Shown piece by piece: positions 1 to 56,452 of a DNA stretch of 56,452 nucleotides. A model generated the notes under the pieces. It worked only from the letters and a program-made list of their open reading frames with translations. It had not been told where the DNA came from and ran no database searches. The stretch's first letter is position 1. Each line of letters starts with the position of its first letter. The position numbers and the translations under genes are program-made. This DNA is from Spirochaetia bacterium (GTDB lineage Bacteria > Spirochaetota > UBA4802 > UBA5550): positions 1-56,452 of the forward strand of contig VFJS01000076.1 of NCBI GenBank assembly GCA_009885955.1, given 5' to 3'.

Positions 1-70
1 CCCAGATGGTCTTGTAGTTACTCCATCTTTCAAGACCGGGGATGTAATCCGGCTTTTCCCCGGATTCTGA
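1..70 (+). CDS. C-terminal end of a gene cut by the window edge
   Basis: Reading from base 2, an open frame of 22 codons ends with a TGA at 68-70. Its last residues (VVTPSFKTGDVIRLFPGF) look like an ordinary protein C-terminus with a short beta-rich tail. The rest lies left of the window, so no family can be assigned. The frame is short, so chance openness cannot be excluded. Confidence 0.35.
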   Translation, partial: PDGLVVTPSFKTGDVIRLFPGF

Positions 71-146
71 AAAAATGTACATATATGCAATACGATTGCA
101 TAGCACATAGTGTTGAAATTTTTTACATTGGAATTTTATTAAAAAA

Positions 147-228
147 TTAACCACAAAGGGCTCGAACGGAAAGAAAAGGGAAAATATTTATTTCGTTTAT
201 TTCATTTATTTCGTGATTTTCGTGGTTA
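147..228. repeat. Inverted pair of short-period phrase (ACCACAAAGG / TTCGTGGT type)
   Basis: The left arm at 147-180 (TTAACCACAAAGGGCTCGAA...) and the right arm at 192-228 (...TTTCGTGATTTTCGTGGTTA) are degenerate reverse complements of one phrase with a period of about nine bases. The arms face outward around a few AT bases. The same two-armed layout, with other phrases, recurs at 32541-32756, 35511-35654 and 54981-55120. No protein is encoded. Confidence 0.5.
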
Positions 229-428
229 TTCTTTAATCCTCTCTGCGTTCTCCGCGCCCTCCGCGTGAGACATCTTTTTTATTACCTTTCGTGATTTTCG
301 TGGTTAATCTTTCTTTCTTATCTTTCTCAATTGAGGCATGGAAAAGTTTTTTAAAACAGCCTCTTTCTGGACAAGAGGAACGGGATTATAAAAGCACATG
401 GGTCACATTGCGGGTGCTGAGGCTTATG
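209..428 (+). repeat. 220-bp direct repeat, copy 1
   Basis: This stretch, from TTTCGTGATTTTCGTGG to GGTGCTGAGGCTTATG, recurs at 1651-1870 in the same orientation with about 90 percent identity by eye. It contains the period-9/10 phrase CTCTGCGTTCTCCGCGCCC and a non-phrase tail (CTCTTTCTGGACAAGAG). The two copies flank the toxin-antitoxin pair. A weak open frame that starts in its tail (398-640) is not supported as a gene. Confidence 0.85.
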
Positions 429-664
429 CCACCGTGTTTTCTTTTTGCCAGAAATTTCCGCATATAAATGAGAAGAATAGACTCCTGAAATTGTTAAAAA
501 ATAAGAAAGTATTTCATAAGGCCTCAAATTTATCGGACATATGGCATTATATCGAGTGGCAAACTGATTTATTATTATTGACGAAAATAAAGTTTTATGT
601 ACTCTGTATTAAAATTTATAAACTTGTATTTGTATCATAACAATTGTATAATAAGGGGTATTCC
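429..664. other. AT-rich stretch without a supported gene
   Basis: Between the 220-bp repeat and the palindromic element there is no convincing coding sequence. The only notable content is the first copy of a ~60-bp repeat at 555-615. Confidence 0.6.
555..615 (+). repeat. ~60-bp direct repeat, copy 1
   Basis: AGTGGCAAACT, then ATTATTGACGAAAATAAAG, then ATTAAAATTT. The same string of motifs occurs at 1451-1512 with scattered mismatches and the same orientation. Here it lies downstream of the 220-bp repeat, whereas at the other end it lies upstream, so the two repeats are in permuted order. Confidence 0.6.
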
Positions 665-834
665 GCATAAGTGATTAGGTAACCGACGTCCAGCACCTGT
701 TTTTGCTGCCTGTAAAAATATTCCATGTAAAATGAAATAATCAAAAATAGGCGCTGGATGTGCGGAGTGCTTGTACAAAAAAAAATCATGGGAAACCGAT
801 TCTGCCCGAAGCGGACGGTTACCGTCACTTATGA
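665..834. repeat. Nested inverted-repeat mini-element
   Basis: The outer arms are CATAAGTGATTAGGTAACCG (about 666-685) and CGGTTACCGTCACTTATG (816-833), which match as reverse complements except for a two-base gap. The inner arms ACGTCCAGCACCTGTTTTTG (686-705) and CAAAAATAGGCGCTGGATGT (742-761) pair at 17 of 20 positions. About 54 bases (762-815) are present on the right side only. The structure resembles a MITE-like palindrome with an asymmetric insertion. It sits just downstream of brnA. Confidence 0.55.
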
Positions 835-871
835 GATGGGGCCGTGGAAAGAACGAAAAACTGGTACATCA

Positions 872-1081
872 TTAACGCTTTATATAATCCGCTATCTTCA
901 TATCCGTCTTTATTAAATCATTTACCACGGTCGAAACATCCGTTTTCCTCTTAGTAGCTATACTTTCCACAAAGGATAATGTCTTCGGATCAAGATATAC
1001 GGGTATATTTAAGTTAGCGTCCTTGTTGTAGAATTTCCCCCTCTCTCCTTTTAAAAAATTATATTCCTTTTTCATTTTCAT
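872..1081 (-). CDS. brnA: BrnA-like antitoxin
   Basis: Small basic protein of 69 residues encoded immediately after the BrnT toxin. Its start codon overlaps the toxin stop (ATGA). The C-terminal half (IPVYLDPKTLSFVESIATK...) has the look of a ribbon-helix-helix DNA-binding antitoxin: a short beta strand followed by two helices. In the known BrnTA family the antitoxin binds and neutralises the RNase toxin and represses the shared promoter. The assignment rests mainly on position and size, because BrnA sequences are diverse. A second in-frame ATG two codons in is also possible as a start (better spacing from GGAG). Confidence 0.7.
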   Translation of the reverse strand: MKMKKEYNFLKGERGKFYNKDANLNIPVYLDPKTLSFVESIATKRKTDVSTVVNDLIKTDMKIADYIKR

Positions 1082-1377
1082 ATCTCCATGTATTGCTTTC
1101 TTTCATTCCTAGTCGGCTTCCGGCTTGAAATTATGCGTATATTTACAGTATTCCTGTCAAATTGCTTAAACGTATGGTGAACCACCAGCAATGAGCCGTT
1201 AACTGACGATCCAATTGTAATCCATCTCTCTTCATTTTCGCTGTGCTCCTCGTCATAGATCGTTATAGCCCTTGAATCCTTAATCACAGTAGCCGCATTC
1301 TCGAAACTTACGTTATGCTTTTCTCTGTTTGCCTTAGCTTTCTTAATATCCCATTCAAAATTATACTGTATGCTCAT
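1078..1377 (-). CDS. brnT: BrnT family ribonuclease toxin
   Basis: 99 residues, the usual BrnT (DUF497) length. Family landmarks are all visible: FEWDIKKAKANREKH near the N-terminus, then SFENA, a central ERWITIG, and the C-terminal RIISSRKPTRNERKQY, equivalent to the family RIISARxAxxxERxxY. BrnT toxins are RelE-fold ribonucleases that stop translation. The toxin gene comes first in the operon, as is typical. The pair is framed by 220-bp direct repeats, which suggests it arrived, or is maintained, as a mobile or duplicated cassette. Confidence 0.9.
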   Translation of the reverse strand: MSIQYNFEWDIKKAKANREKHNVSFENAATVIKDSRAITIYDEEHSENEERWITIGSSVNGSLLVVHHTFKQFDRNTVNIRIISSRKPTRNERKQYMEI

Positions 1378-1450
1378 GTTTTTCAGCCGCTACATTTTTT
1401 CCATAAAGAATTTTTTTATACTCAGAATTCCACCCCAAACAGAATTTTAT

Positions 1451-1512
1451 AGTGTCAAACTACTTCATTATTGACGAAAATAAAGGTTTATACGCTCTAA
1501 TACTTAAAATTT
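1451..1512 (+). repeat. ~60-bp direct repeat, copy 2
   Basis: Contains AGTGTCAAACT, ATTATTGACGAAAATAAAG and TTAAAATTT in the same order as at 555-615. It lies upstream of brnT and may carry part of its promoter region. Confidence 0.6.
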
Positions 1513-1650
1513 CGCGCGCCCAAAAAATAAAAAAACACAATTTTTCTATATGTTTTTAATATAAAGGACATTTTATTAATGTCAACGATTTTTTGGACAA
1601 AATGATTTACCATGGAAGGCTCTAAAGTCACTAAGAGAACAACCTTTTTT

Positions 1651-1870
1651 TTTCGTGATTTTCGTGGTTAATCTTCAATCCTCTCTGCGTTCTCCGCGCC
1701 CTCCGCGTGAGACATCTTTTTTATTACCTTTCATGATTTTCGTGGTTAATCATTCTTTCTTATCTTTCTCAATTGAGATATGAAAAATTTTTTTATAAAA
1801 GCCTCTTTCTGGACAAGAGAATCGGGATTATAAAAGCAAATAGGTCACATTACGGGTGCTGAGGCTTATG
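1651..1870 (+). repeat. 220-bp direct repeat, copy 2
   Basis: Near-identical to 209-428 over its full length, from TTTCGTGATTTTCGTGG to GGTGCTGAGGCTTATG, with small substitutions such as CACATGGGTCACATTGC versus CAAATAGGTCACATTAC. It ends 29 bases before the 3' end of the outer-membrane protein gene. The rest of the 1378-1650 gap is AT-rich and shows nothing else. Confidence 0.85.
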
Positions 1871-1899
1871 AAATGCCTGGAAAGGGAAAAGGGTATGGA

Positions 1900-2772
1900 T
1901 CAATTGGAAAAGGCATATCCTACGGAAAATATAAAACTCACCATGTGAAGATCCGAGGACCCTCCCTTGTATGCCACTGTATTTCCGTTTACCGTCTGAT
2001 TCAATACAATATTCTTGTTAAAGTTAAGGCTGTTCAATGTCCAGTCTACTCCAAAGGAGATAAAGAGACCCCCGGTGAAATAAAAGACCATGCTCAATTC
2101 GGCGCCATAGGCCATCCCTGTCATTGACTGTTTCCTTCCCCGGGCCGTGGCGTCAGGATATGTGGAATCAACCTGCGGCAGAACCGGTGTGGCCTCAAAA
2201 TTTATAAAGGAATAGCCTATGACAGGCGTGAGGACTACATCCCACCTTTTTCTTTCGGTAAGATGAAAAGCAGGTCCGATAAAAAAGGAATAATCATGGT
2301 AAAGGTAACCGCTCCAGTTTTTATAATCAGGGCCAAACATTGTTTTTTGAATGATATAAGTACTTTTTAGCTTTGTCCTGGCTCCGACAAAGTCAAAAAA
2401 CATGTATTCATAAAACAGGCCGAAGCTGTAGCTCCTGTGTGAAATCATCAGCTTTTTTGTTGTATCGATATCTTTAAATGTGTAGGTATTATTTTCCAGA
2501 AACTTTATTTCAGAATCAATAATGCTGCCGTACGGGGTCCCTATCGAACCGAAGCCCCCTGCCAGCATCTGCCCCTTATGGGCCCCTTCAGGCGGCTTAT
2601 CCAGTTCATCAAACTGCGTGGTGGCCAGAGCGTTTTTCCAGCTAAAAAATAATAAACATATAAGCGGTATTATCAGTAACAGCTTCTTTAATGGTAATAA
2701 AATTAAAAATGCCGGTGTCCCCGGTTTTTTCAGATAATTTGAATGACAAAAATAATATTCTTTTTTATTCAT
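1900..2772 (-). CDS. Predicted outer-membrane beta-barrel protein
   Basis: 290 residues. The N-terminus is unusually long before the hydrophobic stretch: about 27 residues including a KK pair, then LLLIIPLICLLFFSW and a likely signal-peptidase site at NALA-TT. The mature part alternates polar and aromatic residues (for example SFGLFYEYMFFDFVG, GYLYHDYSFFIGPAF, VVLTPVIGYSFINF) and ends in aromatic-rich strands (FIFSVGYAFSN), as in small outer-membrane barrels. No family motif was recognised. It stands alone: the 220-bp repeat lies downstream and a 430-bp gap upstream. A later start inside the leader is possible, but no other ATG fits. Confidence 0.65.
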   Translation of the reverse strand: MNKKEYYFCHSNYLKKPGTPAFLILLPLKKLLLIIPLICLLFFSWKNALATTQFDELDKPPEGAHKGQMLAGGFGSIGTPYGSIIDSEIKFLENNTYTFKDIDTTKKLMISHRSYSFGLFYEYMFFDFVGARTKLKSTYIIQKTMFGPDYKNWSGYLYHDYSFFIGPAFHLTERKRWDVVLTPVIGYSFINFEATPVLPQVDSTYPDATARGRKQSMTGMAYGAELSMVFYFTGGLFISFGVDWTLNSLNFNKNIVLNQTVNGNTVAYKGGSSDLHMVSFIFSVGYAFSN

Positions 2773-3205
2773 CGATAGTATTAATAATATAATCTTAAGT
2801 CAGATTATAAATCTATGATATTGCCAATTCAGTGTCAATACAAAATATATTACCCCTGTTCTTTAATAAAAAGGAAAAAAAATTAAAATTTTTACTTTAC
2901 ATAAAGCTTATATTGATTATATATTTTATAATAATAATTCAAGATAAATTTCTGCTGATACTTTTTAAACCGTCAGAAAAAAAATTTTCCATGAAACAAT
3001 AATCAACATCAGGAATGTTTTTTAACGTAAGTTAACTTAAGGAATACAATTTTCCTCATAAAAAGAGTTGTCAGCAGGGACCCTCTTGAATTCCATGAAC
3101 AGGAATGTACTGATACACTATCGGGAACCATTTTACTTTAGATGCATTGAAAAATCCCGGATGGTTTTTTCCGCGAGATAAAAAATTAACCTTATACGAG
3201 CGATA
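2773..3205. other. 433-bp divergent intergenic region
   Basis: AT-rich spacer between the minus-strand barrel gene and the plus-strand helicase gene. It contains a perfect 12-bp palindrome TAAGTTAACTTA (3028-3039). Close to the helicase start are two short hairpins, one formed by AAGAG/CTCTT (about 3064-3088) and one by ATTCC/GGAAT (about 3091-3107). These could be leader structure or operator, but nothing identifies them. Confidence 0.35.
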
Positions 3206-5461
3206 ATGGGATTTACAGACAATCTTAATACTAATCAAAAAAAAGCAGTGGAACATACCGAGGGGCCGCTGCTGATACTTGCCGGAGCCGGGTCTGGGAA
3301 GACAAGGGTGATTACCCAGAGGATAGCCCATCTCGTAAAAACATTAGGAGTGCCGCCCTTTTCCATATTTGCCGTTACATTTACAAACAAGGCGGCAAAT
3401 GAGATGAAGGAGAGGGTCATGAAACTCATCGGCCCCGAAGGGAACTCGGTGTTTATAAAGACCTTCCACTCTGCAGCCCTCTTCATCCTGAGAAACTACG
3501 GAAGCAGGATCAATATACCCCGGAGCTTTTCCATCTATGACCAGAGCGACCAGCAGGAAGTCGTAAAGGAAATTCTCAATGAAATGAATCTCGATCCAAA
3601 AAAAATAAAACCATCAACAATAGCTTCTAAAATTTCAGAGATCAAGGACAAACCCGCCTTTCTTGAGGGGGGTGATATTACCGCAATCATGCCCGATCAT
3701 TTCTCTTTCAACTTTGCCAGCCTTTTTGAGAAATATCAGGAAAAGCTTAAAAAAAATGACGCCCTTGATTTCAATGACCTTCTCATTAAAACCGTTGAGC
3801 TTTTCAGAAGCGCGCCTGAAGTTCTTACCATCCTCCATGGAAAATGGAAATATTTCATGGTCGATGAGTACCAGGATACAAACTATGCCCAGTACCTCAT
3901 AACCCGGCATCTATCATCCAGAAGCAGAAACATATGCGTTGTCGGCGACGATGACCAGTCCATATACTCATGGCGCGGCGCCGACATCAGAAATATTCTT
4001 AATTTTGAAAAGGACTATGAAGACGCCCTTGTGGTAACGCTCCAGGAGAATTACCGGTCCACGGAACAGATACTCTCCGCAGCATCCTCTGTTATTAAAA
4101 ACAATATAAACCGGAAGGATAAAAAACTGATTTCAGTGAAAGGTGAAGGGGAACTGCCTGTCTGGTGCCTTGCGAACAACGAATACAGCGAGGCAGAATT
4201 TGTAATAAATACTATTACATCGCTTAAAAGCATGGAAAACCTGAAAAACAGCGACTTTGCGATATTCTACAGAACAAATGCCCAGTCGAGGATTTTCGAA
4301 GACAGGCTCCGCAGGGAGAACATGCATTACCGGGTTGTGGGGGGTCTTAAATTCTATGACAGGAAGGAGATAAAAGACGTCCTCGCCTATCTGAGGTTCA
4401 TTATAAATCCCAACGACGGCGTATCACTGAAAAGAATTTTAAATAAACCGGCCCGAGGCATCGGAAAGGCAACCCTTGATAAAATAATATCATCAGCAGC
4501 GGATCATTCAACAACTTTGTGGAAGGTGCTCGATGATGACATTCTCTCAGGGAATATCCCCAAAGGAATAAAGGAATTCAAAAAAATTATACACACGCTC
4601 AAGGAATCGGCCGATTCAATTCCTGAAAAAATAAAACTTTCAAAATTTGTACGGGATGTCATTGAGCTATCGGGTTACCGGGCAATGCTCGCTGAAGAAA
4701 ATTCCATAGAAGGAAGGTCCAGGCTCGAAAATATCGATGAATTCATAAACGGCGTCATTGACTTTGAGAATTATGAACCTGAGATGACCCTCCCCCGCTT
4801 TTTACAGGAGATATCCCTCTTTTCGACCGATGAGAATCCGGAAGAGGACATGAGTGACAGGAACAATCAGGTGACGCTGATGACCGCCCACAATGCCAAG
4901 GGCTTGGAATTCACCGTGGTATTCCTTACCGGTATGATGGAAAACATGTTCCCCCATAAATTCTCAATTGATACTGAAGAAGGCATCGAGGAGGAGAGGC
5001 GGCTCTGCTATGTGGGCATCACAAGGGCCAGGGAGCGCATATTCATCACCAGCGCCGAATTAAGAAGATCCTTCATCGGGATAGATTACATGGAGCCGTC
5101 CAGGTTTATCTTTGAAATTCCCCAAGACCTCATTGTAATGAAAAAATATTATTCCGAGGGATTCGGCGGCAATTCAGGATTCACCGGTTATAAAAAAAAT
5201 ACCCGGCTTCACCATGATACTAATGAAAATATATATACCGGGGAAAAAGAGCCCCTGGAACTAACCGATGTTCCGGCAGTTGAAAAAAATTCCGGTGAAT
5301 CCAAATTCAGGCCGAGGGAAATGGTTGCCCATCCAAAATACGGCATGGGTATGATACTCACAATTGAAGGGAGTGGAGACAACCTGAAGCTGACAATTTT
5401 ATTCGGTACATCTAAAAAAACTTTTCTTGAAAAATACACACCTCTGAAAAAATTGAACTGA
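3206..5461 (+). CDS. pcrA: PcrA/UvrD-type superfamily 1 DNA helicase
   Basis: 751 residues, the normal length for PcrA/UvrD. This 3'-5' helicase unwinds DNA in nucleotide excision and mismatch repair and strips RecA from forks. Walker A AGAGSGKT is at residues 26-33. The DEYQDTN box (Walker B), VVGDDDQSIYSWRGAD, the QENYRST motif, the TAHNAKGLEF motif and the VGITRARE arginine-finger motif follow in the expected order. The C-terminal tail (MVAHPKYGMGMIL...) is the small Tudor-like module that binds RNA polymerase in PcrA. No strong ribosome binding site precedes the ATG, but the second residue leads directly into the family N-terminus. Confidence 0.95.
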   Translation: MGFTDNLNTNQKKAVEHTEGPLLILAGAGSGKTRVITQRIAHLVKTLGVPPFSIFAVTFTNKAANEMKERVMKLIGPEGNSVFIKTFHSAALFILRNYGSRINIPRSFSIYDQSDQQEVVKEILNEMNLDPKKIKPSTIASKISEIKDKPAFLEGGDITAIMPDHFSFNFASLFEKYQEKLKKNDALDFNDLLIKTVELFRSAPEVLTILHGKWKYFMVDEYQDTNYAQYLITRHLSSRSRNICVVGDDDQSIYSWRGADIRNILNFEKDYEDALVVTLQENYRSTEQILSAASSVIKNNINRKDKKLISVKGEGELPVWCLANNEYSEAEFVINTITSLKSMENLKNSDFAIFYRTNAQSRIFEDRLRRENMHYRVVGGLKFYDRKEIKDVLAYLRFIINPNDGVSLKRILNKPARGIGKATLDKIISSAADHSTTLWKVLDDDILSGNIPKGIKEFKKIIHTLKESADSIPEKIKLSKFVRDVIELSGYRAMLAEENSIEGRSRLENIDEFINGVIDFENYEPEMTLPRFLQEISLFSTDENPEEDMSDRNNQVTLMTAHNAKGLEFTVVFLTGMMENMFPHKFSIDTEEGIEEERRLCYVGITRARERIFITSAELRRSFIGIDYMEPSRFIFEIPQDLIVMKKYYSEGFGGNSGFTGYKKNTRLHHDTNENIYTGEKEPLELTDVPAVEKNSGESKFRPREMVAHPKYGMGMILTIEGSGDNLKLTILFGTSKKTFLEKYTPLKKLN

Positions 5462-5470
5462 TTATTGTTA

Positions 5471-5499
5471 TTGACTATTCATGCAGTTTATCATATAAT
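5471..5499 (+). promoter_or_regulatory. Sigma-70-type promoter for the SGNH hydrolase
   Basis: TTGACT (5471-5476), 17-base spacer, TATAAT (5494-5499), 61 bases before the start codon. The -35 region is part of a 12-base string TGACTATTCATG that recurs across the start codon (5552-5563). Confidence 0.6.
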
Positions 5500-5560
5500 C
5501 CCGGAGATTGTCTCTTGTGAAGATTTTCAGAAACTGGTAATTGAGGTTAACTGACTATTC

Positions 5561-6160
5561 ATGAATTCTTTTATTAAAAAACTTTCAAAAGGAGAACCAC
5601 TTACAATAGCAGCGTTGGGAGATTCACTGACTTACGGCTGGATGGTAAATAAAGGGTATATTGAATATTTCAGGGATATTTTTCAGATAAAATTTCCTGA
5701 AAACCATCTCACAATAATTAACAGCGGTGTCCCGGGAAGCACTGCTGCAGACGGTTATGAAAGGTTGAAAAACGACCTCATCCCCGCCTCCCCTGAACTC
5801 TTTTTTATTCAGTTTGCATTGAATGATGCCTATACCGGATTCACACCCGATGACTTTGAAAAAAATATATTGAACATCATTGACCTGATAAAAAAAGAAA
5901 CTTCAGCGGATATTCTCCTCATTACATCGGTTACGCTGAACAATAAAAGCGAAGATTATTATATAGAACAATACTACGATAAACTGGAAAAAATATCAAT
6001 ACATAATAAATTGACCATCGCCCGGGTCCATGAATACTGGAAACAAAAGATAGCGGCCGGGATCGATTTTGAAACACTTGTACAGGATGACAGGGTACAC
6101 CCGACGGAAGAAGGGCACAGGTTAATGGGTGAAGCTGTAATGCAGTCTATTTTATTATAA
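5561..6160 (+). CDS. SGNH/GDSL-family hydrolase
   Basis: 199 residues, the usual size of TesA/arylesterase-like SGNH hydrolases, which cleave esters of lipids or sugars. Block I ALGDSLTYG gives the nucleophilic serine. Block II is NSGVPGST (glycine). Block III is FALNDAY, with the asparagine of the GxND motif. Block V is DDRVHPTEEGH, with the catalytic Asp-x-x-His. No signal peptide is visible, so it is probably cytoplasmic. It sits alone behind its own promoter and is separated by 160 bp from clpS. The substrate is not predictable from sequence. Confidence 0.85.
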   Translation: MNSFIKKLSKGEPLTIAALGDSLTYGWMVNKGYIEYFRDIFQIKFPENHLTIINSGVPGSTAADGYERLKNDLIPASPELFFIQFALNDAYTGFTPDDFEKNILNIIDLIKKETSADILLITSVTLNNKSEDYYIEQYYDKLEKISIHNKLTIARVHEYWKQKIAAGIDFETLVQDDRVHPTEEGHRLMGEAVMQSILL

Positions 6161-6322
6161 AAACGATAAAAAATTATTTACTGGATCAAATCCATTAACA
6201 AATTCAGTCATATAAATGAAAGGGAAAATAAATAAAAAAAAGTTGAAATGTTATAATTTTTTTATTAATTTAATTTTAAATCCCTTAATAACTGTATTAA
6301 ATATTACATAAGGTTTTTTATT

Positions 6323-6646
6323 ATGGGTGAAAATGATAAAACAAACAACTCCTTTGAAGGGGGATTAAAGTTTGAATCTGAAGAGAAGCTTGACGAGCCC
6401 AGAATGTACAAGGTGATTCTCCATAATGATCACTACACTACCATGGATTTCGTAGTGGAGGTGCTGATTAAAATATTTCACCTCACCTCACCGGAAGCTA
6501 CGGGTATTATGATGAATGTTCACAAGCTGGGTAAAGGAATATGCGGTATTTATACCTATGATATTGCTGTAACAAAAATTAAACAGGTTCATCATATGGC
6601 TATTGAGAGGGATTTTCCTTTAAAGTCATCCTATGAAGAAGTTTGA
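6323..6646 (+). CDS. clpS: ClpS, N-degron adaptor of ClpAP
   Basis: 107 residues. ClpS binds proteins with Leu, Phe, Tyr or Trp at the N-terminus and hands them to ClpA. The core shows the family signature: YKVILHNDHYTTMDFVVEVL, then a helix with MMNVHKLGKGICGIYTYDIA, ending in the acidic VHHMAIERDFPL segment. The HND and the hydrophobic pocket residues are intact. A 25-residue flexible N-terminal arm precedes the core, as usual. It is first in an operon with clpA 15 bp downstream and aat next, so the whole bacterial N-end rule branch is together. Confidence 0.95.
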   Translation: MGENDKTNNSFEGGLKFESEEKLDEPRMYKVILHNDHYTTMDFVVEVLIKIFHLTSPEATGIMMNVHKLGKGICGIYTYDIAVTKIKQVHHMAIERDFPLKSSYEEV

Positions 6647-6661
6647 CCGGTTGAAATATAT

Positions 6662-8929
6662 ATGAAAATAAATGAAGAATTAAATAAAATTTTGATGGCA
6701 GCCTTTAATGATGCCCTGGAGCACAAACATGAGTATCTTACTCCTGAGCATATTTTATATGCCTCTCTGTACAATACTGAAGGGAAGAAAATTCTTGAAG
6801 GCTCCGGCGGCAATATAGACAGTTTGAGGGAAAGCATCGAACAGTACTTTCATGACAAAATGCCGGTGACTGAGAAAGGCGAACCCATGCAGTCTGTCAG
6901 TTTTCAGAATGTGATGGAAAAGGCAATATGGCATACAACCTCAGCCCAGAAGGAGGAACTGGATCTGGGGGATGTGATAGTTGCCATTTTCGATGAAGAA
7001 GAATCCTTTGCTGCCTTCTTTCTAGAGAAAGAGGGGATTTCAAAGTACAGCCTCCTCAATTATATATCTCATGGCGTATCATCATATCCGGAAAATTTTG
7101 AAATCGAGGGCGATGAAGATCTCTATCATAATAACGAAGGCGCCCCGAAGAAAAAAAATGAAACAAAAATAATAGAGGCCTTCACAACCGACCTCACTGA
7201 AAAAGCTAAAATGGGATTAATCGATCCGCTCATAGGCAGGGAGGATATTCTCGAGCGGACCATGCAGGTCCTCTGCAGGAGGATTAAAAACAATCCCATC
7301 CATGTCGGCGACCCGGGTGTGGGAAAAACTGCCATTACTGAGGGGCTGGCACAGCTGATTTTTGACAACAAGGTACCTAAGCCTTTGAAAGACGCGAAAA
7401 TTTTCCTCCTCGATATGGGGACCCTGCTTGCCGGGACCAAGTTCCGCGGGGACTTTGAAGAAAGGATAAAAAAAGTCATTGCCGAACTCGAAAAACTTCC
7501 CAATGTCATTCTCTTCATAGATGAGATACATACGGTTGTAGGCGCCGGCGCGGTATCGGGCGGTTCTATGGACGCATCAAACATGCTCAAGCCCATGCTT
7601 GGCTCAGGCAAAATCAAGTGCATAGGATCAACAACATACGAAGAGTATAAAAAGTATTTTGACAAGGACAGGGCCCTTTCCAGGCGCTTCCAGAAGATCG
7701 AAATTCCCGAGCCTACTGTGGATGAGACCTATAAAATCCTCCTTGGCCTCAGGGAAAAATACGAAACCTATCATAATGTGGAATACACCGATGACTCCCT
7801 TAAAGTTGCCTCGGAGCTTTCAGCAAAATATATCAACGACCGCCATCTGCCCGACAAGGCAATAGATGTGATTGATGAAGCCGGGGCCTTTGCAAGGATG
7901 TACAGCAAGGATGATACTATTAAACCGGTAATATCCACGCTTGACGTTGAGAAAATTATTGCCAAAATTGCGAAAGTCCCGGAGAAAAGCGTCTCCTCAT
8001 CGGAAATCAATATCCTTATGGACCTGGAGAACTGGCTCAAAAATCAGATCTTCGGGCAGGATGAGGCTGTTCAGCTTGTTGCCAAGGCGATTAAGCGGAA
8101 CAGGGCCGGTTTCGGCAACCCCGACCGGCCAATAGCTTCTTTCCTTTTTGCAGGGCCCACGGGAGTAGGAAAAACCGAAATGGCAAAGCAGCTGGCCAAT
8201 TTTCTCGGAGTAAAACTCATCAGGTTTGACATGAGCGAATATCAGGAGAAGCATACCGTGGCGAGATTAATCGGCGCACCCCCCGGTTATGTTGGCTATG
8301 AAGAGGGCGGCCTGCTCACAGACGGTATCAGAAAAAACCCCTACACCGTCCTGCTCCTCGATGAGATAGAAAAGGCGCACCAGGATATATTCAACACCCT
8401 CTTACAGGTGATGGACTATGCCACCCTTACCGATAATTCCGGTAAAAAAGCCGATTTCAGAAACGTGGTTCTCATCATGACATCAAACGCCGGCGCCAGG
8501 GATTTAGGGAAAAGGCAGCTGGGGTTCGGAGAGCGCCACAGGAAGGAAGAAGCCATAAAAGAGGCTGTTGACAGGTTTTTCTCCCCGGAGTTCAGGAACA
8601 GGCTCGATTCAATCGTGCGGTTTAACAACCTGGACGGTGATATCATCCTGAAAATCGTTGAAAAAAATATCAATGAATTCAAGGCACAGCTGAAGGCACG
8701 GAACATCACTCTGGAAGTTACAGGGGAATGCATGAAGTGGCTTGCTGAAAAGGGATTTTCCACTGAATTCGGCGCAAGGGAGATATCAAGACTTCTTCAG
8801 GAAAAAATCAAGACCTTCTTTGTTGATGAAGTGCTTTTCGGCAGGCTTAAAAACGGAGGCATTGCCTCGGCCGGAATTAAGGATAACGACATACACATTG
8901 AAATCATTGATAAGATTTCTGAAACATAA
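6662..8929 (+). CDS. clpA: ClpA, AAA+ unfoldase of the ClpAP protease
   Basis: 755 residues, matching ClpA (E. coli 758). It has an N-terminal Clp_N repeat domain (residues 1-145), the site where ClpS docks, then an acidic linker. The first AAA+ module has Walker A GDPGVGKT at 216-223 and Walker B ILFIDEIHT. The second has Walker A GPTGVGKT near 500 and Walker B VLLLDEIEKAH. The QLGFGE loop carries an LGF tripeptide, the position and type of the ClpP-contacting loop. There is no ClpB-type middle domain. It lies between clpS and aat and is probably co-transcribed with both. ClpP is not in the window. Confidence 0.95.
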   Translation: MKINEELNKILMAAFNDALEHKHEYLTPEHILYASLYNTEGKKILEGSGGNIDSLRESIEQYFHDKMPVTEKGEPMQSVSFQNVMEKAIWHTTSAQKEELDLGDVIVAIFDEEESFAAFFLEKEGISKYSLLNYISHGVSSYPENFEIEGDEDLYHNNEGAPKKKNETKIIEAFTTDLTEKAKMGLIDPLIGREDILERTMQVLCRRIKNNPIHVGDPGVGKTAITEGLAQLIFDNKVPKPLKDAKIFLLDMGTLLAGTKFRGDFEERIKKVIAELEKLPNVILFIDEIHTVVGAGAVSGGSMDASNMLKPMLGSGKIKCIGSTTYEEYKKYFDKDRALSRRFQKIEIPEPTVDETYKILLGLREKYETYHNVEYTDDSLKVASELSAKYINDRHLPDKAIDVIDEAGAFARMYSKDDTIKPVISTLDVEKIIAKIAKVPEKSVSSSEINILMDLENWLKNQIFGQDEAVQLVAKAIKRNRAGFGNPDRPIASFLFAGPTGVGKTEMAKQLANFLGVKLIRFDMSEYQEKHTVARLIGAPPGYVGYEEGGLLTDGIRKNPYTVLLLDEIEKAHQDIFNTLLQVMDYATLTDNSGKKADFRNVVLIMTSNAGARDLGKRQLGFGERHRKEEAIKEAVDRFFSPEFRNRLDSIVRFNNLDGDIILKIVEKNINEFKAQLKARNITLEVTGECMKWLAEKGFSTEFGAREISRLLQEKIKTFFVDEVLFGRLKNGGIASAGIKDNDIHIEIIDKISET

Positions 8930-8949
8930 ACAATCTTCATGCGCCAGAA

Positions 8950-9657
8950 ATGCCCATCACCTATTTAAATGAAGAAATAGTATTTCCTCCTGTAAATTCT
9001 GCCGAGGAGAGCGGCATGCTTGCCGTCGGCGGCGACCTTTCAAAAGAACGTCTTATCGAGGCATATAGAAACGGCATATTCCCATGGTATTCAGCAGGGG
9101 AGCCAATCCTCTGGTGGGCCCCGGATCCCAGGTTTGTCCTTTTCCCTTCAGAGATTAAAATTTCAAAAAGCATGAAGCAGGTACTCGCCAGGCAAATCTT
9201 TGAGATCACCTATGACAGAAATTTCGCCGATGTGATACTTGGATGCAGCAGGCCAAGGATACGGCAGAGGGGAACATGGATTACCGATGATATGATGACT
9301 GCCTATACTGAACTGCATCGGGAAGGGTATGCCCATTCAGTTGAGGTCTGGATGGATGGGGAACTTGCCGGCGGCCTTTACGGAATTTCTCTGGGAAGAT
9401 GTTTTTTCGGGGAGTCCATGTTCTCGTGCGTGGAAAATGCGTCAAAGACCGCTTTAATAAGCCTGACCCTGGCCCTCCGGAAACTCGGATTCAATATAAT
9501 CGACTGCCAGGTTTATACTGCCCATCTTGAAAGCCTCGGCGCCAGAGATATCCCGAGGAAAATATTCCAGGAACAGATAAAAAATGGATTACAATATCAT
9601 ACGATCAGAGGAGACTGGGGAAAATCACCTCTATTTCCCGAATCCGCAGAAATATAA
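8950..9657 (+). CDS. aat: Leucyl/phenylalanyl-tRNA-protein transferase
   Basis: 235 residues, the full length of the family. The enzyme transfers Leu or Phe from aminoacyl-tRNA to proteins with N-terminal Arg or Lys, creating the N-degron read by ClpS. Recognisable signatures are MLAVGGDLSKERLIEAYRNGIFPW, PILWWAPDPRFVL, RGTWITDDMMTAY, HSVEVW, GGLYGISLGRCFFGESMFS and IDCQVYTAHLESLGA. It begins 20 bp after clpA. Its presence beside clpS and clpA means the tagging enzyme, adaptor and unfoldase are made from one operon. It converges with the minus-strand gene ending at 9664, with no visible terminator between. Confidence 0.95.
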   Translation: MPITYLNEEIVFPPVNSAEESGMLAVGGDLSKERLIEAYRNGIFPWYSAGEPILWWAPDPRFVLFPSEIKISKSMKQVLARQIFEITYDRNFADVILGCSRPRIRQRGTWITDDMMTAYTELHREGYAHSVEVWMDGELAGGLYGISLGRCFFGESMFSCVENASKTALISLTLALRKLGFNIIDCQVYTAHLESLGARDIPRKIFQEQIKNGLQYHTIRGDWGKSPLFPESAEI

Positions 9658-9663
9658 CAACAT

Positions 9664-11790
9664 TCATATATTGATATTCAGAGAGCTGAATACATTATCG
9701 AACTTCGATTTGAAGAACTGATATTTCTCCTTTGAGACCCTGCCTGATATGACAAAGGCAACTTCATTCCTTGAACAGATGTATGTCTCGATAATAACAT
9801 TTTCATCGGCTTTTGAAAGCACCCAGAAATAATCACCGAAACCGTTCTTCCCCCACTTTTTCATATAATATTTTGCGCCATGCCTGTTTATCAACTCTTC
9901 TGACAAATCCATGATATTCCGCCCTTTCAAGGGGACCCAGGAAATCTCAATGGCCGATGTTCCGTCATAGCTTTCAAAAAACTTTGAAGGAGAGCCCGTT
10001 ACTGCCGTATCATCCTTCACTTTCTCATCCCATCCCGCGGGTATGGTAAATGTAGCCCTGAGACCGGTGAGGGATAGTAAAAAATTCCTTTGCCCTCTAT
10101 CCCTGTCCGATTCACCATGCACCTCGAGCCATGGGGTCTTCTTCATGGAATTGCTCAGATCCTTGACCAGATTTCTGTCTATCGTTTCGTAGTTTGATTC
10201 AGTCATAACCCACTGACCTATTTTTTTTTCAACCCTCTGGTTAAGGATGTTCTTATAATTATCGATATCATCACTTGACGGGAGATCACGGATTCCGGCG
10301 TCAATTTTTTTATAAAACTGAATAACTGACTGCATCCATGAAATAATCCTCATGGCCTCTTTTTTTATATGGATCCGGCTGGAATTCTCCCTTTCAAAAT
10401 TTTCCCTTTTATATTCAGGCATCATTCCTAAAAGACTCCCCTTGCTCATAGATTCTTTAAGTTGTTTGGATATCTTTCCTGAAATTGATTCATTATGCAG
10501 GCGGTCATAGAGGGCCTTGTATTCATTCATAACACCAGCTCCATAATTGTAACCTGAATATACTTTGATATGATCATGTATACTCTCCATGAAAACATTG
10601 ATTTCATGCTGCCCTATGATCCCTTTACAGCTGTTCATTAATTCACTGTTTTTTTTGGAAATTCTAACCCTGCTGTTCAAATAATCCCTGCAATATCCGC
10701 TGATTTCACTCTGATATTTTTTCAATTCATTCTCAAAAATCACTTTTTTCCGTTCAATTGAATTTTTTTCATCGTTTGATACGGAATGGTTGTAGCTCTG
10801 CAAATTCCTGAAAAATTTTATTATCCTCCCTGCGCCTGAAGCAGATTCATTGTAGTAGTTTTTGGCGCTGATGGTTTCGGCAAAAGTTCCCGTTGATGCG
10901 TCCCTGTACATATCTCTTATGAAGTTAAGATATTCCCTGTTTCTGTTTAGCCTGTACTCATACATTTTTTCGGGCGGCAGGGCGGATTTCCATCTGTTTC
11001 TGTATTCATCAGTCAGAATCCCGCTGTTCTTTTTCAGTATTTCCGTTTCCATCTGCATCCATGACCATGCCGTATCTATTATGTTGTCATGGAAGTCTGG
11101 ATCTTTGATAAAATTCTCTTTTTCAAGAGCCGTTATAATGCTTTCTGAAATCCTGACTGAAAGTTCACTGTCGCTGATTTCTTTTTTCAGCTCCCTGTTG
11201 CTGACAAAATTTTCTGACACTGCCTTTTTGATTTTACTGAAACTACCCTCCATTTTTTTGAGAATACTCCCAAGGAACAGTTCAGCAGACAGGACTTTCA
11301 ATTCGCTTTTATCAATATCATTTTTCAGAATGTCATCAATGCTCTTTTGATTTTTCTTCAGGCTGTTTATTATCATCAAACTTAATTTTTTTTTAACTGC
11401 AGACTCGGTATATGTATAGAAGCGGTAATCGCCAAAACCTTTAATGAACTGGCTCAGGGTGTAAATCGAAAAAAGCGGGGAAAACTCCCTGTCCAGCATA
11501 CTGTTCATTTCACTTAATGCATGGACTCTCCTCGGGGCCGCATCTGATGAGACCCCTGTACTTTTCTCCTGAAAAATGCCAAGTATCTTTCTGGCCCTTT
11601 CAATTTCCCTGTCGGCAAGAAAAAGTATCTGCTCATCTAAGCCTTTTTCCTTATCCAATTCATCCCTCATTGTGATGAGTTTTTCGAGACGGATATTCCA
11701 CCATTGCTGCCGCTTGTCAACGGATGCATATGTGCTCGTTTGAATAATGGCGATAAGCGATAAAAAAATAAATATGGCCCTGATCTTCAT
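9664..11790 (-). CDS. Large exported helical protein of unknown function
   Basis: 708 residues from the ATG at 11788-11790. I chose this start over an in-frame ATG 33 bases upstream because AGAGGT precedes it at good spacing and because it begins a clean signal peptide (MKIRAIFIFLSLIAII, cleavage near TYA-SV). Residues about 25-560 are charged, Lys/Glu-rich and predominantly helical, with coiled-coil character and no recognised domain. The last ~140 residues are different: FTIPAGWDEKV, a conserved-looking core, and a tail FFKSKFDNVFSSLNI that resembles PsbP-like/DUF1795-type modules ending in a phrase about F..SF. It is probably periplasmic. It is a single gene preceded by a long leader with a strong hairpin. 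Confidence 0.6.
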   Translation of the reverse strand: MKIRAIFIFLSLIAIIQTSTYASVDKRQQWWNIRLEKLITMRDELDKEKGLDEQILFLADREIERARKILGIFQEKSTGVSSDAAPRRVHALSEMNSMLDREFSPLFSIYTLSQFIKGFGDYRFYTYTESAVKKKLSLMIINSLKKNQKSIDDILKNDIDKSELKVLSAELFLGSILKKMEGSFSKIKKAVSENFVSNRELKKEISDSELSVRISESIITALEKENFIKDPDFHDNIIDTAWSWMQMETEILKKNSGILTDEYRNRWKSALPPEKMYEYRLNRNREYLNFIRDMYRDASTGTFAETISAKNYYNESASGAGRIIKFFRNLQSYNHSVSNDEKNSIERKKVIFENELKKYQSEISGYCRDYLNSRVRISKKNSELMNSCKGIIGQHEINVFMESIHDHIKVYSGYNYGAGVMNEYKALYDRLHNESISGKISKQLKESMSKGSLLGMMPEYKRENFERENSSRIHIKKEAMRIISWMQSVIQFYKKIDAGIRDLPSSDDIDNYKNILNQRVEKKIGQWVMTESNYETIDRNLVKDLSNSMKKTPWLEVHGESDRDRGQRNFLLSLTGLRATFTIPAGWDEKVKDDTAVTGSPSKFFESYDGTSAIEISWVPLKGRNIMDLSEELINRHGAKYYMKKWGKNGFGDYFWVLSKADENVIIETYICSRNEVAFVISGRVSKEKYQFFKSKFDNVFSSLNINI

Positions 11791-11992
11791 ACTGGCTGAC
11801 CTCTGAAAAATATGATGGAACATCCGGCTTAATTTTACCCGGTCCCTGAATATCTTATCGTAATTATCGAAAGGCAGGCTGAATCAATATTTACTAATTT
11901 TTTTACCAGTTCATTGGGTGAAATATCAGGCAATTGAATAAAATATAAATTCTTATTTTAAAACTGATCGGAAAAATATCTGCTTTCTTATG

Positions 11993-12068
11993 AATAAAAA
12001 AAAATGGGGAGGAACCCCCCCTTACTTTTTAAGAGTGATGTGTGCAAGCAAGAGTGAAAGTAAGGGGG
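11993..12068 (-). terminator. Terminator/antiterminator-like double hairpin
   Basis: On the minus strand, CCCCCTTACTTT (from 12068 down to 12057) pairs perfectly with AAAGTAAGGGGG (12028-12017) over 12 bp with a 28-nt loop. The same G-run can instead pair with CCCC at 12009-12006, a hairpin followed by nine T residues. The two structures exclude each other because they share the G-run, as in attenuators. The element lies downstream of the 12237-13151 gene and 200 bp upstream of the 9664-11790 gene. It could end the former or control the latter. The short hairpin has only four G-C pairs, so the terminator reading is uncertain. The rest of the 11791-12236 gap is AT-rich without features. Confidence 0.5.
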
Positions 12069-12236
12069 AGTAAGAGGATAATAACAACATACTTAACATC
12101 TATATTTTTGTCAACAAATGATTAAAATATTTTTTGGAAATCCATAAATTTTCTGAAAATTTTATAATTAATGAATACAAATTCCCATATTCATTAATAA
12201 ATATAGATAAATTAAATATACATATTAATTTGTATA

Positions 12237-13151
12237 TCAATGCATCCCTGAGTAAAGCCCCCGTTTCATCACCCTTTCAAGACTGCTAATCTGCGTTGAA
12301 TAGTCCCCGAGTTTCGGGTCAATATCAATGTTGGATTTTATTTTTTGAATCATGTTTTTTAAAAGCTCAAGATCGCCTTTTTTAATTATCAGCCCTTTTT
12401 CAATTATTTCCTTTAGATAATCAAATTCATATTTTCGCAGGTATACTCTGAAAAAAAAATTTGCGCCGTAAATATTGAGTATTTTATCAATGGAATATTT
12501 TCCAAGGTCATTTGAAAAATCTTTGAAAGTTCCAGTGTCAATCGCTCTTTTTGCATCGGCGGCATCAATGGAAGTTTCTTTCCCCGGTGTATTTTTACCA
12601 ATATCACCGGATTTTTGTGAAGTCTCTGCATCTTTTCCAGCCGCAAGGACAAGTTTGGAAAGTTTATCCTCCTTCCATTTTTCGGAATATTCAAAAAAAT
12701 CTTTCTCCATCATCTTGTAATACTCACCAAGCATGATTGCCTGGTTTGCAATCAGACCGAGCTGTGTGTTATTGAGCATGGAGAGTTTTGGAAAAATTTC
12801 CTTGATAACCTGGCCAAGCCCCATTTTTTTATGAAATTGTTTATCATACAGATCCAAAAGGGCGTTTTCAAAATAAACCCTGAGCCTTCGCAGTATTTCA
12901 AGATCAGCAACAACGTAGCAGTCGATTTTTTCTATATCCCGCTCAGTGTCCTCTTTGGAAATTTCGATGATAAAAATTTTATGGGACTTTTTCAGCATAT
13001 CAACGGCATGCAGCATCAGGGGTTTGTCAATGCCGAGGACGGTCATGAAATTTTTATATAAAATATCGGACTGCGGGATGGAATCGAGCCCTTCATTGCT
13101 GTTGAATTTGGCTATCGCATTATATACATCATCAATGATTTTTCTATTCAT
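12237..13151 (-). CDS. Cytoplasmic protein of unknown function, coupled to an HD-GYP regulator
   Basis: 304 residues, no signal peptide, no membrane segment, no family recognised. The N-terminal ~170 residues look like packed helices with a beginning reminiscent of a winged-helix (DILYKNFMTVLGIDKPLMLHAV). A low-complexity, Ala/Lys/Thr-rich linker lies around residues 170-205. The rest is a second helical part (KYSIDKILNIYG...). It starts 12 bp after the REC-HD-GYP gene and is therefore probably its operon partner. It may act in the same response, but the sequence itself gives no function. Confidence 0.6.
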   Translation of the reverse strand: MNRKIIDDVYNAIAKFNSNEGLDSIPQSDILYKNFMTVLGIDKPLMLHAVDMLKKSHKIFIIEISKEDTERDIEKIDCYVVADLEILRRLRVYFENALLDLYDKQFHKKMGLGQVIKEIFPKLSMLNNTQLGLIANQAIMLGEYYKMMEKDFFEYSEKWKEDKLSKLVLAAGKDAETSQKSGDIGKNTPGKETSIDAADAKRAIDTGTFKDFSNDLGKYSIDKILNIYGANFFFRVYLRKYEFDYLKEIIEKGLIIKKGDLELLKNMIQKIKSNIDIDPKLGDYSTQISSLERVMKRGLYSGMH

Positions 13152-13163
13152 ACTGCGCGCAAG

Positions 13164-14147
13164 TTATTTCTCAAAATCAAAATGATCATCCTCAAAAATT
13201 GAACGGCATATGCGGACAATTTCACTGTCGAACCACGCTGTCTTTCTGGATACTTCATCAAGGGCCGCCTCAATACCAAGCGATGCCCTGTAGGGACGGT
13301 GCGATGCCATGGCCTCAACCACATCGGCAACAGAGACAATTTTTGATTCCAGCTCCATGTCAGAACCCATGAGCCCCCTCGGATAGCCCGTGCCGTCAAG
13401 CCTTTCATGGTGCTGATATACTATCTCGGCAATAATCCAGGGGAGATCAATCTCCTTGAGTATATCATATCCGGTAAAGGGGTGATTCTTTATGAGGGAA
13501 AACTCCGATTCATTCAGCTTCGACGGCTTGCTAAGGATTTCGGCCGGTACTGAAATCTTTCCAATATCATGGATTGTCCCGGCAATGAATATTGACTCTT
13601 TTTGATCATCGGTAAGGTTCATCCTGATTCCAATCGCATGGGCAAGCTTACCGACCCTCCTCTGATGCCCTGCAGTGTAGGGATCGCGGACTTCAATAAT
13701 TTTGGCTATTGCCTGTATAGTCCCATTCAGCATATTCTTCAGTTTGGACAGGCTGTCGGTAAGTTTCTTTTCCAGGGTGTACCTGTGTATAGCCAGGGTG
13801 ACTATGGTTCTCAGCTCACGTTTATTAAAGGGCTTGATAATGTATCCATAAGGCTCAGCTTTTTTTGCCCTGTTTACAATGTCTTCATCGGAATTGGCTG
13901 TTATAAATATTATCGGGACATCCACATGCTCATGGATTTTAACCGCAGATTCAATTCCATCCAGCTCTCCATCGAGCAATATGTCCATGAGAATGAGATC
14001 AATTTCTGTATCAATAGCCACGGTAATGGCTTCTTCACCGCTCGATACTGTCTGGACAACCTCGTACCCTGCTTCATTGAGGATACGCTGCAAATTCAGG
14101 GCGGTAACCCCTTCATCTTCAACTATTAGAATTTTTTCTTTACTCAT
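13164..14147 (-). CDS. Response regulator with HD-GYP c-di-GMP phosphodiesterase output
   Basis: 327 residues. An N-terminal receiver domain (1-120) has the acidic pair VEDE, a phosphoacceptor in LILMDILLDG, and the K in GYIIKPF. It is followed by a short helix and an HD-GYP domain (about 145-320). The metal ligands HD are in GTIHDIGK, and the signature appears as HHERLDGTGYPRG. HD-GYP enzymes hydrolyse c-di-GMP to GMP. All visible catalytic residues are present, so it is probably active. It is one of four receiver proteins encoded in 13.2-17.3 kb; the large hybrid kinase at 15470-17305 is the likely phosphodonor, but its specificity is unproven. Confidence 0.9.
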   Translation of the reverse strand: MSKEKILIVEDEGVTALNLQRILNEAGYEVVQTVSSGEEAITVAIDTEIDLILMDILLDGELDGIESAVKIHEHVDVPIIFITANSDEDIVNRAKKAEPYGYIIKPFNKRELRTIVTLAIHRYTLEKKLTDSLSKLKNMLNGTIQAIAKIIEVRDPYTAGHQRRVGKLAHAIGIRMNLTDDQKESIFIAGTIHDIGKISVPAEILSKPSKLNESEFSLIKNHPFTGYDILKEIDLPWIIAEIVYQHHERLDGTGYPRGLMGSDMELESKIVSVADVVEAMASHRPYRASLGIEAALDEVSRKTAWFDSEIVRICRSIFEDDHFDFEK

Positions 14148-14173
14148 AATTTAAACATCTGTACAATAATTTA

Positions 14174-14545
14174 TCAATGTTTTTCTTCCTTTGCCTTTTC
14201 TGAAATAAGTTCTATCAGCTGGGGAAAATCGCTCGATTTGTCATAAAAATAATCGGCATTCAGCTCCTTGCACCTGTTAATATATTCAGGATACATATGA
14301 TTGGTAAAAATAATTACCACGGTCTCCGGTTTTTCCTCCTTCACTGATTTAAGGACATCTATACCGCTCCCGCCATGAAGCCTTATATCGAGGATTACAA
14401 TATCCGGATCCTGTTCCCTGATTTCTATGATTGCATCTTCAACATTACCCGATGCGCCTGTAATGTCAACACCATTAATTTTCGAGAGCATATATTTTGT
14501 TCTCCCCCGGATTAATGCAGAATCCTCAACAATATAGCATTTCAT
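14174..14545 (-). CDS. Single-domain response regulator (REC only)
   Basis: 123 residues from the ATG at 14543-14545. An in-frame TTG seven codons upstream is less likely. Receiver landmarks are YIVEDSALI, the phosphoacceptor aspartate in DIVILDIRLHGGSG, VIIFTNH and the switch Lys in YFYDKSSDF. There is no output domain, so it works by protein contact, for example as a phosphate relay or sink. It starts the transcript whose next gene is the REC-HD-GYP regulator (26 bp gap). A 267-bp upstream region holds repeated TGTAGGA half-sites. Confidence 0.85.
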   Translation of the reverse strand: MKCYIVEDSALIRGRTKYMLSKINGVDITGASGNVEDAIIEIREQDPDIVILDIRLHGGSGIDVLKSVKEEKPETVVIIFTNHMYPEYINRCKELNADYFYDKSSDFPQLIELISEKAKEEKH

Positions 14546-14675
14546 ATAATTTTTTCTGCCTGGCAAAAGTTTTAGTCTAATCCGTCAGCCATTTTCTTGA
14601 ACCCGGTACAGCCGGGGTTATTATATGCAATGTAATGATGTTAAAAAAAAAAAAAAGAATAAAACATCTTTTTAG

Positions 14676-14716
14676 TGTAGGATTAAAGATTTATTTATTG
14701 TAGGAACTGTCCTACA
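14676..14716. promoter_or_regulatory. TGTAGGA repeat/palindrome, candidate operator
   Basis: TGTAGGA at 14676-14682, then TGTAGGA (14699-14705), spacer ACTG and TCCTACA (14710-14716). The last two form a perfect 7-bp inverted repeat, and the first is a direct repeat one to two helical turns away. It lies upstream of the single-domain regulator and downstream of the NarL-type gene. It could bind that NarL-type protein or fold as a hairpin; no T-run follows, so it is not a clear terminator. Confidence 0.35.
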
Positions 14717-14812
14717 AATATGGATAGTTAACGTGCTGGCTTCGAAAAAATATTATTACTAAAAAAATGACAGCTATCCGGAGTATCAGCTGTTTACAGG
14801 CAAATGAAACAC

Positions 14813-15445
14813 TCATTCAATGAGATTATATCTGAAGGCATAATGAGTTAGTTCGGAATTATTCTTGAGCTTCATTTTATTGAGAATACGGCGGCGGTAG
14901 GTGCTTACCGTCTTTATATTTAAAAACATTTCATTGGCAATTTCAGTTACGGATTTACCGGATACAATTCTGTAAAATACCTGGTATTCCCTGTCCGAGA
15001 GAAATTCATGCGGTTTTTTGTCGCCGCTTTCGGAAAAATTATCGGCAAGCAATTCAGCCTGGGACTGTGTAATGTACTTTCCGCCTTCACGTACTTTGTT
15101 TATTGCCTCGAGAAGTTTCTCCGATGCCAGGTCCTTGGTTAGATAGCCAGATGCGCCCGCTTTAAGAGTCCTGAGGGCATACTGCTCTTCTGAGTGCATG
15201 CTCAGTACCAGTACCGGAATGTGAGGCTTTTCCATCTTTATCTGCTTCAATATATCTATACCGCTTCTCCCGGGCATGGATATGTCAAGGAGAATCATAT
15301 CATAATCCTCTTTTTTAATCTTGTTAAGGAGCTCCTGCCCGTCGCAGGCATCATCTATCTTTGAAATACCGGGATAGTTGTTCAATATCTGTTTCAACCC
15401 GGCCCTGACAATTGCATGATCATCCGCGATAATTATCCTGAACAT
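14813..15445 (-). CDS. NarL/FixJ-type response regulator
   Basis: 210 residues with a receiver (1-120: IIADDHAIVRAG, phosphoacceptor in MILLDISMPG, SGYLTKD) and a LuxR-type helix-turn-helix (about 145-205: FLSDREYQVFYRIVSGKSVTEIANEMFLNIKTVSTYRRRILNK region). It is a DNA-binding transcription regulator activated by phosphorylation. It follows the REC-PAS-HisKA_3 kinase gene by 24 bp, and HisKA_3 kinases almost always pair with NarL-type regulators. The two therefore form a cognate pair. Targets are unknown; the TGTAGGA palindrome just downstream is a candidate. Confidence 0.93.
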   Translation of the reverse strand: MFRIIIADDHAIVRAGLKQILNNYPGISKIDDACDGQELLNKIKKEDYDMILLDISMPGRSGIDILKQIKMEKPHIPVLVLSMHSEEQYALRTLKAGASGYLTKDLASEKLLEAINKVREGGKYITQSQAELLADNFSESGDKKPHEFLSDREYQVFYRIVSGKSVTEIANEMFLNIKTVSTYRRRILNKMKLKNNSELTHYAFRYNLIE

Positions 15446-15469
15446 AATTTTCCCCGAAACAAAATAATT

Positions 15470-17305
15470 TTATTCAGCAGCCGGAATGACAACCGTCACG
15501 ACAGTGCCTGAATCCCTGTTTCCGGTAATGCTGATTCTTCCCCCGCATGAAGTAGCCCTCTCCCTCATGCCGATTATTCCGCATGAATTGGAAAAGGTGA
15601 GCTGTTCACCGGTAATTCCTATCCCATTGTCAAAAATCTCGAGTACAATTTCACCGGAAATTTTCTTGAGATTAATATTCACAATCGAGGCATGTGAATG
15701 CCTGACCACATTCGTAAGCGCCTCCTGCAAAATCCTGAAAAACATGACCTTGTGGTCATCAGTTATACTTTCATCAACATCTCCGCAGGATATTTTGAAA
15801 TCAATGTCTGTTCTGTTCTTCAATTCCCTGACCTGCCATTCTATCGCCGCGCTCAGGCCGAGGTCATCGAGTATCCCCGGCCTCAGGTCAGTCGAAATTC
15901 TTCTGACAATCTGAATGGTATTGTCAATGATATTCATTGCCTGCCTGGCCTTTCCCCTTAGATCCTCCTGGTCGGGCCTGAATTGTTTTTCAATCATTGA
16001 AATATCCATTTTAATCGCTGTCATGGACTGGCCCAGTTCATCATGAATCTCCCTGGAAATTCTCGTCCTTTCCACCTCCCTGACAGTTTCAAGGTGCGTT
16101 GTGAGGTTTCTCAGCTCATCCCGCGATCTTATAATATCCTCATCAGCCTTAAACCTCTCGGCTATTCCACCGAGCCTCTCTGCGATAACAATCAGGAGGT
16201 CCCTCTCCTCCTTGTGAAATGGCCCCTCGTAGAGGTACGGCTTCTCTTCAAGATAGTAAACATCAATGGTGCCGGTTTTTTCTCCGTCAACAATTATATC
16301 AGCCGACTGGACCCATTCAGATTCCCTGAAATTACCTGTGACAAACCGGTACTCCCTGTATTCTATCCTGACTGCCGTGATATCGGGATACTGCCAGGAT
16401 TCCCGGAGAACATCCACCATCTCTTGAAGTATATAGTTAAAAGATATATCGGGCCTGTCAATAATTTCAGATAATATATAGAGGCACCTCAACTCTTTAA
16501 CGCGTTTGGCCAGTATGTTGACGAGAAATTCCCTCTCAATCTCCATCTTTTTATCAGTAGTTATGTCCCTCAGGATCCCCTGCACAAGGGACCTGCTCCC
16601 TGCTTCATTCTGGAGATGGATTGAATTAATCTGACAGAAAATCTCGCTCCCGTCTTTCTTTTTCAGAACAACGGAATGATTGTCCATGTATCCATCGAGA
16701 TCCAGCATGAACAAAAAATTGTGAGCATCATCCCTCTGTGAAAAAATCGAATAAAAATCAAGGTCCCGGAACTCCTCCTGGCTATAACCGAACATTTCTA
16801 TCATGGCTGAATTGACCTCATTGAACCGCCTGTTGAGATCACAAAGAAAAATGGCATCTCTTGATTTTTCAAAAAGTGTGCGGTATTTCACCTCATTCTG
16901 CTTTAATTTCATGTCTATATCGTGCCGGTAAATGGCTGTGTTTATTACCGTGATAAGTTCTTTTTTGCTCACCGGCTTGACAATATGGCCATAGTGTTCC
17001 GTGGGGACCATTCGGTCAAAGGTTGAATCATCGGAATGGGCGGTAATAAAAATTACCGGGATGTCATACTTTTTGTTAATGATACCGGCGGTTTCAATGC
17101 CATCGAGAGAACCATCGAGCCGAACATCCATGAGAATTATGTCAATTCTTTCGCTTGAAATTTTTTCAAGGCACTCTTCCCCGGTCTGTACAATTCCCAG
17201 CACATGAAATCCTATTTCACTCAATATGCTCTCAATGCCTAAGGCAATGATCTGTTCATCTTCAACGATGAGAATTCTTGATGTTTTCCTCTGTTTTCTT
17301 TTCAT
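15470..17305 (-). CDS. REC-PAS-GAF-like HisKA_3 sensor histidine kinase
   Basis: 611 residues, cytoplasmic (no membrane segment). The order is: receiver (about 8-125: ILIVEDEQIIALG, IILMDVRLDG, GHIVKPV); PAS (about 140-255: YRTLFEKSRDAIFLCD, EVNSAMIEMFGYS, GILRDITTDKK); a GAF-like region (about 265-385); HisKA_3 dimerisation with the phospho-His in RISREIHDELGQSM; and an HATPase_c (DNGIGI, GIIGMRERATSCGG, GTVVTVVIP). An N-terminal receiver before the sensor lets another kinase tune it. It is first in the operon with its NarL-type partner. The 17306-17591 upstream gap shows no clear promoter. Confidence 0.92.
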   Translation of the reverse strand: MKRKQRKTSRILIVEDEQIIALGIESILSEIGFHVLGIVQTGEECLEKISSERIDIILMDVRLDGSLDGIETAGIINKKYDIPVIFITAHSDDSTFDRMVPTEHYGHIVKPVSKKELITVINTAIYRHDIDMKLKQNEVKYRTLFEKSRDAIFLCDLNRRFNEVNSAMIEMFGYSQEEFRDLDFYSIFSQRDDAHNFLFMLDLDGYMDNHSVVLKKKDGSEIFCQINSIHLQNEAGSRSLVQGILRDITTDKKMEIEREFLVNILAKRVKELRCLYILSEIIDRPDISFNYILQEMVDVLRESWQYPDITAVRIEYREYRFVTGNFRESEWVQSADIIVDGEKTGTIDVYYLEEKPYLYEGPFHKEERDLLIVIAERLGGIAERFKADEDIIRSRDELRNLTTHLETVREVERTRISREIHDELGQSMTAIKMDISMIEKQFRPDQEDLRGKARQAMNIIDNTIQIVRRISTDLRPGILDDLGLSAAIEWQVRELKNRTDIDFKISCGDVDESITDDHKVMFFRILQEALTNVVRHSHASIVNINLKKISGEIVLEIFDNGIGITGEQLTFSNSCGIIGMRERATSCGGRISITGNRDSGTVVTVVIPAAE

Positions 17306-17591
17306 CTGTTTTTATGTTGATATTGATAGAACATCCCGGTTCTAAATCAGGCTGTTATTTCGATGATTTATCTCTCATCTCTCAGTTCTGCATATTTGCT
17401 GTTCAGCACAGCATAAAAATACAAAAATGCAATACATAAATCGATAATATGGATATTTTTTATATGTACCGGTAAAATTCAATCATTTCATAAAGATTTT
17501 TCTTGACGGGTACTTATTCATCATCAGCCATTTATGAATAGCATTTCTCCGGAAATTTTTGATATATGGAGCAATTAATTGAGGTGGTATT

Positions 17592-17876
17592 ATGAACAAT
17601 GCCTGGAAAGAGCATCTTGAAAAGGATTTCTCCAGCGGTTTCATAGAATTCTGCGGATTTAAAGTTTTGTCCATTGAATACGGCAAATTTGCATCAATTC
17701 TTCAGGTACAAAAAGTACACATCCAGCAGGACGGCTTTATTCATGCCGGTGTAATTGCATCCATGGCAGACCATACTGCCGGGTATGCGGCATTCACAAC
17801 CGTGGCGGCTGAAATGCGGATACTGACCATTGAATTCAAAATAAACTTCTTCAAACCAGCTAAATCTCACCCCTGA
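17592..17876 (+). pseudogene. 3'-truncated PaaI-type hotdog thioesterase
   Basis: 94 codons with a good ribosome binding site (GAGGTGG, 5 bases before ATG). The frame matches the N-terminal two thirds of PaaI-like acyl-CoA thioesterases: GFKVLSIEYGKFASILQV, then QQDGFIHAGVIASMADHTAGYAAFT with the catalytic-helix HAGxxxxxxDxxxG pattern, and LTIEFKINFFKPAK. A normal family member of about 140 residues would continue with two more strands. Here it ends right after FKPAK in SHP-stop, inside the 3' end of the convergent barrel gene (17-bp overlap). The central hotdog helix is present, but the sheet is incomplete, so function is doubtful. Confidence 0.7.
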
Positions 17877-19539
17877 ATCCCACCATGTGATGCATTTCAT
17901 AAATCCCGTTTCCCCTGTCCTCCCTGGTAACCCGCCTGAATTGATAGTATACTGTAAACTCCACCGAAAACTTAAACATCATGCCTGTTTCACCGGTGAA
18001 CACATAAGAGCTTTTCTCTGATACATTCTGCCTCACGGTGCCGGAAAGAAAGGTAATGGAATTCATGTAGCTCATGATGTCCCATCTGATTGACAGCTCA
18101 TTCTCCCATGAGTAATGGTAATAATTTTCGCTCACGATTTTTCCTATGGATAAGGACCAGTTCCAGCTGTTTGCCAGCCGGACTTTCCCGTCATTAATAA
18201 AATTCAGAGATCTCCCGCGGTAACCTGTCTTCATCCCTGAACTGAGAAACCTGAATGTGACAAGATTGTACTTCTCCGAGTATCCGTTATAAAAATTGCT
18301 TTCATCATTCCTGTTATATCTGAAAGTTGCCTCAACACTGGAATCAAAAAGGCCCGGCCTGGAAGTGATGCCAGCCTCGTGATAATAAAACATGTACCTC
18401 GGGAACATTCCGGCATTCTCAAGAAGGGAGTTATGAATGAGCCTGCTCCTTACAAAGGGCATTGCAATGGGAATGTCAATCAGCCCGATATCAATGAGAA
18501 AATCGGTGTTAAAATTCAGGCGGCTGTTTTTTATATACTTTCCGTAGCCGGCGATGAAATGAATTTCAGGGAACAAAACCGTCCCTTTTTCATTGTCATT
18601 TTTTCTCCCGGGTTTTGGCATCCCCTCATCTGCAAGAAGCGCCTCGAATTTCAGGCCCATGGAATACAGGTTCGTTCCGGCATTGCTGATTTTGTTCAAA
18701 TCGTTTCTATACTTATAATTAATATATGGCGAAATATCGGCATTATCGAAATGAAACCGGATTCCTCCCTCAGCCCTCCTGTCTGTCACCGTATTTTCAT
18801 GGATAAAAAAGGTTACGCCGGATTCAAGATAGGGGACAGTATTCATGAACCTGAACAGGTCCAGGCGCAACAGAAAATCCGAGAAATAGAGATAATTGAA
18901 ACTCCTTGTGCTGTAGCTCCTTGCTGCAGAGATTCTGAAGTTCACGTCAAGGAGCCAGTCAAAGTTCCCGGTACCGGAGAAATTAATGCCCCTGCCCTTC
19001 CTTCCGGTCCTCATTCCGTGGGTCTCCCACCTCACCCCGGTCCCGTACCATCTGAGCTGCAGGGGAATGGTCCGGTTCATGTTTATCATATTGTTGCATA
19101 TATGGTCAAAATACCAGCTCAGCACCCCGGCGGGAAAAATCCAACCCAGACTCCCGAAATCCATTTCATAGCGGATCATGTCGGGCCCCCTGTAGCCGCT
19201 GTCCCTCTCCCGGTAATAGATGAATTCCGTAGCATACATGGAGAGGAGGATGTTCCCGTAGCGGATCAGGTCCAGGTCAAGGCCCCTTCTGGAGAGCAGG
19301 TAATATCCGGATTCATTTTCCCTGAAAAGCCCGGAACCCATGAATATTCCGGCAGCCGGAAGTATCATCAGATTACTCCGGCTAACATTTGTTATACTTT
19401 CTTTCTTTTCACCTTCAATGCCGCCCGGAGAATCATCTGCGCCGGCATAAGCCGGGATGATTATTATAATGATAATGGATGCAAATACAACCGGCAGGGC
19501 CTGTGTCATGAACCTGCAATGCCGGTTGAATAGATTCAT
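17860..19539 (-). CDS. Predicted outer-membrane beta-barrel protein
   Basis: 559 residues. A signal peptide with a very long Ile run (FASIIIIIIIPAYA-GA) is followed by a Ser/Glu-rich stretch and then repeated amphipathic strands rich in Tyr/Phe/Arg (for example NYKYRNDLNKISN, MFYYHEAGITSR, VEATFRYNRNDES, FTVYYQFRRVTR), ending in MHHMVGFRGEI. No named family was recognised. Its ATG overlaps the nrdG stop codon (ATGA) and a GGGGG ribosome-binding stretch lies inside nrdG, so it is translated from the ribonucleotide-reductase transcript. The link to nucleotide metabolism is unexplained. Its last codons overlap the truncated thioesterase. Confidence 0.7.
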   Translation of the reverse strand: MNLFNRHCRFMTQALPVVFASIIIIIIIPAYAGADDSPGGIEGEKKESITNVSRSNLMILPAAGIFMGSGLFRENESGYYLLSRRGLDLDLIRYGNILLSMYATEFIYYRERDSGYRGPDMIRYEMDFGSLGWIFPAGVLSWYFDHICNNMINMNRTIPLQLRWYGTGVRWETHGMRTGRKGRGINFSGTGNFDWLLDVNFRISAARSYSTRSFNYLYFSDFLLRLDLFRFMNTVPYLESGVTFFIHENTVTDRRAEGGIRFHFDNADISPYINYKYRNDLNKISNAGTNLYSMGLKFEALLADEGMPKPGRKNDNEKGTVLFPEIHFIAGYGKYIKNSRLNFNTDFLIDIGLIDIPIAMPFVRSRLIHNSLLENAGMFPRYMFYYHEAGITSRPGLFDSSVEATFRYNRNDESNFYNGYSEKYNLVTFRFLSSGMKTGYRGRSLNFINDGKVRLANSWNWSLSIGKIVSENYYHYSWENELSIRWDIMSYMNSITFLSGTVRQNVSEKSSYVFTGETGMMFKFSVEFTVYYQFRRVTREDRGNGIYEMHHMVGFRGEI

Positions 19540-20234
19540 ATCCCCCTGACCTCGCAGAGATCGGAAAAAGTCATGATAAACTCCTTCAGTTTTTCAAGGG
19601 TCTCCGGCGGCAATGGGCTGAGGCCCTCCATTTTTTTATCCATGAGCGGAACATTGACGATAAACTGCTGAAGATAATATTTTCTGACCCTTCCCAGGAA
19701 ACGTTTAATCTCTTCAAAATCTTCACGAGAGGCAAATCCAGGTATACAGGTTGTCCTCAATTCATAATCTAATGAACTATCCCTTACAATATCCACAGTC
19801 TCAATAATTTTGCTGAAATCAATATCTCTTTTTGTCAGTAGTTTATACTTTGCAGGGGAAGTCTTTATGTCTATGGCAATGTAATCTGCGAGCCGGTTTT
19901 TTACTATCTCTCCGATGATATGGGGCCTGAGTCCGTTTGTATCGATCTTGATTTCAAGTGGAATATTTCTGATACTTTCAAGAAATGGGATTAAGCCGTC
20001 TGATAGTGTTGGCTCTCCTCCGCTGATTGTTACACCGTCAATTTTGTTCCTGCGGCTTCTGAGAAAATCAATTATCTCCCCGCTGGTAAACATTTTCAGA
20101 TCTCTGCTGTTCAGGGCAAGATCAAAATTGTGGCAATACCCGCATTCAAGATTGCAGCCGCCGGTAAATATAACAGAACTTATCCTTCCAGGGAAATCTA
20201 TGAACGATGTCTTATAAAGTCCCCTGATATTCAT
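19536..20234 (-). CDS. nrdG: Anaerobic ribonucleotide reductase activase (radical SAM)
   Basis: 232 residues from the ATG at 20232-20234. An upstream in-frame ATG would overlap the preceding gene much more. The enzyme uses S-adenosylmethionine and a 4Fe-4S cluster to create the glycyl radical of NrdD. The cluster motif is CNLECGYC with Cys27, Cys31 and Cys34. GGEPTLS is the SAM-contact motif, and KIDTNG and DIKTSPAKY follow. The FIDFPGRISSVIFTGGC N-terminus is the variant common in NrdG paired with ATP-cone NrdD. It overlaps the preceding small glycyl-radical gene by 23 bases, so the two are tightly coupled. Confidence 0.9.
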   Translation of the reverse strand: MNIRGLYKTSFIDFPGRISSVIFTGGCNLECGYCHNFDLALNSRDLKMFTSGEIIDFLRSRRNKIDGVTISGGEPTLSDGLIPFLESIRNIPLEIKIDTNGLRPHIIGEIVKNRLADYIAIDIKTSPAKYKLLTKRDIDFSKIIETVDIVRDSSLDYELRTTCIPGFASREDFEEIKRFLGRVRKYYLQQFIVNVPLMDKKMEGLSPLPPETLEKLKEFIMTFSDLCEVRGI

Positions 20235-20385
20235 ACACGGGGCTGTTTTCCAGGTCATCAATCCTGAATAATTTTCTATTCATGAACTCCTCTCTCTTCC
20301 CCCTGTTCCACTGATTAACAGGCCTGAAATATCCCACAACCCTTGAATATACCTCAACAGGGACCTTCCTCTCTTTTCCGTCCAT
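20212..20385 (-). CDS. Free-standing glycyl-radical domain of class III ribonucleotide reductase
   Basis: 57 residues. It contains VEVYSRVVGYFRPVNQWN followed by GKREEFMNRKLF, which is the C-terminal glycyl-radical segment normally fused to NrdD. Gly18 in RVVGY is the expected radical site. Its ATG (20383-20385) has GGAGGA four bases upstream, a far better site than the earlier in-frame ATG. The frame differs from that of the nrdD body, and 131 bases separate its start from the nrdD stop. It is therefore a separate gene and not a simple frameshift. It lies between nrdD and nrdG, which must modify it. By analogy with GrcA (YfiD), the stand-alone glycyl-radical subunit of pyruvate formate-lyase, it could assemble with the nrdD body; that is inference. 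Confidence 0.8.
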   Translation of the reverse strand: MDGKERKVPVEVYSRVVGYFRPVNQWNRGKREEFMNRKLFRIDDLENSPVYEYQGTL

Positions 20386-20516
20386 ACATTCCTCCATAGA
20401 TAAAATTTATATTTATTTAGATACTACCAGGCTGATGTTATCATCAGGCAGCCATGATGTCATACCATTGGAAATATTTACAAACATCAATCCCGGCCCC
20501 AAACAAATCATCCCGG

Positions 20517-22568
20517 TTAACTTATCGGCAAATTCCCCTGATTATATACCTGGATCCCGTAGGTATTCAGCTGTTCACTGGAGTGATCATGGGGACAGAA
20601 TTCATGGGAACCGGATAAATACCCATGCACAGGGCATATGCTGAATGTGGGAGTTATGGTAAAATACGGGAGCGCGTAATTTTCAGATATCCGCCTTACA
20701 AGTTTTTTTACAACCCCAATGTCATCTATCTTTTCACCGATGAAGAGATGAACCACCGTGCCGCCGGTAAACCGTGTCTGAAGCTCATCCTGGTGGTCGA
20801 GCACATCAAAAAGGTCGTCTGTATATTCGACAGGGAGATGCACTGAATTTGTATAATAGGGTTCCTTTCCCCCGGCAGTTATTATGCCGTCAAAAGTTTT
20901 TTTATCATTTTTCGCGAACCGGTAACTCACTCCCTCGGCCGGAGTTGCTTCCAGGTTGTAGTAATTCCCAGTCTCATTCTGAAAATTCATGATTATAATC
21001 CGCATGAAATCAAGGACATTTTTCGCAAACTCCTTTCCTTCAACCGATGAAATACCGGTATTCAGGAGGTTCAGGGATGCTTCGTTAAGTCCGATAATCC
21101 CTATTGTTGAGAAATGATTTCCCCAGTATCTGCCGTCCCTGTTAAAAATGTCCGAAAGATAATGCCTGGTATAGGGGTAGAGGTTCTTCTCGGTAAAATT
21201 TTCCAGGATCTTCCTTTTTATTTCCAGGGAATTTTTTGCCATGACCATCAGCTTTTCCAGGCCGTCATAAAACTCCTTTTCATTAGCCGACGTGTATGCC
21301 AGCCTGGGAAGATTTATGGTGACCACGCCTATGCTCCCGGTAAGTGGATTCGCTCCGAACAGGCCGCCGCCCCTTTTACGGAGCTCCCTGTTGTCTAGGC
21401 GGAGCCTGCAGCACATGGACCTTGCATCCTCGGGCTTCATGTCGGAATTCACAAAATTTGCGAAATAGGGGATGCCGTACCTGGCGGTCATTTTCCAGAT
21501 ATTATCAAGCCTTGAATTATCCCAGTCAAAATCACGGGTTATATTGTATGTGGGGATAGGGAAAGTGAATATCCTGTTTTTTGCATCACCTTCATTAAAG
21601 CACTCTGCAAGCGCTGAATTGAAAATGTCCATTTCAGACTGAAATTCCGCATATGTCTCCTTCCTGAATTCACCGCCGATAATCACATGCTCGCCTGCGA
21701 TATTTTCCGGAACATTCAGGTCCAGGGTGATATTGGTAAAGGGTGTCTGAAATCCGACCCTTGTGGGGATGTTCATGTTGAATATGAATTCCTGGAGGCA
21801 CTGCTTCACTTCGCTGTATTCCAGGTTATCATATTTAATAAACGGCGCCAGGTAGGTATCGATATTTGAAAATGCCTGGGCCCCGGCAGATTCACCCTGC
21901 AGGGTATAGAAAAAATTCACAATCTGCCCCAGGGCGCTCCTGAAATGCCTGGCAGGGGAGCTTTCAACCTTTCCCGGAACACCGCCGAACCCCTTTAATA
22001 AAAGGTCCCGTAAATCCCAACCGACGCAGTATGCCGATAAAAGCCCCAGGTCATGAATATGGAACTCATTATTGACATGGGCATTTCTGATTTCGGGCGG
22101 ATAAATTCTCTCGAGCCAGTACCTGGCAGTAATGTTGGAAGCAATATAGTTATTCAGGCCCTGGAGGGAAAAGCTCATGTTACTGTTTTCATTGACCCTC
22201 CAGTCCGATTTATCCAGGTATTCCTCTACAAGGTCAAGGCCTTCATTCATAAGGCTTTTGACTTCCCGGATGGCCCTGTGCTGCTCCCGGTAGATTATAT
22301 AAGCCTTGGCAACCTTTGCATGGCCCCGTTCTATCAGAATTTTTTCAACAAGGTCCTGAACGTTTTCAACAGTGGGGATACGCCCTTCCTTGTATATTAT
22401 CCGCAAAATGCCTACGACCGAATCGGTTACCTCATTAGCCGTCTTTTTATTGCTCCCGCCCACAGCCCGTGCTGCCTTGAAAATAGCTTCTGTAATTTTA
22501 TTGAAGTCAAAGGGGGCAATTTTCCCGTCCCTCTTTCTAATAAATTTTATCTGATTTTTTTCTTCCAT
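20517..22568 (-). CDS. nrdD: Anaerobic ribonucleoside-triphosphate reductase, catalytic body lacking the radical domain
   Basis: 683 residues. It has an N-terminal ATP-cone (about 5-95: IKFIRKRDGKIAPFDF...) and the ten-stranded barrel with GLNNYIA, ARSMCCRLRLD (finger-loop cysteine), GGGLFGANPLTGSIGVVTINLPRL, GLNEASLNLL and NYYNLEATPAEGVSYR. The C-terminus contains the zinc-type segment FSICPVHGYLSG...HEFCPHDH. In a normal NrdD the RVxGYxRP glycyl-radical motif follows within a few residues. Here the frame stops 23 residues after CPHDH, and the motif is in the next gene. The barrel and cysteine are complete, so the protein probably works with that small partner. No NrdR box was evident in the 22569-22822 gap. 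Confidence 0.9.
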   Translation of the reverse strand: MEEKNQIKFIRKRDGKIAPFDFNKITEAIFKAARAVGGSNKKTANEVTDSVVGILRIIYKEGRIPTVENVQDLVEKILIERGHAKVAKAYIIYREQHRAIREVKSLMNEGLDLVEEYLDKSDWRVNENSNMSFSLQGLNNYIASNITARYWLERIYPPEIRNAHVNNEFHIHDLGLLSAYCVGWDLRDLLLKGFGGVPGKVESSPARHFRSALGQIVNFFYTLQGESAGAQAFSNIDTYLAPFIKYDNLEYSEVKQCLQEFIFNMNIPTRVGFQTPFTNITLDLNVPENIAGEHVIIGGEFRKETYAEFQSEMDIFNSALAECFNEGDAKNRIFTFPIPTYNITRDFDWDNSRLDNIWKMTARYGIPYFANFVNSDMKPEDARSMCCRLRLDNRELRKRGGGLFGANPLTGSIGVVTINLPRLAYTSANEKEFYDGLEKLMVMAKNSLEIKRKILENFTEKNLYPYTRHYLSDIFNRDGRYWGNHFSTIGIIGLNEASLNLLNTGISSVEGKEFAKNVLDFMRIIIMNFQNETGNYYNLEATPAEGVSYRFAKNDKKTFDGIITAGGKEPYYTNSVHLPVEYTDDLFDVLDHQDELQTRFTGGTVVHLFIGEKIDDIGVVKKLVRRISENYALPYFTITPTFSICPVHGYLSGSHEFCPHDHSSEQLNTYGIQVYNQGNLPIS

Positions 22569-22822
22569 GGGATTGACTGATTTTTTTAAATAAATGGCGC
22601 TGAAAATGGAATATACAAATTAATATTTATATCTTCCATCAATTAAAAAAATAACCATTCAATAAAATTTAAATATTTTAATGCGACATAATCTTGGACA
22701 ATTTCTAAACTCATCCATCAAAGAATAAAAGTCAATAAAAAAATATTATGTCTTATAAAAAAATAAATTTTTTTCAAAAAAACCCGATAATCTTAAGAGA
22801 AATCCAATTAAGGAGCAATAAT

Positions 22823-23338
22823 ATGAAAAAAATAATTTCTTTTACATGCTTTATAATATCGATGGTCATAATTGCCCAGGCAGGCACTGTATCAAATTCG
22901 GAACTTATTAATAAAATCAAGGTCTCTGACAGGGAACTGCCTGAAGGTTTCATTTTCGGAAAAGTCCCGGGCTTTGCCAAAAAGGTGCTCAAGGAAAATC
23001 CATGGATTTTGGATAAGGGTGCGATTAAAAAAATGGCAGGAAGGATTTATCCCGATGGTGATTTTAATAATATATCAGACATCCATATGACCATCATGTC
23101 AAAAAAAGGAAATCCCTTCAAGGATGACATGGTATGCTATGTTATTTTTTACAAAAATAACAGCGCGGCGCAGAAGGAACTGAAGAAGATAACATCCTAT
23201 GCGGAATACAACAGGGACAGGGTCATTCTCATGGTTAAAAAAACTATTGCCGTTTATCTCCTTGCCGACGACGTGGACAATTTTGCATATCTGAAAACAA
23301 TTGCAGGAAACTTAAAATCAAGGCTTGATGAAATATAA
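22823..23338 (+). CDS. Small exported protein of unknown function
   Basis: 171 residues from the ATG at 22823, chosen because AAGGAG lies 8 bases upstream and because it opens a signal peptide (MKKIISFTCFIISMVIIAQA-GT). An earlier in-frame ATG at 22748 has no ribosome binding site. The mature part is Lys-rich (SDRELPEGFIFGKVPGFAKKVLKENPW...) and ends with a beta/alpha segment (DRVILMVKKTIAVYLLADDVDNFAYL). No cysteine pair, lipobox or known motif was seen. It is a single gene divergent from nrdD, convergent with the next. Confidence 0.65.
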   Translation: MKKIISFTCFIISMVIIAQAGTVSNSELINKIKVSDRELPEGFIFGKVPGFAKKVLKENPWILDKGAIKKMAGRIYPDGDFNNISDIHMTIMSKKGNPFKDDMVCYVIFYKNNSAAQKELKKITSYAEYNRDRVILMVKKTIAVYLLADDVDNFAYLKTIAGNLKSRLDEI

Positions 23339-23390
23339 TAATGAGCAGCCAGCCTGGACGGACATAAAACCGCCCCGGCTGATAATTTTG

Positions 23391-25076
23391 TTATCTGGAT
23401 AAATAAAGGTTCGATTTGCTCAGGCTGAAGTATATGATGGACTCGTTGATGGATTCCCCCTCAACCGCCCTTGACGGCCGCGTTCTTTTCGTATAATTAA
23501 TATCAAAATCATATCCCTTGCTGAGGCTCCTGAGCGAAAGCCCCGATGTCCAGCCTTTGCCCATCTCTTTTTCCCCGTCCTGCTTCACATAGCTCCATTC
23601 AAATCCGCCCCTCAGGGACATCCAGCTCGATACCCACAACTCCATCGCCGGAATAACCCTTGCAACAAAAAGATTCCTGTCGGTATACTTATTATTCACC
23701 TCCTTTACTGCAAGGAAAATCCTCTTGTCAAAAAGCCCTATGGTCATGGTATTTTCATTGTACACCGGCGCTTTGACCAGTTTTCCAATAGTCATGTTCA
23801 CGGGATCAAGGAGATAGGTCTTCTGGCTGGAGTATCCCCCCATGGTGTCAAATATAAAAGTGCCCTCCTGATTTTTTATGAGGAACCCGAAGAATCCGCT
23901 TACGCATGTGATATACTCATATTTTTTTTTAGAACCGTACATATTATTCACCGGAGTTGTGGGCCCCATGTACCCGGGTTCAGTGTAACCCCTGCGCTGT
24001 TCAAAAATTGACGCCCCTCCGCCTAAGGATATATAATCATTTAAAGAGTTTCCTAGAGAAAAAATTCCTCCAAAATTTACCGGATTTGTCAGCAGTGACC
24101 CCTCGTCTCCCTTATTTGTAGCCGGAGATACCTGATCCTTATATTGAGATAAGAAGGCTTCAACACTGGCTCCCATGGAACTTCCAATGGGAAATTGATA
24201 CCCCAGGTTTAAGCGGATATCCTGCTCCACGGCTTTAACATTGTAGGATTTAAATATTGTCTGCGTCTCCTTCATGTTGACCTGTGCCGACGATAAAAAT
24301 AGCCTGTCGGTCTTGATTATTCCAAGATAAGCGGGATTCTGGTTGGGGTAATACTGTTCGGTGAGGGTCTTGAATTTTGCAGTATTCACAACAAGCTTTT
24401 TAAGATATGCCTGCACCGCATCGTTTTCCGGGTCGAGTTCTTTGGCCATGTCGAGCTCTCTCTTTGCGAGGCTCATATCCTTTTTATCATAGGCGTCCAT
24501 GGCATTGGAAAATTTTACCGCGGTTTCAGCCTGCTTTTCCACGGGCTTTTGCGCCCTGGCCACAACAGTTTCTGAAACGCTTACTGACATAGCGCTTAGT
24601 AATTTCTGGGATATGGCCGCAGATATAAATTCATAATTGGTTAGTTTTCCGCTGACCTTGTCCTGGATAATGACCTTCCCGGTCTCCGTGTCTATGACCT
24701 TGAATGTCACAGTCAGCTGGCCGGCCATGTCAAAGATGCTCCCGAAAACAATATATCGCACAGAAAGCATTTTTCCTATTTTTATCTGGGACTTCTCGTC
24801 AACAAGTCCGCTCTGGCCCAGTTCCTGTTCCCTGAGAGCATCAACACGTCTTTCCCTGTCGATGAGTTCGATGTTGGGTGATTTTACAATGTCTATCCCT
24901 ATGAATTCAGCAAAGCCTTTCCCCAGGTATTTATATTGAGGGTTGTCGGATTGCACCTGAAAATCGCTTATGGAAATCCGTATGACAGGTGCAGCGATGG
25001 AAACAAAAGGCAATAATGATAATATGATAAAAAGAATTAATCGGGCTGATGTTTTTTTTGAAGTTAATTTTCTCAT
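23391..25076 (-). CDS. Exported protein with CsgG-like N-domain, TPR-like segment and beta-barrel
   Basis: 561 residues with a signal peptide (LILFIILSLLPFVSIA-AP). Residues about 30-165 follow the CsgG/FlgT-type pattern: IRISISDFQ, IELIDRERRVDALREQELGQSGLVD, then GKMLSVRYIVFGSI. A Lys/Ala-rich helical TPR-like unit (AYDKKDMSLAKRELDMAKELDPEND) spans about 195-230. The remaining ~330 residues resemble an outer-membrane or autotransporter-like barrel (LGYQFPIGSS, YISLGGGASIF, SLRGGFEWSYV, YDFDINYTKR). It follows the CsgG-like lipoprotein gene by 77 bp, so both probably form one envelope assembly. AAGGGA precedes the ATG. Confidence 0.7.
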   Translation of the reverse strand: MRKLTSKKTSARLILFIILSLLPFVSIAAPVIRISISDFQVQSDNPQYKYLGKGFAEFIGIDIVKSPNIELIDRERRVDALREQELGQSGLVDEKSQIKIGKMLSVRYIVFGSIFDMAGQLTVTFKVIDTETGKVIIQDKVSGKLTNYEFISAAISQKLLSAMSVSVSETVVARAQKPVEKQAETAVKFSNAMDAYDKKDMSLAKRELDMAKELDPENDAVQAYLKKLVVNTAKFKTLTEQYYPNQNPAYLGIIKTDRLFLSSAQVNMKETQTIFKSYNVKAVEQDIRLNLGYQFPIGSSMGASVEAFLSQYKDQVSPATNKGDEGSLLTNPVNFGGIFSLGNSLNDYISLGGGASIFEQRRGYTEPGYMGPTTPVNNMYGSKKKYEYITCVSGFFGFLIKNQEGTFIFDTMGGYSSQKTYLLDPVNMTIGKLVKAPVYNENTMTIGLFDKRIFLAVKEVNNKYTDRNLFVARVIPAMELWVSSWMSLRGGFEWSYVKQDGEKEMGKGWTSGLSLRSLSKGYDFDINYTKRTRPSRAVEGESINESIIYFSLSKSNLYLSR

Positions 25077-25153
25077 ACTTTTTCCCTTAAAAATATTAGT
25101 GGTACTGCATAAATTTCTGAGTATTCATAAATGAATCAAAAACACAATTTTTT

Positions 25154-25825
25154 TTATTTTTCCTTCAGCGCTTTTTTTAAATCCTTCCCCATCTGCTGCA
25201 GCACACGGTTCACATGGTCATCCATTCCGCCGGGAACATTAAACTGGTCTATTTCAAACTTTGCCGCCGGGTATGAATTCTGCAGGGTAAAGACCACCTG
25301 CCCGTCTTTTGCTGAAATGAGCCGGACAAAAATCTGAAAATAGAAAATCCGTAATTTTGTTTTTTTAAACCATTCCCCGTTCTTCTGAAAAAAGGAACCG
25401 TCTTTGGAATCTTTTTTCGGATCATAGGCATCGGGCCCGAATGGGGAGAGCTTCACATCGGCATTCACGGTCTCATCACGGTATTCGGTCACGTTGCCTG
25501 TTAATAACCCATCAGCAGAAAGCAGCTGGCCTATTTCCATAGATTTACTCCCGGTAAGCCCTGACATTGCAAGTTCTTTCTCTTTTAGAATTTTGTCAAT
25601 TGCCTGCCTTTCAACAAGATTAAATCCAGACTGTATCATATGCGACTTGAAAGCTTCCATGCAGTCCAGACCGGCTTTTTCGCTGATCCCCTTCTCTACG
25701 GTAAAAGGGAGAACGGCAACTGACTTTATCTGCTTTAGAGAACCTTTCCTGACCGCAATTTCCGAGGTTGAGCATGATATCATTGCGCATAAAATGACGG
25801 TTGGAACTAATAAACGGGTATTCAT
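25154..25825 (-). CDS. CsgG-like lipoprotein
   Basis: 223 residues from the ATG at 25823-25825. A TTG six codons upstream overlaps the GAGAGG ribosome binding site and is rejected. The lipobox is AMIS-C with Cys17 or so after a hydrophobic core, so it is a predicted lipoprotein. The body has the CsgG-family look: KSVAVLPFTVEKG, GFNLVERQAIDKILKEKELAMSGLTG, QLLSADGLLTGNVTEY. CsgG forms a secretion pore for curli; many relatives with this fold have other envelope roles, so export is not implied. It is the first gene of the pair with 23391-25076. A 16-bp palindrome lies 95 bp upstream. Confidence 0.75.
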   Translation of the reverse strand: MNTRLLVPTVILCAMISCSTSEIAVRKGSLKQIKSVAVLPFTVEKGISEKAGLDCMEAFKSHMIQSGFNLVERQAIDKILKEKELAMSGLTGSKSMEIGQLLSADGLLTGNVTEYRDETVNADVKLSPFGPDAYDPKKDSKDGSFFQKNGEWFKKTKLRIFYFQIFVRLISAKDGQVVFTLQNSYPAAKFEIDQFNVPGGMDDHVNRVLQQMGKDLKKALKEK

Positions 25826-25920
25826 AAATAATCGGCCTCTCAATAAAATTTTTTATCCAGGTATATACTTCGATTCTTCATTTATTTTGCAATCATTATG
25901 CTATTCATCATGTAAAAATA

Positions 25921-25936
25921 TTTTCACCTGTGAAAA
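25921..25936. promoter_or_regulatory. 16-bp palindrome, candidate operator
   Basis: TTTTCACCTGTGAAAA: seven-base arms around CT, perfectly symmetric. It lies in the divergent-looking gap upstream of the CsgG-like lipoprotein gene and downstream of the cupin gene. It is suggestive of a repressor site, but there is no evidence for a specific regulator. Confidence 0.3.
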
Positions 25937-25987
25937 ACACAAAATTGCCGCAGAGCAGGGGATTGCGATAATCGAATAATATTCTTT

Positions 25988-26254
25988 TTATTTAAAGGAA
26001 TAATGTTTTCTCACCGGTTCCTTTATAATCCATTTGCATGAGAGCCCTTCTGGAAATGTCACAAAATCGCCCTTCCCGAACTCCACATCCCCTTCGGCAG
26101 TTTTGATTGTTACCCTGCCTTCAAGGATATAACATTCCTCTTCGCTGTCGTAAAACCAGTCGAATTCGGAAACCTCCTTTTCCCATATGGGCCAGCCTTT
26201 AATTTTTCTTGCTTCAAGCAGTTCATTACTCGGTTTTTCAACTTTTATCTTCAT
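25988..26254 (-). CDS. Cupin-fold protein (DUF861/Cupin_3 type)
   Basis: 88 residues making a single cupin. The sequence WPIWEKEVSEFDWFYDSEEECYILEGRV matches the Cupin_3 pattern W.xW..(8-10)W.Y...EE.Y.LEG, with EFGKGDFVTFPEG as the second half and CKWIIKEPVRKHYSF at the end, as in the family (WxVxexxrKhY). The classic HxH metal motif is absent, which is usual for this branch (EutQ-like). Ligand and reaction are unknown. Its ATG overlaps the stop of the lipoprotein gene upstream (ATGA), so the two are translationally coupled. Confidence 0.8.
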   Translation of the reverse strand: MKIKVEKPSNELLEARKIKGWPIWEKEVSEFDWFYDSEEECYILEGRVTIKTAEGDVEFGKGDFVTFPEGLSCKWIIKEPVRKHYSFK

Positions 26255-26502
26255 ATCTTATCCTGTTGTGCAATTTTTGCATATCTATCATAAATTTCAT
26301 TCACATCCAGTTTTTCACTGTTTATGGAATTCATAAGATTTTCAAATGATGAGCCGATGGGATATTTTTTATAATCCCTGATCTCCCCCTTGATGGCAGC
26401 CCTGAGGTTGGCTATGGTAGCTTTATGTTCATGGTTATCTTTACAGTTGAAAATGAGAATTACCGGTAATAGCAGAAAAAATAATTTTATATATTTAATC
26501 AT
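26251..26502 (-). CDS. Small lipoprotein of unknown function
   Basis: 83 residues. The signal sequence LFFLLLPVILIFN-C gives a lipobox-like site with Cys20 (LIFNC, weak at -1 because of Asn). The mature chain begins CKDNHEHKATIANLRAAIKGEIRDYKKY, a helix that vaguely recalls the first helix of rubrerythrin-like ferritin domains (NLxAAxxGE). The metal-binding partner helices are missing, so it is not a functional rubrerythrin. It has a promoter 46 bp upstream and is co-transcribed with the cupin. Confidence 0.55.
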   Translation of the reverse strand: MIKYIKLFFLLLPVILIFNCKDNHEHKATIANLRAAIKGEIRDYKKYPIGSSFENLMNSINSEKLDVNEIYDRYAKIAQQDKI

Positions 26503-26547
26503 AACACAAACTTCCGGGGACAGGAATATATTTTTATTCTGAGTTCA

Positions 26548-26577
26548 ATTATGTGTATAACTTTGGATACTTGTCAA
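26548..26577 (-). promoter_or_regulatory. Sigma-70-type promoter for the lipoprotein-cupin operon
   Basis: On the minus strand, TTGACA (26577-26572), an 18-base spacer and CATAAT (26553-26548), ending 46 bases before the lipoprotein start. Confidence 0.5.
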
Positions 26578-26691
26578 CAATTTTTATAATGGCATGATGC
26601 CCCTTTCCCAATATATTCCATACATACATGAACTATTATTCCCGTTGATTTTCCTGCCCGTGACTGAAATAAATGTCCTATTCTCTTGCAA

Positions 26692-26725
26692 TAAAAAAAG
26701 GCGGCACCTTCCGGTGCCGCCTTTT
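26692..26725 (-). terminator. Strong intrinsic terminator
   Basis: Perfect 9-bp G/C stem GGCGGCACC (26700-26708) and GGTGCCGCC (26713-26721) with a four-base loop, flanked by an A-run on the left and TTTT on the right. On the minus strand a run of seven T follows the stem, so it ends transcription of the gene at 26750-28393. It would also work, more weakly, on the plus strand. Confidence 0.9.
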
Positions 26726-26749
26726 CATAAACTTAGGCTGAAATAAACC

Positions 26750-28393
26750 TTATTCGCTTAAAATCTTCTTCGCGCTTTCATCCTGTGCGTCACTGATGAA
26801 TGTAATGCCGGTGATTTTTTCCGTATCCCTGTTCGCAGAGAAGAGCTCATTCCTTGAAAGCTGGGAAATGGAGAATTTCCTTGCGCCTGCGAGAAGCTGC
26901 TGTAGTCCCGCCGTAAGCTTGTCTGCAGCGGTCCATGCTGCGATTGCTCCAAGGGGTATGTTCTTCATCTCGTTGGCGCCCACTTTTTTCTGGACATCGT
27001 AATACCCGGTGAATATCTCCTCCGGAGTTTTTCCGTTTTCCGTAACATTTTTCGGAAGCTCTGACCAGTTTCCATTGAGCTTTTCCTTCCTGTCAGGGTG
27101 GAGAACGCCTTCAATGTTGGACCCCAGGTATCCGGGGATCATGAGGGCTCTCCCCATGCAGACCAGCTTGGTATAGGGGGCTCCCAGTGCCAGCGCCTTA
27201 AATATGTGGTCCTCCCGGGCAAATCCGCCCGCCAGAGACAGGTCAACAACATCCTCTCCCCTGGCTGCCAGTATCTGCGCGTACTCGTATGCCTTGGAGT
27301 GGAGGTATATGGAAGGCACTCCCCATGTCTCCATCATGTTCCAGGGGCTCATTCCTGTGCCGCCGCCTGAACCGTCTATGGTGAGGAGGTCGAGTTTATG
27401 TTCTGTTGAAAGCTTTATAGACAGGGCCAGGGCCTCCATGCCGTAGGAGCCGGTCTTCAGGGTAATCCTTGAAAAACCAATCTTTCTCAGGTATTTCACT
27501 GCCTTGCCGAAGTCCTCCCTCACCTGGTCAACGCTGGACAGGTTGGTGTAGCCGAGCCTGCTGTGACGTGCAAAGGATTTTATGGCTCCATGCTTGTACC
27601 CCTCTTCAACTTCGGGCTTTGTGGGATCCGGATCTACTATATATCCCCTTCCCTTCAGGAATTTCGCGTATTCTATGTCAGATACCTGTATCTCGCCGCC
27701 GATGTTCTTTGCGCCCTGTCCCCACTTGAGCTCCAGGATCACCTTATCGCCGCCGTACTTGCTTATAATGTATTCGGCAACGCCGTTTCTTGTATCCTCC
27801 ACATTCATCTGGACAATGATTGCCCCATATCCGTCAAAATATTTCAGATAGGTGTCGATCCTTCTGTCCAGTTCCGGGGCTTTATCAATTTTCCCGTTTT
27901 TAATAACAGCCTGTTTGTCAATTCCTGCCACGTTTTCGCCGACAACTATCGGGTATCCGCACAGGGCAGCGCCGGTTGCAAAGGACTCCCAGTATTTAGC
28001 AGCAATGAACGTTGAGCCCAATGCTCCTGTCATGATTGGAATTCTGGACTTTGTCTTTACCTTTTTCCCGAATTCAGTCTCCAGTGTTACATTCGGGAAA
28101 ATGCAGTCATCAGGATCTTTTGATAGGCCCTTTGCAAGGCCCTTTGAATCATAGAGGTAGCCATTTATCCTGAGCGAGTTGTATGAAACGCCTATATGGG
28201 TTGTGTTTGAGCTTCCGGCTGTTATGGCGCCGAAGTCCCTCGGATAAAGGAGCTTTCTCCCTTTCATGCAAGAAACCCATGTCTCGCATTTGCCCTGGCA
28301 ATCAGCCCTGCAGAGTGTGCAAAGCCCTGATTCACAGGGATTTCCCCGGTTGATTGTCCCCAGGGCGTCATTACTTTTTGGCCATTGAATCAT
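26750..28393 (-). CDS. FMN-binding glutamate synthase-like protein
   Basis: 547 residues from the ATG at 28391-28393, which has GGGGG 7 bases upstream; the longer frame has no such site. It corresponds to the FMN/central domain of glutamate synthase (GltB domain 2, archaeal type). Signatures are RIPIMTGALGST, ELKWGQGAKNIGGE, LTIDGSGGGTGMSPW and VDLSLAGGFAREDHIFKALALGA. It begins with a Cys cluster (CESGLCTLCRADCQGKCETWVSC, six Cys within residues 20-42), a likely iron-sulfur or zinc site not part of the FMN barrel. No glutaminase (GltB N-terminal) domain and no GltD in the window, so it may use another substrate. The gene is bounded by the terminator at 26692. Confidence 0.85.
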   Translation of the reverse strand: MIQWPKSNDALGTINRGNPCESGLCTLCRADCQGKCETWVSCMKGRKLLYPRDFGAITAGSSNTTHIGVSYNSLRINGYLYDSKGLAKGLSKDPDDCIFPNVTLETEFGKKVKTKSRIPIMTGALGSTFIAAKYWESFATGAALCGYPIVVGENVAGIDKQAVIKNGKIDKAPELDRRIDTYLKYFDGYGAIIVQMNVEDTRNGVAEYIISKYGGDKVILELKWGQGAKNIGGEIQVSDIEYAKFLKGRGYIVDPDPTKPEVEEGYKHGAIKSFARHSRLGYTNLSSVDQVREDFGKAVKYLRKIGFSRITLKTGSYGMEALALSIKLSTEHKLDLLTIDGSGGGTGMSPWNMMETWGVPSIYLHSKAYEYAQILAARGEDVVDLSLAGGFAREDHIFKALALGAPYTKLVCMGRALMIPGYLGSNIEGVLHPDRKEKLNGNWSELPKNVTENGKTPEEIFTGYYDVQKKVGANEMKNIPLGAIAAWTAADKLTAGLQQLLAGARKFSISQLSRNELFSANRDTEKITGITFISDAQDESAKKILSE

Positions 28394-28614
28394 ATAATAT
28401 CCCCCAATAAAATTTTTATGATAAATATAATAGACCCTCTGATAAATTATTACACTGGACGTCCCCGTCATTAAAAGGAAGAGCCTATTAAATCTTCAGT
28501 AATAAAAATATTTAGCGATACTGTATTAATTCAAACAATAAATTTAGCTGCAGTTACAATTATTGAAAATTTTACATGGATGTAACATTAAGGATTTCTG
28601 GAAAATTATTACAA

Positions 28615-29883
28615 TCAGAGCAGAAAATAATAAAATCTGCAGTCATGAGCCCCTTTATTGTATATTTTTTCAATAAATGATGTTTCAATTACAAGGGTAT
28701 CCCCCTCCTTGAGGTAATGAACATCTCCTTCAATGGTGCAATACATGGATCCTTTGACAATATTAATGAATTCTCTGCCTTTATGAAGGATTACAGGGCC
28801 TTGAACTGATTTTCCCTTTTTAAGTACTGCTAAATATGCTTCGATAGTAAGATTTGCATTTTCAAAAAGCCTGTAAATATCCAGATTTTTGTTTAAAGAT
28901 GCCACCTGGCTCAGTTTGTTGTAAACAGCATACCCTTTCTTATCGGGATTTTGCGATGAACTGAGGAAATAGTCCATTGATTTGTTAAATATCGATGAAA
29001 GCTGTATTAATGTGGTTAACGACGGGGACACAAGATCATTTTCAATCTGCGAGATTGCTCCCGGAGTCATGCCGAGGGCCTGGGCAAGCTCTGACTGGGT
29101 AATTTTTTTATGCTTTCTAAGTTCCTTAACCCTGGAACCGATATGGACCTGAATATCATTTTTGCTCTCCTGGAACTGGATATTGTCTTCTATAATCCTG
29201 AAATAATTGGCTTCACTCCCCTGGTATGACGTCCTGTCCTCGAGTTTTTTTACCCGTAATTCAAAATAATTGGACTGGGCATGGGCCAGGGCAAAGACAA
29301 TCTGGGTGATATGTGACAGGCTTGCGATAAATTCCTTTGAGTGGGCCTCCATCTCGTATACCCAGTAGGCAAGTGTATTCAGGTCATAAAGTTTGGGACA
29401 GGTAAACGAGAAAAACTCAAGCACAGCTGTTTCATCCCTCCAGAGTTCATTCATCCCTGTAAGGCTGTCAAAGATATAAAACGCGCCGTCCTTGTTCCCC
29501 TCCTCAATTTCATTCAGGAGTGAAATGAACGATTTCATGTCCCTGGGGTCTTCAATGCATATGAATCGGTTCTTATCATCTGTCCCCTTGCCGGAGTAAA
29601 AATCGAGAAAGACCTGGTCACCCTTGCCTTTCCCCTTTGTAAAGGCATCCACAAGAATCGCGTTAAAATTGGAAAAAAGATAATTATACCTTTTAAATAT
29701 GGTCTGCGGCGAATAGTTGAAATTCACATAAATGATGTTTTTCGTGAAATTTTCATTATGATAAAAAAAAGATCTGATAAAAACATCCACCGGGGCGCCG
29801 CCGGACACCTGCCATACCACATTGTCTCCAAGCCTGAATCCGCCGGTAATTTTATCTAAATACTTCACTCCGGTACTTATCAT
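28615..29883 (-). CDS. KaiC/RAD55-like domain fused to XRE helix-turn-helix and cupin
   Basis: 422 residues in three parts. Residues 1-220 resemble a RecA-fold KaiC/RAD55 domain: GVKYLDKITGGFRLGDNVVWQV, then IIYVNFNYSP and GAFYIFDSLTGM (Walker B region). But the expected Walker A GxxxxGKT is replaced by SGGAPVDVF, so ATP binding is doubtful. Residues 246-308 are an XRE helix-turn-helix (SRVKELRKHKKITQSELAQALGMTPGAISQIEN). Residues 340-422 are a small-molecule-binding cupin (VQGPVILHKGREFINIVKGSMYCTIEGDVHYLKEGDTL). AGAGGAAG precedes the ATG. It probably is a transcription regulator sensing a ligand; its target is likely near, for example the FMN protein or itself. Confidence 0.85.
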   Translation of the reverse strand: MISTGVKYLDKITGGFRLGDNVVWQVSGGAPVDVFIRSFFYHNENFTKNIIYVNFNYSPQTIFKRYNYLFSNFNAILVDAFTKGKGKGDQVFLDFYSGKGTDDKNRFICIEDPRDMKSFISLLNEIEEGNKDGAFYIFDSLTGMNELWRDETAVLEFFSFTCPKLYDLNTLAYWVYEMEAHSKEFIASLSHITQIVFALAHAQSNYFELRVKKLEDRTSYQGSEANYFRIIEDNIQFQESKNDIQVHIGSRVKELRKHKKITQSELAQALGMTPGAISQIENDLVSPSLTTLIQLSSIFNKSMDYFLSSSQNPDKKGYAVYNKLSQVASLNKNLDIYRLFENANLTIEAYLAVLKKGKSVQGPVILHKGREFINIVKGSMYCTIEGDVHYLKEGDTLVIETSFIEKIYNKGAHDCRFYYFLL

Positions 29884-30013
29884 ACTTCCTCTGATACAAT
29901 AATTAATATAAAATATTTAATCATAGCCCTAACCGGCCGGATCCCCTTTTATTTCAGTTTCTATGGTCAAATTGCATTTTTGCCTATCATGCCCTGCAAG
30001 TTCAAGAAAAAAT

Positions 30014-30076
30014 TTAATTGACCCTTATAATCATTGATATAATAATATACTGTTTACAGCAGATAAGGTCAATCAA
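30014..30076. promoter_or_regulatory. Promoter region with spaced inverted repeat upstream of lhgO
   Basis: TTAATTGACCCTTAT (30014-30028) and ATAAGGTCAATCAA (30063-30076) are reverse complements apart from one gap and one mismatch, separated by 34 AT-rich bases containing TATAAT-like strings. TTGACC in the left arm could be a -35 box. The gap 29884-30178 is divergent (KaiC-XRE-cupin to the left), so a site here could control both genes. Confidence 0.35.
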
Positions 30077-30178
30077 TATAAAAAGCGGCTGTTGCCCCGA
30101 CAAGCTTATGATGAAGCAGAATGTACGGCTGGGGGCACATTCAAGTAAGCCTTATCATTATTTTCCGGAGGATTCTTA

Positions 30179-31372
30179 ATGAAAAAAGAGTGCGATATTT
30201 TAATCTGCGGCTCAGGCATCATCGGCCTTACCATTGCCAGGGAACTTGTGAGCAGGGGACACAGGGACATCATAATCATCGAAAAAGAGGGTGAGATCGG
30301 CATGCACGCTTCCGGCAGAAACAGCGGTGTGCTCCATGCAGGCTTATACTATTCCCCTGACAGCTTAAAGGCAAAGTCGTGCATCAGAGGCAACAGGCTC
30401 ATGAAGCAATACTGCAAAAAAATGAAGCTCCCTCTGGTTGAATCAGGGAAAGTCATAGTTGCAAGAACTGAAGATGAAGTCTCCATACTCAAATTGCTTT
30501 ACACCAGGGCACGGGCCAATGGCACAAAGGTTAAATTGATCGATAAAAAGGAGCTTGCGGAAATTGAGCCTTCCGCGATTACCGTGAAGAAGGCCCTCTA
30601 CTCGCCTGAAACGGCAGTAATCAACCCCAAAGAAATTTTGATGAGCCTATATAATGAATGCATCAAATCAAAAAAAGTTGAAATTCATAAAAATACAAAA
30701 TTCATCAAAACCTCAGGCAGCGGCAGTATAAAAACAAACAGGGGGATATACGGATTTAAGACCTTTATTAATGCCGGAGGCGCTAATAGCGACAAAATCG
30801 CCCACGCCTTCGGGCTTGCGGAAAATTTCAGGCTCATTCCGTTCAAGGGGACATACAAAAAACTGAAAGATGACAGGGCATCCCTTGTGCATGGAAATAT
30901 CTATCCTGTACCCGATCTGAAAAATCCCTTCCTCGGCGTCCATTTCACAAGAACCATATCAGGGGAGGTCTTCATCGGACCCACGGCCATTCCGGCTTTT
31001 GGCCGGGAAAATTACAGGCCATGGAAAGGCCTTGGCCTTGAGACGCTTAAAATTCTCTACATGGATTTCATCCTTTTCATAGAAAACATCCCTTTTAGGA
31101 CAGTGGCAATTTCCGAACCGAAAAAATATCTCAGGAGAAACGTCTTCAACGATGCAAAAAGACTGGTCAGTGGCCTTGCAATAAGCGACATCATCCCCTC
31201 TTCAAAAGCGGGAATCCGGCCCCAGCTCGTTGACTGGGAAAAAAAGTCACTGGTCATGGACTTCATGGTGCTCAGGGATTCAAATTCAATCCATATATTA
31301 AACGCAATATCCCCGGCATTCACCGGGTCAATGGAATTCGCCAGGATTATTGCAGATGAATATCTGAAATAG
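30179..31372 (+). CDS. lhgO: L-2-hydroxyglutarate oxidase-like FAD enzyme
   Basis: 397 residues, the normal LhgO length. This DAO-family flavoprotein oxidises L-2-hydroxyglutarate to 2-oxoglutarate, passing electrons to quinone or another acceptor. The FAD-binding Rossmann motif is CDILICGSGIIGLTIARELVSRG. The family signatures are HASGRNSGVLHAGLYYSPDSLKAKSCIRGN and, near the end, GIRPQLVDW. The ribosome binding site GGAGG is 7 bases before the ATG. It is co-oriented with corA 14 bp downstream. Close relatives can act on other 2-hydroxy acids or glycerol-3-phosphate, so the substrate is probable rather than certain. Confidence 0.88.
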   Translation: MKKECDILICGSGIIGLTIARELVSRGHRDIIIIEKEGEIGMHASGRNSGVLHAGLYYSPDSLKAKSCIRGNRLMKQYCKKMKLPLVESGKVIVARTEDEVSILKLLYTRARANGTKVKLIDKKELAEIEPSAITVKKALYSPETAVINPKEILMSLYNECIKSKKVEIHKNTKFIKTSGSGSIKTNRGIYGFKTFINAGGANSDKIAHAFGLAENFRLIPFKGTYKKLKDDRASLVHGNIYPVPDLKNPFLGVHFTRTISGEVFIGPTAIPAFGRENYRPWKGLGLETLKILYMDFILFIENIPFRTVAISEPKKYLRRNVFNDAKRLVSGLAISDIIPSSKAGIRPQLVDWEKKSLVMDFMVLRDSNSIHILNAISPAFTGSMEFARIIADEYLK

Positions 31373-31386
31373 GAAAAAAGTATTAG

Positions 31387-32484
31387 ATGAAAAAAACACT
31401 TAAAAAAAGGACCATGTCGTCAAAAAAAGCAGGGCTGCCGCCGGGTACCCCGGTATATACCGGGGATAGTACGGTAAGCGAAGTTAAGATTATCATGATG
31501 GATTATAATAAGGAAAGCTGTATAATCAAGCCTATGAAACATTTTAAGGACAGCATTCCCTTTTTTGACAATAAAAGCGTAACATGGATTAACATTACAG
31601 GGCTCCGCGAGGTAAACCTGATAGATGAACTGGGAAATTTTGCAGGGCTGCACCCGCTCATAATCGAAGACATACTCCACACCCAGCAGCGCCCCAAGAT
31701 TGAAACATATGAAGGCTATATTTTTATCGTAATGAAGATGATAATCCTCAGCAACGGAAACATGAGTGAAAACTTCGATTTTGAACAGTTCAGCCTCATC
31801 CTCGGCAAAAACTATGTACTATCCTTCCTTGAAAATGATCACCCTGTTTTTGATGAAGTGGTTAACAGGATTACAAACAACATGGGAAAGATCCGGAACT
31901 CGGGATCCGACTACCTGGCCTACAGGCTCATAGACGTTATCGTTGATAATTATTTCAAAATGCTGGAAGTCCTGGGCGACAGGATGGAGGACCTCGAGGT
32001 GGAGCTCGTGGAACATCCCACCAGGGAAACGCTGCATAAAATTCATGGACTGAAAAGGGAGCTGATTTTCGTGAGAAAATCGATCTGGCCGCTGAGGGAG
32101 GTGATCAGCGCCCTTGAGCGTGATGAAGGCTATCTTATCAAAAGGCAGACCCATGTATATTTACGAGACCTCTACGACCATACTATTCAGATCATCGACA
32201 CCGTGGAGACGTTCAGGGACCTCATCGGAGGAATGCTCGAGGTCTATCTTTCAAGCATAAGCAACAAGATGAATGAAATCATGAAGGTTCTCACCATTTT
32301 CACTGCAATTTTTATTCCGCTCTCGGTCATAGCTGGAATATACGGCATGAATTTCAAGACCGAGGTAAGCCCCTACAACATGCCTGAACTCAACTGGGTA
32401 TACGGCTACCCCTTTGCCCTCGGATTAATGGCCGCAGTTGCCGCTACTCTTCTTTTAATTTTTAAAAAAAAGAAATGGTTTTAA
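31387..32484 (+). CDS. corA: CorA-type magnesium/cobalt transporter
   Basis: 365 residues. CorA forms a pentameric inner-membrane channel for Mg2+. There is an N-terminal cytoplasmic alpha/beta domain (to about 250: VTWINITGLREVNLIDELGNFAGLHPLIIEDI), a long stalk helix (VRKSIWPLREVISAL), then two C-terminal transmembrane segments. The GMN signature appears as YGMNF after the first segment (LTIFTAIFIPLSVIAGIYGMNF); the second is PFALGLMAAVAATLLLIFKKKKWF. AGGAAAA lies upstream of the start. It probably shares a transcript with lhgO. It is followed by a 381-bp gap holding a CCCTCACCC-type repeat pair. Confidence 0.95.
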   Translation: MKKTLKKRTMSSKKAGLPPGTPVYTGDSTVSEVKIIMMDYNKESCIIKPMKHFKDSIPFFDNKSVTWINITGLREVNLIDELGNFAGLHPLIIEDILHTQQRPKIETYEGYIFIVMKMIILSNGNMSENFDFEQFSLILGKNYVLSFLENDHPVFDEVVNRITNNMGKIRNSGSDYLAYRLIDVIVDNYFKMLEVLGDRMEDLEVELVEHPTRETLHKIHGLKRELIFVRKSIWPLREVISALERDEGYLIKRQTHVYLRDLYDHTIQIIDTVETFRDLIGGMLEVYLSSISNKMNEIMKVLTIFTAIFIPLSVIAGIYGMNFKTEVSPYNMPELNWVYGYPFALGLMAAVAATLLLIFKKKKWF

Positions 32485-32540
32485 CAGGATATTAATCAGA
32501 ACTTGTTTATTTATCCGGCATTCCATTCGTATTAATAATA

Positions 32541-32756
32541 ATGCCCTCACCCCCGGCCCCTCTCCCGGAATAGGGAGAGGGGGGTTAGTCATATTTATAA
32601 ATCTATAAAAATAGGTAATTGAATGGCCACTTAAATTCACTTGTTACAGAGAATAAACTGTTTTTTATTTATTAATTTTGGAAAATAATGATTATTCATA
32701 CATATAAAAGCCCTCGCCCTACCGGGAGAGGGCGCGCAGAGCGCGGGTGAGGGCAT
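32541..32756. repeat. Inverted pair of CCCTCACCC/GGGAGAGGG phrase elements
   Basis: The left arm (32541-32584) reads ATGCCCTCACCCCCGGCCCC then a perfect 10-bp hairpin CCCCTCTCCC / GGGAGAGGGG. The right arm (32710-32756) is the same phrase on the other strand: ...GGGAGAGGGCGC...GGGTGAGGGCAT. About 125 AT-rich bases lie between. This CCCTCACCCC-type phrase is a widespread intergenic repeat in bacteria. No gene is present in 32485-32865. It may also serve as a terminator for corA. Confidence 0.7.
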
Positions 32757-32865
32757 AGGATTTTAAAGATCAAAAGTATAGAGTTTCCTAACATTAAGGA
32801 AAGAGCATTTTTTAATTGACGATTTTTGAATACATTACTAAAATTATGTTATTGAGGTACATGAG

Positions 32866-33726
32866 GTGATTACATCCGTTTCCATAAACATCAGGCCCTA
32901 TGATGAGAGTACTCTTCTGCTTATAAAGGACCTTGTTGACATGCTTGTGAAAAGGAACATCAGGATTATGTTCCGGGAGAAGGATATTGGAAACAGCGGC
33001 CCCTTTTCCGCATACATTGCCGACGACGGTGATTTTGTCTATAATTCCGACCTGGTAATCGTAGTGGGCGGCGATGGGACATTCCTGAGAACCGCCCGCC
33101 TCTTCGTCGACACCGGCAAACCCATATTCGGGATTAACAAGGGGCGGCTTGGATTTTTAACTGAATTCAATCCCGGTGAGTATGAGAAATTCCTCCTGAG
33201 AATAATTGACGGAGATTATACAATTGCTGAGAGGCTGGTATTTGAGGCGGTCCATTTCAGGAATGATGTGAAGATATACGAGTCGTGCTTCATAAATGAC
33301 GCCGTGCTTTCAAAAGGGGCATTTTCCAGGGCGATAGGCGTAGAGCTGGAGATAGACGGCAAATACCTCAATTCATACACCGGGGACGGCCTCATCATAT
33401 CAACAGCAACAGGCTCCACTGCTTATTCACTCTCGGCAGGCGGGCCGATCATATCCCCTTCGGCCGGAAGCATATTTCTGTTAAACCCGGTCTGTCCCCA
33501 TTCCCTTTCCACAAGGCCCATGGTTCTCCCGTCATCTTCGGTACTCAGGGCACGGGTGATCTCGGACTTCAAAAATTTATCATTGACTATAGACGGCCAG
33601 GAATCTACGCAATTAGAAGGGAATGACGAGGTCCTGTTCAGGGTCACCGACAAGACTATCCGGCTGATTACTCATCCTGACAAAAATTTTTATGCGATAA
33701 TCAAGGAAAAATTGAACTGGGGTTAG
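32866..33726 (+). CDS. nadK: NAD kinase
   Basis: 286 residues, normal NadK length. The enzyme phosphorylates NAD to NADP. Signatures are VVGGDGTFLRTAR (GGDG diphosphate-binding motif), NKGRLGFLTEF, the conserved DGLIISTATGSTAYSLSAGGPII, and PVCPHSLSTRPMVLP. The start is GTG with GAGGT 7 bases upstream; the ATG five bases earlier is out of frame. It is followed by recN after 23 bp, a common neighbour in bacteria. All visible active-site residues are conserved. Confidence 0.95.
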   Translation: MITSVSINIRPYDESTLLLIKDLVDMLVKRNIRIMFREKDIGNSGPFSAYIADDGDFVYNSDLVIVVGGDGTFLRTARLFVDTGKPIFGINKGRLGFLTEFNPGEYEKFLLRIIDGDYTIAERLVFEAVHFRNDVKIYESCFINDAVLSKGAFSRAIGVELEIDGKYLNSYTGDGLIISTATGSTAYSLSAGGPIISPSAGSIFLLNPVCPHSLSTRPMVLPSSSVLRARVISDFKNLSLTIDGQESTQLEGNDEVLFRVTDKTIRLITHPDKNFYAIIKEKLNWG

Positions 33727-33749
33727 CCCGATTATCAGGGAAACAATGC

Positions 33750-35456
33750 ATGATATTAGAGATCACGATAAAAAATTTTGTAATCATCGACAACCTCACC
33801 GTTACCTTCGGGAAGGGCCTCAACATACTCACCGGAGAAACCGGCGCTGGCAAATCGATCCTCATCGACGCGCTCTCCGGCGTGCTCGGCGAGAAGATGA
33901 CCACGGACATGATACGGACCGGGCATGAAAAAGCAACCCTGGAATGCCTATTTGATATAACCGGCCTGCCGCAGGTAAGTGATATTCTTAACGAGTCCGG
34001 AATTGATTACGATGACAACCAGCTTATCATCAGGCGTGAACTCTATTCCAGCGGAAGGGGGAGATGTTTTGCTAATTCAGTCAACATCCCCATCAGCAGG
34101 CTGAAGGAAATTTCAGAATACCTGGTGGACATACATGGGCAGAATGAACACCAGAATATTGTAAAGGTAGCCAAGCACAGGGAACTCCTTGACAGCTTTG
34201 CAGGGACAGTCGGAGAGGTCCTGGAGATGAGGAATATTCACGCCAGGCTCCAGGAACTGAAAGACAGGCTGAAATCCTTTGACATTGACGAGAAGGAAAA
34301 GGCCAGGCTGATCGAATATAACAGGTTCGCAATCAATGAGATTGATGCGTCCCGTCTGTCGCTGAATGAAGAGGAGGCCCTGAAGCAGGAGTCGGTTCTC
34401 CTTGCCAATTCTGAAAAACTGTTCAATGAAATCAACGGTTCAACGGAACTGATGAATGGAGACGGCGGTGTAATCCAGAAATTAAAAAAAATAGAACAGT
34501 CCGTATCCTCTGTTTCCGAATTTGACTCAAACATATCCAGCACCATTGAACAGATCAGGGAAGCCCTGTATACCCTTGAGGATTCTTCGATATTCCTGCG
34601 CGATTATGAAAAAAATATAAATTTTTCACCAAAAAGAGTAAATGAGGTCGAGGAGCGGCTCTTGCTCATTTCATCCCTGAAAAAAAAATATGGCGCCGCT
34701 ATCAGGGATATTCTTGACTATGCTGAGAAGGCAAAAAAGGAGATTGATGCCATATCCTCCAGTGAAGAGGAGCTTGGAAAACTAAAAGAAGAATATAGAA
34801 ATGCCGTAAAGGAAGCCAAGGACAAAGCCCTCTCACTTTCGGCAAAAAGAAAAAACTCAGCAGGAGTCCTTGAAAAAATGGTCATCGGGGAGCTGAATGA
34901 CCTTGGCATGGGAGGGACCAGGTTCACCGTATCCATTGACCGGGAGCTGTCAACGGGAGGAGAAATTGAAACTGACAACAGGACCTACATGCTCTATCCC
35001 CATGGCCTCGACAGGATCGAATTCATGCTTTCTGCCAACGAGGGTGAGGATATGAAAGAGCTGAGGCGGGTGGCATCAGGAGGCGAGATGTCCAGAATAA
35101 TGCTGGCCATAAAAAAGGTTATCCTCTCCGCCGATATCGTTGACAGCATAGTCTTTGATGAAGTCGATGCCGGAATCAGCGGAAAAACCGCAGAGACCGT
35201 GGGGAAAAAGCTGAAGGAGCTTGCCAGGGACAGGCAGGTGCTAGTTATTACCCACCTGCCCCAGATTGCTGCCATGGGCGACAGCAATTATCTTGTTCAG
35301 AAGGGCAAAATATCGGACAGGGTGAACGTAACATTGAAACTGCTGAATAAAAAAGAGAAAATCAGCGAAGTGGCAAGAATGCTTGCCGGGGAAAAAGTTA
35401 CTGAACTCTCAATGAGGCATGCCGAAGAGATGGTTTCCCATGGTGAAAGCATCTAA
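33750..35456 (+). CDS. recN: DNA repair ATPase RecN
   Basis: 568 residues. RecN is an SMC-like protein that gathers DNA at double-strand breaks. N-terminal: ILEITIKNFVIIDNL and Walker A GETGAGKSILIDAL (about residues 28-41). The centre is a coiled coil (about 150-370). C-terminal: RRVASGGEMSRIMLAIK (signature), SIVFDEVDAGISGKTAETVGKKL (Walker B) and QVLVITHLPQIAAMGD, the order of the family. CAGGGA precedes the ATG. It is likely co-transcribed with nadK. Confidence 0.96.
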   Translation: MILEITIKNFVIIDNLTVTFGKGLNILTGETGAGKSILIDALSGVLGEKMTTDMIRTGHEKATLECLFDITGLPQVSDILNESGIDYDDNQLIIRRELYSSGRGRCFANSVNIPISRLKEISEYLVDIHGQNEHQNIVKVAKHRELLDSFAGTVGEVLEMRNIHARLQELKDRLKSFDIDEKEKARLIEYNRFAINEIDASRLSLNEEEALKQESVLLANSEKLFNEINGSTELMNGDGGVIQKLKKIEQSVSSVSEFDSNISSTIEQIREALYTLEDSSIFLRDYEKNINFSPKRVNEVEERLLLISSLKKKYGAAIRDILDYAEKAKKEIDAISSSEEELGKLKEEYRNAVKEAKDKALSLSAKRKNSAGVLEKMVIGELNDLGMGGTRFTVSIDRELSTGGEIETDNRTYMLYPHGLDRIEFMLSANEGEDMKELRRVASGGEMSRIMLAIKKVILSADIVDSIVFDEVDAGISGKTAETVGKKLKELARDRQVLVITHLPQIAAMGDSNYLVQKGKISDRVNVTLKLLNKKEKISEVARMLAGEKVTELSMRHAEEMVSHGESI

Positions 35457-35510
35457 ATGGATATCTTCATTCCTTGTAACTAATCAGCCAGTAAACAGGA
35501 CAAAATTTTG

Positions 35511-35654
35511 CTCACGGATTAGCACCGGATAAACACTGATAAGAATGGGATAATAATGAAAATTTATTATTGTATTAAAAATAAACCTAAAATGAGAATA
35601 AGTTTCTAATAATGATATTAAAAAAATCCGTGAATATCCGCGTGAATCCGTGAG
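35511..35654. repeat. Inverted pair of ATCCGTGAATATCCG phrase elements
   Basis: Left arm CTCACGGATTAGCACCGGAT... (35511-35545) and right arm ATCCGTGAATATCCGCGTGAATCCGTGAG (35626-35654) are reverse-complement versions of one phrase with a period of about 9-10 bases (ATCCGTGTTT type). The AT-rich middle (about 80 bp) has no gene. It fills the recN-chemoreceptor gap and ends seven bases before the receptor stop codon. Confidence 0.7.
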
Positions 35655-35661
35655 CTATTAA

Positions 35662-37212
35662 TTATAGCTGAGTAGTTACCATTCCTTCAGGTATTGCTTC
35701 CAGGGCCCGGGTATCATCAGCATCAACCTTGAAATAACTTACCAGTTCGAGCAGCTGATTGGTATGCTCATTCAGTATGTCTACGGTCCTTGCAAGTTCC
35801 ACAGAGGAGGCGGCATTCTGCTGTGAAATTTTATTCAGCTGCATCATCCCCTCATTTATCTGATGGACCCCCAGGTCCTGCTGTTCAGAAGAATCTGCAA
35901 TATTCTTTATGAAATCAGCCTCTTTTTGTATTGATGAAACAATAAGGTTAATACTGGCACCGGCTTTGTTTGCAACTTCCATGCTGGATGCCGCGAGCTT
36001 GATAATTTCCATTGCCGAACTCTGGCTCCTTTCGGCGAGATTCCTCACTTCGCTTGCAACAACGGCAAAACCTTTTCCGTAATCACCGGCCCTTGCCGCT
36101 TCAATCGCGGCATTCAATGCCAGAAGGTTTGTCTGATATGCTATGTCATCAATAATATTTATCTTGCCGGCTATCTTTTTCATGGCTGATATTGTATCTT
36201 TTACTGCATCGCTTCCTTCAACTGCCTTCTCAACATTCTCCCTGGTTATTTTATCAGTTATCTTGGCGCTCTCGGCGTTCTGCGATATTACCGCCCCCAT
36301 CTCTTCCAGTGAAGCGCTGATTTCCTCCACACCTTCTGCCTGTTCGGTCGATGTCTGACTTAAATTTCTCCCGATGGTAATAATCAGATTCGATGCTTCG
36401 GCCAGACTGGAAGTGCTCCCCTTCACCTTTTTTATCGAATTTTTGATCTTTTCAAGAAAACTGTTAAAATATCTGGCCATTTCCCCGAATTCATCCCTGG
36501 ACTTAACAGAGAGCTGGATTGTCAGATCGCCCTCCCCCTCGGATATATCCTTCAGCCTGAGGAGAAGGTCTTTCAGCGGTTTTAAAATAATTGAAGCCAT
36601 GTAAAGCGCAATCATTATGGAAATAATCAGGACAAAAACCGATGCCATAATAAAAAACACCTGTATGAATTTTGTTCGTGCATTCATCTTCATCAAATCG
36701 GCCTCAAGCTGTTCCCTGTAAACTTTGGCTGAAAGCATCATTTCGGTTATGAACTTATCCCCGGTAACCTCAAAATCATAGAGGGTTTTGTTGCCGGCAT
36801 CTGTTCCTTTCCTGATATAGTCCAGGGCCATCTTGTTGCCCAGAAAATAGTAATCGGTTAAATTATCCTGCATCCTTTCCAATTCAGCAGTTTTTACCGG
36901 ATTTTTCTTATACCGGGTAATGAACTCCTCTATAACAGCAATACTCCTGTCGTAATATTTTTCCGCCTCGGTAAAACCGGTATTAAAACCGATTGAGCCC
37001 CTTGATGCCGAGACATTGGAAATATTCAGCTGCATCTGGATAACATTATTCTGCAGTTCCATAACCGCCATGGTGTTGGGGAAAATAATAGACATAACAT
37101 TATTTGATATTATAATATTTCTCGTGAGAATAATTACTGAAATTCCCAGGACAACGGTTATAATGATTACAATTAATAAAAAGCTTGATATGATTTTACT
37201 TTTTAGCTTCAT
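35662..37212 (-). CDS. Methyl-accepting chemotaxis protein
   Basis: 516 residues. It has a first transmembrane segment (residues about 9-31: [21 protein letters not shown]), a periplasmic helical-bundle sensor (to about 180), a second membrane segment ([25 protein letters not shown]), HAMP ([22 protein letters not shown]), then a signalling domain with the hairpin tip [42 protein letters not shown]. The chemosensory ligand cannot be read from the sequence. The gene is alone, with no che genes nearby. It implies a flagellar or type IV pilus chemotaxis system elsewhere. The upstream 37213-37485 gap is AT-rich. Confidence 0.93.
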
Positions 37213-37485
37213 GATATTTTTCCTGATATGAAATTAAACATCCTGTTGATATATGCGAAATGGTTACTCTCCATAGATAGGTATCAAAAATATGCAGAAT
37301 CCAATCTTACATGAACCGTTCAGACTATCATCCCTCACGATGATTACATTAATCCTGATTATGTAATATAAATCAATAGTCTAAAAAAAACAAATAATTT
37401 TTTTTATGTTGAAAAATTTATCCGGTTATTCAATGTTTCATATATTCACAAGTGAATTGTTTTCTATACTGCCTTGGAGGCCCCT

Positions 37486-37809
37486 ATGCCCTTTTTCAGC
37501 GAATCCGGTTTACCTGAACGCAGACTCTTTGAAGGTGTATCTCTCAAATCAGCATGCGGAGATAAATTGATGATAACCATATTCGATATAGAACCCGGCT
37601 CAAAGATTCCGGCTCACCGGCATATGCATGAACAGATATCTTATGTCCTGTCCGGAGAAATTGAATTTACCCTGGGCGAAGAGAAAAAAATACTTAAGCA
37701 GTGGGACGGAGTTGTTATTCCACCGGATGTGGAGCATTCAGGAGTTATACTTGATAAGAAGACAAAAATACTTGATGCATGGCACCCGGTGAGGGAAGAC
37801 TATAAATAA
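37486..37809 (+). CDS. Single-domain cupin protein
   Basis: 107 residues from the ATG at 37486, which has GGAGG 8 bases upstream; a TTG four codons earlier overlaps that site. Both cupin motifs are visible: PAHRHMHEQISYVLSGEIEF (HxH and E metal ligands, then G) and WDGVVIPPDVEHSG (final His). With all four metal ligands present it probably binds a metal, unlike the cupin at 25988. It is a stand-alone gene, convergent with the GlgD-like gene 12 bp downstream. Its substrate is unknown. Confidence 0.85.
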   Translation: MPFFSESGLPERRLFEGVSLKSACGDKLMITIFDIEPGSKIPAHRHMHEQISYVLSGEIEFTLGEEKKILKQWDGVVIPPDVEHSGVILDKKTKILDAWHPVREDYK

Positions 37810-37821
37810 AGGAAGTTCAAT

Positions 37822-38979
37822 TCATTTTACAATTGAAAGACCGTCATGGAGATATTTCTTCTCCCTGAAATATACTTCTCCAAGGCCCGAGGCTATGTAG
37901 CATCCGCCGCCGATCCTGACATTATCGGGAACGCGGCAGTTTTTCCCGATTACCGTAATGCTTGAAAAAAGGGATCTCGGAAAATCGCTGCTTTTTATAT
38001 TCAGGTCATCAGACCCTATCCTGCTTGAATTGCCGATGTTTATCATGGAATTTTCGTCATTGAAATCGGTGGTTTCATCGATAACGGCTTTATTGATTTT
38101 CACCCCTTCCCCGATTCTTACAAAGGGCAGGATGATTGAATCCCGTATGTCGCTATCAAGGCCTATCTCCACACCCGGGTAAATGATTGAGTTCTCCACC
38201 CTGCCGTTAATTGAGCAGTAGTCGGATATGAAGGAATTTACTATGCGGCCTTTTTCTCCTATGTACGCATACCGGTCAGCCACTATCTGGCTTTTCATGC
38301 TGTTGTCGCTGTATATGAGATTAAACAGTTCCCGGTCCCATAAAATATTTCTGCTCAGAGCATAATATTCGGGAACATTGCTGATCGGCCAGTAATGCGC
38401 ATGGAATGCCGTCTTCCTGATGCCTGCGTTGATCATGGTATTGATTATCATTTCGAATATATTGGAAGATGATCTCTTTTCCTTTATTATTTTTCCGATT
38501 GTTTTCAGCAGGGTTTTCCTGGATGTGACAAGGAGCTTGTATGCCATTGAAGGCCTGCCGTTTATTACCATCTTGAAAAGAAGTGTGTCTGTCTTTTTTG
38601 ACATGTACGTTTTCATGATGTCAGAAAAATCGATTATTGAAGGGAAATCGCCGTTATAAATTATGAAATATTTTGAATCAATATCATGAACCAGATTTTT
38701 ACAAAAATTAATATTTGAGAATTCGCTGGTTATTACGCTAATTGGTGAATAGGCGCCATTGGAATTAATATAGGAATCTATATAGTTTTCAAGATCGTCT
38801 TCAACATTATTATAGATAACAGTGCTTTTTGATTCAGACACGTGGGCGTTCCTTATAAGAAAATCAATCACCCTGAATCTGCCTCCAAAGGGGAGCATGT
38901 ACCGGGATCGCGATTCAGTTAATGAGAGAAGCAGGTTATCCCTTGGCGATGGATAGGATATAATTGTCCAGTCATTCAT
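37822..38979 (-). CDS. GlgC/GlgD-like nucleotidyltransferase homologue without the catalytic loop
   Basis: 385 residues. The N-terminal half matches the ADP-glucose pyrophosphorylase fold: RSRYMLPFGGRFRVIDFLIRNA is the equivalent of the GlgC PFGGxYRxIDFxLSN motif. But the N-terminal GGxGTRLxPLT nucleotide-binding loop is absent and the chain starts just before that position (MNDWTIISYPSPRDNLL). The C-terminal half is a left-handed beta-helix of hexapeptide repeats (IGEKGRIVNSFISDYCSINGRVENSIIYPGVEIG...), as in GlgC. This is the architecture of GlgD, the non-catalytic regulatory subunit in Gram-positive glycogen synthesis. It is the last gene of the SbcD/SbcC-like operon, 6 bp after the TPR gene; a role in glycogen is not supported by neighbours. 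Confidence 0.75.
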   Translation of the reverse strand: MNDWTIISYPSPRDNLLLSLTESRSRYMLPFGGRFRVIDFLIRNAHVSESKSTVIYNNVEDDLENYIDSYINSNGAYSPISVITSEFSNINFCKNLVHDIDSKYFIIYNGDFPSIIDFSDIMKTYMSKKTDTLLFKMVINGRPSMAYKLLVTSRKTLLKTIGKIIKEKRSSSNIFEMIINTMINAGIRKTAFHAHYWPISNVPEYYALSRNILWDRELFNLIYSDNSMKSQIVADRYAYIGEKGRIVNSFISDYCSINGRVENSIIYPGVEIGLDSDIRDSIILPFVRIGEGVKINKAVIDETTDFNDENSMINIGNSSRIGSDDLNIKSSDFPRSLFSSITVIGKNCRVPDNVRIGGGCYIASGLGEVYFREKKYLHDGLSIVK

Positions 38980-38985
38980 TAAAAC

Positions 38986-39966
38986 TTACCCCTTTTTCTT
39001 CAAATATTCCTCAAGCCTGGGCCCGTCAATTTCCATGAGCCTCTTCTTTATTTCGATGAGGTTTTCCTTGTTATAATTCTGAAGCTCATAATAATCAAGG
39101 AGCCAGAGGTACATGTTCAGCAGCCTGGGAATAACATTTGAATTTGCCTTTAAATCGTAGTCCATCTTCTGATATATCCTGTCGAGTTTTACGATGTCCT
39201 TCTTGATATTTTCCACCTGGTGCTTATCCATATTTTTCCTGACATAGAACGTATCAGTGATAAAACCATACACGGGTATCCACTCCCTTATATCATTTTG
39301 AATATTCTTTTCTCCCCTGATTATTTCAATGAGATCCAGTACTGGTTTTGCCTTGATTATCCTGAGATCAATTTCCGACGGGTTTTTAAAAAAGGCTTCT
39401 CGAAAACAGAGGAGGCTGTTGGGGAAATCTTTTAGATGATAAAATGCTTCTCCAAGGATGGACAGGAGCCGGCCATTGCTGGTATAGGAACCGCGGGCGT
39501 ATTCCAGGGTCTCGATGGTATTTTTATATTCCTCCAGCCTTAAAAAACAATCCCCCAGATTAAGAAGGAGATCAAAATTATTATTTGTGTCCTCCTGTTT
39601 TTTAAATGCTGTCTTATAATGCTCGGCCGCATTAAAAAAAATAAAACGCATTACAGCCCTGTATGCAGTTGAAAGGGCCATGTCGTTGGTGCCGGCATAT
39701 TCATCGAAAACACCCCATTCCTTCATGAGGAAGTCGGCGGTATTTTTACCCTCCGGGATGCTCCGTATCTCCCGTTCCCTGTTCAGCCAGAATTTAGAAG
39801 TTCTGTAGCAGTCCGTTAATCCGGGATAATCGGGATTGATGGCCATCAGGCTGTCGAGAATCTCAACACATTTTCTGAAATCCCCCTCTTCAATCAGTTC
39901 ATAGACTTCGTTTATTGCATTAAGAATCGGATCATCTGAAAATGTTAATTGACCGCTGTTATCCAT
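38986..39966 (-). CDS. TPR-repeat protein
   Basis: 326 residues, no signal peptide. It has helical repeats with TPR spacing, for example around 25-65 (EVYELIEEGDFRKCVEILDSLMAINPDYPGLTDCY), 120-150 (AAEHYKTAFKKQEDTNNNFDLLLNLGDCFLRLEEYKNTIETLEYA) and 165-195 (LSILGEAFYHLKDFPNSLLCFREAFFKNPSE). It probably is a scaffold. It lies 6 bp downstream of the SbcC-like ATPase and 6 bp upstream of the GlgD-like gene, so it belongs to that module and may link its parts. The C-terminus is Lys/Glu-rich helical and ends KKG. Confidence 0.8.
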   Translation of the reverse strand: MDNSGQLTFSDDPILNAINEVYELIEEGDFRKCVEILDSLMAINPDYPGLTDCYRTSKFWLNREREIRSIPEGKNTADFLMKEWGVFDEYAGTNDMALSTAYRAVMRFIFFNAAEHYKTAFKKQEDTNNNFDLLLNLGDCFLRLEEYKNTIETLEYARGSYTSNGRLLSILGEAFYHLKDFPNSLLCFREAFFKNPSEIDLRIIKAKPVLDLIEIIRGEKNIQNDIREWIPVYGFITDTFYVRKNMDKHQVENIKKDIVKLDRIYQKMDYDLKANSNVIPRLLNMYLWLLDYYELQNYNKENLIEIKKRLMEIDGPRLEEYLKKKG

Positions 39967-39972
39967 GTGTAA

Positions 39973-42114
39973 TCACAGTTCTATGTAATTCCCCCATTCT
40001 TTTATGTCCCGGTGGTGGGTGAACAATATAACCTGCCTTTTATGAGATACATCAGAAATTAATTCCCGGAACCTCTTGATTCTGTCATCATCCATTGAAT
40101 GAAAGGGATCGTCAATGATTAATGGCAAGCATTTTTCATAATCACTGAAAAATTCAGTCAGTGCAATTTTGATTGATATAAGCAATGCCTGAAGAACTAC
40201 CGGGCTCAGGCCCTTCCCGTCATTTTTCCCGGTAATAATGTTTCTCACCATCTCCCTGTCTGCTATTGATACATACTGCTTATCAGTTAAAAAATTCAGC
40301 TTATCATAGGCGGAATCGATAAGCCGGGAAAGCTGTTTCTCCTCTGCTTTTTTTACCGCTTCATCCATGACTTCCCTGATGAAATCGACGGACCTGCCCG
40401 TTTTATTTAAACTGCTCAATATCCTGTCGAAATTGGATTTTTCAGTAATAAGGCCGTCTCTCTCTTCATTCACATCTATATTCCGGTTCAGTTCAACATC
40501 TATCTGATCCAGTATGCTGATCTTTATCTCAAGCTGTTTTTCAATTACCCTGATTTCGCTCTCACTTTTTGCTATCAATTCCTTCATGTTGGATTTATCA
40601 AGACCTATTTCATTGCCGATATCCAGGGAATGTATGTAGGCATCAATCCTGGCCTTTATTTCAAAATCGAGCTTTTTGATTACGCTCAGCTCCTTTTTTA
40701 TTATTCCCAAATCTTTCTGGTTTTTAAGAGATTCTCTTATGCTCCGTATATCCTCAATCCTTTCAGAATACTGAATGTAGTCCTCGAAATACTGAAGCAG
40801 GAATTCATAAAGTTCGCTTAACTTATACCCCTCAAGGTGAAGGTTGCTCTCTTCAAGAATTTTTTTAAGTTTTTCCTCCAGTTCCTGCTTCTCTTCATTC
40901 AGCAGGGAAAATTTTTTAGTCCCCGATGTTGTCATGGAATAGAGCGCAGTCAGCAGAGAAAAAATCAGTGAAAATCCGAATATGCCTGTAACAATGGTGA
41001 TATTTTCACTGATGGAAAAATTATTTTTATAAAATATTGACAGGATAATGGCAAAGGCCGAAACATTCACTGACAGTCCGGCTTTCTTTATCAAGTCCTT
41101 CCGCCTCTCCAATTTCGAATTAAAATTGTCAATTTTTTCGTTGAGGCTCCTTATTTCATTATAGATTCTCTGGAGATGGGAAAGATAATCGTTATTTATA
41201 TTTTTAAAATCTTTGAACTGGGGAAAATAAGTCTCAACTTCATTTTTTAATTCTGATATGGAATTGATCTTTTTCTTTTCAATTTCAACCTCTTCAGTAA
41301 TCCGGATATAATTCTTCTGATAATCATCGATAATATCAAGGCTGTCAAAAATCTTGTAAAGGATTTCAATCCTGTTATTCAGGAGGGTTGTTTTTATTTT
41401 AAAATTTTCTATTTCCCTCCATACCGAAGCCCTCTCTTTTTTCAGCTTCCCCTGCCGGGCATTCTGGATGTCGATCAGCTGAATTTTCCTGTCCAGGGAT
41501 TTTGTGAGGTTTTCATATTTTAGAATTTCTGAAAGGATCCTGTTATCGGACCGGTTCCCCTTCTCAAAAAAATTCCTCAATGATATATGCCTGTCAAAAA
41601 AATTAGATTCATCACGAAGAATTATCTTCTGAAAGCCCTGGTAATCAATATGCCTGGTTTTATCAAAATCTGATTGTGAAGAGATAAATGAAGCAGAAAT
41701 GAACTGTGAGAAGTCCACATGATGCATAAAAGCAGACAGGCAGGGATCTTCTTTTATCATGTCAATACTGATTGGCATAATCCCGGGAGTGATTTCATTT
41801 TGGTAGATGATATGTTCCCTGCTGCTTCCGGAAAAAATTGTAAAGTCCCTGAGGCAGTTATTGATAAAATGATAGGGTCTGTCTTTTCCGATATTAAAAT
41901 GAACATCGATGTACAGGCTGCTCCAGAATTCACGGGGCAGCAGATGAGTATCACTGAATCTGAACCATATGCTGTCAACAAGCCCATTGGCTAAAATGCT
42001 CTTACCGGCGCCATTTTTGCCTGAGATTATATTTATCTTATCACTGAACTCAAAGGTTATGTTGTTAAATAATCCAGGCCTGGATACTATGCATTTGATA
42101 TATTGCACAGCCAA
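39973..42114 (-). CDS. SbcC/YhaN-like SMC-type ATPase with a membrane hairpin
   Basis: 713 residues. Walker A SGKNGAGKS at 31-39 in the ABC-ATPase N-terminal half. There is a long coiled coil (about 185-345) with, at its middle, two closely spaced hydrophobic segments (about 346-362 and 372-393: VNVSAFAIILSIF and ITIVTGIFGFSLIFSLLTALY). Then come a second coiled coil, a weak signature loop GLSPVVLQALLIS and a Walker B LIIDDPFHSMDDDRI followed by QVILFTHH. The membrane hairpin in the coil is typical of YhaN, the ATPase partner of the nuclease YhaO. It overlaps the SbcD-like gene by 28 bp and precedes TPR and GlgD-like genes. The DNA-end processing role is inferred from the fold. Confidence 0.82.
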   Translation of the reverse strand: MAVQYIKCIVSRPGLFNNITFEFSDKINIISGKNGAGKSILANGLVDSIWFRFSDTHLLPREFWSSLYIDVHFNIGKDRPYHFINNCLRDFTIFSGSSREHIIYQNEITPGIMPISIDMIKEDPCLSAFMHHVDFSQFISASFISSQSDFDKTRHIDYQGFQKIILRDESNFFDRHISLRNFFEKGNRSDNRILSEILKYENLTKSLDRKIQLIDIQNARQGKLKKERASVWREIENFKIKTTLLNNRIEILYKIFDSLDIIDDYQKNYIRITEEVEIEKKKINSISELKNEVETYFPQFKDFKNINNDYLSHLQRIYNEIRSLNEKIDNFNSKLERRKDLIKKAGLSVNVSAFAIILSIFYKNNFSISENITIVTGIFGFSLIFSLLTALYSMTTSGTKKFSLLNEEKQELEEKLKKILEESNLHLEGYKLSELYEFLLQYFEDYIQYSERIEDIRSIRESLKNQKDLGIIKKELSVIKKLDFEIKARIDAYIHSLDIGNEIGLDKSNMKELIAKSESEIRVIEKQLEIKISILDQIDVELNRNIDVNEERDGLITEKSNFDRILSSLNKTGRSVDFIREVMDEAVKKAEEKQLSRLIDSAYDKLNFLTDKQYVSIADREMVRNIITGKNDGKGLSPVVLQALLISIKIALTEFFSDYEKCLPLIIDDPFHSMDDDRIKRFRELISDVSHKRQVILFTHHRDIKEWGNYIEL

Positions 42115-43217
42115 TCCTCCATGGAAGCAAAATCGTCGCCGGCAAGTACATTCAGGGATAGGGAGAGGTCATCAATATTCAAATCTCCCGGTATGGTTTT
42201 GTTATCGAGCTTTTCCTTGATTAATCGGTAAAATTCACCGCGGATGGTATTCTCACCTGAATACCTGTTTACAAGAAGGACAACCGAAGGGATGGTGTTA
42301 TCGGTAATAATAAGATCATGAAAAAATTTTCTGCACTCATCAAGCAGCAGATCATCAGGAATAAAATGTTTAATACCTGTCAAGGATAACAACAGTATGG
42401 TCTTCCCCGATTTTTTTTCACTCAACGTTCGAATGAGTTCTCCGGGAGCGGAAATGTTAGAACAGTCAATCTCCAATGAATGTATACTAATTGAATTAAC
42501 ACAGAGCCTTCGTAAATTAATAATTTTATCATCAGCTACAGATATGGAAACAACATACCGGTCTCCATGTTCATTGAAACCGGTTGCCTCGGGAGATCCG
42601 GGATATATGCCGATAATCTTATTCATCACCTTGAACATTTTAAAATTATGCTTCCGGCCAAGGGCATAAAAATCGAGGCCCGATATCGTCCTTTCAACGG
42701 GATTTCCCGGGGATGGTTCAAGCCTTATGTTTTTAAAATCGCAATCCGTGTGAAAAAGCCCCATGTGAAAACCGGTTCCCGGCTCTTTTTTTACCGATAG
42801 TATATCAAAATCTCCGGTTGCAGGCATTCCATAAACAATGAGCCGTTGATTGTTGATGGTAAATTCCAAGTGCTCCTGTTTCCCGGGGTTTGAAAAGGTA
42901 TTGCCGGTATTGATTTCACTGACGAGCGGTAGTAAATTCCCGTTGTCATCCATTTCGGAAATCCCTGGAGAGAACAGTATAACCCTGTTCTTTCTACGCA
43001 GCTCTTCAAAATCCTTATTAATAGTATTCAGCATGTCTCTGTCCAAATTTCTGCCGTCAACAAGATCACCTGCTATCATTAAAAAATCGTGGTCCCCGGC
43101 CAGGCTGACTATTTTCTTAAAAGTATTTAATCTGATTTTGTCGGAAAGTTTCAGACTTTCATCCCTGTTGCCCAGATGAATATCCGAAGTAATCAAAATT
43201 TTAATTTCATTTCCCAT
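42087..43217 (-). CDS. SbcD/YhaO-like metallophosphoesterase homologue with degenerate motifs
   Basis: 376 residues from the ATG at 43215-43217; the longer frame begins with a TTG. Motif I is intact (ILITSDIHLG, D-x-H), motif II GDLVDGRN is intact (GDxxD), but motif III, normally GNHD, reads SPGISEM. A His is present in LFHTDCD; the last motif GHxH is GRKH. Two metal-ligand positions (Asn and His of GNHD) are therefore missing by sequence. In the YhaO/SbcD families this protein is the nuclease partner of the following ATPase, and the 28-bp overlap supports a complex here. Loss of the metal site suggests a scaffold or regulatory role, or a different metal-binding solution. Confidence 0.78.
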   Translation of the reverse strand: MGNEIKILITSDIHLGNRDESLKLSDKIRLNTFKKIVSLAGDHDFLMIAGDLVDGRNLDRDMLNTINKDFEELRRKNRVILFSPGISEMDDNGNLLPLVSEINTGNTFSNPGKQEHLEFTINNQRLIVYGMPATGDFDILSVKKEPGTGFHMGLFHTDCDFKNIRLEPSPGNPVERTISGLDFYALGRKHNFKMFKVMNKIIGIYPGSPEATGFNEHGDRYVVSISVADDKIINLRRLCVNSISIHSLEIDCSNISAPGELIRTLSEKKSGKTILLLSLTGIKHFIPDDLLLDECRKFFHDLIITDNTIPSVVLLVNRYSGENTIRGEFYRLIKEKLDNKTIPGDLNIDDLSLSLNVLAGDDFASMEDWLCNISNA

Positions 43218-43283
43218 TTTTATCTGCAACTAAAAGTCGATTTGAAGAACTGCTCTATTATTTTCGTATAATACAGGGCAATA

Positions 43284-43880
43284 CTATAAAGAATAACCCT
43301 CATGTTTTAGAAGAAATTCTTTAACGCCGGCGCCGCCTGAATAGTTCCCGATCATTCCGTTCGATTTTATCACCCTGTGGCAGGGAATGATTACCGGAAA
43401 AATATTTTTGGCCATAGCATTTCCGACAAACCTTGCGCCGCCCGGAATCTTTGCTTTTTCTGAAAGCCCCCTGTAGCTGACGGCTTTTCCAGGCCCTGTT
43501 GACAATAGATTCCTGTAGACGGAATATTCAGCCCTTGTAAAGGGGCTGAGATCAAGAATCACTTTTTTTTCCCCTGAACCGGTTCTGCCCTGTCCTTTTA
43601 TACTGCATGGATGATGTAAAATAATTTCAAAAGAAGATACTTTCCCGGAATCATTAAAATATTCACTAAGAAATTCGAGCCCCCTTTTAACCATGATAGA
43701 TTCTTTATTGCTGAAGTATTTTCCCTGGTACTTTTTTTCTAATTCCCTGTTATAAAAAACCGCAGCCTTAAGGGAGGAATCATCCCCTGATAACAGGATG
43801 GGGCCGGCCGGCGAATGATATATGGAACAGCTCAGCCCGGTATGTCCCGTCAAATATTCCATAATATCTCTTTTTATCAT
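43284..43880 (-). CDS. ogt: O6-alkylguanine-DNA alkyltransferase (Ogt type)
   Basis: 198 residues. It has an N-terminal domain (YHSPAGPILLSGDDSSLKAAVF, the methylguanine DNA methyltransferase ribonuclease-like domain), then a C-terminal DNA-binding domain with LSPFTRAEYSVYRNLLSTGPGKAVSYRGLSEKA, GGARFVGNAMAKNIFPVIIPCHRVI, and NGMIGNYSGG. The active-site Cys is in PCHRV. It repairs O6-methylguanine by irreversible alkyl transfer. It starts one base after the ribF stop, so it is translationally linked to it. Confidence 0.93.
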   Translation of the reverse strand: MIKRDIMEYLTGHTGLSCSIYHSPAGPILLSGDDSSLKAAVFYNRELEKKYQGKYFSNKESIMVKRGLEFLSEYFNDSGKVSSFEIILHHPCSIKGQGRTGSGEKKVILDLSPFTRAEYSVYRNLLSTGPGKAVSYRGLSEKAKIPGGARFVGNAMAKNIFPVIIPCHRVIKSNGMIGNYSGGAGVKEFLLKHEGYSL

Positions 43881-43881
43881 A

Positions 43882-44814
43882 TCAGGAATGATCCTTGAAA
43901 AATTTCTTTATATCATCCATATCTTTTCGTATCTGTATGATAAGGGCCTCGGGGGATTCAAATTTTTTTTCATCCCGTATCTTCTCATGAAACTCGATTA
44001 CTATTTCTTCCTCATATATATCAGAGTTAAAATCAAAAATATTAGCCTCTATTGTCCTGTCTCTGTTGCCATAAGTGGGATTAAAACCGATATTGGCCAT
44101 GCCCTCCTTTTCATCTCCTCCGGTGAAAACAGATACCGCATACACACCGTCTCCGGGAACAAGCTTCTCGGGATCAAGCGGAACAATATTAGCCGTGGGA
44201 AATCCAATCCCCCTCCCCCTTCCATAACCCCGGACAACTTTACCCCTGATCCCATACCTTTTCCCCAGGAGCATGGACGCGATCTTCATATTCCCGGCGG
44301 TAATCTCATTTCTAAGCCATGTTGATGATACAGGTTTCTGATTAAGAAGAACTTCCTCAATGCGGGTAATTCCAATCCCCGTGGTCAGGGACAGCTTGGT
44401 CAGGAAGTCCATATTGCCCTCCCTGTTCTTCCCGAAGGCATGGTCATAGCCTATGACAATCTCCCGTGCGCCGGCCATTTCTATGAAATAGTGATTGAAA
44501 AATTCCAGCGCGTTGAGGGAGGCGATGTCCTGTGAAAAATCGAGGAGCATCATGTAATCTATGTTACATCTGCTCATGGCATCAATCTTTTCATCAAGTG
44601 TGGCAATGTGTTTGAGGGCCACATCGGGATTTATAACCCTTCTCGGATGGGATGTAAAGGTGAACACAAGGCTCTGGCCCGATTTTTCCCGGGCCAGTTC
44701 AGACATGACTGTTAAAATCTTCTGGTGGCCTATATGCACCCCGTCAAAATTGCCAATGGTAACAACGGGATGTATAATCAGCCTTTTATCCGGTATGCCG
44801 TCAATTACTTTCAT
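43882..44814 (-). CDS. ribF: Bifunctional riboflavin kinase/FAD synthetase RibF
   Basis: 310 residues, normal RibF length. The N-terminal FAD synthetase half has IGNFDGVHIGHQKILTVM (nucleotidyltransferase HxGH-like) and EIVIGYDHAFGKNREGN. The C-terminal kinase half has VVRGYGRGRGIGFPTANI and GMANIGFNPTYGNRDRTIEANIFDF. Products are FMN and FAD, needed by the flavoproteins encoded nearby. It lies between aroC-like (31 bp) and ogt (1 bp). Confidence 0.95.
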   Translation of the reverse strand: MKVIDGIPDKRLIIHPVVTIGNFDGVHIGHQKILTVMSELAREKSGQSLVFTFTSHPRRVINPDVALKHIATLDEKIDAMSRCNIDYMMLLDFSQDIASLNALEFFNHYFIEMAGAREIVIGYDHAFGKNREGNMDFLTKLSLTTGIGITRIEEVLLNQKPVSSTWLRNEITAGNMKIASMLLGKRYGIRGKVVRGYGRGRGIGFPTANIVPLDPEKLVPGDGVYAVSVFTGGDEKEGMANIGFNPTYGNRDRTIEANIFDFNSDIYEEEIVIEFHEKIRDEKKFESPEALIIQIRKDMDDIKKFFKDHS

Positions 44815-44845
44815 AATTTTCCCGGGGTTCCCTTATTTCGGCATT

Positions 44846-46180
44846 CTACGGCTTATCATATTTTTTTCTCATCTCCTGGGAAGCGAGGTTGATAATAAAC
44901 ATATCAAGCAGTACCATTGCCACAAAAGCCTCGCATACAGGCCATACCCTTGAAACGATTGTCGGGTCACGCCTGGTGACAGCCGAGAGTAGGGCATCGG
45001 TCATCGATACCTTGTCTATGGTCTTCTGGTCCCTGGCAATCGTGGGGGTTGGTTTTATTGCAAGCTTCACAATAATGTCCTGGCCCGTGGTCAGTCCCCC
45101 CGTGATTCCGCCGCTGTCATTTTTATTAAAGACAACCTTGCCGTCTTTTATATACATCTGGTCATTGCACTGGCTTCCGGTCATGTCCTTTACCTTCATG
45201 CCGGCGCCGATTTCAACAGCCTTCACAGTCCCTATGCTGAGCATCCTCCCCAGTTCACCGTCGAGCTTGGAGAATACCGGTTCGCCGATGCCGGCGGGAA
45301 GCCCTGTTGCAACAACCTCGACGACACCTCCGCTTGAATCACCCTGGTCGCGTATCTTCAGAATTTTTTCATGCATGGCCCTGGCAGATTCCAGGTGAGG
45401 GCAGTTCAGGATATGATGAACTCCTTTTTCCGCGAGCGCGTCAATGTCCCTGGCATCAACCTCCTTAGGCTTAATGCCGGGCACCATCTTTTCAATTTCA
45501 GCAAGCACTGCCATCTTCTCAAAAAAACGCATCCCCTGCTTTATTCTCCCCTCTTTGTACACAAGGGTATACACGGGATCATTTTCTCTTCTGTATTCCT
45601 TGAAATCATCAACCCTCTTTTTTATGGTTTTATAATCCACCTCGGGCATCGCAATACCGGCCGCCTCCTTTACAAAGGAGAATACATCTATCCCGTGATC
45701 CTTCAATATTCTTTTTGCCACGGTACCTGCTGCGACAATCGTTGAAGTATAACGCCCGCTGAAAATCCCCGCGCCTATTGAATCGTCCCACTGCCCGTAT
45801 TTCTGATATGAAGCATAGGAAGCATGGCCCGGCCTGGGAGTGCGGTTTGTCACCCGGTACTGTTCAATATGTTCAAAGTGCCTGTCCATGTTGGGAATCA
45901 GTATAACCATGGGCGTTCCGTTTGTATACCCTTCATTTTTAAAGCCTGTCATGGTATCGGCTGCATTGACTCCATTAAATATGACAGGGATGTCAGGCTC
46001 ACGCCTTGGTGACGAGAGTTCTCCCTGCCCCGGCTTCCTCTGAAGCAGGTCGGAATAGATTTCATCCTCCCGTATCAATATACCCGACGGAACCCCCTGA
46101 ATATGTGTTGTCAATCCTTCCTGGTAGGACCCGCCTGCAACGGTAACCTGAAAAAAACGGCCATAACTGCATCCTATCAT
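44846..46180 (-). CDS. aroC: Chorismate synthase homologue with altered active site
   Basis: 444 residues from the ATG at 46178-46180, chosen for AGGAG 8 bases upstream; the longer frame lacks one. The overall fold is AroC: GVPSGI, SSPRREPD, RPGHASYASYQKYG (second conserved His retained), GVVEVVATGLPAGIGEPVFSKLD, NDSGGITGGLTTG and IKPTPTI. Three signatures of active AroC are changed: FGESHG is AGGSYQ (His replaced by Tyr), RSSARETA is RYTSTIVAAG, and GRHDPC is TRRDPT. It is also longer than most AroC (350-390) through an insertion around residues 170-270. It could be a divergent but active enzyme or a repurposed paralogue. It heads the run with ribF and ogt. Confidence 0.8.
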   Translation of the reverse strand: MIGCSYGRFFQVTVAGGSYQEGLTTHIQGVPSGILIREDEIYSDLLQRKPGQGELSSPRREPDIPVIFNGVNAADTMTGFKNEGYTNGTPMVILIPNMDRHFEHIEQYRVTNRTPRPGHASYASYQKYGQWDDSIGAGIFSGRYTSTIVAAGTVAKRILKDHGIDVFSFVKEAAGIAMPEVDYKTIKKRVDDFKEYRRENDPVYTLVYKEGRIKQGMRFFEKMAVLAEIEKMVPGIKPKEVDARDIDALAEKGVHHILNCPHLESARAMHEKILKIRDQGDSSGGVVEVVATGLPAGIGEPVFSKLDGELGRMLSIGTVKAVEIGAGMKVKDMTGSQCNDQMYIKDGKVVFNKNDSGGITGGLTTGQDIIVKLAIKPTPTIARDQKTIDKVSMTDALLSAVTRRDPTIVSRVWPVCEAFVAMVLLDMFIINLASQEMRKKYDKP

Positions 46181-46317
46181 TGATAAACTCCTGTTGATAA
46201 TTGAAATTATATTTTTGGCATTATTAAAAAATTTTTGATATATAAATTTAATTTCATTAAATTTCATGTCAAGTTATATTAGATAGTATTTAAATTGTCC
46301 TTGATTTTTTTATCAGG

Positions 46318-46479
46318 GATGACAGACTGAATAAATGCAGACCGTGTCCCCATGCCTGCGGAGCCGACAGGACATTAAGCGGGGCGGCCGATTACCCCGA
46401 AGTTGCCATGAAAGCTCTTGAGATCATGCATCAGCAGGCGGGAGACCTGGTAATAGACAATAACGGGAGAAGAATGTGA
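46318..46479 (+). pseudogene. Remnant of a radical-SAM activating-enzyme-like gene
   Basis: One frame (53 codons, TGA at 46477-46479) encodes CRPCPHACGADRT near its start and AADYPEVAMKALEIMHQQAGDL after it. The first piece matches the N-terminal Cys-rich region (CxxCPxxCxxxR) and the second the central YPEVAKxAIxEMxxQxG segment of radical-SAM proteins annotated as pyruvate-formate-lyase activating-enzyme-like (COG1313 type). In intact proteins these are separated by well over a hundred residues, including the CxxxCxxC cluster, which is missing. So an internal deletion and a premature stop have destroyed the gene. No ATG or ribosome binding site leads it. Downstream DNA to 46560 may hold more debris. 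The rest of the 46181-46579 gap is empty. Confidence 0.6.
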
Positions 46480-46579
46480 CCATGCTTTTGATTCTGCAGT
46501 TAAGGCCTGGATTAGAAGAATTGACAATGGAAAGAGAGGAAGGTTTTAGATACAGAAAATTTAATTATCCGGATGTATC

Positions 46580-46957
46580 TTATATTTTTACGACATTATC
46601 ACCCTTTTTTTTTATATAGTCCACAGATTCATCAAGTGTGTGAAAAAGTTTCAGGTACCGCTCCATCTGGACAACGTCAAAAACCTGCTGTATTGACTCA
46701 TTATTACAGTAAAGGGCCATTCTCTTTCCATTTGAATGAATCCCCTTATTTATTGATACAAGGAGTGATATTCCCATTGAGTCTATGTAGGTAACATTAT
46801 TCAGATCAATAATCAGGGAAGGGTGATTCAATTCTGCTAATTTGATATCAATTTCTTTCAGAATTTTAGGGGAATTTTTTAAATCGAGCTCGTCAACAGT
46901 TAACGTCAAAACCAGACAGGTGTTATAAGTATTTAATTGAAAAAAATTTTTTTCCAT
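46580..46957 (-). CDS. STAS-domain anti-sigma factor antagonist-like protein
   Basis: 125 residues with a single STAS domain. NHPSLIIDLNNVTYIDSMGISLLVSINKGIHSNGKRMALYCNN contains the conserved DSxG with the phosphorylatable serine (YIDSMG). Such proteins bind a partner kinase or sigma-factor regulator; no partner kinase is next to it. It is alone between the pseudogene region and the PilZ-like gene. The upstream 46958-47102 gap is plain AT-rich. Confidence 0.88.
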   Translation of the reverse strand: MEKNFFQLNTYNTCLVLTLTVDELDLKNSPKILKEIDIKLAELNHPSLIIDLNNVTYIDSMGISLLVSINKGIHSNGKRMALYCNNESIQQVFDVVQMERYLKLFHTLDESVDYIKKKGDNVVKI

Positions 46958-47102
46958 AAAGGGACAATCGGGATCAAACTACTATTATGATATTATATTT
47001 TCTCTTGCTGTAAAAACAATGTCATAACTAAAATAATACCGATTCTATAATTTGTCAATAATAATTTTTTAAATTGACAGTCAAAAAAAAATTAACCCCT
47101 CT

Positions 47103-47738
47103 CTATTCGCGATATATTCCGAAGATATAATCGAGCAGCCTGTTGCGTTCCTTGTCGCTCATGCCGACATATGAAATTTCATAAAGCTTTTCATTATTTT
47201 CAATGACAGGTTTAACCTTCCCGACAAGCTCCAGATCCTCATTGTTGATAAGAACATGCCCCTTATAAAACAGTTCATGGGAAAGTTCATCGGTACATTT
47301 TATGACCGCCGATCTGTCTGCAAGCTTAACAATAGTCCCATAGTGAAAATCCACTTTTTCCGAGGTAAAGCTCTTGCCCTTCCCCCTGGTTTCAAAAACA
47401 AAAAATTTAATCGGCAGATCGACATCGGCAGTGAGGCACATCCTGTCATTGCTCCTGATAATGTGGTCAGTGTGCCTGAAAAAAAGGACCTTTTCCCTTG
47501 AATCAATTCTCCCTATAGCTTCCAGGTCAAAGTTATATGATGCCACATCCTCAACCCAGAGGTACGCCTGGATCTTATCTCCATCTGTAATGAAATTAAA
47601 AAAATCATTTTCTGCGGTTAGTCCAAAAAAATTATCATTATTGTCTATCACGGTAAGCCTTGTATAGCCGAAACCCTGTTTATAGACCCTGATGATGCTA
47701 CCCATTGAAATTTTTCTGGTGGAATCAATTTTTTTCAT
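47103..47738 (-). CDS. PilZ-like c-di-GMP effector (YcgR type, divergent)
   Basis: 211 residues, no signal peptide. The first ~90 residues resemble a YcgR-type N-terminal beta-barrel (GSIIRVYKQGFGYTRLTVIDNNDNFFGLTAEN). The second half could be a PilZ domain: RSNDRMCLTADVDLPIKFFVFE (RxxxR-like at the start) and at the end MSDKERNRLLDYIFGIYRE, the family's terminal helix. The D/NxSxxG part of PilZ is not clear, so binding of c-di-GMP is not certain. It shares a transcript with the aminotransferase upstream (11-bp gap). With GGDEF (53014) and HD-GYP (13164) it would complete a synthesis-breakdown-response set. Confidence 0.55.
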   Translation of the reverse strand: MKKIDSTRKISMGSIIRVYKQGFGYTRLTVIDNNDNFFGLTAENDFFNFITDGDKIQAYLWVEDVASYNFDLEAIGRIDSREKVLFFRHTDHIIRSNDRMCLTADVDLPIKFFVFETRGKGKSFTSEKVDFHYGTIVKLADRSAVIKCTDELSHELFYKGHVLINNEDLELVGKVKPVIENNEKLYEISYVGMSDKERNRLLDYIFGIYRE

Positions 47739-47749
47739 ATAGGTACAGG

Positions 47750-48919
47750 TTAAATGCTTTTTATCGCTTCACTGAATTTTTCAATAGACCTGCTGATAGT
47801 ATCTTCAGAAACACAGAAGGCAATTCTGAAATAGCCGGGCTTTCCAAAGCCTGTCCCGGGTACGGTGAGTATATTAAACTTCTGAAGATGGCCGACAAAT
47901 TTTATATCATCGGCTATCGGCGACTTGCAGAATATATAAAAGGCCCCTTCAGGTTTGACAAATTCATATCCGGCAGACTCAAGTCCTTTGATAAAGATAT
48001 CCCTTCTTCTCCGGTAAATATCAACATTAACATTGACAGAACTGAGTTCCGCCACAACCCTCTGCATAAGGCCAGGCGCATTTACGAATCCAAGAATCCT
48101 GTTGGAAAGAATCAATCCGTTCATTAACAAGCTGAAACCTGAACATTTCGGATTTGCGCATAGATATCCGATCCGCTCCCCGGGAATTGAAAGTGATTTC
48201 GAATAGGACGTTGCAATGATTGACTGGTCATAATGTTTTAATATGCTGGGCACATGAATATTATCATAGACAATTTCCCTGTAGGGCTCATCGGCAATGA
48301 GAAAAATCTCCTTTGTGGCGCTTTTCCTGAGCATCCCGGAAAGTTCAGAAATTTCTTTTTCAGAGTATACTTTACCTGTAGGATTGTTCGGCGAGTTAAT
48401 AAGTACGGCCTTGGTCTTCGATGTTATTGCCCTCTCTATATTTCCAATGTTCAGGGAGAAATCATCGTTAGAGTCAACAAGAACCATCTCTCCCCGGTGA
48501 TTATTGATATAAAATCCATATTCAACAAAATACGGCCTTATAACAATTACCTGATCCCCTGGATTTAAAATTGTCTTGAATATTACATTGAGCCCTCCGG
48601 CAGCTCCGCAGGTCATAACAATGCTGCTGCCGTCCAATGCTGTTTCATTATCCCTGGAAATTCTGGCGGCAATGGCCCCCCTGACATCGGTGAATCCGGC
48701 ATTGGGCATATACCCGTGCACTCCCGGAATTTTTTTATCAAGAAACTTTTTCACACTTTCAAAAAATTCCGCCGGCGGCTCAAGATCGGGATTCCCGAGA
48801 CTGAAGTCGAAAACATTTTTCTCTCCAAACTGAGCTTTAAGTTTCGCGCCTTCTTCAAACATTTTTCTGATCCACGATGATTTCTCCATGGATTCCATGA
48901 TTTCATTCGAAATTGACAT
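47750..48919 (-). CDS. Class I/II aminotransferase (aspartate aminotransferase-like)
   Basis: 389 residues, pyridoxal-phosphate enzyme. Characteristic features are NPTGKVYSEKEISEL, LIADEPYREIVYD, and SYSKSLSIPGERIGYL, where the Lys after SYS is the PLP Schiff-base lysine; later come GAFYIFCK and FRIAFCVSEDTI (the Arg binds the substrate carboxylate). Substrate is not predictable; aspartate-type or MocR-independent alanine-type are candidates. It opens the pair with the PilZ-like gene. The ATG has GGAGCGG upstream. Confidence 0.9.
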   Translation of the reverse strand: MSISNEIMESMEKSSWIRKMFEEGAKLKAQFGEKNVFDFSLGNPDLEPPAEFFESVKKFLDKKIPGVHGYMPNAGFTDVRGAIAARISRDNETALDGSSIVMTCGAAGGLNVIFKTILNPGDQVIVIRPYFVEYGFYINNHRGEMVLVDSNDDFSLNIGNIERAITSKTKAVLINSPNNPTGKVYSEKEISELSGMLRKSATKEIFLIADEPYREIVYDNIHVPSILKHYDQSIIATSYSKSLSIPGERIGYLCANPKCSGFSLLMNGLILSNRILGFVNAPGLMQRVVAELSSVNVNVDIYRRRRDIFIKGLESAGYEFVKPEGAFYIFCKSPIADDIKFVGHLQKFNILTVPGTGFGKPGYFRIAFCVSEDTISRSIEKFSEAIKSI

Positions 48920-48964
48920 GACCGCTCCTTGACCGTTGTAAACCTTGCTGCATGGTTAGATTAA

Positions 48965-49705
48965 TCAGTTCTGCTTTCTGGCTTTTACCCTTGCAATATT
49001 TTTAAGTATTACAGGATTGTTGATATCAAACTCACCGGCCTTTAAAAAAAATTCCAGTGCCTTCTTATTGTTCCCCAGCTTTTCATAGGTTACTGCAAGG
49101 TTGTTCAATATTTCAGGCGAATGAGAATTTAATTCATTGGCGATTGAAAATGCTGTGTTGGCCTGACTTGTTTTTTTCAAACCAAGCAGGGCTATCCCCA
49201 GATCGTTATATGAAATATACAGATCGGGATTAATGGAATTCGCCTTTTCAAAATTTTCTATAGCCTTCGCATAGTTCCTGGAAATGAGATTGATCTTACC
49301 CAGAATGTAATACACCATGGGTGATTCACTCATTGACTGAGCCTTTCTTGCAATTTTCTCCGCATCAATTAATTTTTTTGATTCAATCAGGATCATGGCA
49401 AGGTCAATATAGGGGTCGACTGAATCCTTTTTTATCTCCATGCATTTTCTCAGATGGATTGAAGCCGTATCCCTGTTCCCCAGTTTCCATAATGCATGTG
49501 CTGCCAGATAGCGTAAATTGTAATTCGGCGATCCCTGTTTAAAATCATCGGCAGTGTTCAATTCTTCGGAAATTTTCTTTATTGAATCCTTATAATTCTT
49601 TTCCTGAAATAATTTTAAAGCCTCGGTATATGAGGCTGACGCGCTCACGGTAAAAGAAACGATAGCCAGTGCCGCTATCATGATTATACTCAAATTGAAA
49701 TGCAT
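48965..49705 (-). CDS. Exported TPR-repeat protein
   Basis: 246 residues. Signal peptide MHFNLSIIMIAALAIVSFTVSASA, followed by at least five TPR units, for example YTEALKLFQEKNYKDSIKKI, ESPMVYYILGKINLISRNYAKAIENFEKANSINPDLYISYNDLGIALLGLKKT (parts of consecutive repeats) and NLAVTYEKLGNNKKALEFFLKAGEFDINN. It is predicted periplasmic or outer-membrane-associated. The gene stands alone on the minus strand, between ppdK and the aminotransferase. Confidence 0.85.
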   Translation of the reverse strand: MHFNLSIIMIAALAIVSFTVSASASYTEALKLFQEKNYKDSIKKISEELNTADDFKQGSPNYNLRYLAAHALWKLGNRDTASIHLRKCMEIKKDSVDPYIDLAMILIESKKLIDAEKIARKAQSMSESPMVYYILGKINLISRNYAKAIENFEKANSINPDLYISYNDLGIALLGLKKTSQANTAFSIANELNSHSPEILNNLAVTYEKLGNNKKALEFFLKAGEFDINNPVILKNIARVKARKQN

Positions 49706-49829
49706 ATTGTATGCCTCTATAAAATAATAATCTCAAAAAATCAATCATCCTATCTGTGTACTATCTGTACCCGCTGCAGAAATGATTAAGAATGCGTGAT
49801 ATTATGGGGTTGTTTAAAGTCAGCCGCTG

Positions 49830-49904
49830 AGACTCCAATGCGCAGATTTTGAAATGATTTAATATCCTTTCTCTGTGTCTCTGTGCCTCAGTGGCAGAAT
49901 TTTC
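49830..49904. repeat. Degenerate inverted phrase element
   Basis: The right arm CTCTGTGTCTCTGTGCCTCAGTGGC (49870-49894) is the CTCTGTGCCTC phrase seen again at 55096-55120. The left side, GCCGCTGAGACTCCAATGCGCAG (about 49822-49844), is a weak reverse-complement match. It occupies the gap between ppdK and the TPR gene (49706-49941), which has no gene. Confidence 0.4.
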
Positions 49905-49941
49905 TTAATGGCATAAACAGCCCGATGTATAATCTCTCCCG

Positions 49942-52653
49942 TTACGTGTTTTTTAATGCGGCATGGGCCGCGGCAAGCCTTGCCACCGGTACGCGGAACG
50001 GCGAGCAGCTTACATAGTCAAACCCGGAAAGATGACAGAACTCAATGGAACTCGGGTCTCCGCCATGTTCACCGCATATGCCGATTTTAAGATTCGGTTT
50101 TTTTCCACGGCCTTTTTCAACAGCAATCTTTATCAGCTGGCCCACACCCTGCCTGTCCAATACCCTGAAGGGGTCAGCCGGGAGAATCTTCTTGTCTATA
50201 TATTCGGGCAGAAAAGATCCGGAGTCGTCACGGCTGTACCCGAAGGTCATCTGTGTAAGATCATTGGTCCCGAAGGAGAAAAATTCGGCCTCGGCAGCTA
50301 TTTCATCAGCTATTAATGCTGCCCGGGGTATTTCAATCATTGTCCCGACAAGGTAATCGACTTTTATTCCCTGTTCTTTAAATACTGTTTCGGCAGTACT
50401 GATTATTAACTCCTTCTGCATGGTAAACTCCTTTATTGTCCCTACAAGGGGAACCATTACCTCGGGCTTTGCATTTACCCCCTCCTTTTTCAGGCGGCAC
50501 GCAGCTTCAAAAATGGCCCTTGACTGCATCTCGGTTATCTCAGGGTAGGTTATCCCGAGACGGCATCCCCTGTGCCCCAGCATGGGGTTGAACTCGTGAA
50601 GTGAATCAACCTTTGTTTTTACCTCCTCAGGCGAGATCCCCATCTCCTTTGCCATCTGCTTCTGGTTCTCAAATTCATGCGGTACAAATTCATGGAGCGG
50701 CGGGTCCAGGAGCCTGATGGTTACGCCGAATCCTTCCATGGCCTTCAGGATGCCGTAAAAATCGTCCCTCTGCATTGGAAGGATCTTCGTGAGGGCTTTC
50801 TGCCTCCCCTCCTTGTCATTAGAGAGAATCATCTCCCTTACTGCCTTTATCCGGTCGCCTTCGAAGAACATATGCTCGGTTCTGCAGAGGCCTATACCCT
50901 GGGCGCCGAATTCCCTTGCTATTTTCGCATCATTGGGCGTATCAGCATTGGTCCGTATTGTCAGTTTCCTGGCCTCGTCAGCCCATTCAATGATCTTAAG
51001 AAAATTCCCGGATAACTTTGCATCAACGGTTTTAACTTCACCCTTCATCACCTGCCCGGTGGAACCGTCGAGTGAAATGAAATCACCCTGTTTAATAATC
51101 AGGCTTCCAACCTTCATCTGCTTTTTTGAATAATCAATCTCAAGGGCGCCGCAGCCCGATACGCAGCATTTTCCCATACCCCTTGCTACAACAGCCGCAT
51201 GCGATGTCATCCCGCCCCTCTGGGTCAGGATCCCCCTGGCTGCTGACATGCCTTTCAAATCCTCGGGCGAGGTTTCAATACGCACAAGAATGACCTTCTC
51301 CCCTTTTTTTGCCCATGCCTCCGCGTCATCGGCATTGAAAACAACCTTACCGGTTGCGGCGCCGGGAGATGCAGGCAGCCCCTTTCCAATGACCTCCTTT
51401 TTTGCGCCCGGATCAAAGGTGGGATGCAGAAGCTGTTCAAGGGAATCGGGATCCACCCTGAGCACCGCGGTTTTTTTATCGATAAGGCCCTCCCCTACCA
51501 TGTCAACGGCAATTCTCACTGCAGCCGCGGCAGTCCTTTTACCGGTCCTGGTCTGGAGCATCCATAGCTTCTTATCCTGAATGGTAAACTCAATATCCTG
51601 CATTTCCTTATAATGCTTTTCAAGTTTCAAATAAATATCCTGCAGATCTTTATATGCCCCGGGCATATTCTCTTCAAGAGAGTAGAACTTCGATTTTCTG
51701 TCATCTTCAGAAATTCCATTGCTCACTGCCCATTTCTTCGAGCCTTCAACTGTTACCTGCTGTGGAGTCCGTATCCCCGCGACAACATCCTCACCCTGGG
51801 CATTGATTAGGTACTCGCCGTAAAATGCATTTTCTCCGGTCGACGGATCCCTTGTAAATGCAACCCCTGTGGCGCATGTTGTCCCCATGTTGCCGAAAAC
51901 CATGGCCTGGATATTCACCGCAGTACCCCAGCTGTCATCAAAGCCGTGCATCTTCCGGTAAAAATCGGCCCTTTCATTATGCCAGGATCCGAAAACCGCG
52001 CCAACCGCGCCCCATAGCTGTTCCCCGGGATCAGCGGGGAAGTCCTTACCGAGCCTCTTTTTAATCTCCATTTTAAATCTCTTTACAAGCTCTTTAAGAT
52101 CTTCAACGGTAAGTTCCAGGTCCTCTTTGACATGTTTTTCCTCTTTAATTTTATCCATTATCTCTTCAAAGGGATCAATGTCATCCTTATTTTCAGGCTT
52201 AAGGCCCATGACAACATCGCCATACATCTGGACAAATCTCCTGTAGGAATCCCATCCGAATCTTTCATTATTAGTTTTTTTGATAATGCCATTCACTGTC
52301 TCATCGTTCAGGCCGAGGTTCAATACGGTATCCATCATGCCCGGCATGGAAACCCTGGCCCCGGATCTTACCGATACAAGAAGGGGGTTCTGGCTGTCGC
52401 CGAACTTTGCCCCCATGATGGCTTCAACCTTTTTCATTGCATCATTTACATCCTTTTCAAGGCCTTCAGGAAATTTACTCTTGTTTTTATAATACTCTGT
52501 GCAGACTTCAGTTGTAATCGTAAACCCGGCCGGTACCGGCACTCCAAGATTTGACATCTCGGCAAGATTGGCCCCTTTACCGCCAAGGAGATTTTTCATT
52601 TGGGCGCTGCCTTCTGAACTGCCTCCTCCAAAATTGTACACTCTTTTTGTCAT
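49942..52653 (-). CDS. ppdK: Pyruvate, phosphate dikinase
   Basis: 903 residues from the ATG at 52651-52653 (AGGAG 8 bases upstream); an upstream frame is open but has no site. The enzyme interconverts pyruvate + ATP + Pi and PEP + AMP + PPi, for gluconeogenesis or PPi-linked glycolysis. There is an N-terminal ATP-grasp domain ([51 protein letters not shown]); a central phospho-His domain ([25 protein letters not shown], the phosphorylated His in TSHAA); and a C-terminal PEP/pyruvate barrel ([62 protein letters not shown]). It is monocistronic. Confidence 0.96.
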
Positions 52654-53013
52654 ACTATCACTCCTGATACCAAAAATTGGTTTATTAAGTTTAAAAAAAT
52701 AATTCCGTTTTTTCAGAAAAAATATAATAGGGAAACCACGAATAATCAAAACAGCTGGATCCCTTGAGGGCATAATTATTCAAAAAAATCAGATTTAACT
52801 ATATTATTTTAATGATAATTCTGATTTTTGAGGCACCAATAAGTAAATTATAAATATAACTTATTCAGATGTAAAGATTTTTTTATTAATTTATCCACAG
52901 TCCTTGAAAAAATTGAAATTTTACCATTGACATGTTTGTTCAAAAAACATTCATAATTACTTGATCATTAAATATTATTTACTAAAAAATACAAAAAAAC
53001 CGATTAATCTATA
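52654..53013. other. 360-bp divergent region between ppdK and GGDEF genes
   Basis: AT-rich. A 10-bp inverted repeat AAAAATCAGA (52784-52793) / TCTGATTTTT (52820-52829) could be a weak hairpin. TTGACA (52927-52932) is a candidate -35 for the GGDEF gene; a short palindrome ATGTTT/AAACAT overlaps the following spacer, with a CATAAT 19 bases after the -35. No gene here. Confidence 0.4.
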
Positions 53014-54099
53014 ATGGGCAATAATGAAATAAAAAATCCGGTTGAGACCATAAATGCCGAAGATCTGGAAGAATTGGAGAAGAAGATATACGACCTCAAA
53101 AATCTTATCGGGCTTGGCATAAGCCTTTCATCCAATCTTGAATTTGAAAGTCTTGTTGAATCAGTACTTTACAGCTGCATCGGCCGCATGATCATTGATA
53201 AAATTGCGATTCTCCTTGAACCTGACATTGATTCCGACAATTTTGTTGTTCATATGTCAAAGGGATATGATGATGAAAATATCCTTAAAACACTTGTTAT
53301 CAATGAAAATTCACCTATAATCAATTATCTGAAAATCAACACGATACCGCTTGAATTCGATTCGTTGAAAGAATTTCCTGATCTGATAAACGATATGGAA
53401 AAGATGAATATTCTTTACCCGAAGCTGATTGTCCCGATGAAATCTAAAAATATTTTCAATGGCATACTTGTGCTCGGTGAAAAATACAATGGCGAAGACT
53501 ATACGGTAAATGAAAAGGAATTCATGCTCGACCTCGGGAAATTCGCAGCCATAGCGGTTGAGAATTCAAGGCTCTACCAGATGGCCACCATGGACAGGAT
53601 GACAAAATTGTTCATCCATCACTATTTCCATGAAAGGCTCACCGAGGAGATTAGAAGAGCCAACAAAGACAATACGCCAATATCCATGATCATGCTCGAT
53701 ATAGACCACTTCAAATTCTTTAATGATAATTACGGCCACCAGCAGGGCGATACGGTGCTGAAAGAGACAGCCGGAATAATTAAAAAACTTGTAAGAAACA
53801 TGGACATTGCAGCCCGGTACGGGGGCGAAGAATTTTCCATTATTCTGCCGAAAACAGAGCTCGAAGATGCAATTCACGCTGCCAACAGAATCAGGAAAGA
53901 GATAGAACATCATGAATATCCCGGGCAGACGGATCCCCTCCATATAACGGTGAGCCTGGGCGTCGCCCAGTACAATGTGAAAATAGACAAAGAAAACAAG
54001 GATTTCATAGAAAGGGCCGACAGGGCGCTATATAAGGCCAAGATGAGCGGAAGAAACAAAGTTGTTGCTCATAAGGAAAATTTGCATACCGGGGAATAA
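53014..54099 (+). CDS. GAF-GGDEF diguanylate cyclase
   Basis: 361 residues. A short helix, a GAF-like sensor (about 30-190) and a C-terminal GGDEF domain (about 200-355): MTKLFIHHYFHERL, MIMLDIDHFKFFND, RYGGEEFSIILP with the active-site GGEEF, and the I-site RNMD five residues before it, so product inhibition is likely. It makes c-di-GMP, opposing the HD-GYP enzyme at 13164. The following TPR gene starts 3 bp later, so the two form one transcript. Confidence 0.93.
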   Translation: MGNNEIKNPVETINAEDLEELEKKIYDLKNLIGLGISLSSNLEFESLVESVLYSCIGRMIIDKIAILLEPDIDSDNFVVHMSKGYDDENILKTLVINENSPIINYLKINTIPLEFDSLKEFPDLINDMEKMNILYPKLIVPMKSKNIFNGILVLGEKYNGEDYTVNEKEFMLDLGKFAAIAVENSRLYQMATMDRMTKLFIHHYFHERLTEEIRRANKDNTPISMIMLDIDHFKFFNDNYGHQQGDTVLKETAGIIKKLVRNMDIAARYGGEEFSIILPKTELEDAIHAANRIRKEIEHHEYPGQTDPLHITVSLGVAQYNVKIDKENKDFIERADRALYKAKMSGRNKVVAHKENLHTGE

Positions 54100-54102
54100 T
54101 GA

Positions 54103-54963
54103 ATGGGGCAGGAGTCAGTCGTAAAAAAATTTAATACCGCCATACAGTTTGAAAAGGACGGTAACTATTCCAGGGCAATGGAGGAATACCTGGCTATCCT
54201 GAAAATTGACCCCAGGTGCAGGGAAGCCTATATCAATCTCGGCTCCCTGTATTCCAGAATGAACCGCCTGAAACATGCAATGGCCTGTTATGAAAAAGCG
54301 CTCTCCATCCATCCTGATTTTCTCACGTATTTCAACATCGGGAGCATCCATTACAAAATGGTTAATTACAAAAAAGCTGTAATGAACCTGGAAAAATCAA
54401 AGTCCGCGAACAGCAAGTTTGTGCTTTCATCCCTTGTTCTCGGCCTCTGCTATAGCAAAATGGATAACTTCAAGGCTGCCGAAACCAATTTCAACGATGT
54501 GCTGAAAATTACCCCCCAGAACAAGGTGGCGCTCACCGCCCTTGCGATATTACTGTATAACCGAAAAAAATACGGGTTATCAGTACAATATCTTAATACC
54601 CTCATTGACCTGGATGGATCCAATGTAAAAATAAGGGAACTGAAGTCCTACCTACTCCTTAAAACAGGTGCAATAGATGAATCCGCTGAAGAGATAAAAT
54701 CTATTACAAAGATATCCGACGGCTATAAGTATTATGATGATTTTATCAAATCAGTCCCGGTAGAAGCCTTTGACGACAAATACGGAACAATAGATGAAAA
54801 AATTGAAATTTTAAAGGATACTGTTGATAAGGATAAAAAAAACCTGATATCTTTGAGCCTCTGCCACCTGTTCAAAGGAGAGACCGACAATGCCATCGAT
54901 TACCTGTTTCAGTATAAAAAGCATTCAACCGGAAAAACAGGCCTTACAGAAAAAGCCGTCTGA
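54103..54963 (+). CDS. TPR-repeat protein coupled to the diguanylate cyclase
   Basis: 286 residues, no signal peptide. It contains about four canonical TPR units (for example NTAIQFEKDGNYSRAMEEYLAILKIDPRC, REAYINLGSLYSRMNRLKHAMACYEKALSIHP, FNIGSIHYKMVNYKKAVMNLEKSKSANS), then a less regular helical region ending in a possible extra domain (YYDDFIKSVPVEAFDDKYGTIDEK). It probably provides a protein-binding platform for the GGDEF protein encoded just upstream (3-bp gap). Function not known. It is followed by the CTCTGTGCCTC phrase pair. Confidence 0.85.
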   Translation: MGQESVVKKFNTAIQFEKDGNYSRAMEEYLAILKIDPRCREAYINLGSLYSRMNRLKHAMACYEKALSIHPDFLTYFNIGSIHYKMVNYKKAVMNLEKSKSANSKFVLSSLVLGLCYSKMDNFKAAETNFNDVLKITPQNKVALTALAILLYNRKKYGLSVQYLNTLIDLDGSNVKIRELKSYLLLKTGAIDESAEEIKSITKISDGYKYYDDFIKSVPVEAFDDKYGTIDEKIEILKDTVDKDKKNLISLSLCHLFKGETDNAIDYLFQYKKHSTGKTGLTEKAV

Positions 54964-54980
54964 AAAAAAAAGAAAATTTT

Positions 54981-55120
54981 GCCACAGAGTCACAGAGACA
55001 CGGAGGGATGATTATAAAATATTCTAAATTTAACAATGATAATCAATAATTTATAGTAATAACAAATAAATAATTTAAATAAAAACTCTATCCAACTCTG
55101 TGCCTCTGTGCCTCCGTGGC
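54981..55120. repeat. Inverted pair of CTCTGTGCCTC phrase elements
   Basis: The left arm GCCACAGAGTCACAGAGACA (54981-55007, longer match continuing CGGAGGG) and the right arm CTCTGTGCCTCTGTGCCTCC (55096-55120, ending GTGGC) are reverse complements of one period-8/9 phrase. About 88 AT-rich bases separate them. No gene. It lies between the convergent TPR and ArsC-like genes, where the stem might also stop transcription. Confidence 0.75.
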
Positions 55121-55144
55121 TGACTTAATTAAACAATTCAAATT

Positions 55145-55486
55145 TTATACATCCTTAATCCACCTGTTTAAAATATCAGTATGATAACCGATACATGCTT
55201 CTTTCCCATTTCTTAAGACAGGCGTCTTAATCATCAGGGGAAATTCCAGCAGGGCTTCTTCAATATTGTGGCCTATATATTTCAGTTTTCTATTTCTAAA
55301 CTCCTTACTCTCCCTGTCTATAAGCTCTTCCATGGGCACACTTTTTGCTATGCTCATTAACTCGCCCTTGCTCATTGCCTTTACATTCAGGTCAACAAAA
55401 TGAAAGGGTATACGCCTCTCGCTCAGGTACCTGAGAGTCTTTTGAGTATCCCTGCATTTTTTTGTTCCAAATATCTGTATTGCCAT
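55145..55486 (-). CDS. ArsC/Spx/YffB-family thioredoxin-fold protein
   Basis: 113 residues, the normal size of ArsC/YffB-like proteins. FGTKKCRDTQKTLRYLSERRIPFHFVDL gives the single conserved Cys11 after a beta strand, and ALLEFPLMIKTPVLRNGKEACIGY is the family C-terminal cis-Pro region (KTPVL, normally KRPxL). Active ArsC has a Cys with a nearby Arg trio; only part of that is visible, so arsenate reduction is not certain and a Spx or YffB-like thiol role is equally possible. It is monocistronic. Confidence 0.82.
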   Translation of the reverse strand: MAIQIFGTKKCRDTQKTLRYLSERRIPFHFVDLNVKAMSKGELMSIAKSVPMEELIDRESKEFRNRKLKYIGHNIEEALLEFPLMIKTPVLRNGKEACIGYHTDILNRWIKDV

Positions 55487-55555
55487 AGGTATCGCTGTTT
55501 GTTTAAATTTTATTCATAATAATCAATGGATTATCTATACTACAACAAAAAAAAT

Positions 55556-55646
55556 TATATCCAGAAATTTCCGTTAGTAATTGGATAAAACTGATCCCGA
55601 AAATCGTTATAAATATAGAAAGTATTTAATACAATCCTATTCAAGA
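55556..55646 (+). repeat. 91-bp direct repeat, copy 1
   Basis: From TATATCCAGAAATTTCC to CCTATTCAAGA. The same sequence occurs at 56262-56352 with few differences. The rest of 55487-55841 shows a promoter-like pair at 55778-55806. Confidence 0.9.
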
Positions 55647-55777
55647 AACAGAATAAAGGTTATCAGAAACTGCATATTCATGACAAAAAAAACAAATCTA
55701 TGCACTCTGTCTTAAAATTTAATGAAGGAATTTTTAATAAAAATATTTTCATTAAATTCCAATGAGACATAAAATTC

Positions 55778-55806
55778 TTGACAATAATTATTCAATTATA
55801 TAAATA
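55778..55806 (+). promoter_or_regulatory. Promoter for the ribbon-helix-helix gene
   Basis: TTGACA (55778-55783), 17-base spacer and TAAATA (55801-55806), 36 bases before the ATG at 55842. TATATAAATA here is AT-rich, so the -10 register is uncertain. Confidence 0.4.
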
Positions 55807-55841
55807 AGTATTTAATTAAAACAGCATTTCGGGGTATAACT

Positions 55842-56018
55842 ATGGCACTTTCAATAAGTGTAAAAGATAACAAGGCAGAAAAGATCATTACCGATGCGAA
55901 GGTAAAGGCAGTCCGAAACAAGGTATCGCTCTCCGTAGTGGTCTTAACGCTACTTCAAAAATGGAACAATGGCGAGATCGAAATTAATGGTGGGAGAAAT
56001 AAACGGGATGCTTCCTGA
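55842..56018 (+). CDS. Ribbon-helix-helix-like small regulator or antitoxin
   Basis: 58 residues, too short for usual gene tracks. [21 protein letters not shown], then [17 protein letters not shown] and NGEIEI. The last segment, [13 protein letters not shown], is the type of second helix seen in MetJ/Arc-like antitoxins (LSxVVxxLLxxW). It overlaps the ORF6N gene by 50 bp in another frame; such overlaps are frequent in toxin-antitoxin pairs. Alternatively it regulates the ORF6N gene. Family assignment rests on a short match. Confidence 0.5.
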
Positions 56019-56283
56019 TGAAAGGATACTGAATAAAATTTATTTTTTTCGCGGTCATAAGGTCATGTTAGATAGAGACCTGGCAGAACTTTATGAGGTT
56101 GACACTCGAGCTCTTAATCAGGCGGTGAAAAGGAATATTTCCCGCTTCCCGGCTGATTTTATGTTTCAATTAACTATTGAGGAATTTAAAGACTTGAAAT
56201 CACAAATTGTGACATCAAGTCACGGCGGGGCAAGAAAAAATCCTTTTGCCTTTATATATCCTATATCCAGGAATTTCCATTAG
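55969..56283 (+). pseudogene. ORF6N-domain protein, 3'-truncated
   Basis: 104 codons. [65 protein letters not shown] are the ORF6N (KilA-N associated) domain of phage and mobile-element proteins, followed in complete homologues by TEQGVAMLSSVL and a helical tail. Here, after AF, the frame runs into IYPISRNFH and a stop inside the 91-bp repeat copy 2. So the gene is broken at about 56250. The start could also be at the ATGs of 55987 or 56008. ORF6N proteins are often DNA-binding phage antirepressor-like proteins. Confidence 0.7.
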
Positions 56284-56352
56284 TAATTGGGTAAAGCAGA
56301 TCCCGAAAATCGTTATAAATATAGAAAGTATTTAATACAACCCTATTCAAGA
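56262..56352 (+). repeat. 91-bp direct repeat, copy 2
   Basis: Same as 55556-55646 from TATATCCAGGAATTTCC to CCTATTCAAGA, with a handful of differences (for example GGATAAAACT versus GGGTAAAGCA). It provides the stop codon of the truncated ORF6N gene and abuts the group II intron end. Confidence 0.9.
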
Positions 56353-56452
56353 GAGTAGGGTCAGGAGATGGCGCCGTTGGCATCACCCCGGTTTCCATCA
56401 CCTGCCACATCAAACCGTGCATGCAGTTTTCCCGCACACGGCTTTCCGACAA
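56353..56452 (-). ncRNA. Group II intron, 3' end (domains V and VI), cut by the window edge
   Basis: On the minus strand, AAAGCCGTGTGCGGGAAAAC followed by TGCATGCACGGTTT folds as domain V: AAGCCGTG pairs with CACGGTTT, a two-base bulge (TG) sits on the 3' side, then TGCGG pairs with CTGCA around a GAAAA loop, with the AGC triad at the start. A second hairpin region (GGCAGGTGATGG...GCCATCTCCTGACCC) follows as domain VI, ending near CCTAC at about 56353-56356. The intron continues beyond the right edge, where the reverse-transcriptase ORF would be expected. The start of the 91-bp repeat is the 3' exon. Confidence 0.8.

Follow-up and report, generated by a model that had tools for sequence, protein, structure and literature searches.

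A conserved operon of degenerate Mre11-like and Rad50-like proteins with a TPR protein in an uncultured order of Spirochaetota

The window analysed here is a stretch of 56,452 nucleotides (contig VFJS01000076.1, positions 1 to 56,452) from the 4.77-Mb, 117-contig assembly GCA_009885955.1 of a Spirochaetia bacterium. Its ORF list contains four co-directional genes on the minus strand, spanning 37822-43229 (Table 1), which encode, in 5' to 3' order, a metallophosphoesterase (MPE), an ATPase, a TPR protein and a GlgD-like protein. The MPE and ATPase ORFs overlap by 28 bp, and gaps of exactly 6 bp separate the ATPase gene from the TPR gene and the TPR gene from the GlgD-like gene, as reported in a preliminary description of this DNA. 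The MPE start codon is TTG; the in-frame ATG at 43217 is where that description ended the gene. The same-strand genes ogt, ribF and aroC lie upstream of the operon and a convergent cupin gene lies downstream. The chorismate synthase ORF (44846-46267, 473 aa) is matched in two stretches by a model of ~350 positions, which points to extra sequence at the N-terminus and to an insert within the protein.

Table 1. Genes and motifs of the operon in window coordinates.
Feature	Position	Strand	Remarks
MPE, degenerate Mre11/SbcD/YhaO-like metallophosphoesterase	42087..43229	-	380 aa; ORF, profiles, AlphaFold/Foldseek
MPE motif I DIH (D16, H18), retained	43176..43184	-	D16 in 36/36, H18 in 32/36
MPE motif III PGISE replacing PGNHD	42954..42968	-	metal-bridging Asn and catalytic His gone; N-H pair 0/36
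MPE motif V GRKH replacing GHxH	42648..42659	-	first His lost here, second kept
ATPase, Rad50/YhaN-like ABC-type, coiled coil and predicted membrane hairpin	39973..42114	-	713 aa, TTG start; overlaps MPE by 28 bp
ATPase Walker A GKNGAGKS, retained	41998..42021	-	sequence/alignment
ATPase hydrophobic segment 1, residues 344-362, coiled-coil tip	41029..41085	-	hydropathy, model
ATPase hydrophobic segment 2, residues 372-390, coiled-coil tip	40945..41001	-	hydropathy, model
ABC-signature site: LSPVV replacing LSxGxxxQ	40195..40209	-	LSxG 0/37 in the order
ATPase Walker B LIIDDPF, retained	40102..40122	-	alignment
TPR protein, putative adaptor	38986..39966	-	326 aa; most conserved triad member; ORF, profile, homologue searches
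GlgD-like pseudo-nucleotidyltransferase, left-handed beta-helix	37822..38979	-	385 aa; lineage-limited triad neighbour
SYPSPRDNLL at the place of the GlgC GGxGxRL nucleotide loop	38929..38958	-	GlgD-like N-terminus

As a single sequence, the MPE matches Metallophos (E 3e-6) and the SbcD model (E 7e-6, under its cut-off), and in a profile search it matches Mre11 and SbcD chains (E about 1e-9). The best Foldseek matches to its AlphaFold model (pLDDT 85) are Mre11 structures (E about 1e-13). Motifs were counted in an alignment of 36 distinct MPEs of the order. The DxH and GD motifs are kept in the window MPE. The lack of GNHD had been pointed out before and extends well beyond the window: the Asn-His pair is absent from all 36 MPEs, its place being taken by variable residues followed by a near-invariant Glu (34/36). 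In the GHxH motif the first His is present in 14/36 and gone in 22/36, and the second is present in 34/36. I90 and R192 stand for Asn and His in the window MPE, the sequence of which, lacking two of the seven metal ligands plus the catalytic His, does not hold a complete two-metal site. D16, H18, D55, H160 and H194 survive; judging from these residues, one metal may still be bound, and another hydrolytic activity may be possible. A remodelled but active enzyme, in which one metal is held by the Glu of PGxxE together with the surviving ligands and the substrate is a different phosphoester, is quite improbable, however. It would account for the conservation of D16 (36/36), E92 (34/36), H194 (34/36) and the motif IV His, H160 (26/36), but the metal-bridging Asn and the catalytic His are gone everywhere, the first His of GHxH is gone in 22/36, D55 and H18 vary in some members, and the ABC signature of the ATPase is gone everywhere as well.

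The ATPase matches Rad50 in a profile search (E 1e-24), and its model (pLDDT 81) retrieves Rad50 and Lamassu LmuB with Foldseek. AAA_27 (PF13514) is matched by the order member L066 and the relatives L181 and L182, and not by the window ATPase. The ABC signature LSxG is absent from 37/37 ATPases of the order. This second loss escaped the preliminary description. The Walker A Lys is kept in 31/37 and the Walker B Asp in 29/37; Walker A/B are lost in a single clade of seven sequences of family f1 (tree support 100/100). The zinc hook of Rad50 sits where its coiled coil turns; the window ATPase has two hydrophobic segments at that place, and YhaN has a hydrophobic hairpin in its coiled coil. No CxxC is found at the coiled-coil apex of the window ATPase; the hydrophobic hairpin is there instead, in keeping with the membrane hairpin proposed earlier. 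From hydropathy, the hairpin is predicted in nearly all ATPases of the order, P-loop-less ones included, with just one segment passing the threshold in two members.

The TPR, ATPase and MPE genes are each found in 42/46 genomes of the order, counting strong matches only. The MPE-ATPase-TPR arrangement is kept in 32/32 loci with all three genes on the contig (about 30 distinct loci, as L132/L063 and L131/L180 are each the same place from two sources). Because it recurs in every locus with all three genes visible, it is not due to chance, and the linkage is a property of the order rather than of this strain. The MPE and ATPase genes overlap by 4-163 bp across these loci (ORF starts unrefined), and the spacing from ATPase to TPR ranges from -25 to +14 bp, with one locus at 105 bp. 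The flanking genes vary, falling into several unrelated clusters. The named relatives are all MAGs of uncultured 'Spirochaetes/Spirochaetota bacterium', such as RBG_13_51_14, HGW-Spirochaetae-5, UBA5550 and ADurb.Bin218. The data for the order consist of MAGs, yet the motif losses recur across many independent assemblies. In family f1, two genomes with a completeness rating of 94% (G004 and G009) have none of the three triad genes and keep the GlgD-like gene, reflecting either loss or an assembly gap.

That the operon serves in anti-phage defence, as a system of the Lamassu class or another SMC-like class, is barely credible. The window ATPase does have a PADLOC match to LmuB (E 9e-12) besides the Foldseek matches; like LmuB it is Rad50-like, and the profile match, although weak, is full-length. 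However, the matches to Rad50 are stronger, the ATPase has a predicted membrane hairpin, and no effector gene lies alongside: LmuA and LmuC were sought beside the window operon and not found, the neighbours being metabolic and variable between loci. The operon is moreover fixed in 42/46 genomes rather than patchy, and defence was rejected on the grounds of this order-wide retention.

The GlgD-like gene has a different distribution from that of a fixed subunit. The preliminary description had grouped all four genes as a unit with the GlgD-like protein built in; the MPE-ATPase-TPR triad stands as the core of that unit, whereas the fourth gene joins it only in some genera. It is strongly matched in 42/46 genomes of the order, yet adjoins the triad only in g1 (the window), g2, g10, g11 and g12, all of one family. 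In g8 it lies 5 kb from the triad, and elsewhere it is on other contigs or far off. Thus, the GlgD-like protein is probably a neighbour and not a subunit of the triad. A complex of all four proteins that links sugar-nucleotide sensing to the ATPase is very unlikely: the 6-bp gap in the window and the adjacency in g2, g10, g11 and g12 are compatible with it, as is the lack of an obvious GlgC partner, but in the majority of the order's genomes the gene and the triad are both present without being linked, and in the linked genera other than the window's the intergenic gaps are 73-304 bp. As a general unit it was rejected, the linkage being lineage-limited. In other families of the order (L166, L167, L169, L172 and L173) the gene after the GlgD-like one encodes a protein of ~530-566 aa whose start (AEVAVIPYKVENPS...) is signal-like; in several of them clpB comes next.

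The absence of a nucleotide loop from the GlgD-like protein, also claimed earlier, is confirmed, as the N-terminal GGxGxRL is missing. Firmicutes GlgD, an inactive modulatory subunit of ADP-glucose pyrophosphorylase, likewise has the pyrophosphorylase/LbH fold without a catalytic nucleotide loop. A GlgD without activity is not new, that of Firmicutes lacking it (PMC9093745). However, the window protein falls far under the TIGR02092 cut-off (88.4 against 236.6 bits), its gene neighbourhoods are different, and no GlgC over the curated cut-off was found in the 20 genomes of the family, its own included. Membership in a normal GlgC pair was therefore rejected. Free-standing GlgA over the cut-off is found in only 2/20 of the family genomes; a GlgA-like domain is located inside a ~1,620-aa open frame in nearly all of them (contig C70:128831-130429 in the window's own genome), and given this fusion alpha-glucan synthesis is conceivable.

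The nearest relatives of the MPE-ATPase pair (L181-L183), from two other spirochaete families, keep GNHD, GHFH and LSCGAEEQ. Their ATPase has the length and the hairpin seen in the order, but in these loci the pair has no TPR gene beside it. The simplest reading of the sequences is that GNHD and LSxG were both lost in the ancestor of the order and that the P-loop was lost once, later, in seven f1 genomes. Selection in the P-loop-less clade was estimated from its closest pair, G016/G017, using the Nei-Gojobori method. In this one genome pair dN/dS is about 0.11 for the MPE (0.026/0.227), about 0.17 for the ATPase (0.033/0.189) and about 0.01 for the TPR protein (0.003/0.241). The triad proteins are maintained by purifying selection and are not decaying, and the exceptional constraint on the TPR protein suggests a further partner. 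The earlier proposal that the nuclease fold has become non-catalytic gains support from this selection together with the loss of Asn and His (36/36) and of the ABC signature (37/37).

Compared with known systems, the triad shares with Mre11-Rad50/SbcCD the two-gene MPE-ATPase arrangement, the Mre11 and Rad50 folds (Foldseek, profiles), the helices that follow the capping region at the C-terminus of the MPE and, in most members, Walker A/B. It differs in the order-wide absence of GNHD and the ABC signature, in having a predicted membrane hairpin rather than a zinc hook, and in the TPR gene in third place. With the YhaO-YhaN (AAA_27) pairs and the relatives L181-L183 it shares a 715-aa ATPase with an apical hydrophobic hairpin and the MPE upstream. 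However, L181-L183 have GNHD, GHFH and LSCGAEEQ and no adjacent TPR gene, and it is the MPEs of the order that have lost the catalytic pair.

The assignment of the third gene to the TPR proteins is borne out by a profile search, which gives strong Pfam matches where the single sequence gives weak ones. At E 1e-3 this protein has matches in 343 of the 393 genomes sampled across the phylum, the weakest matches possibly being other TPR proteins. Outside the order, in 23/25 loci, the TPR gene lies beside the gene for a ~900-aa TPR-GreA protein or a homologue of its N-terminal part, a link absent from the preliminary description; in three of the 23 (L084, L090 and L093) 0.5-1 kb separates the two. 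In L077, inferred to be Borrelia, the ORFs give the gene order recA-greA-TPR-TPR-hisS; the adjacency is at L077:6272-9949, and the neighbour is a 901-aa TPR-GreA protein with the GreA N and C domains at its C-terminus. The BB0133-like TPR protein of Borrelia and most spirochaetes is homologous to the TPR protein of the order over its full length (roughly 21-31% identity, usually with one clear copy per genome). However, its gene is a neighbour of long greA, whereas in the order the gene has left greA and follows the MPE-ATPase pair. Inside the order the TPR gene adjoins long greA in 0/14 loci checked, and long GreA is present, unlinked to it, in at least 40/46 genomes. The TPR tree groups the copies of the order, with one long-branch outsider, and is poorly resolved. 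Literature searches (BB0133; YhaN plus metallophosphoesterase; spirochaete GreA; YhaO-YhaN) gave, among the papers listed, none that assigns a function. In five loci (L071, L074, L075, L080 and L087, within L071-L096) the similarity of the neighbour to TPR-GreA is confined to the N-terminal part of that protein, and some of these neighbours are truncated by contig ends. A conserved ~880-aa gene downstream of the TPR gene in several families was considered as GreA and rejected, as it reads, by eye, as valyl-tRNA synthetase.

The reading somewhat favoured here is that the triad is a scaffold of three proteins, derived from YhaON/Mre11-Rad50, non-nucleolytic and anchored in the membrane, with the TPR protein as adaptor. 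The proposal is built on the fixed operon, the folds, the hairpin by hydropathy, the order-wide motif losses and purifying selection. The MPE, ATPase and TPR protein would bind one another. A pair of Rad50-like ATPase subunits would rest on the inner membrane through the transmembrane hairpin at their coiled-coil tips. Like Mre11, the MPE would sit at the base of the ATPase, but it would not cut, and the TPR protein would provide the connection to a client. Such a complex would no longer cut, nor would it go through the usual ABC cycle of ATP hydrolysis. In most genomes the binding of ATP may persist and act as a structural switch, and it would be dispensable in the P-loop-less clade. As for its job in the cell, we infer only that the complex would serve as a membrane tether, either for DNA or for a client of the TPR protein related to transcription. 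The more specific version is improbable: a doubly dead Mre11-Rad50 complex would fasten the transcription elongation machinery or the nucleoid of spirochaetes to the membrane by means of a TPR adaptor with ancestral ties to TPR-GreA.

Less likely than the scaffold, although not far-fetched, is that the TPR protein is primarily a transcription-linked adaptor of long TPR-GreA throughout the phylum, captured in the order by the MPE-ATPase operon. The main role of the degenerate pair would then be to localise or regulate, at the membrane, a unit of TPR-GreA (RNA polymerase). Such a role agrees with the adjacency in 23/25 loci outside the order, Borrelia recA-greA-TPR included, with the persistence of unlinked long GreA, and with a dN/dS far tighter for the TPR protein than for its operon partners, as if there were another essential partner. 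However, the adjacency is gone in all 14 loci checked in the order, and the literature search found no report of contact between the TPR protein and GreA. The link to transcription elongation is thus a lead and not a result. It would nevertheless make an unstudied TPR protein, found in most of the phylum and beside a giant GreA in Borrelia and most sampled lineages, a candidate transcription-linked adaptor. Under the scaffold reading, both catalytic halves were apparently lost in one ancestor, and the operon was kept order-wide under purifying selection. If so, the order provides a natural test of the roles of Mre11-Rad50-type complexes apart from DNA cutting.

Also in favour of the scaffold reading, the window's own genome carries a second MPE-ATPase pair (L203:4085-7656, contig C99) with SDTHLG, GD, AGNHS, H, GHWH and an intact P-loop. 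As DxH, GNH and GHxH are intact in this pair, the nuclease function is covered elsewhere in the same genome.
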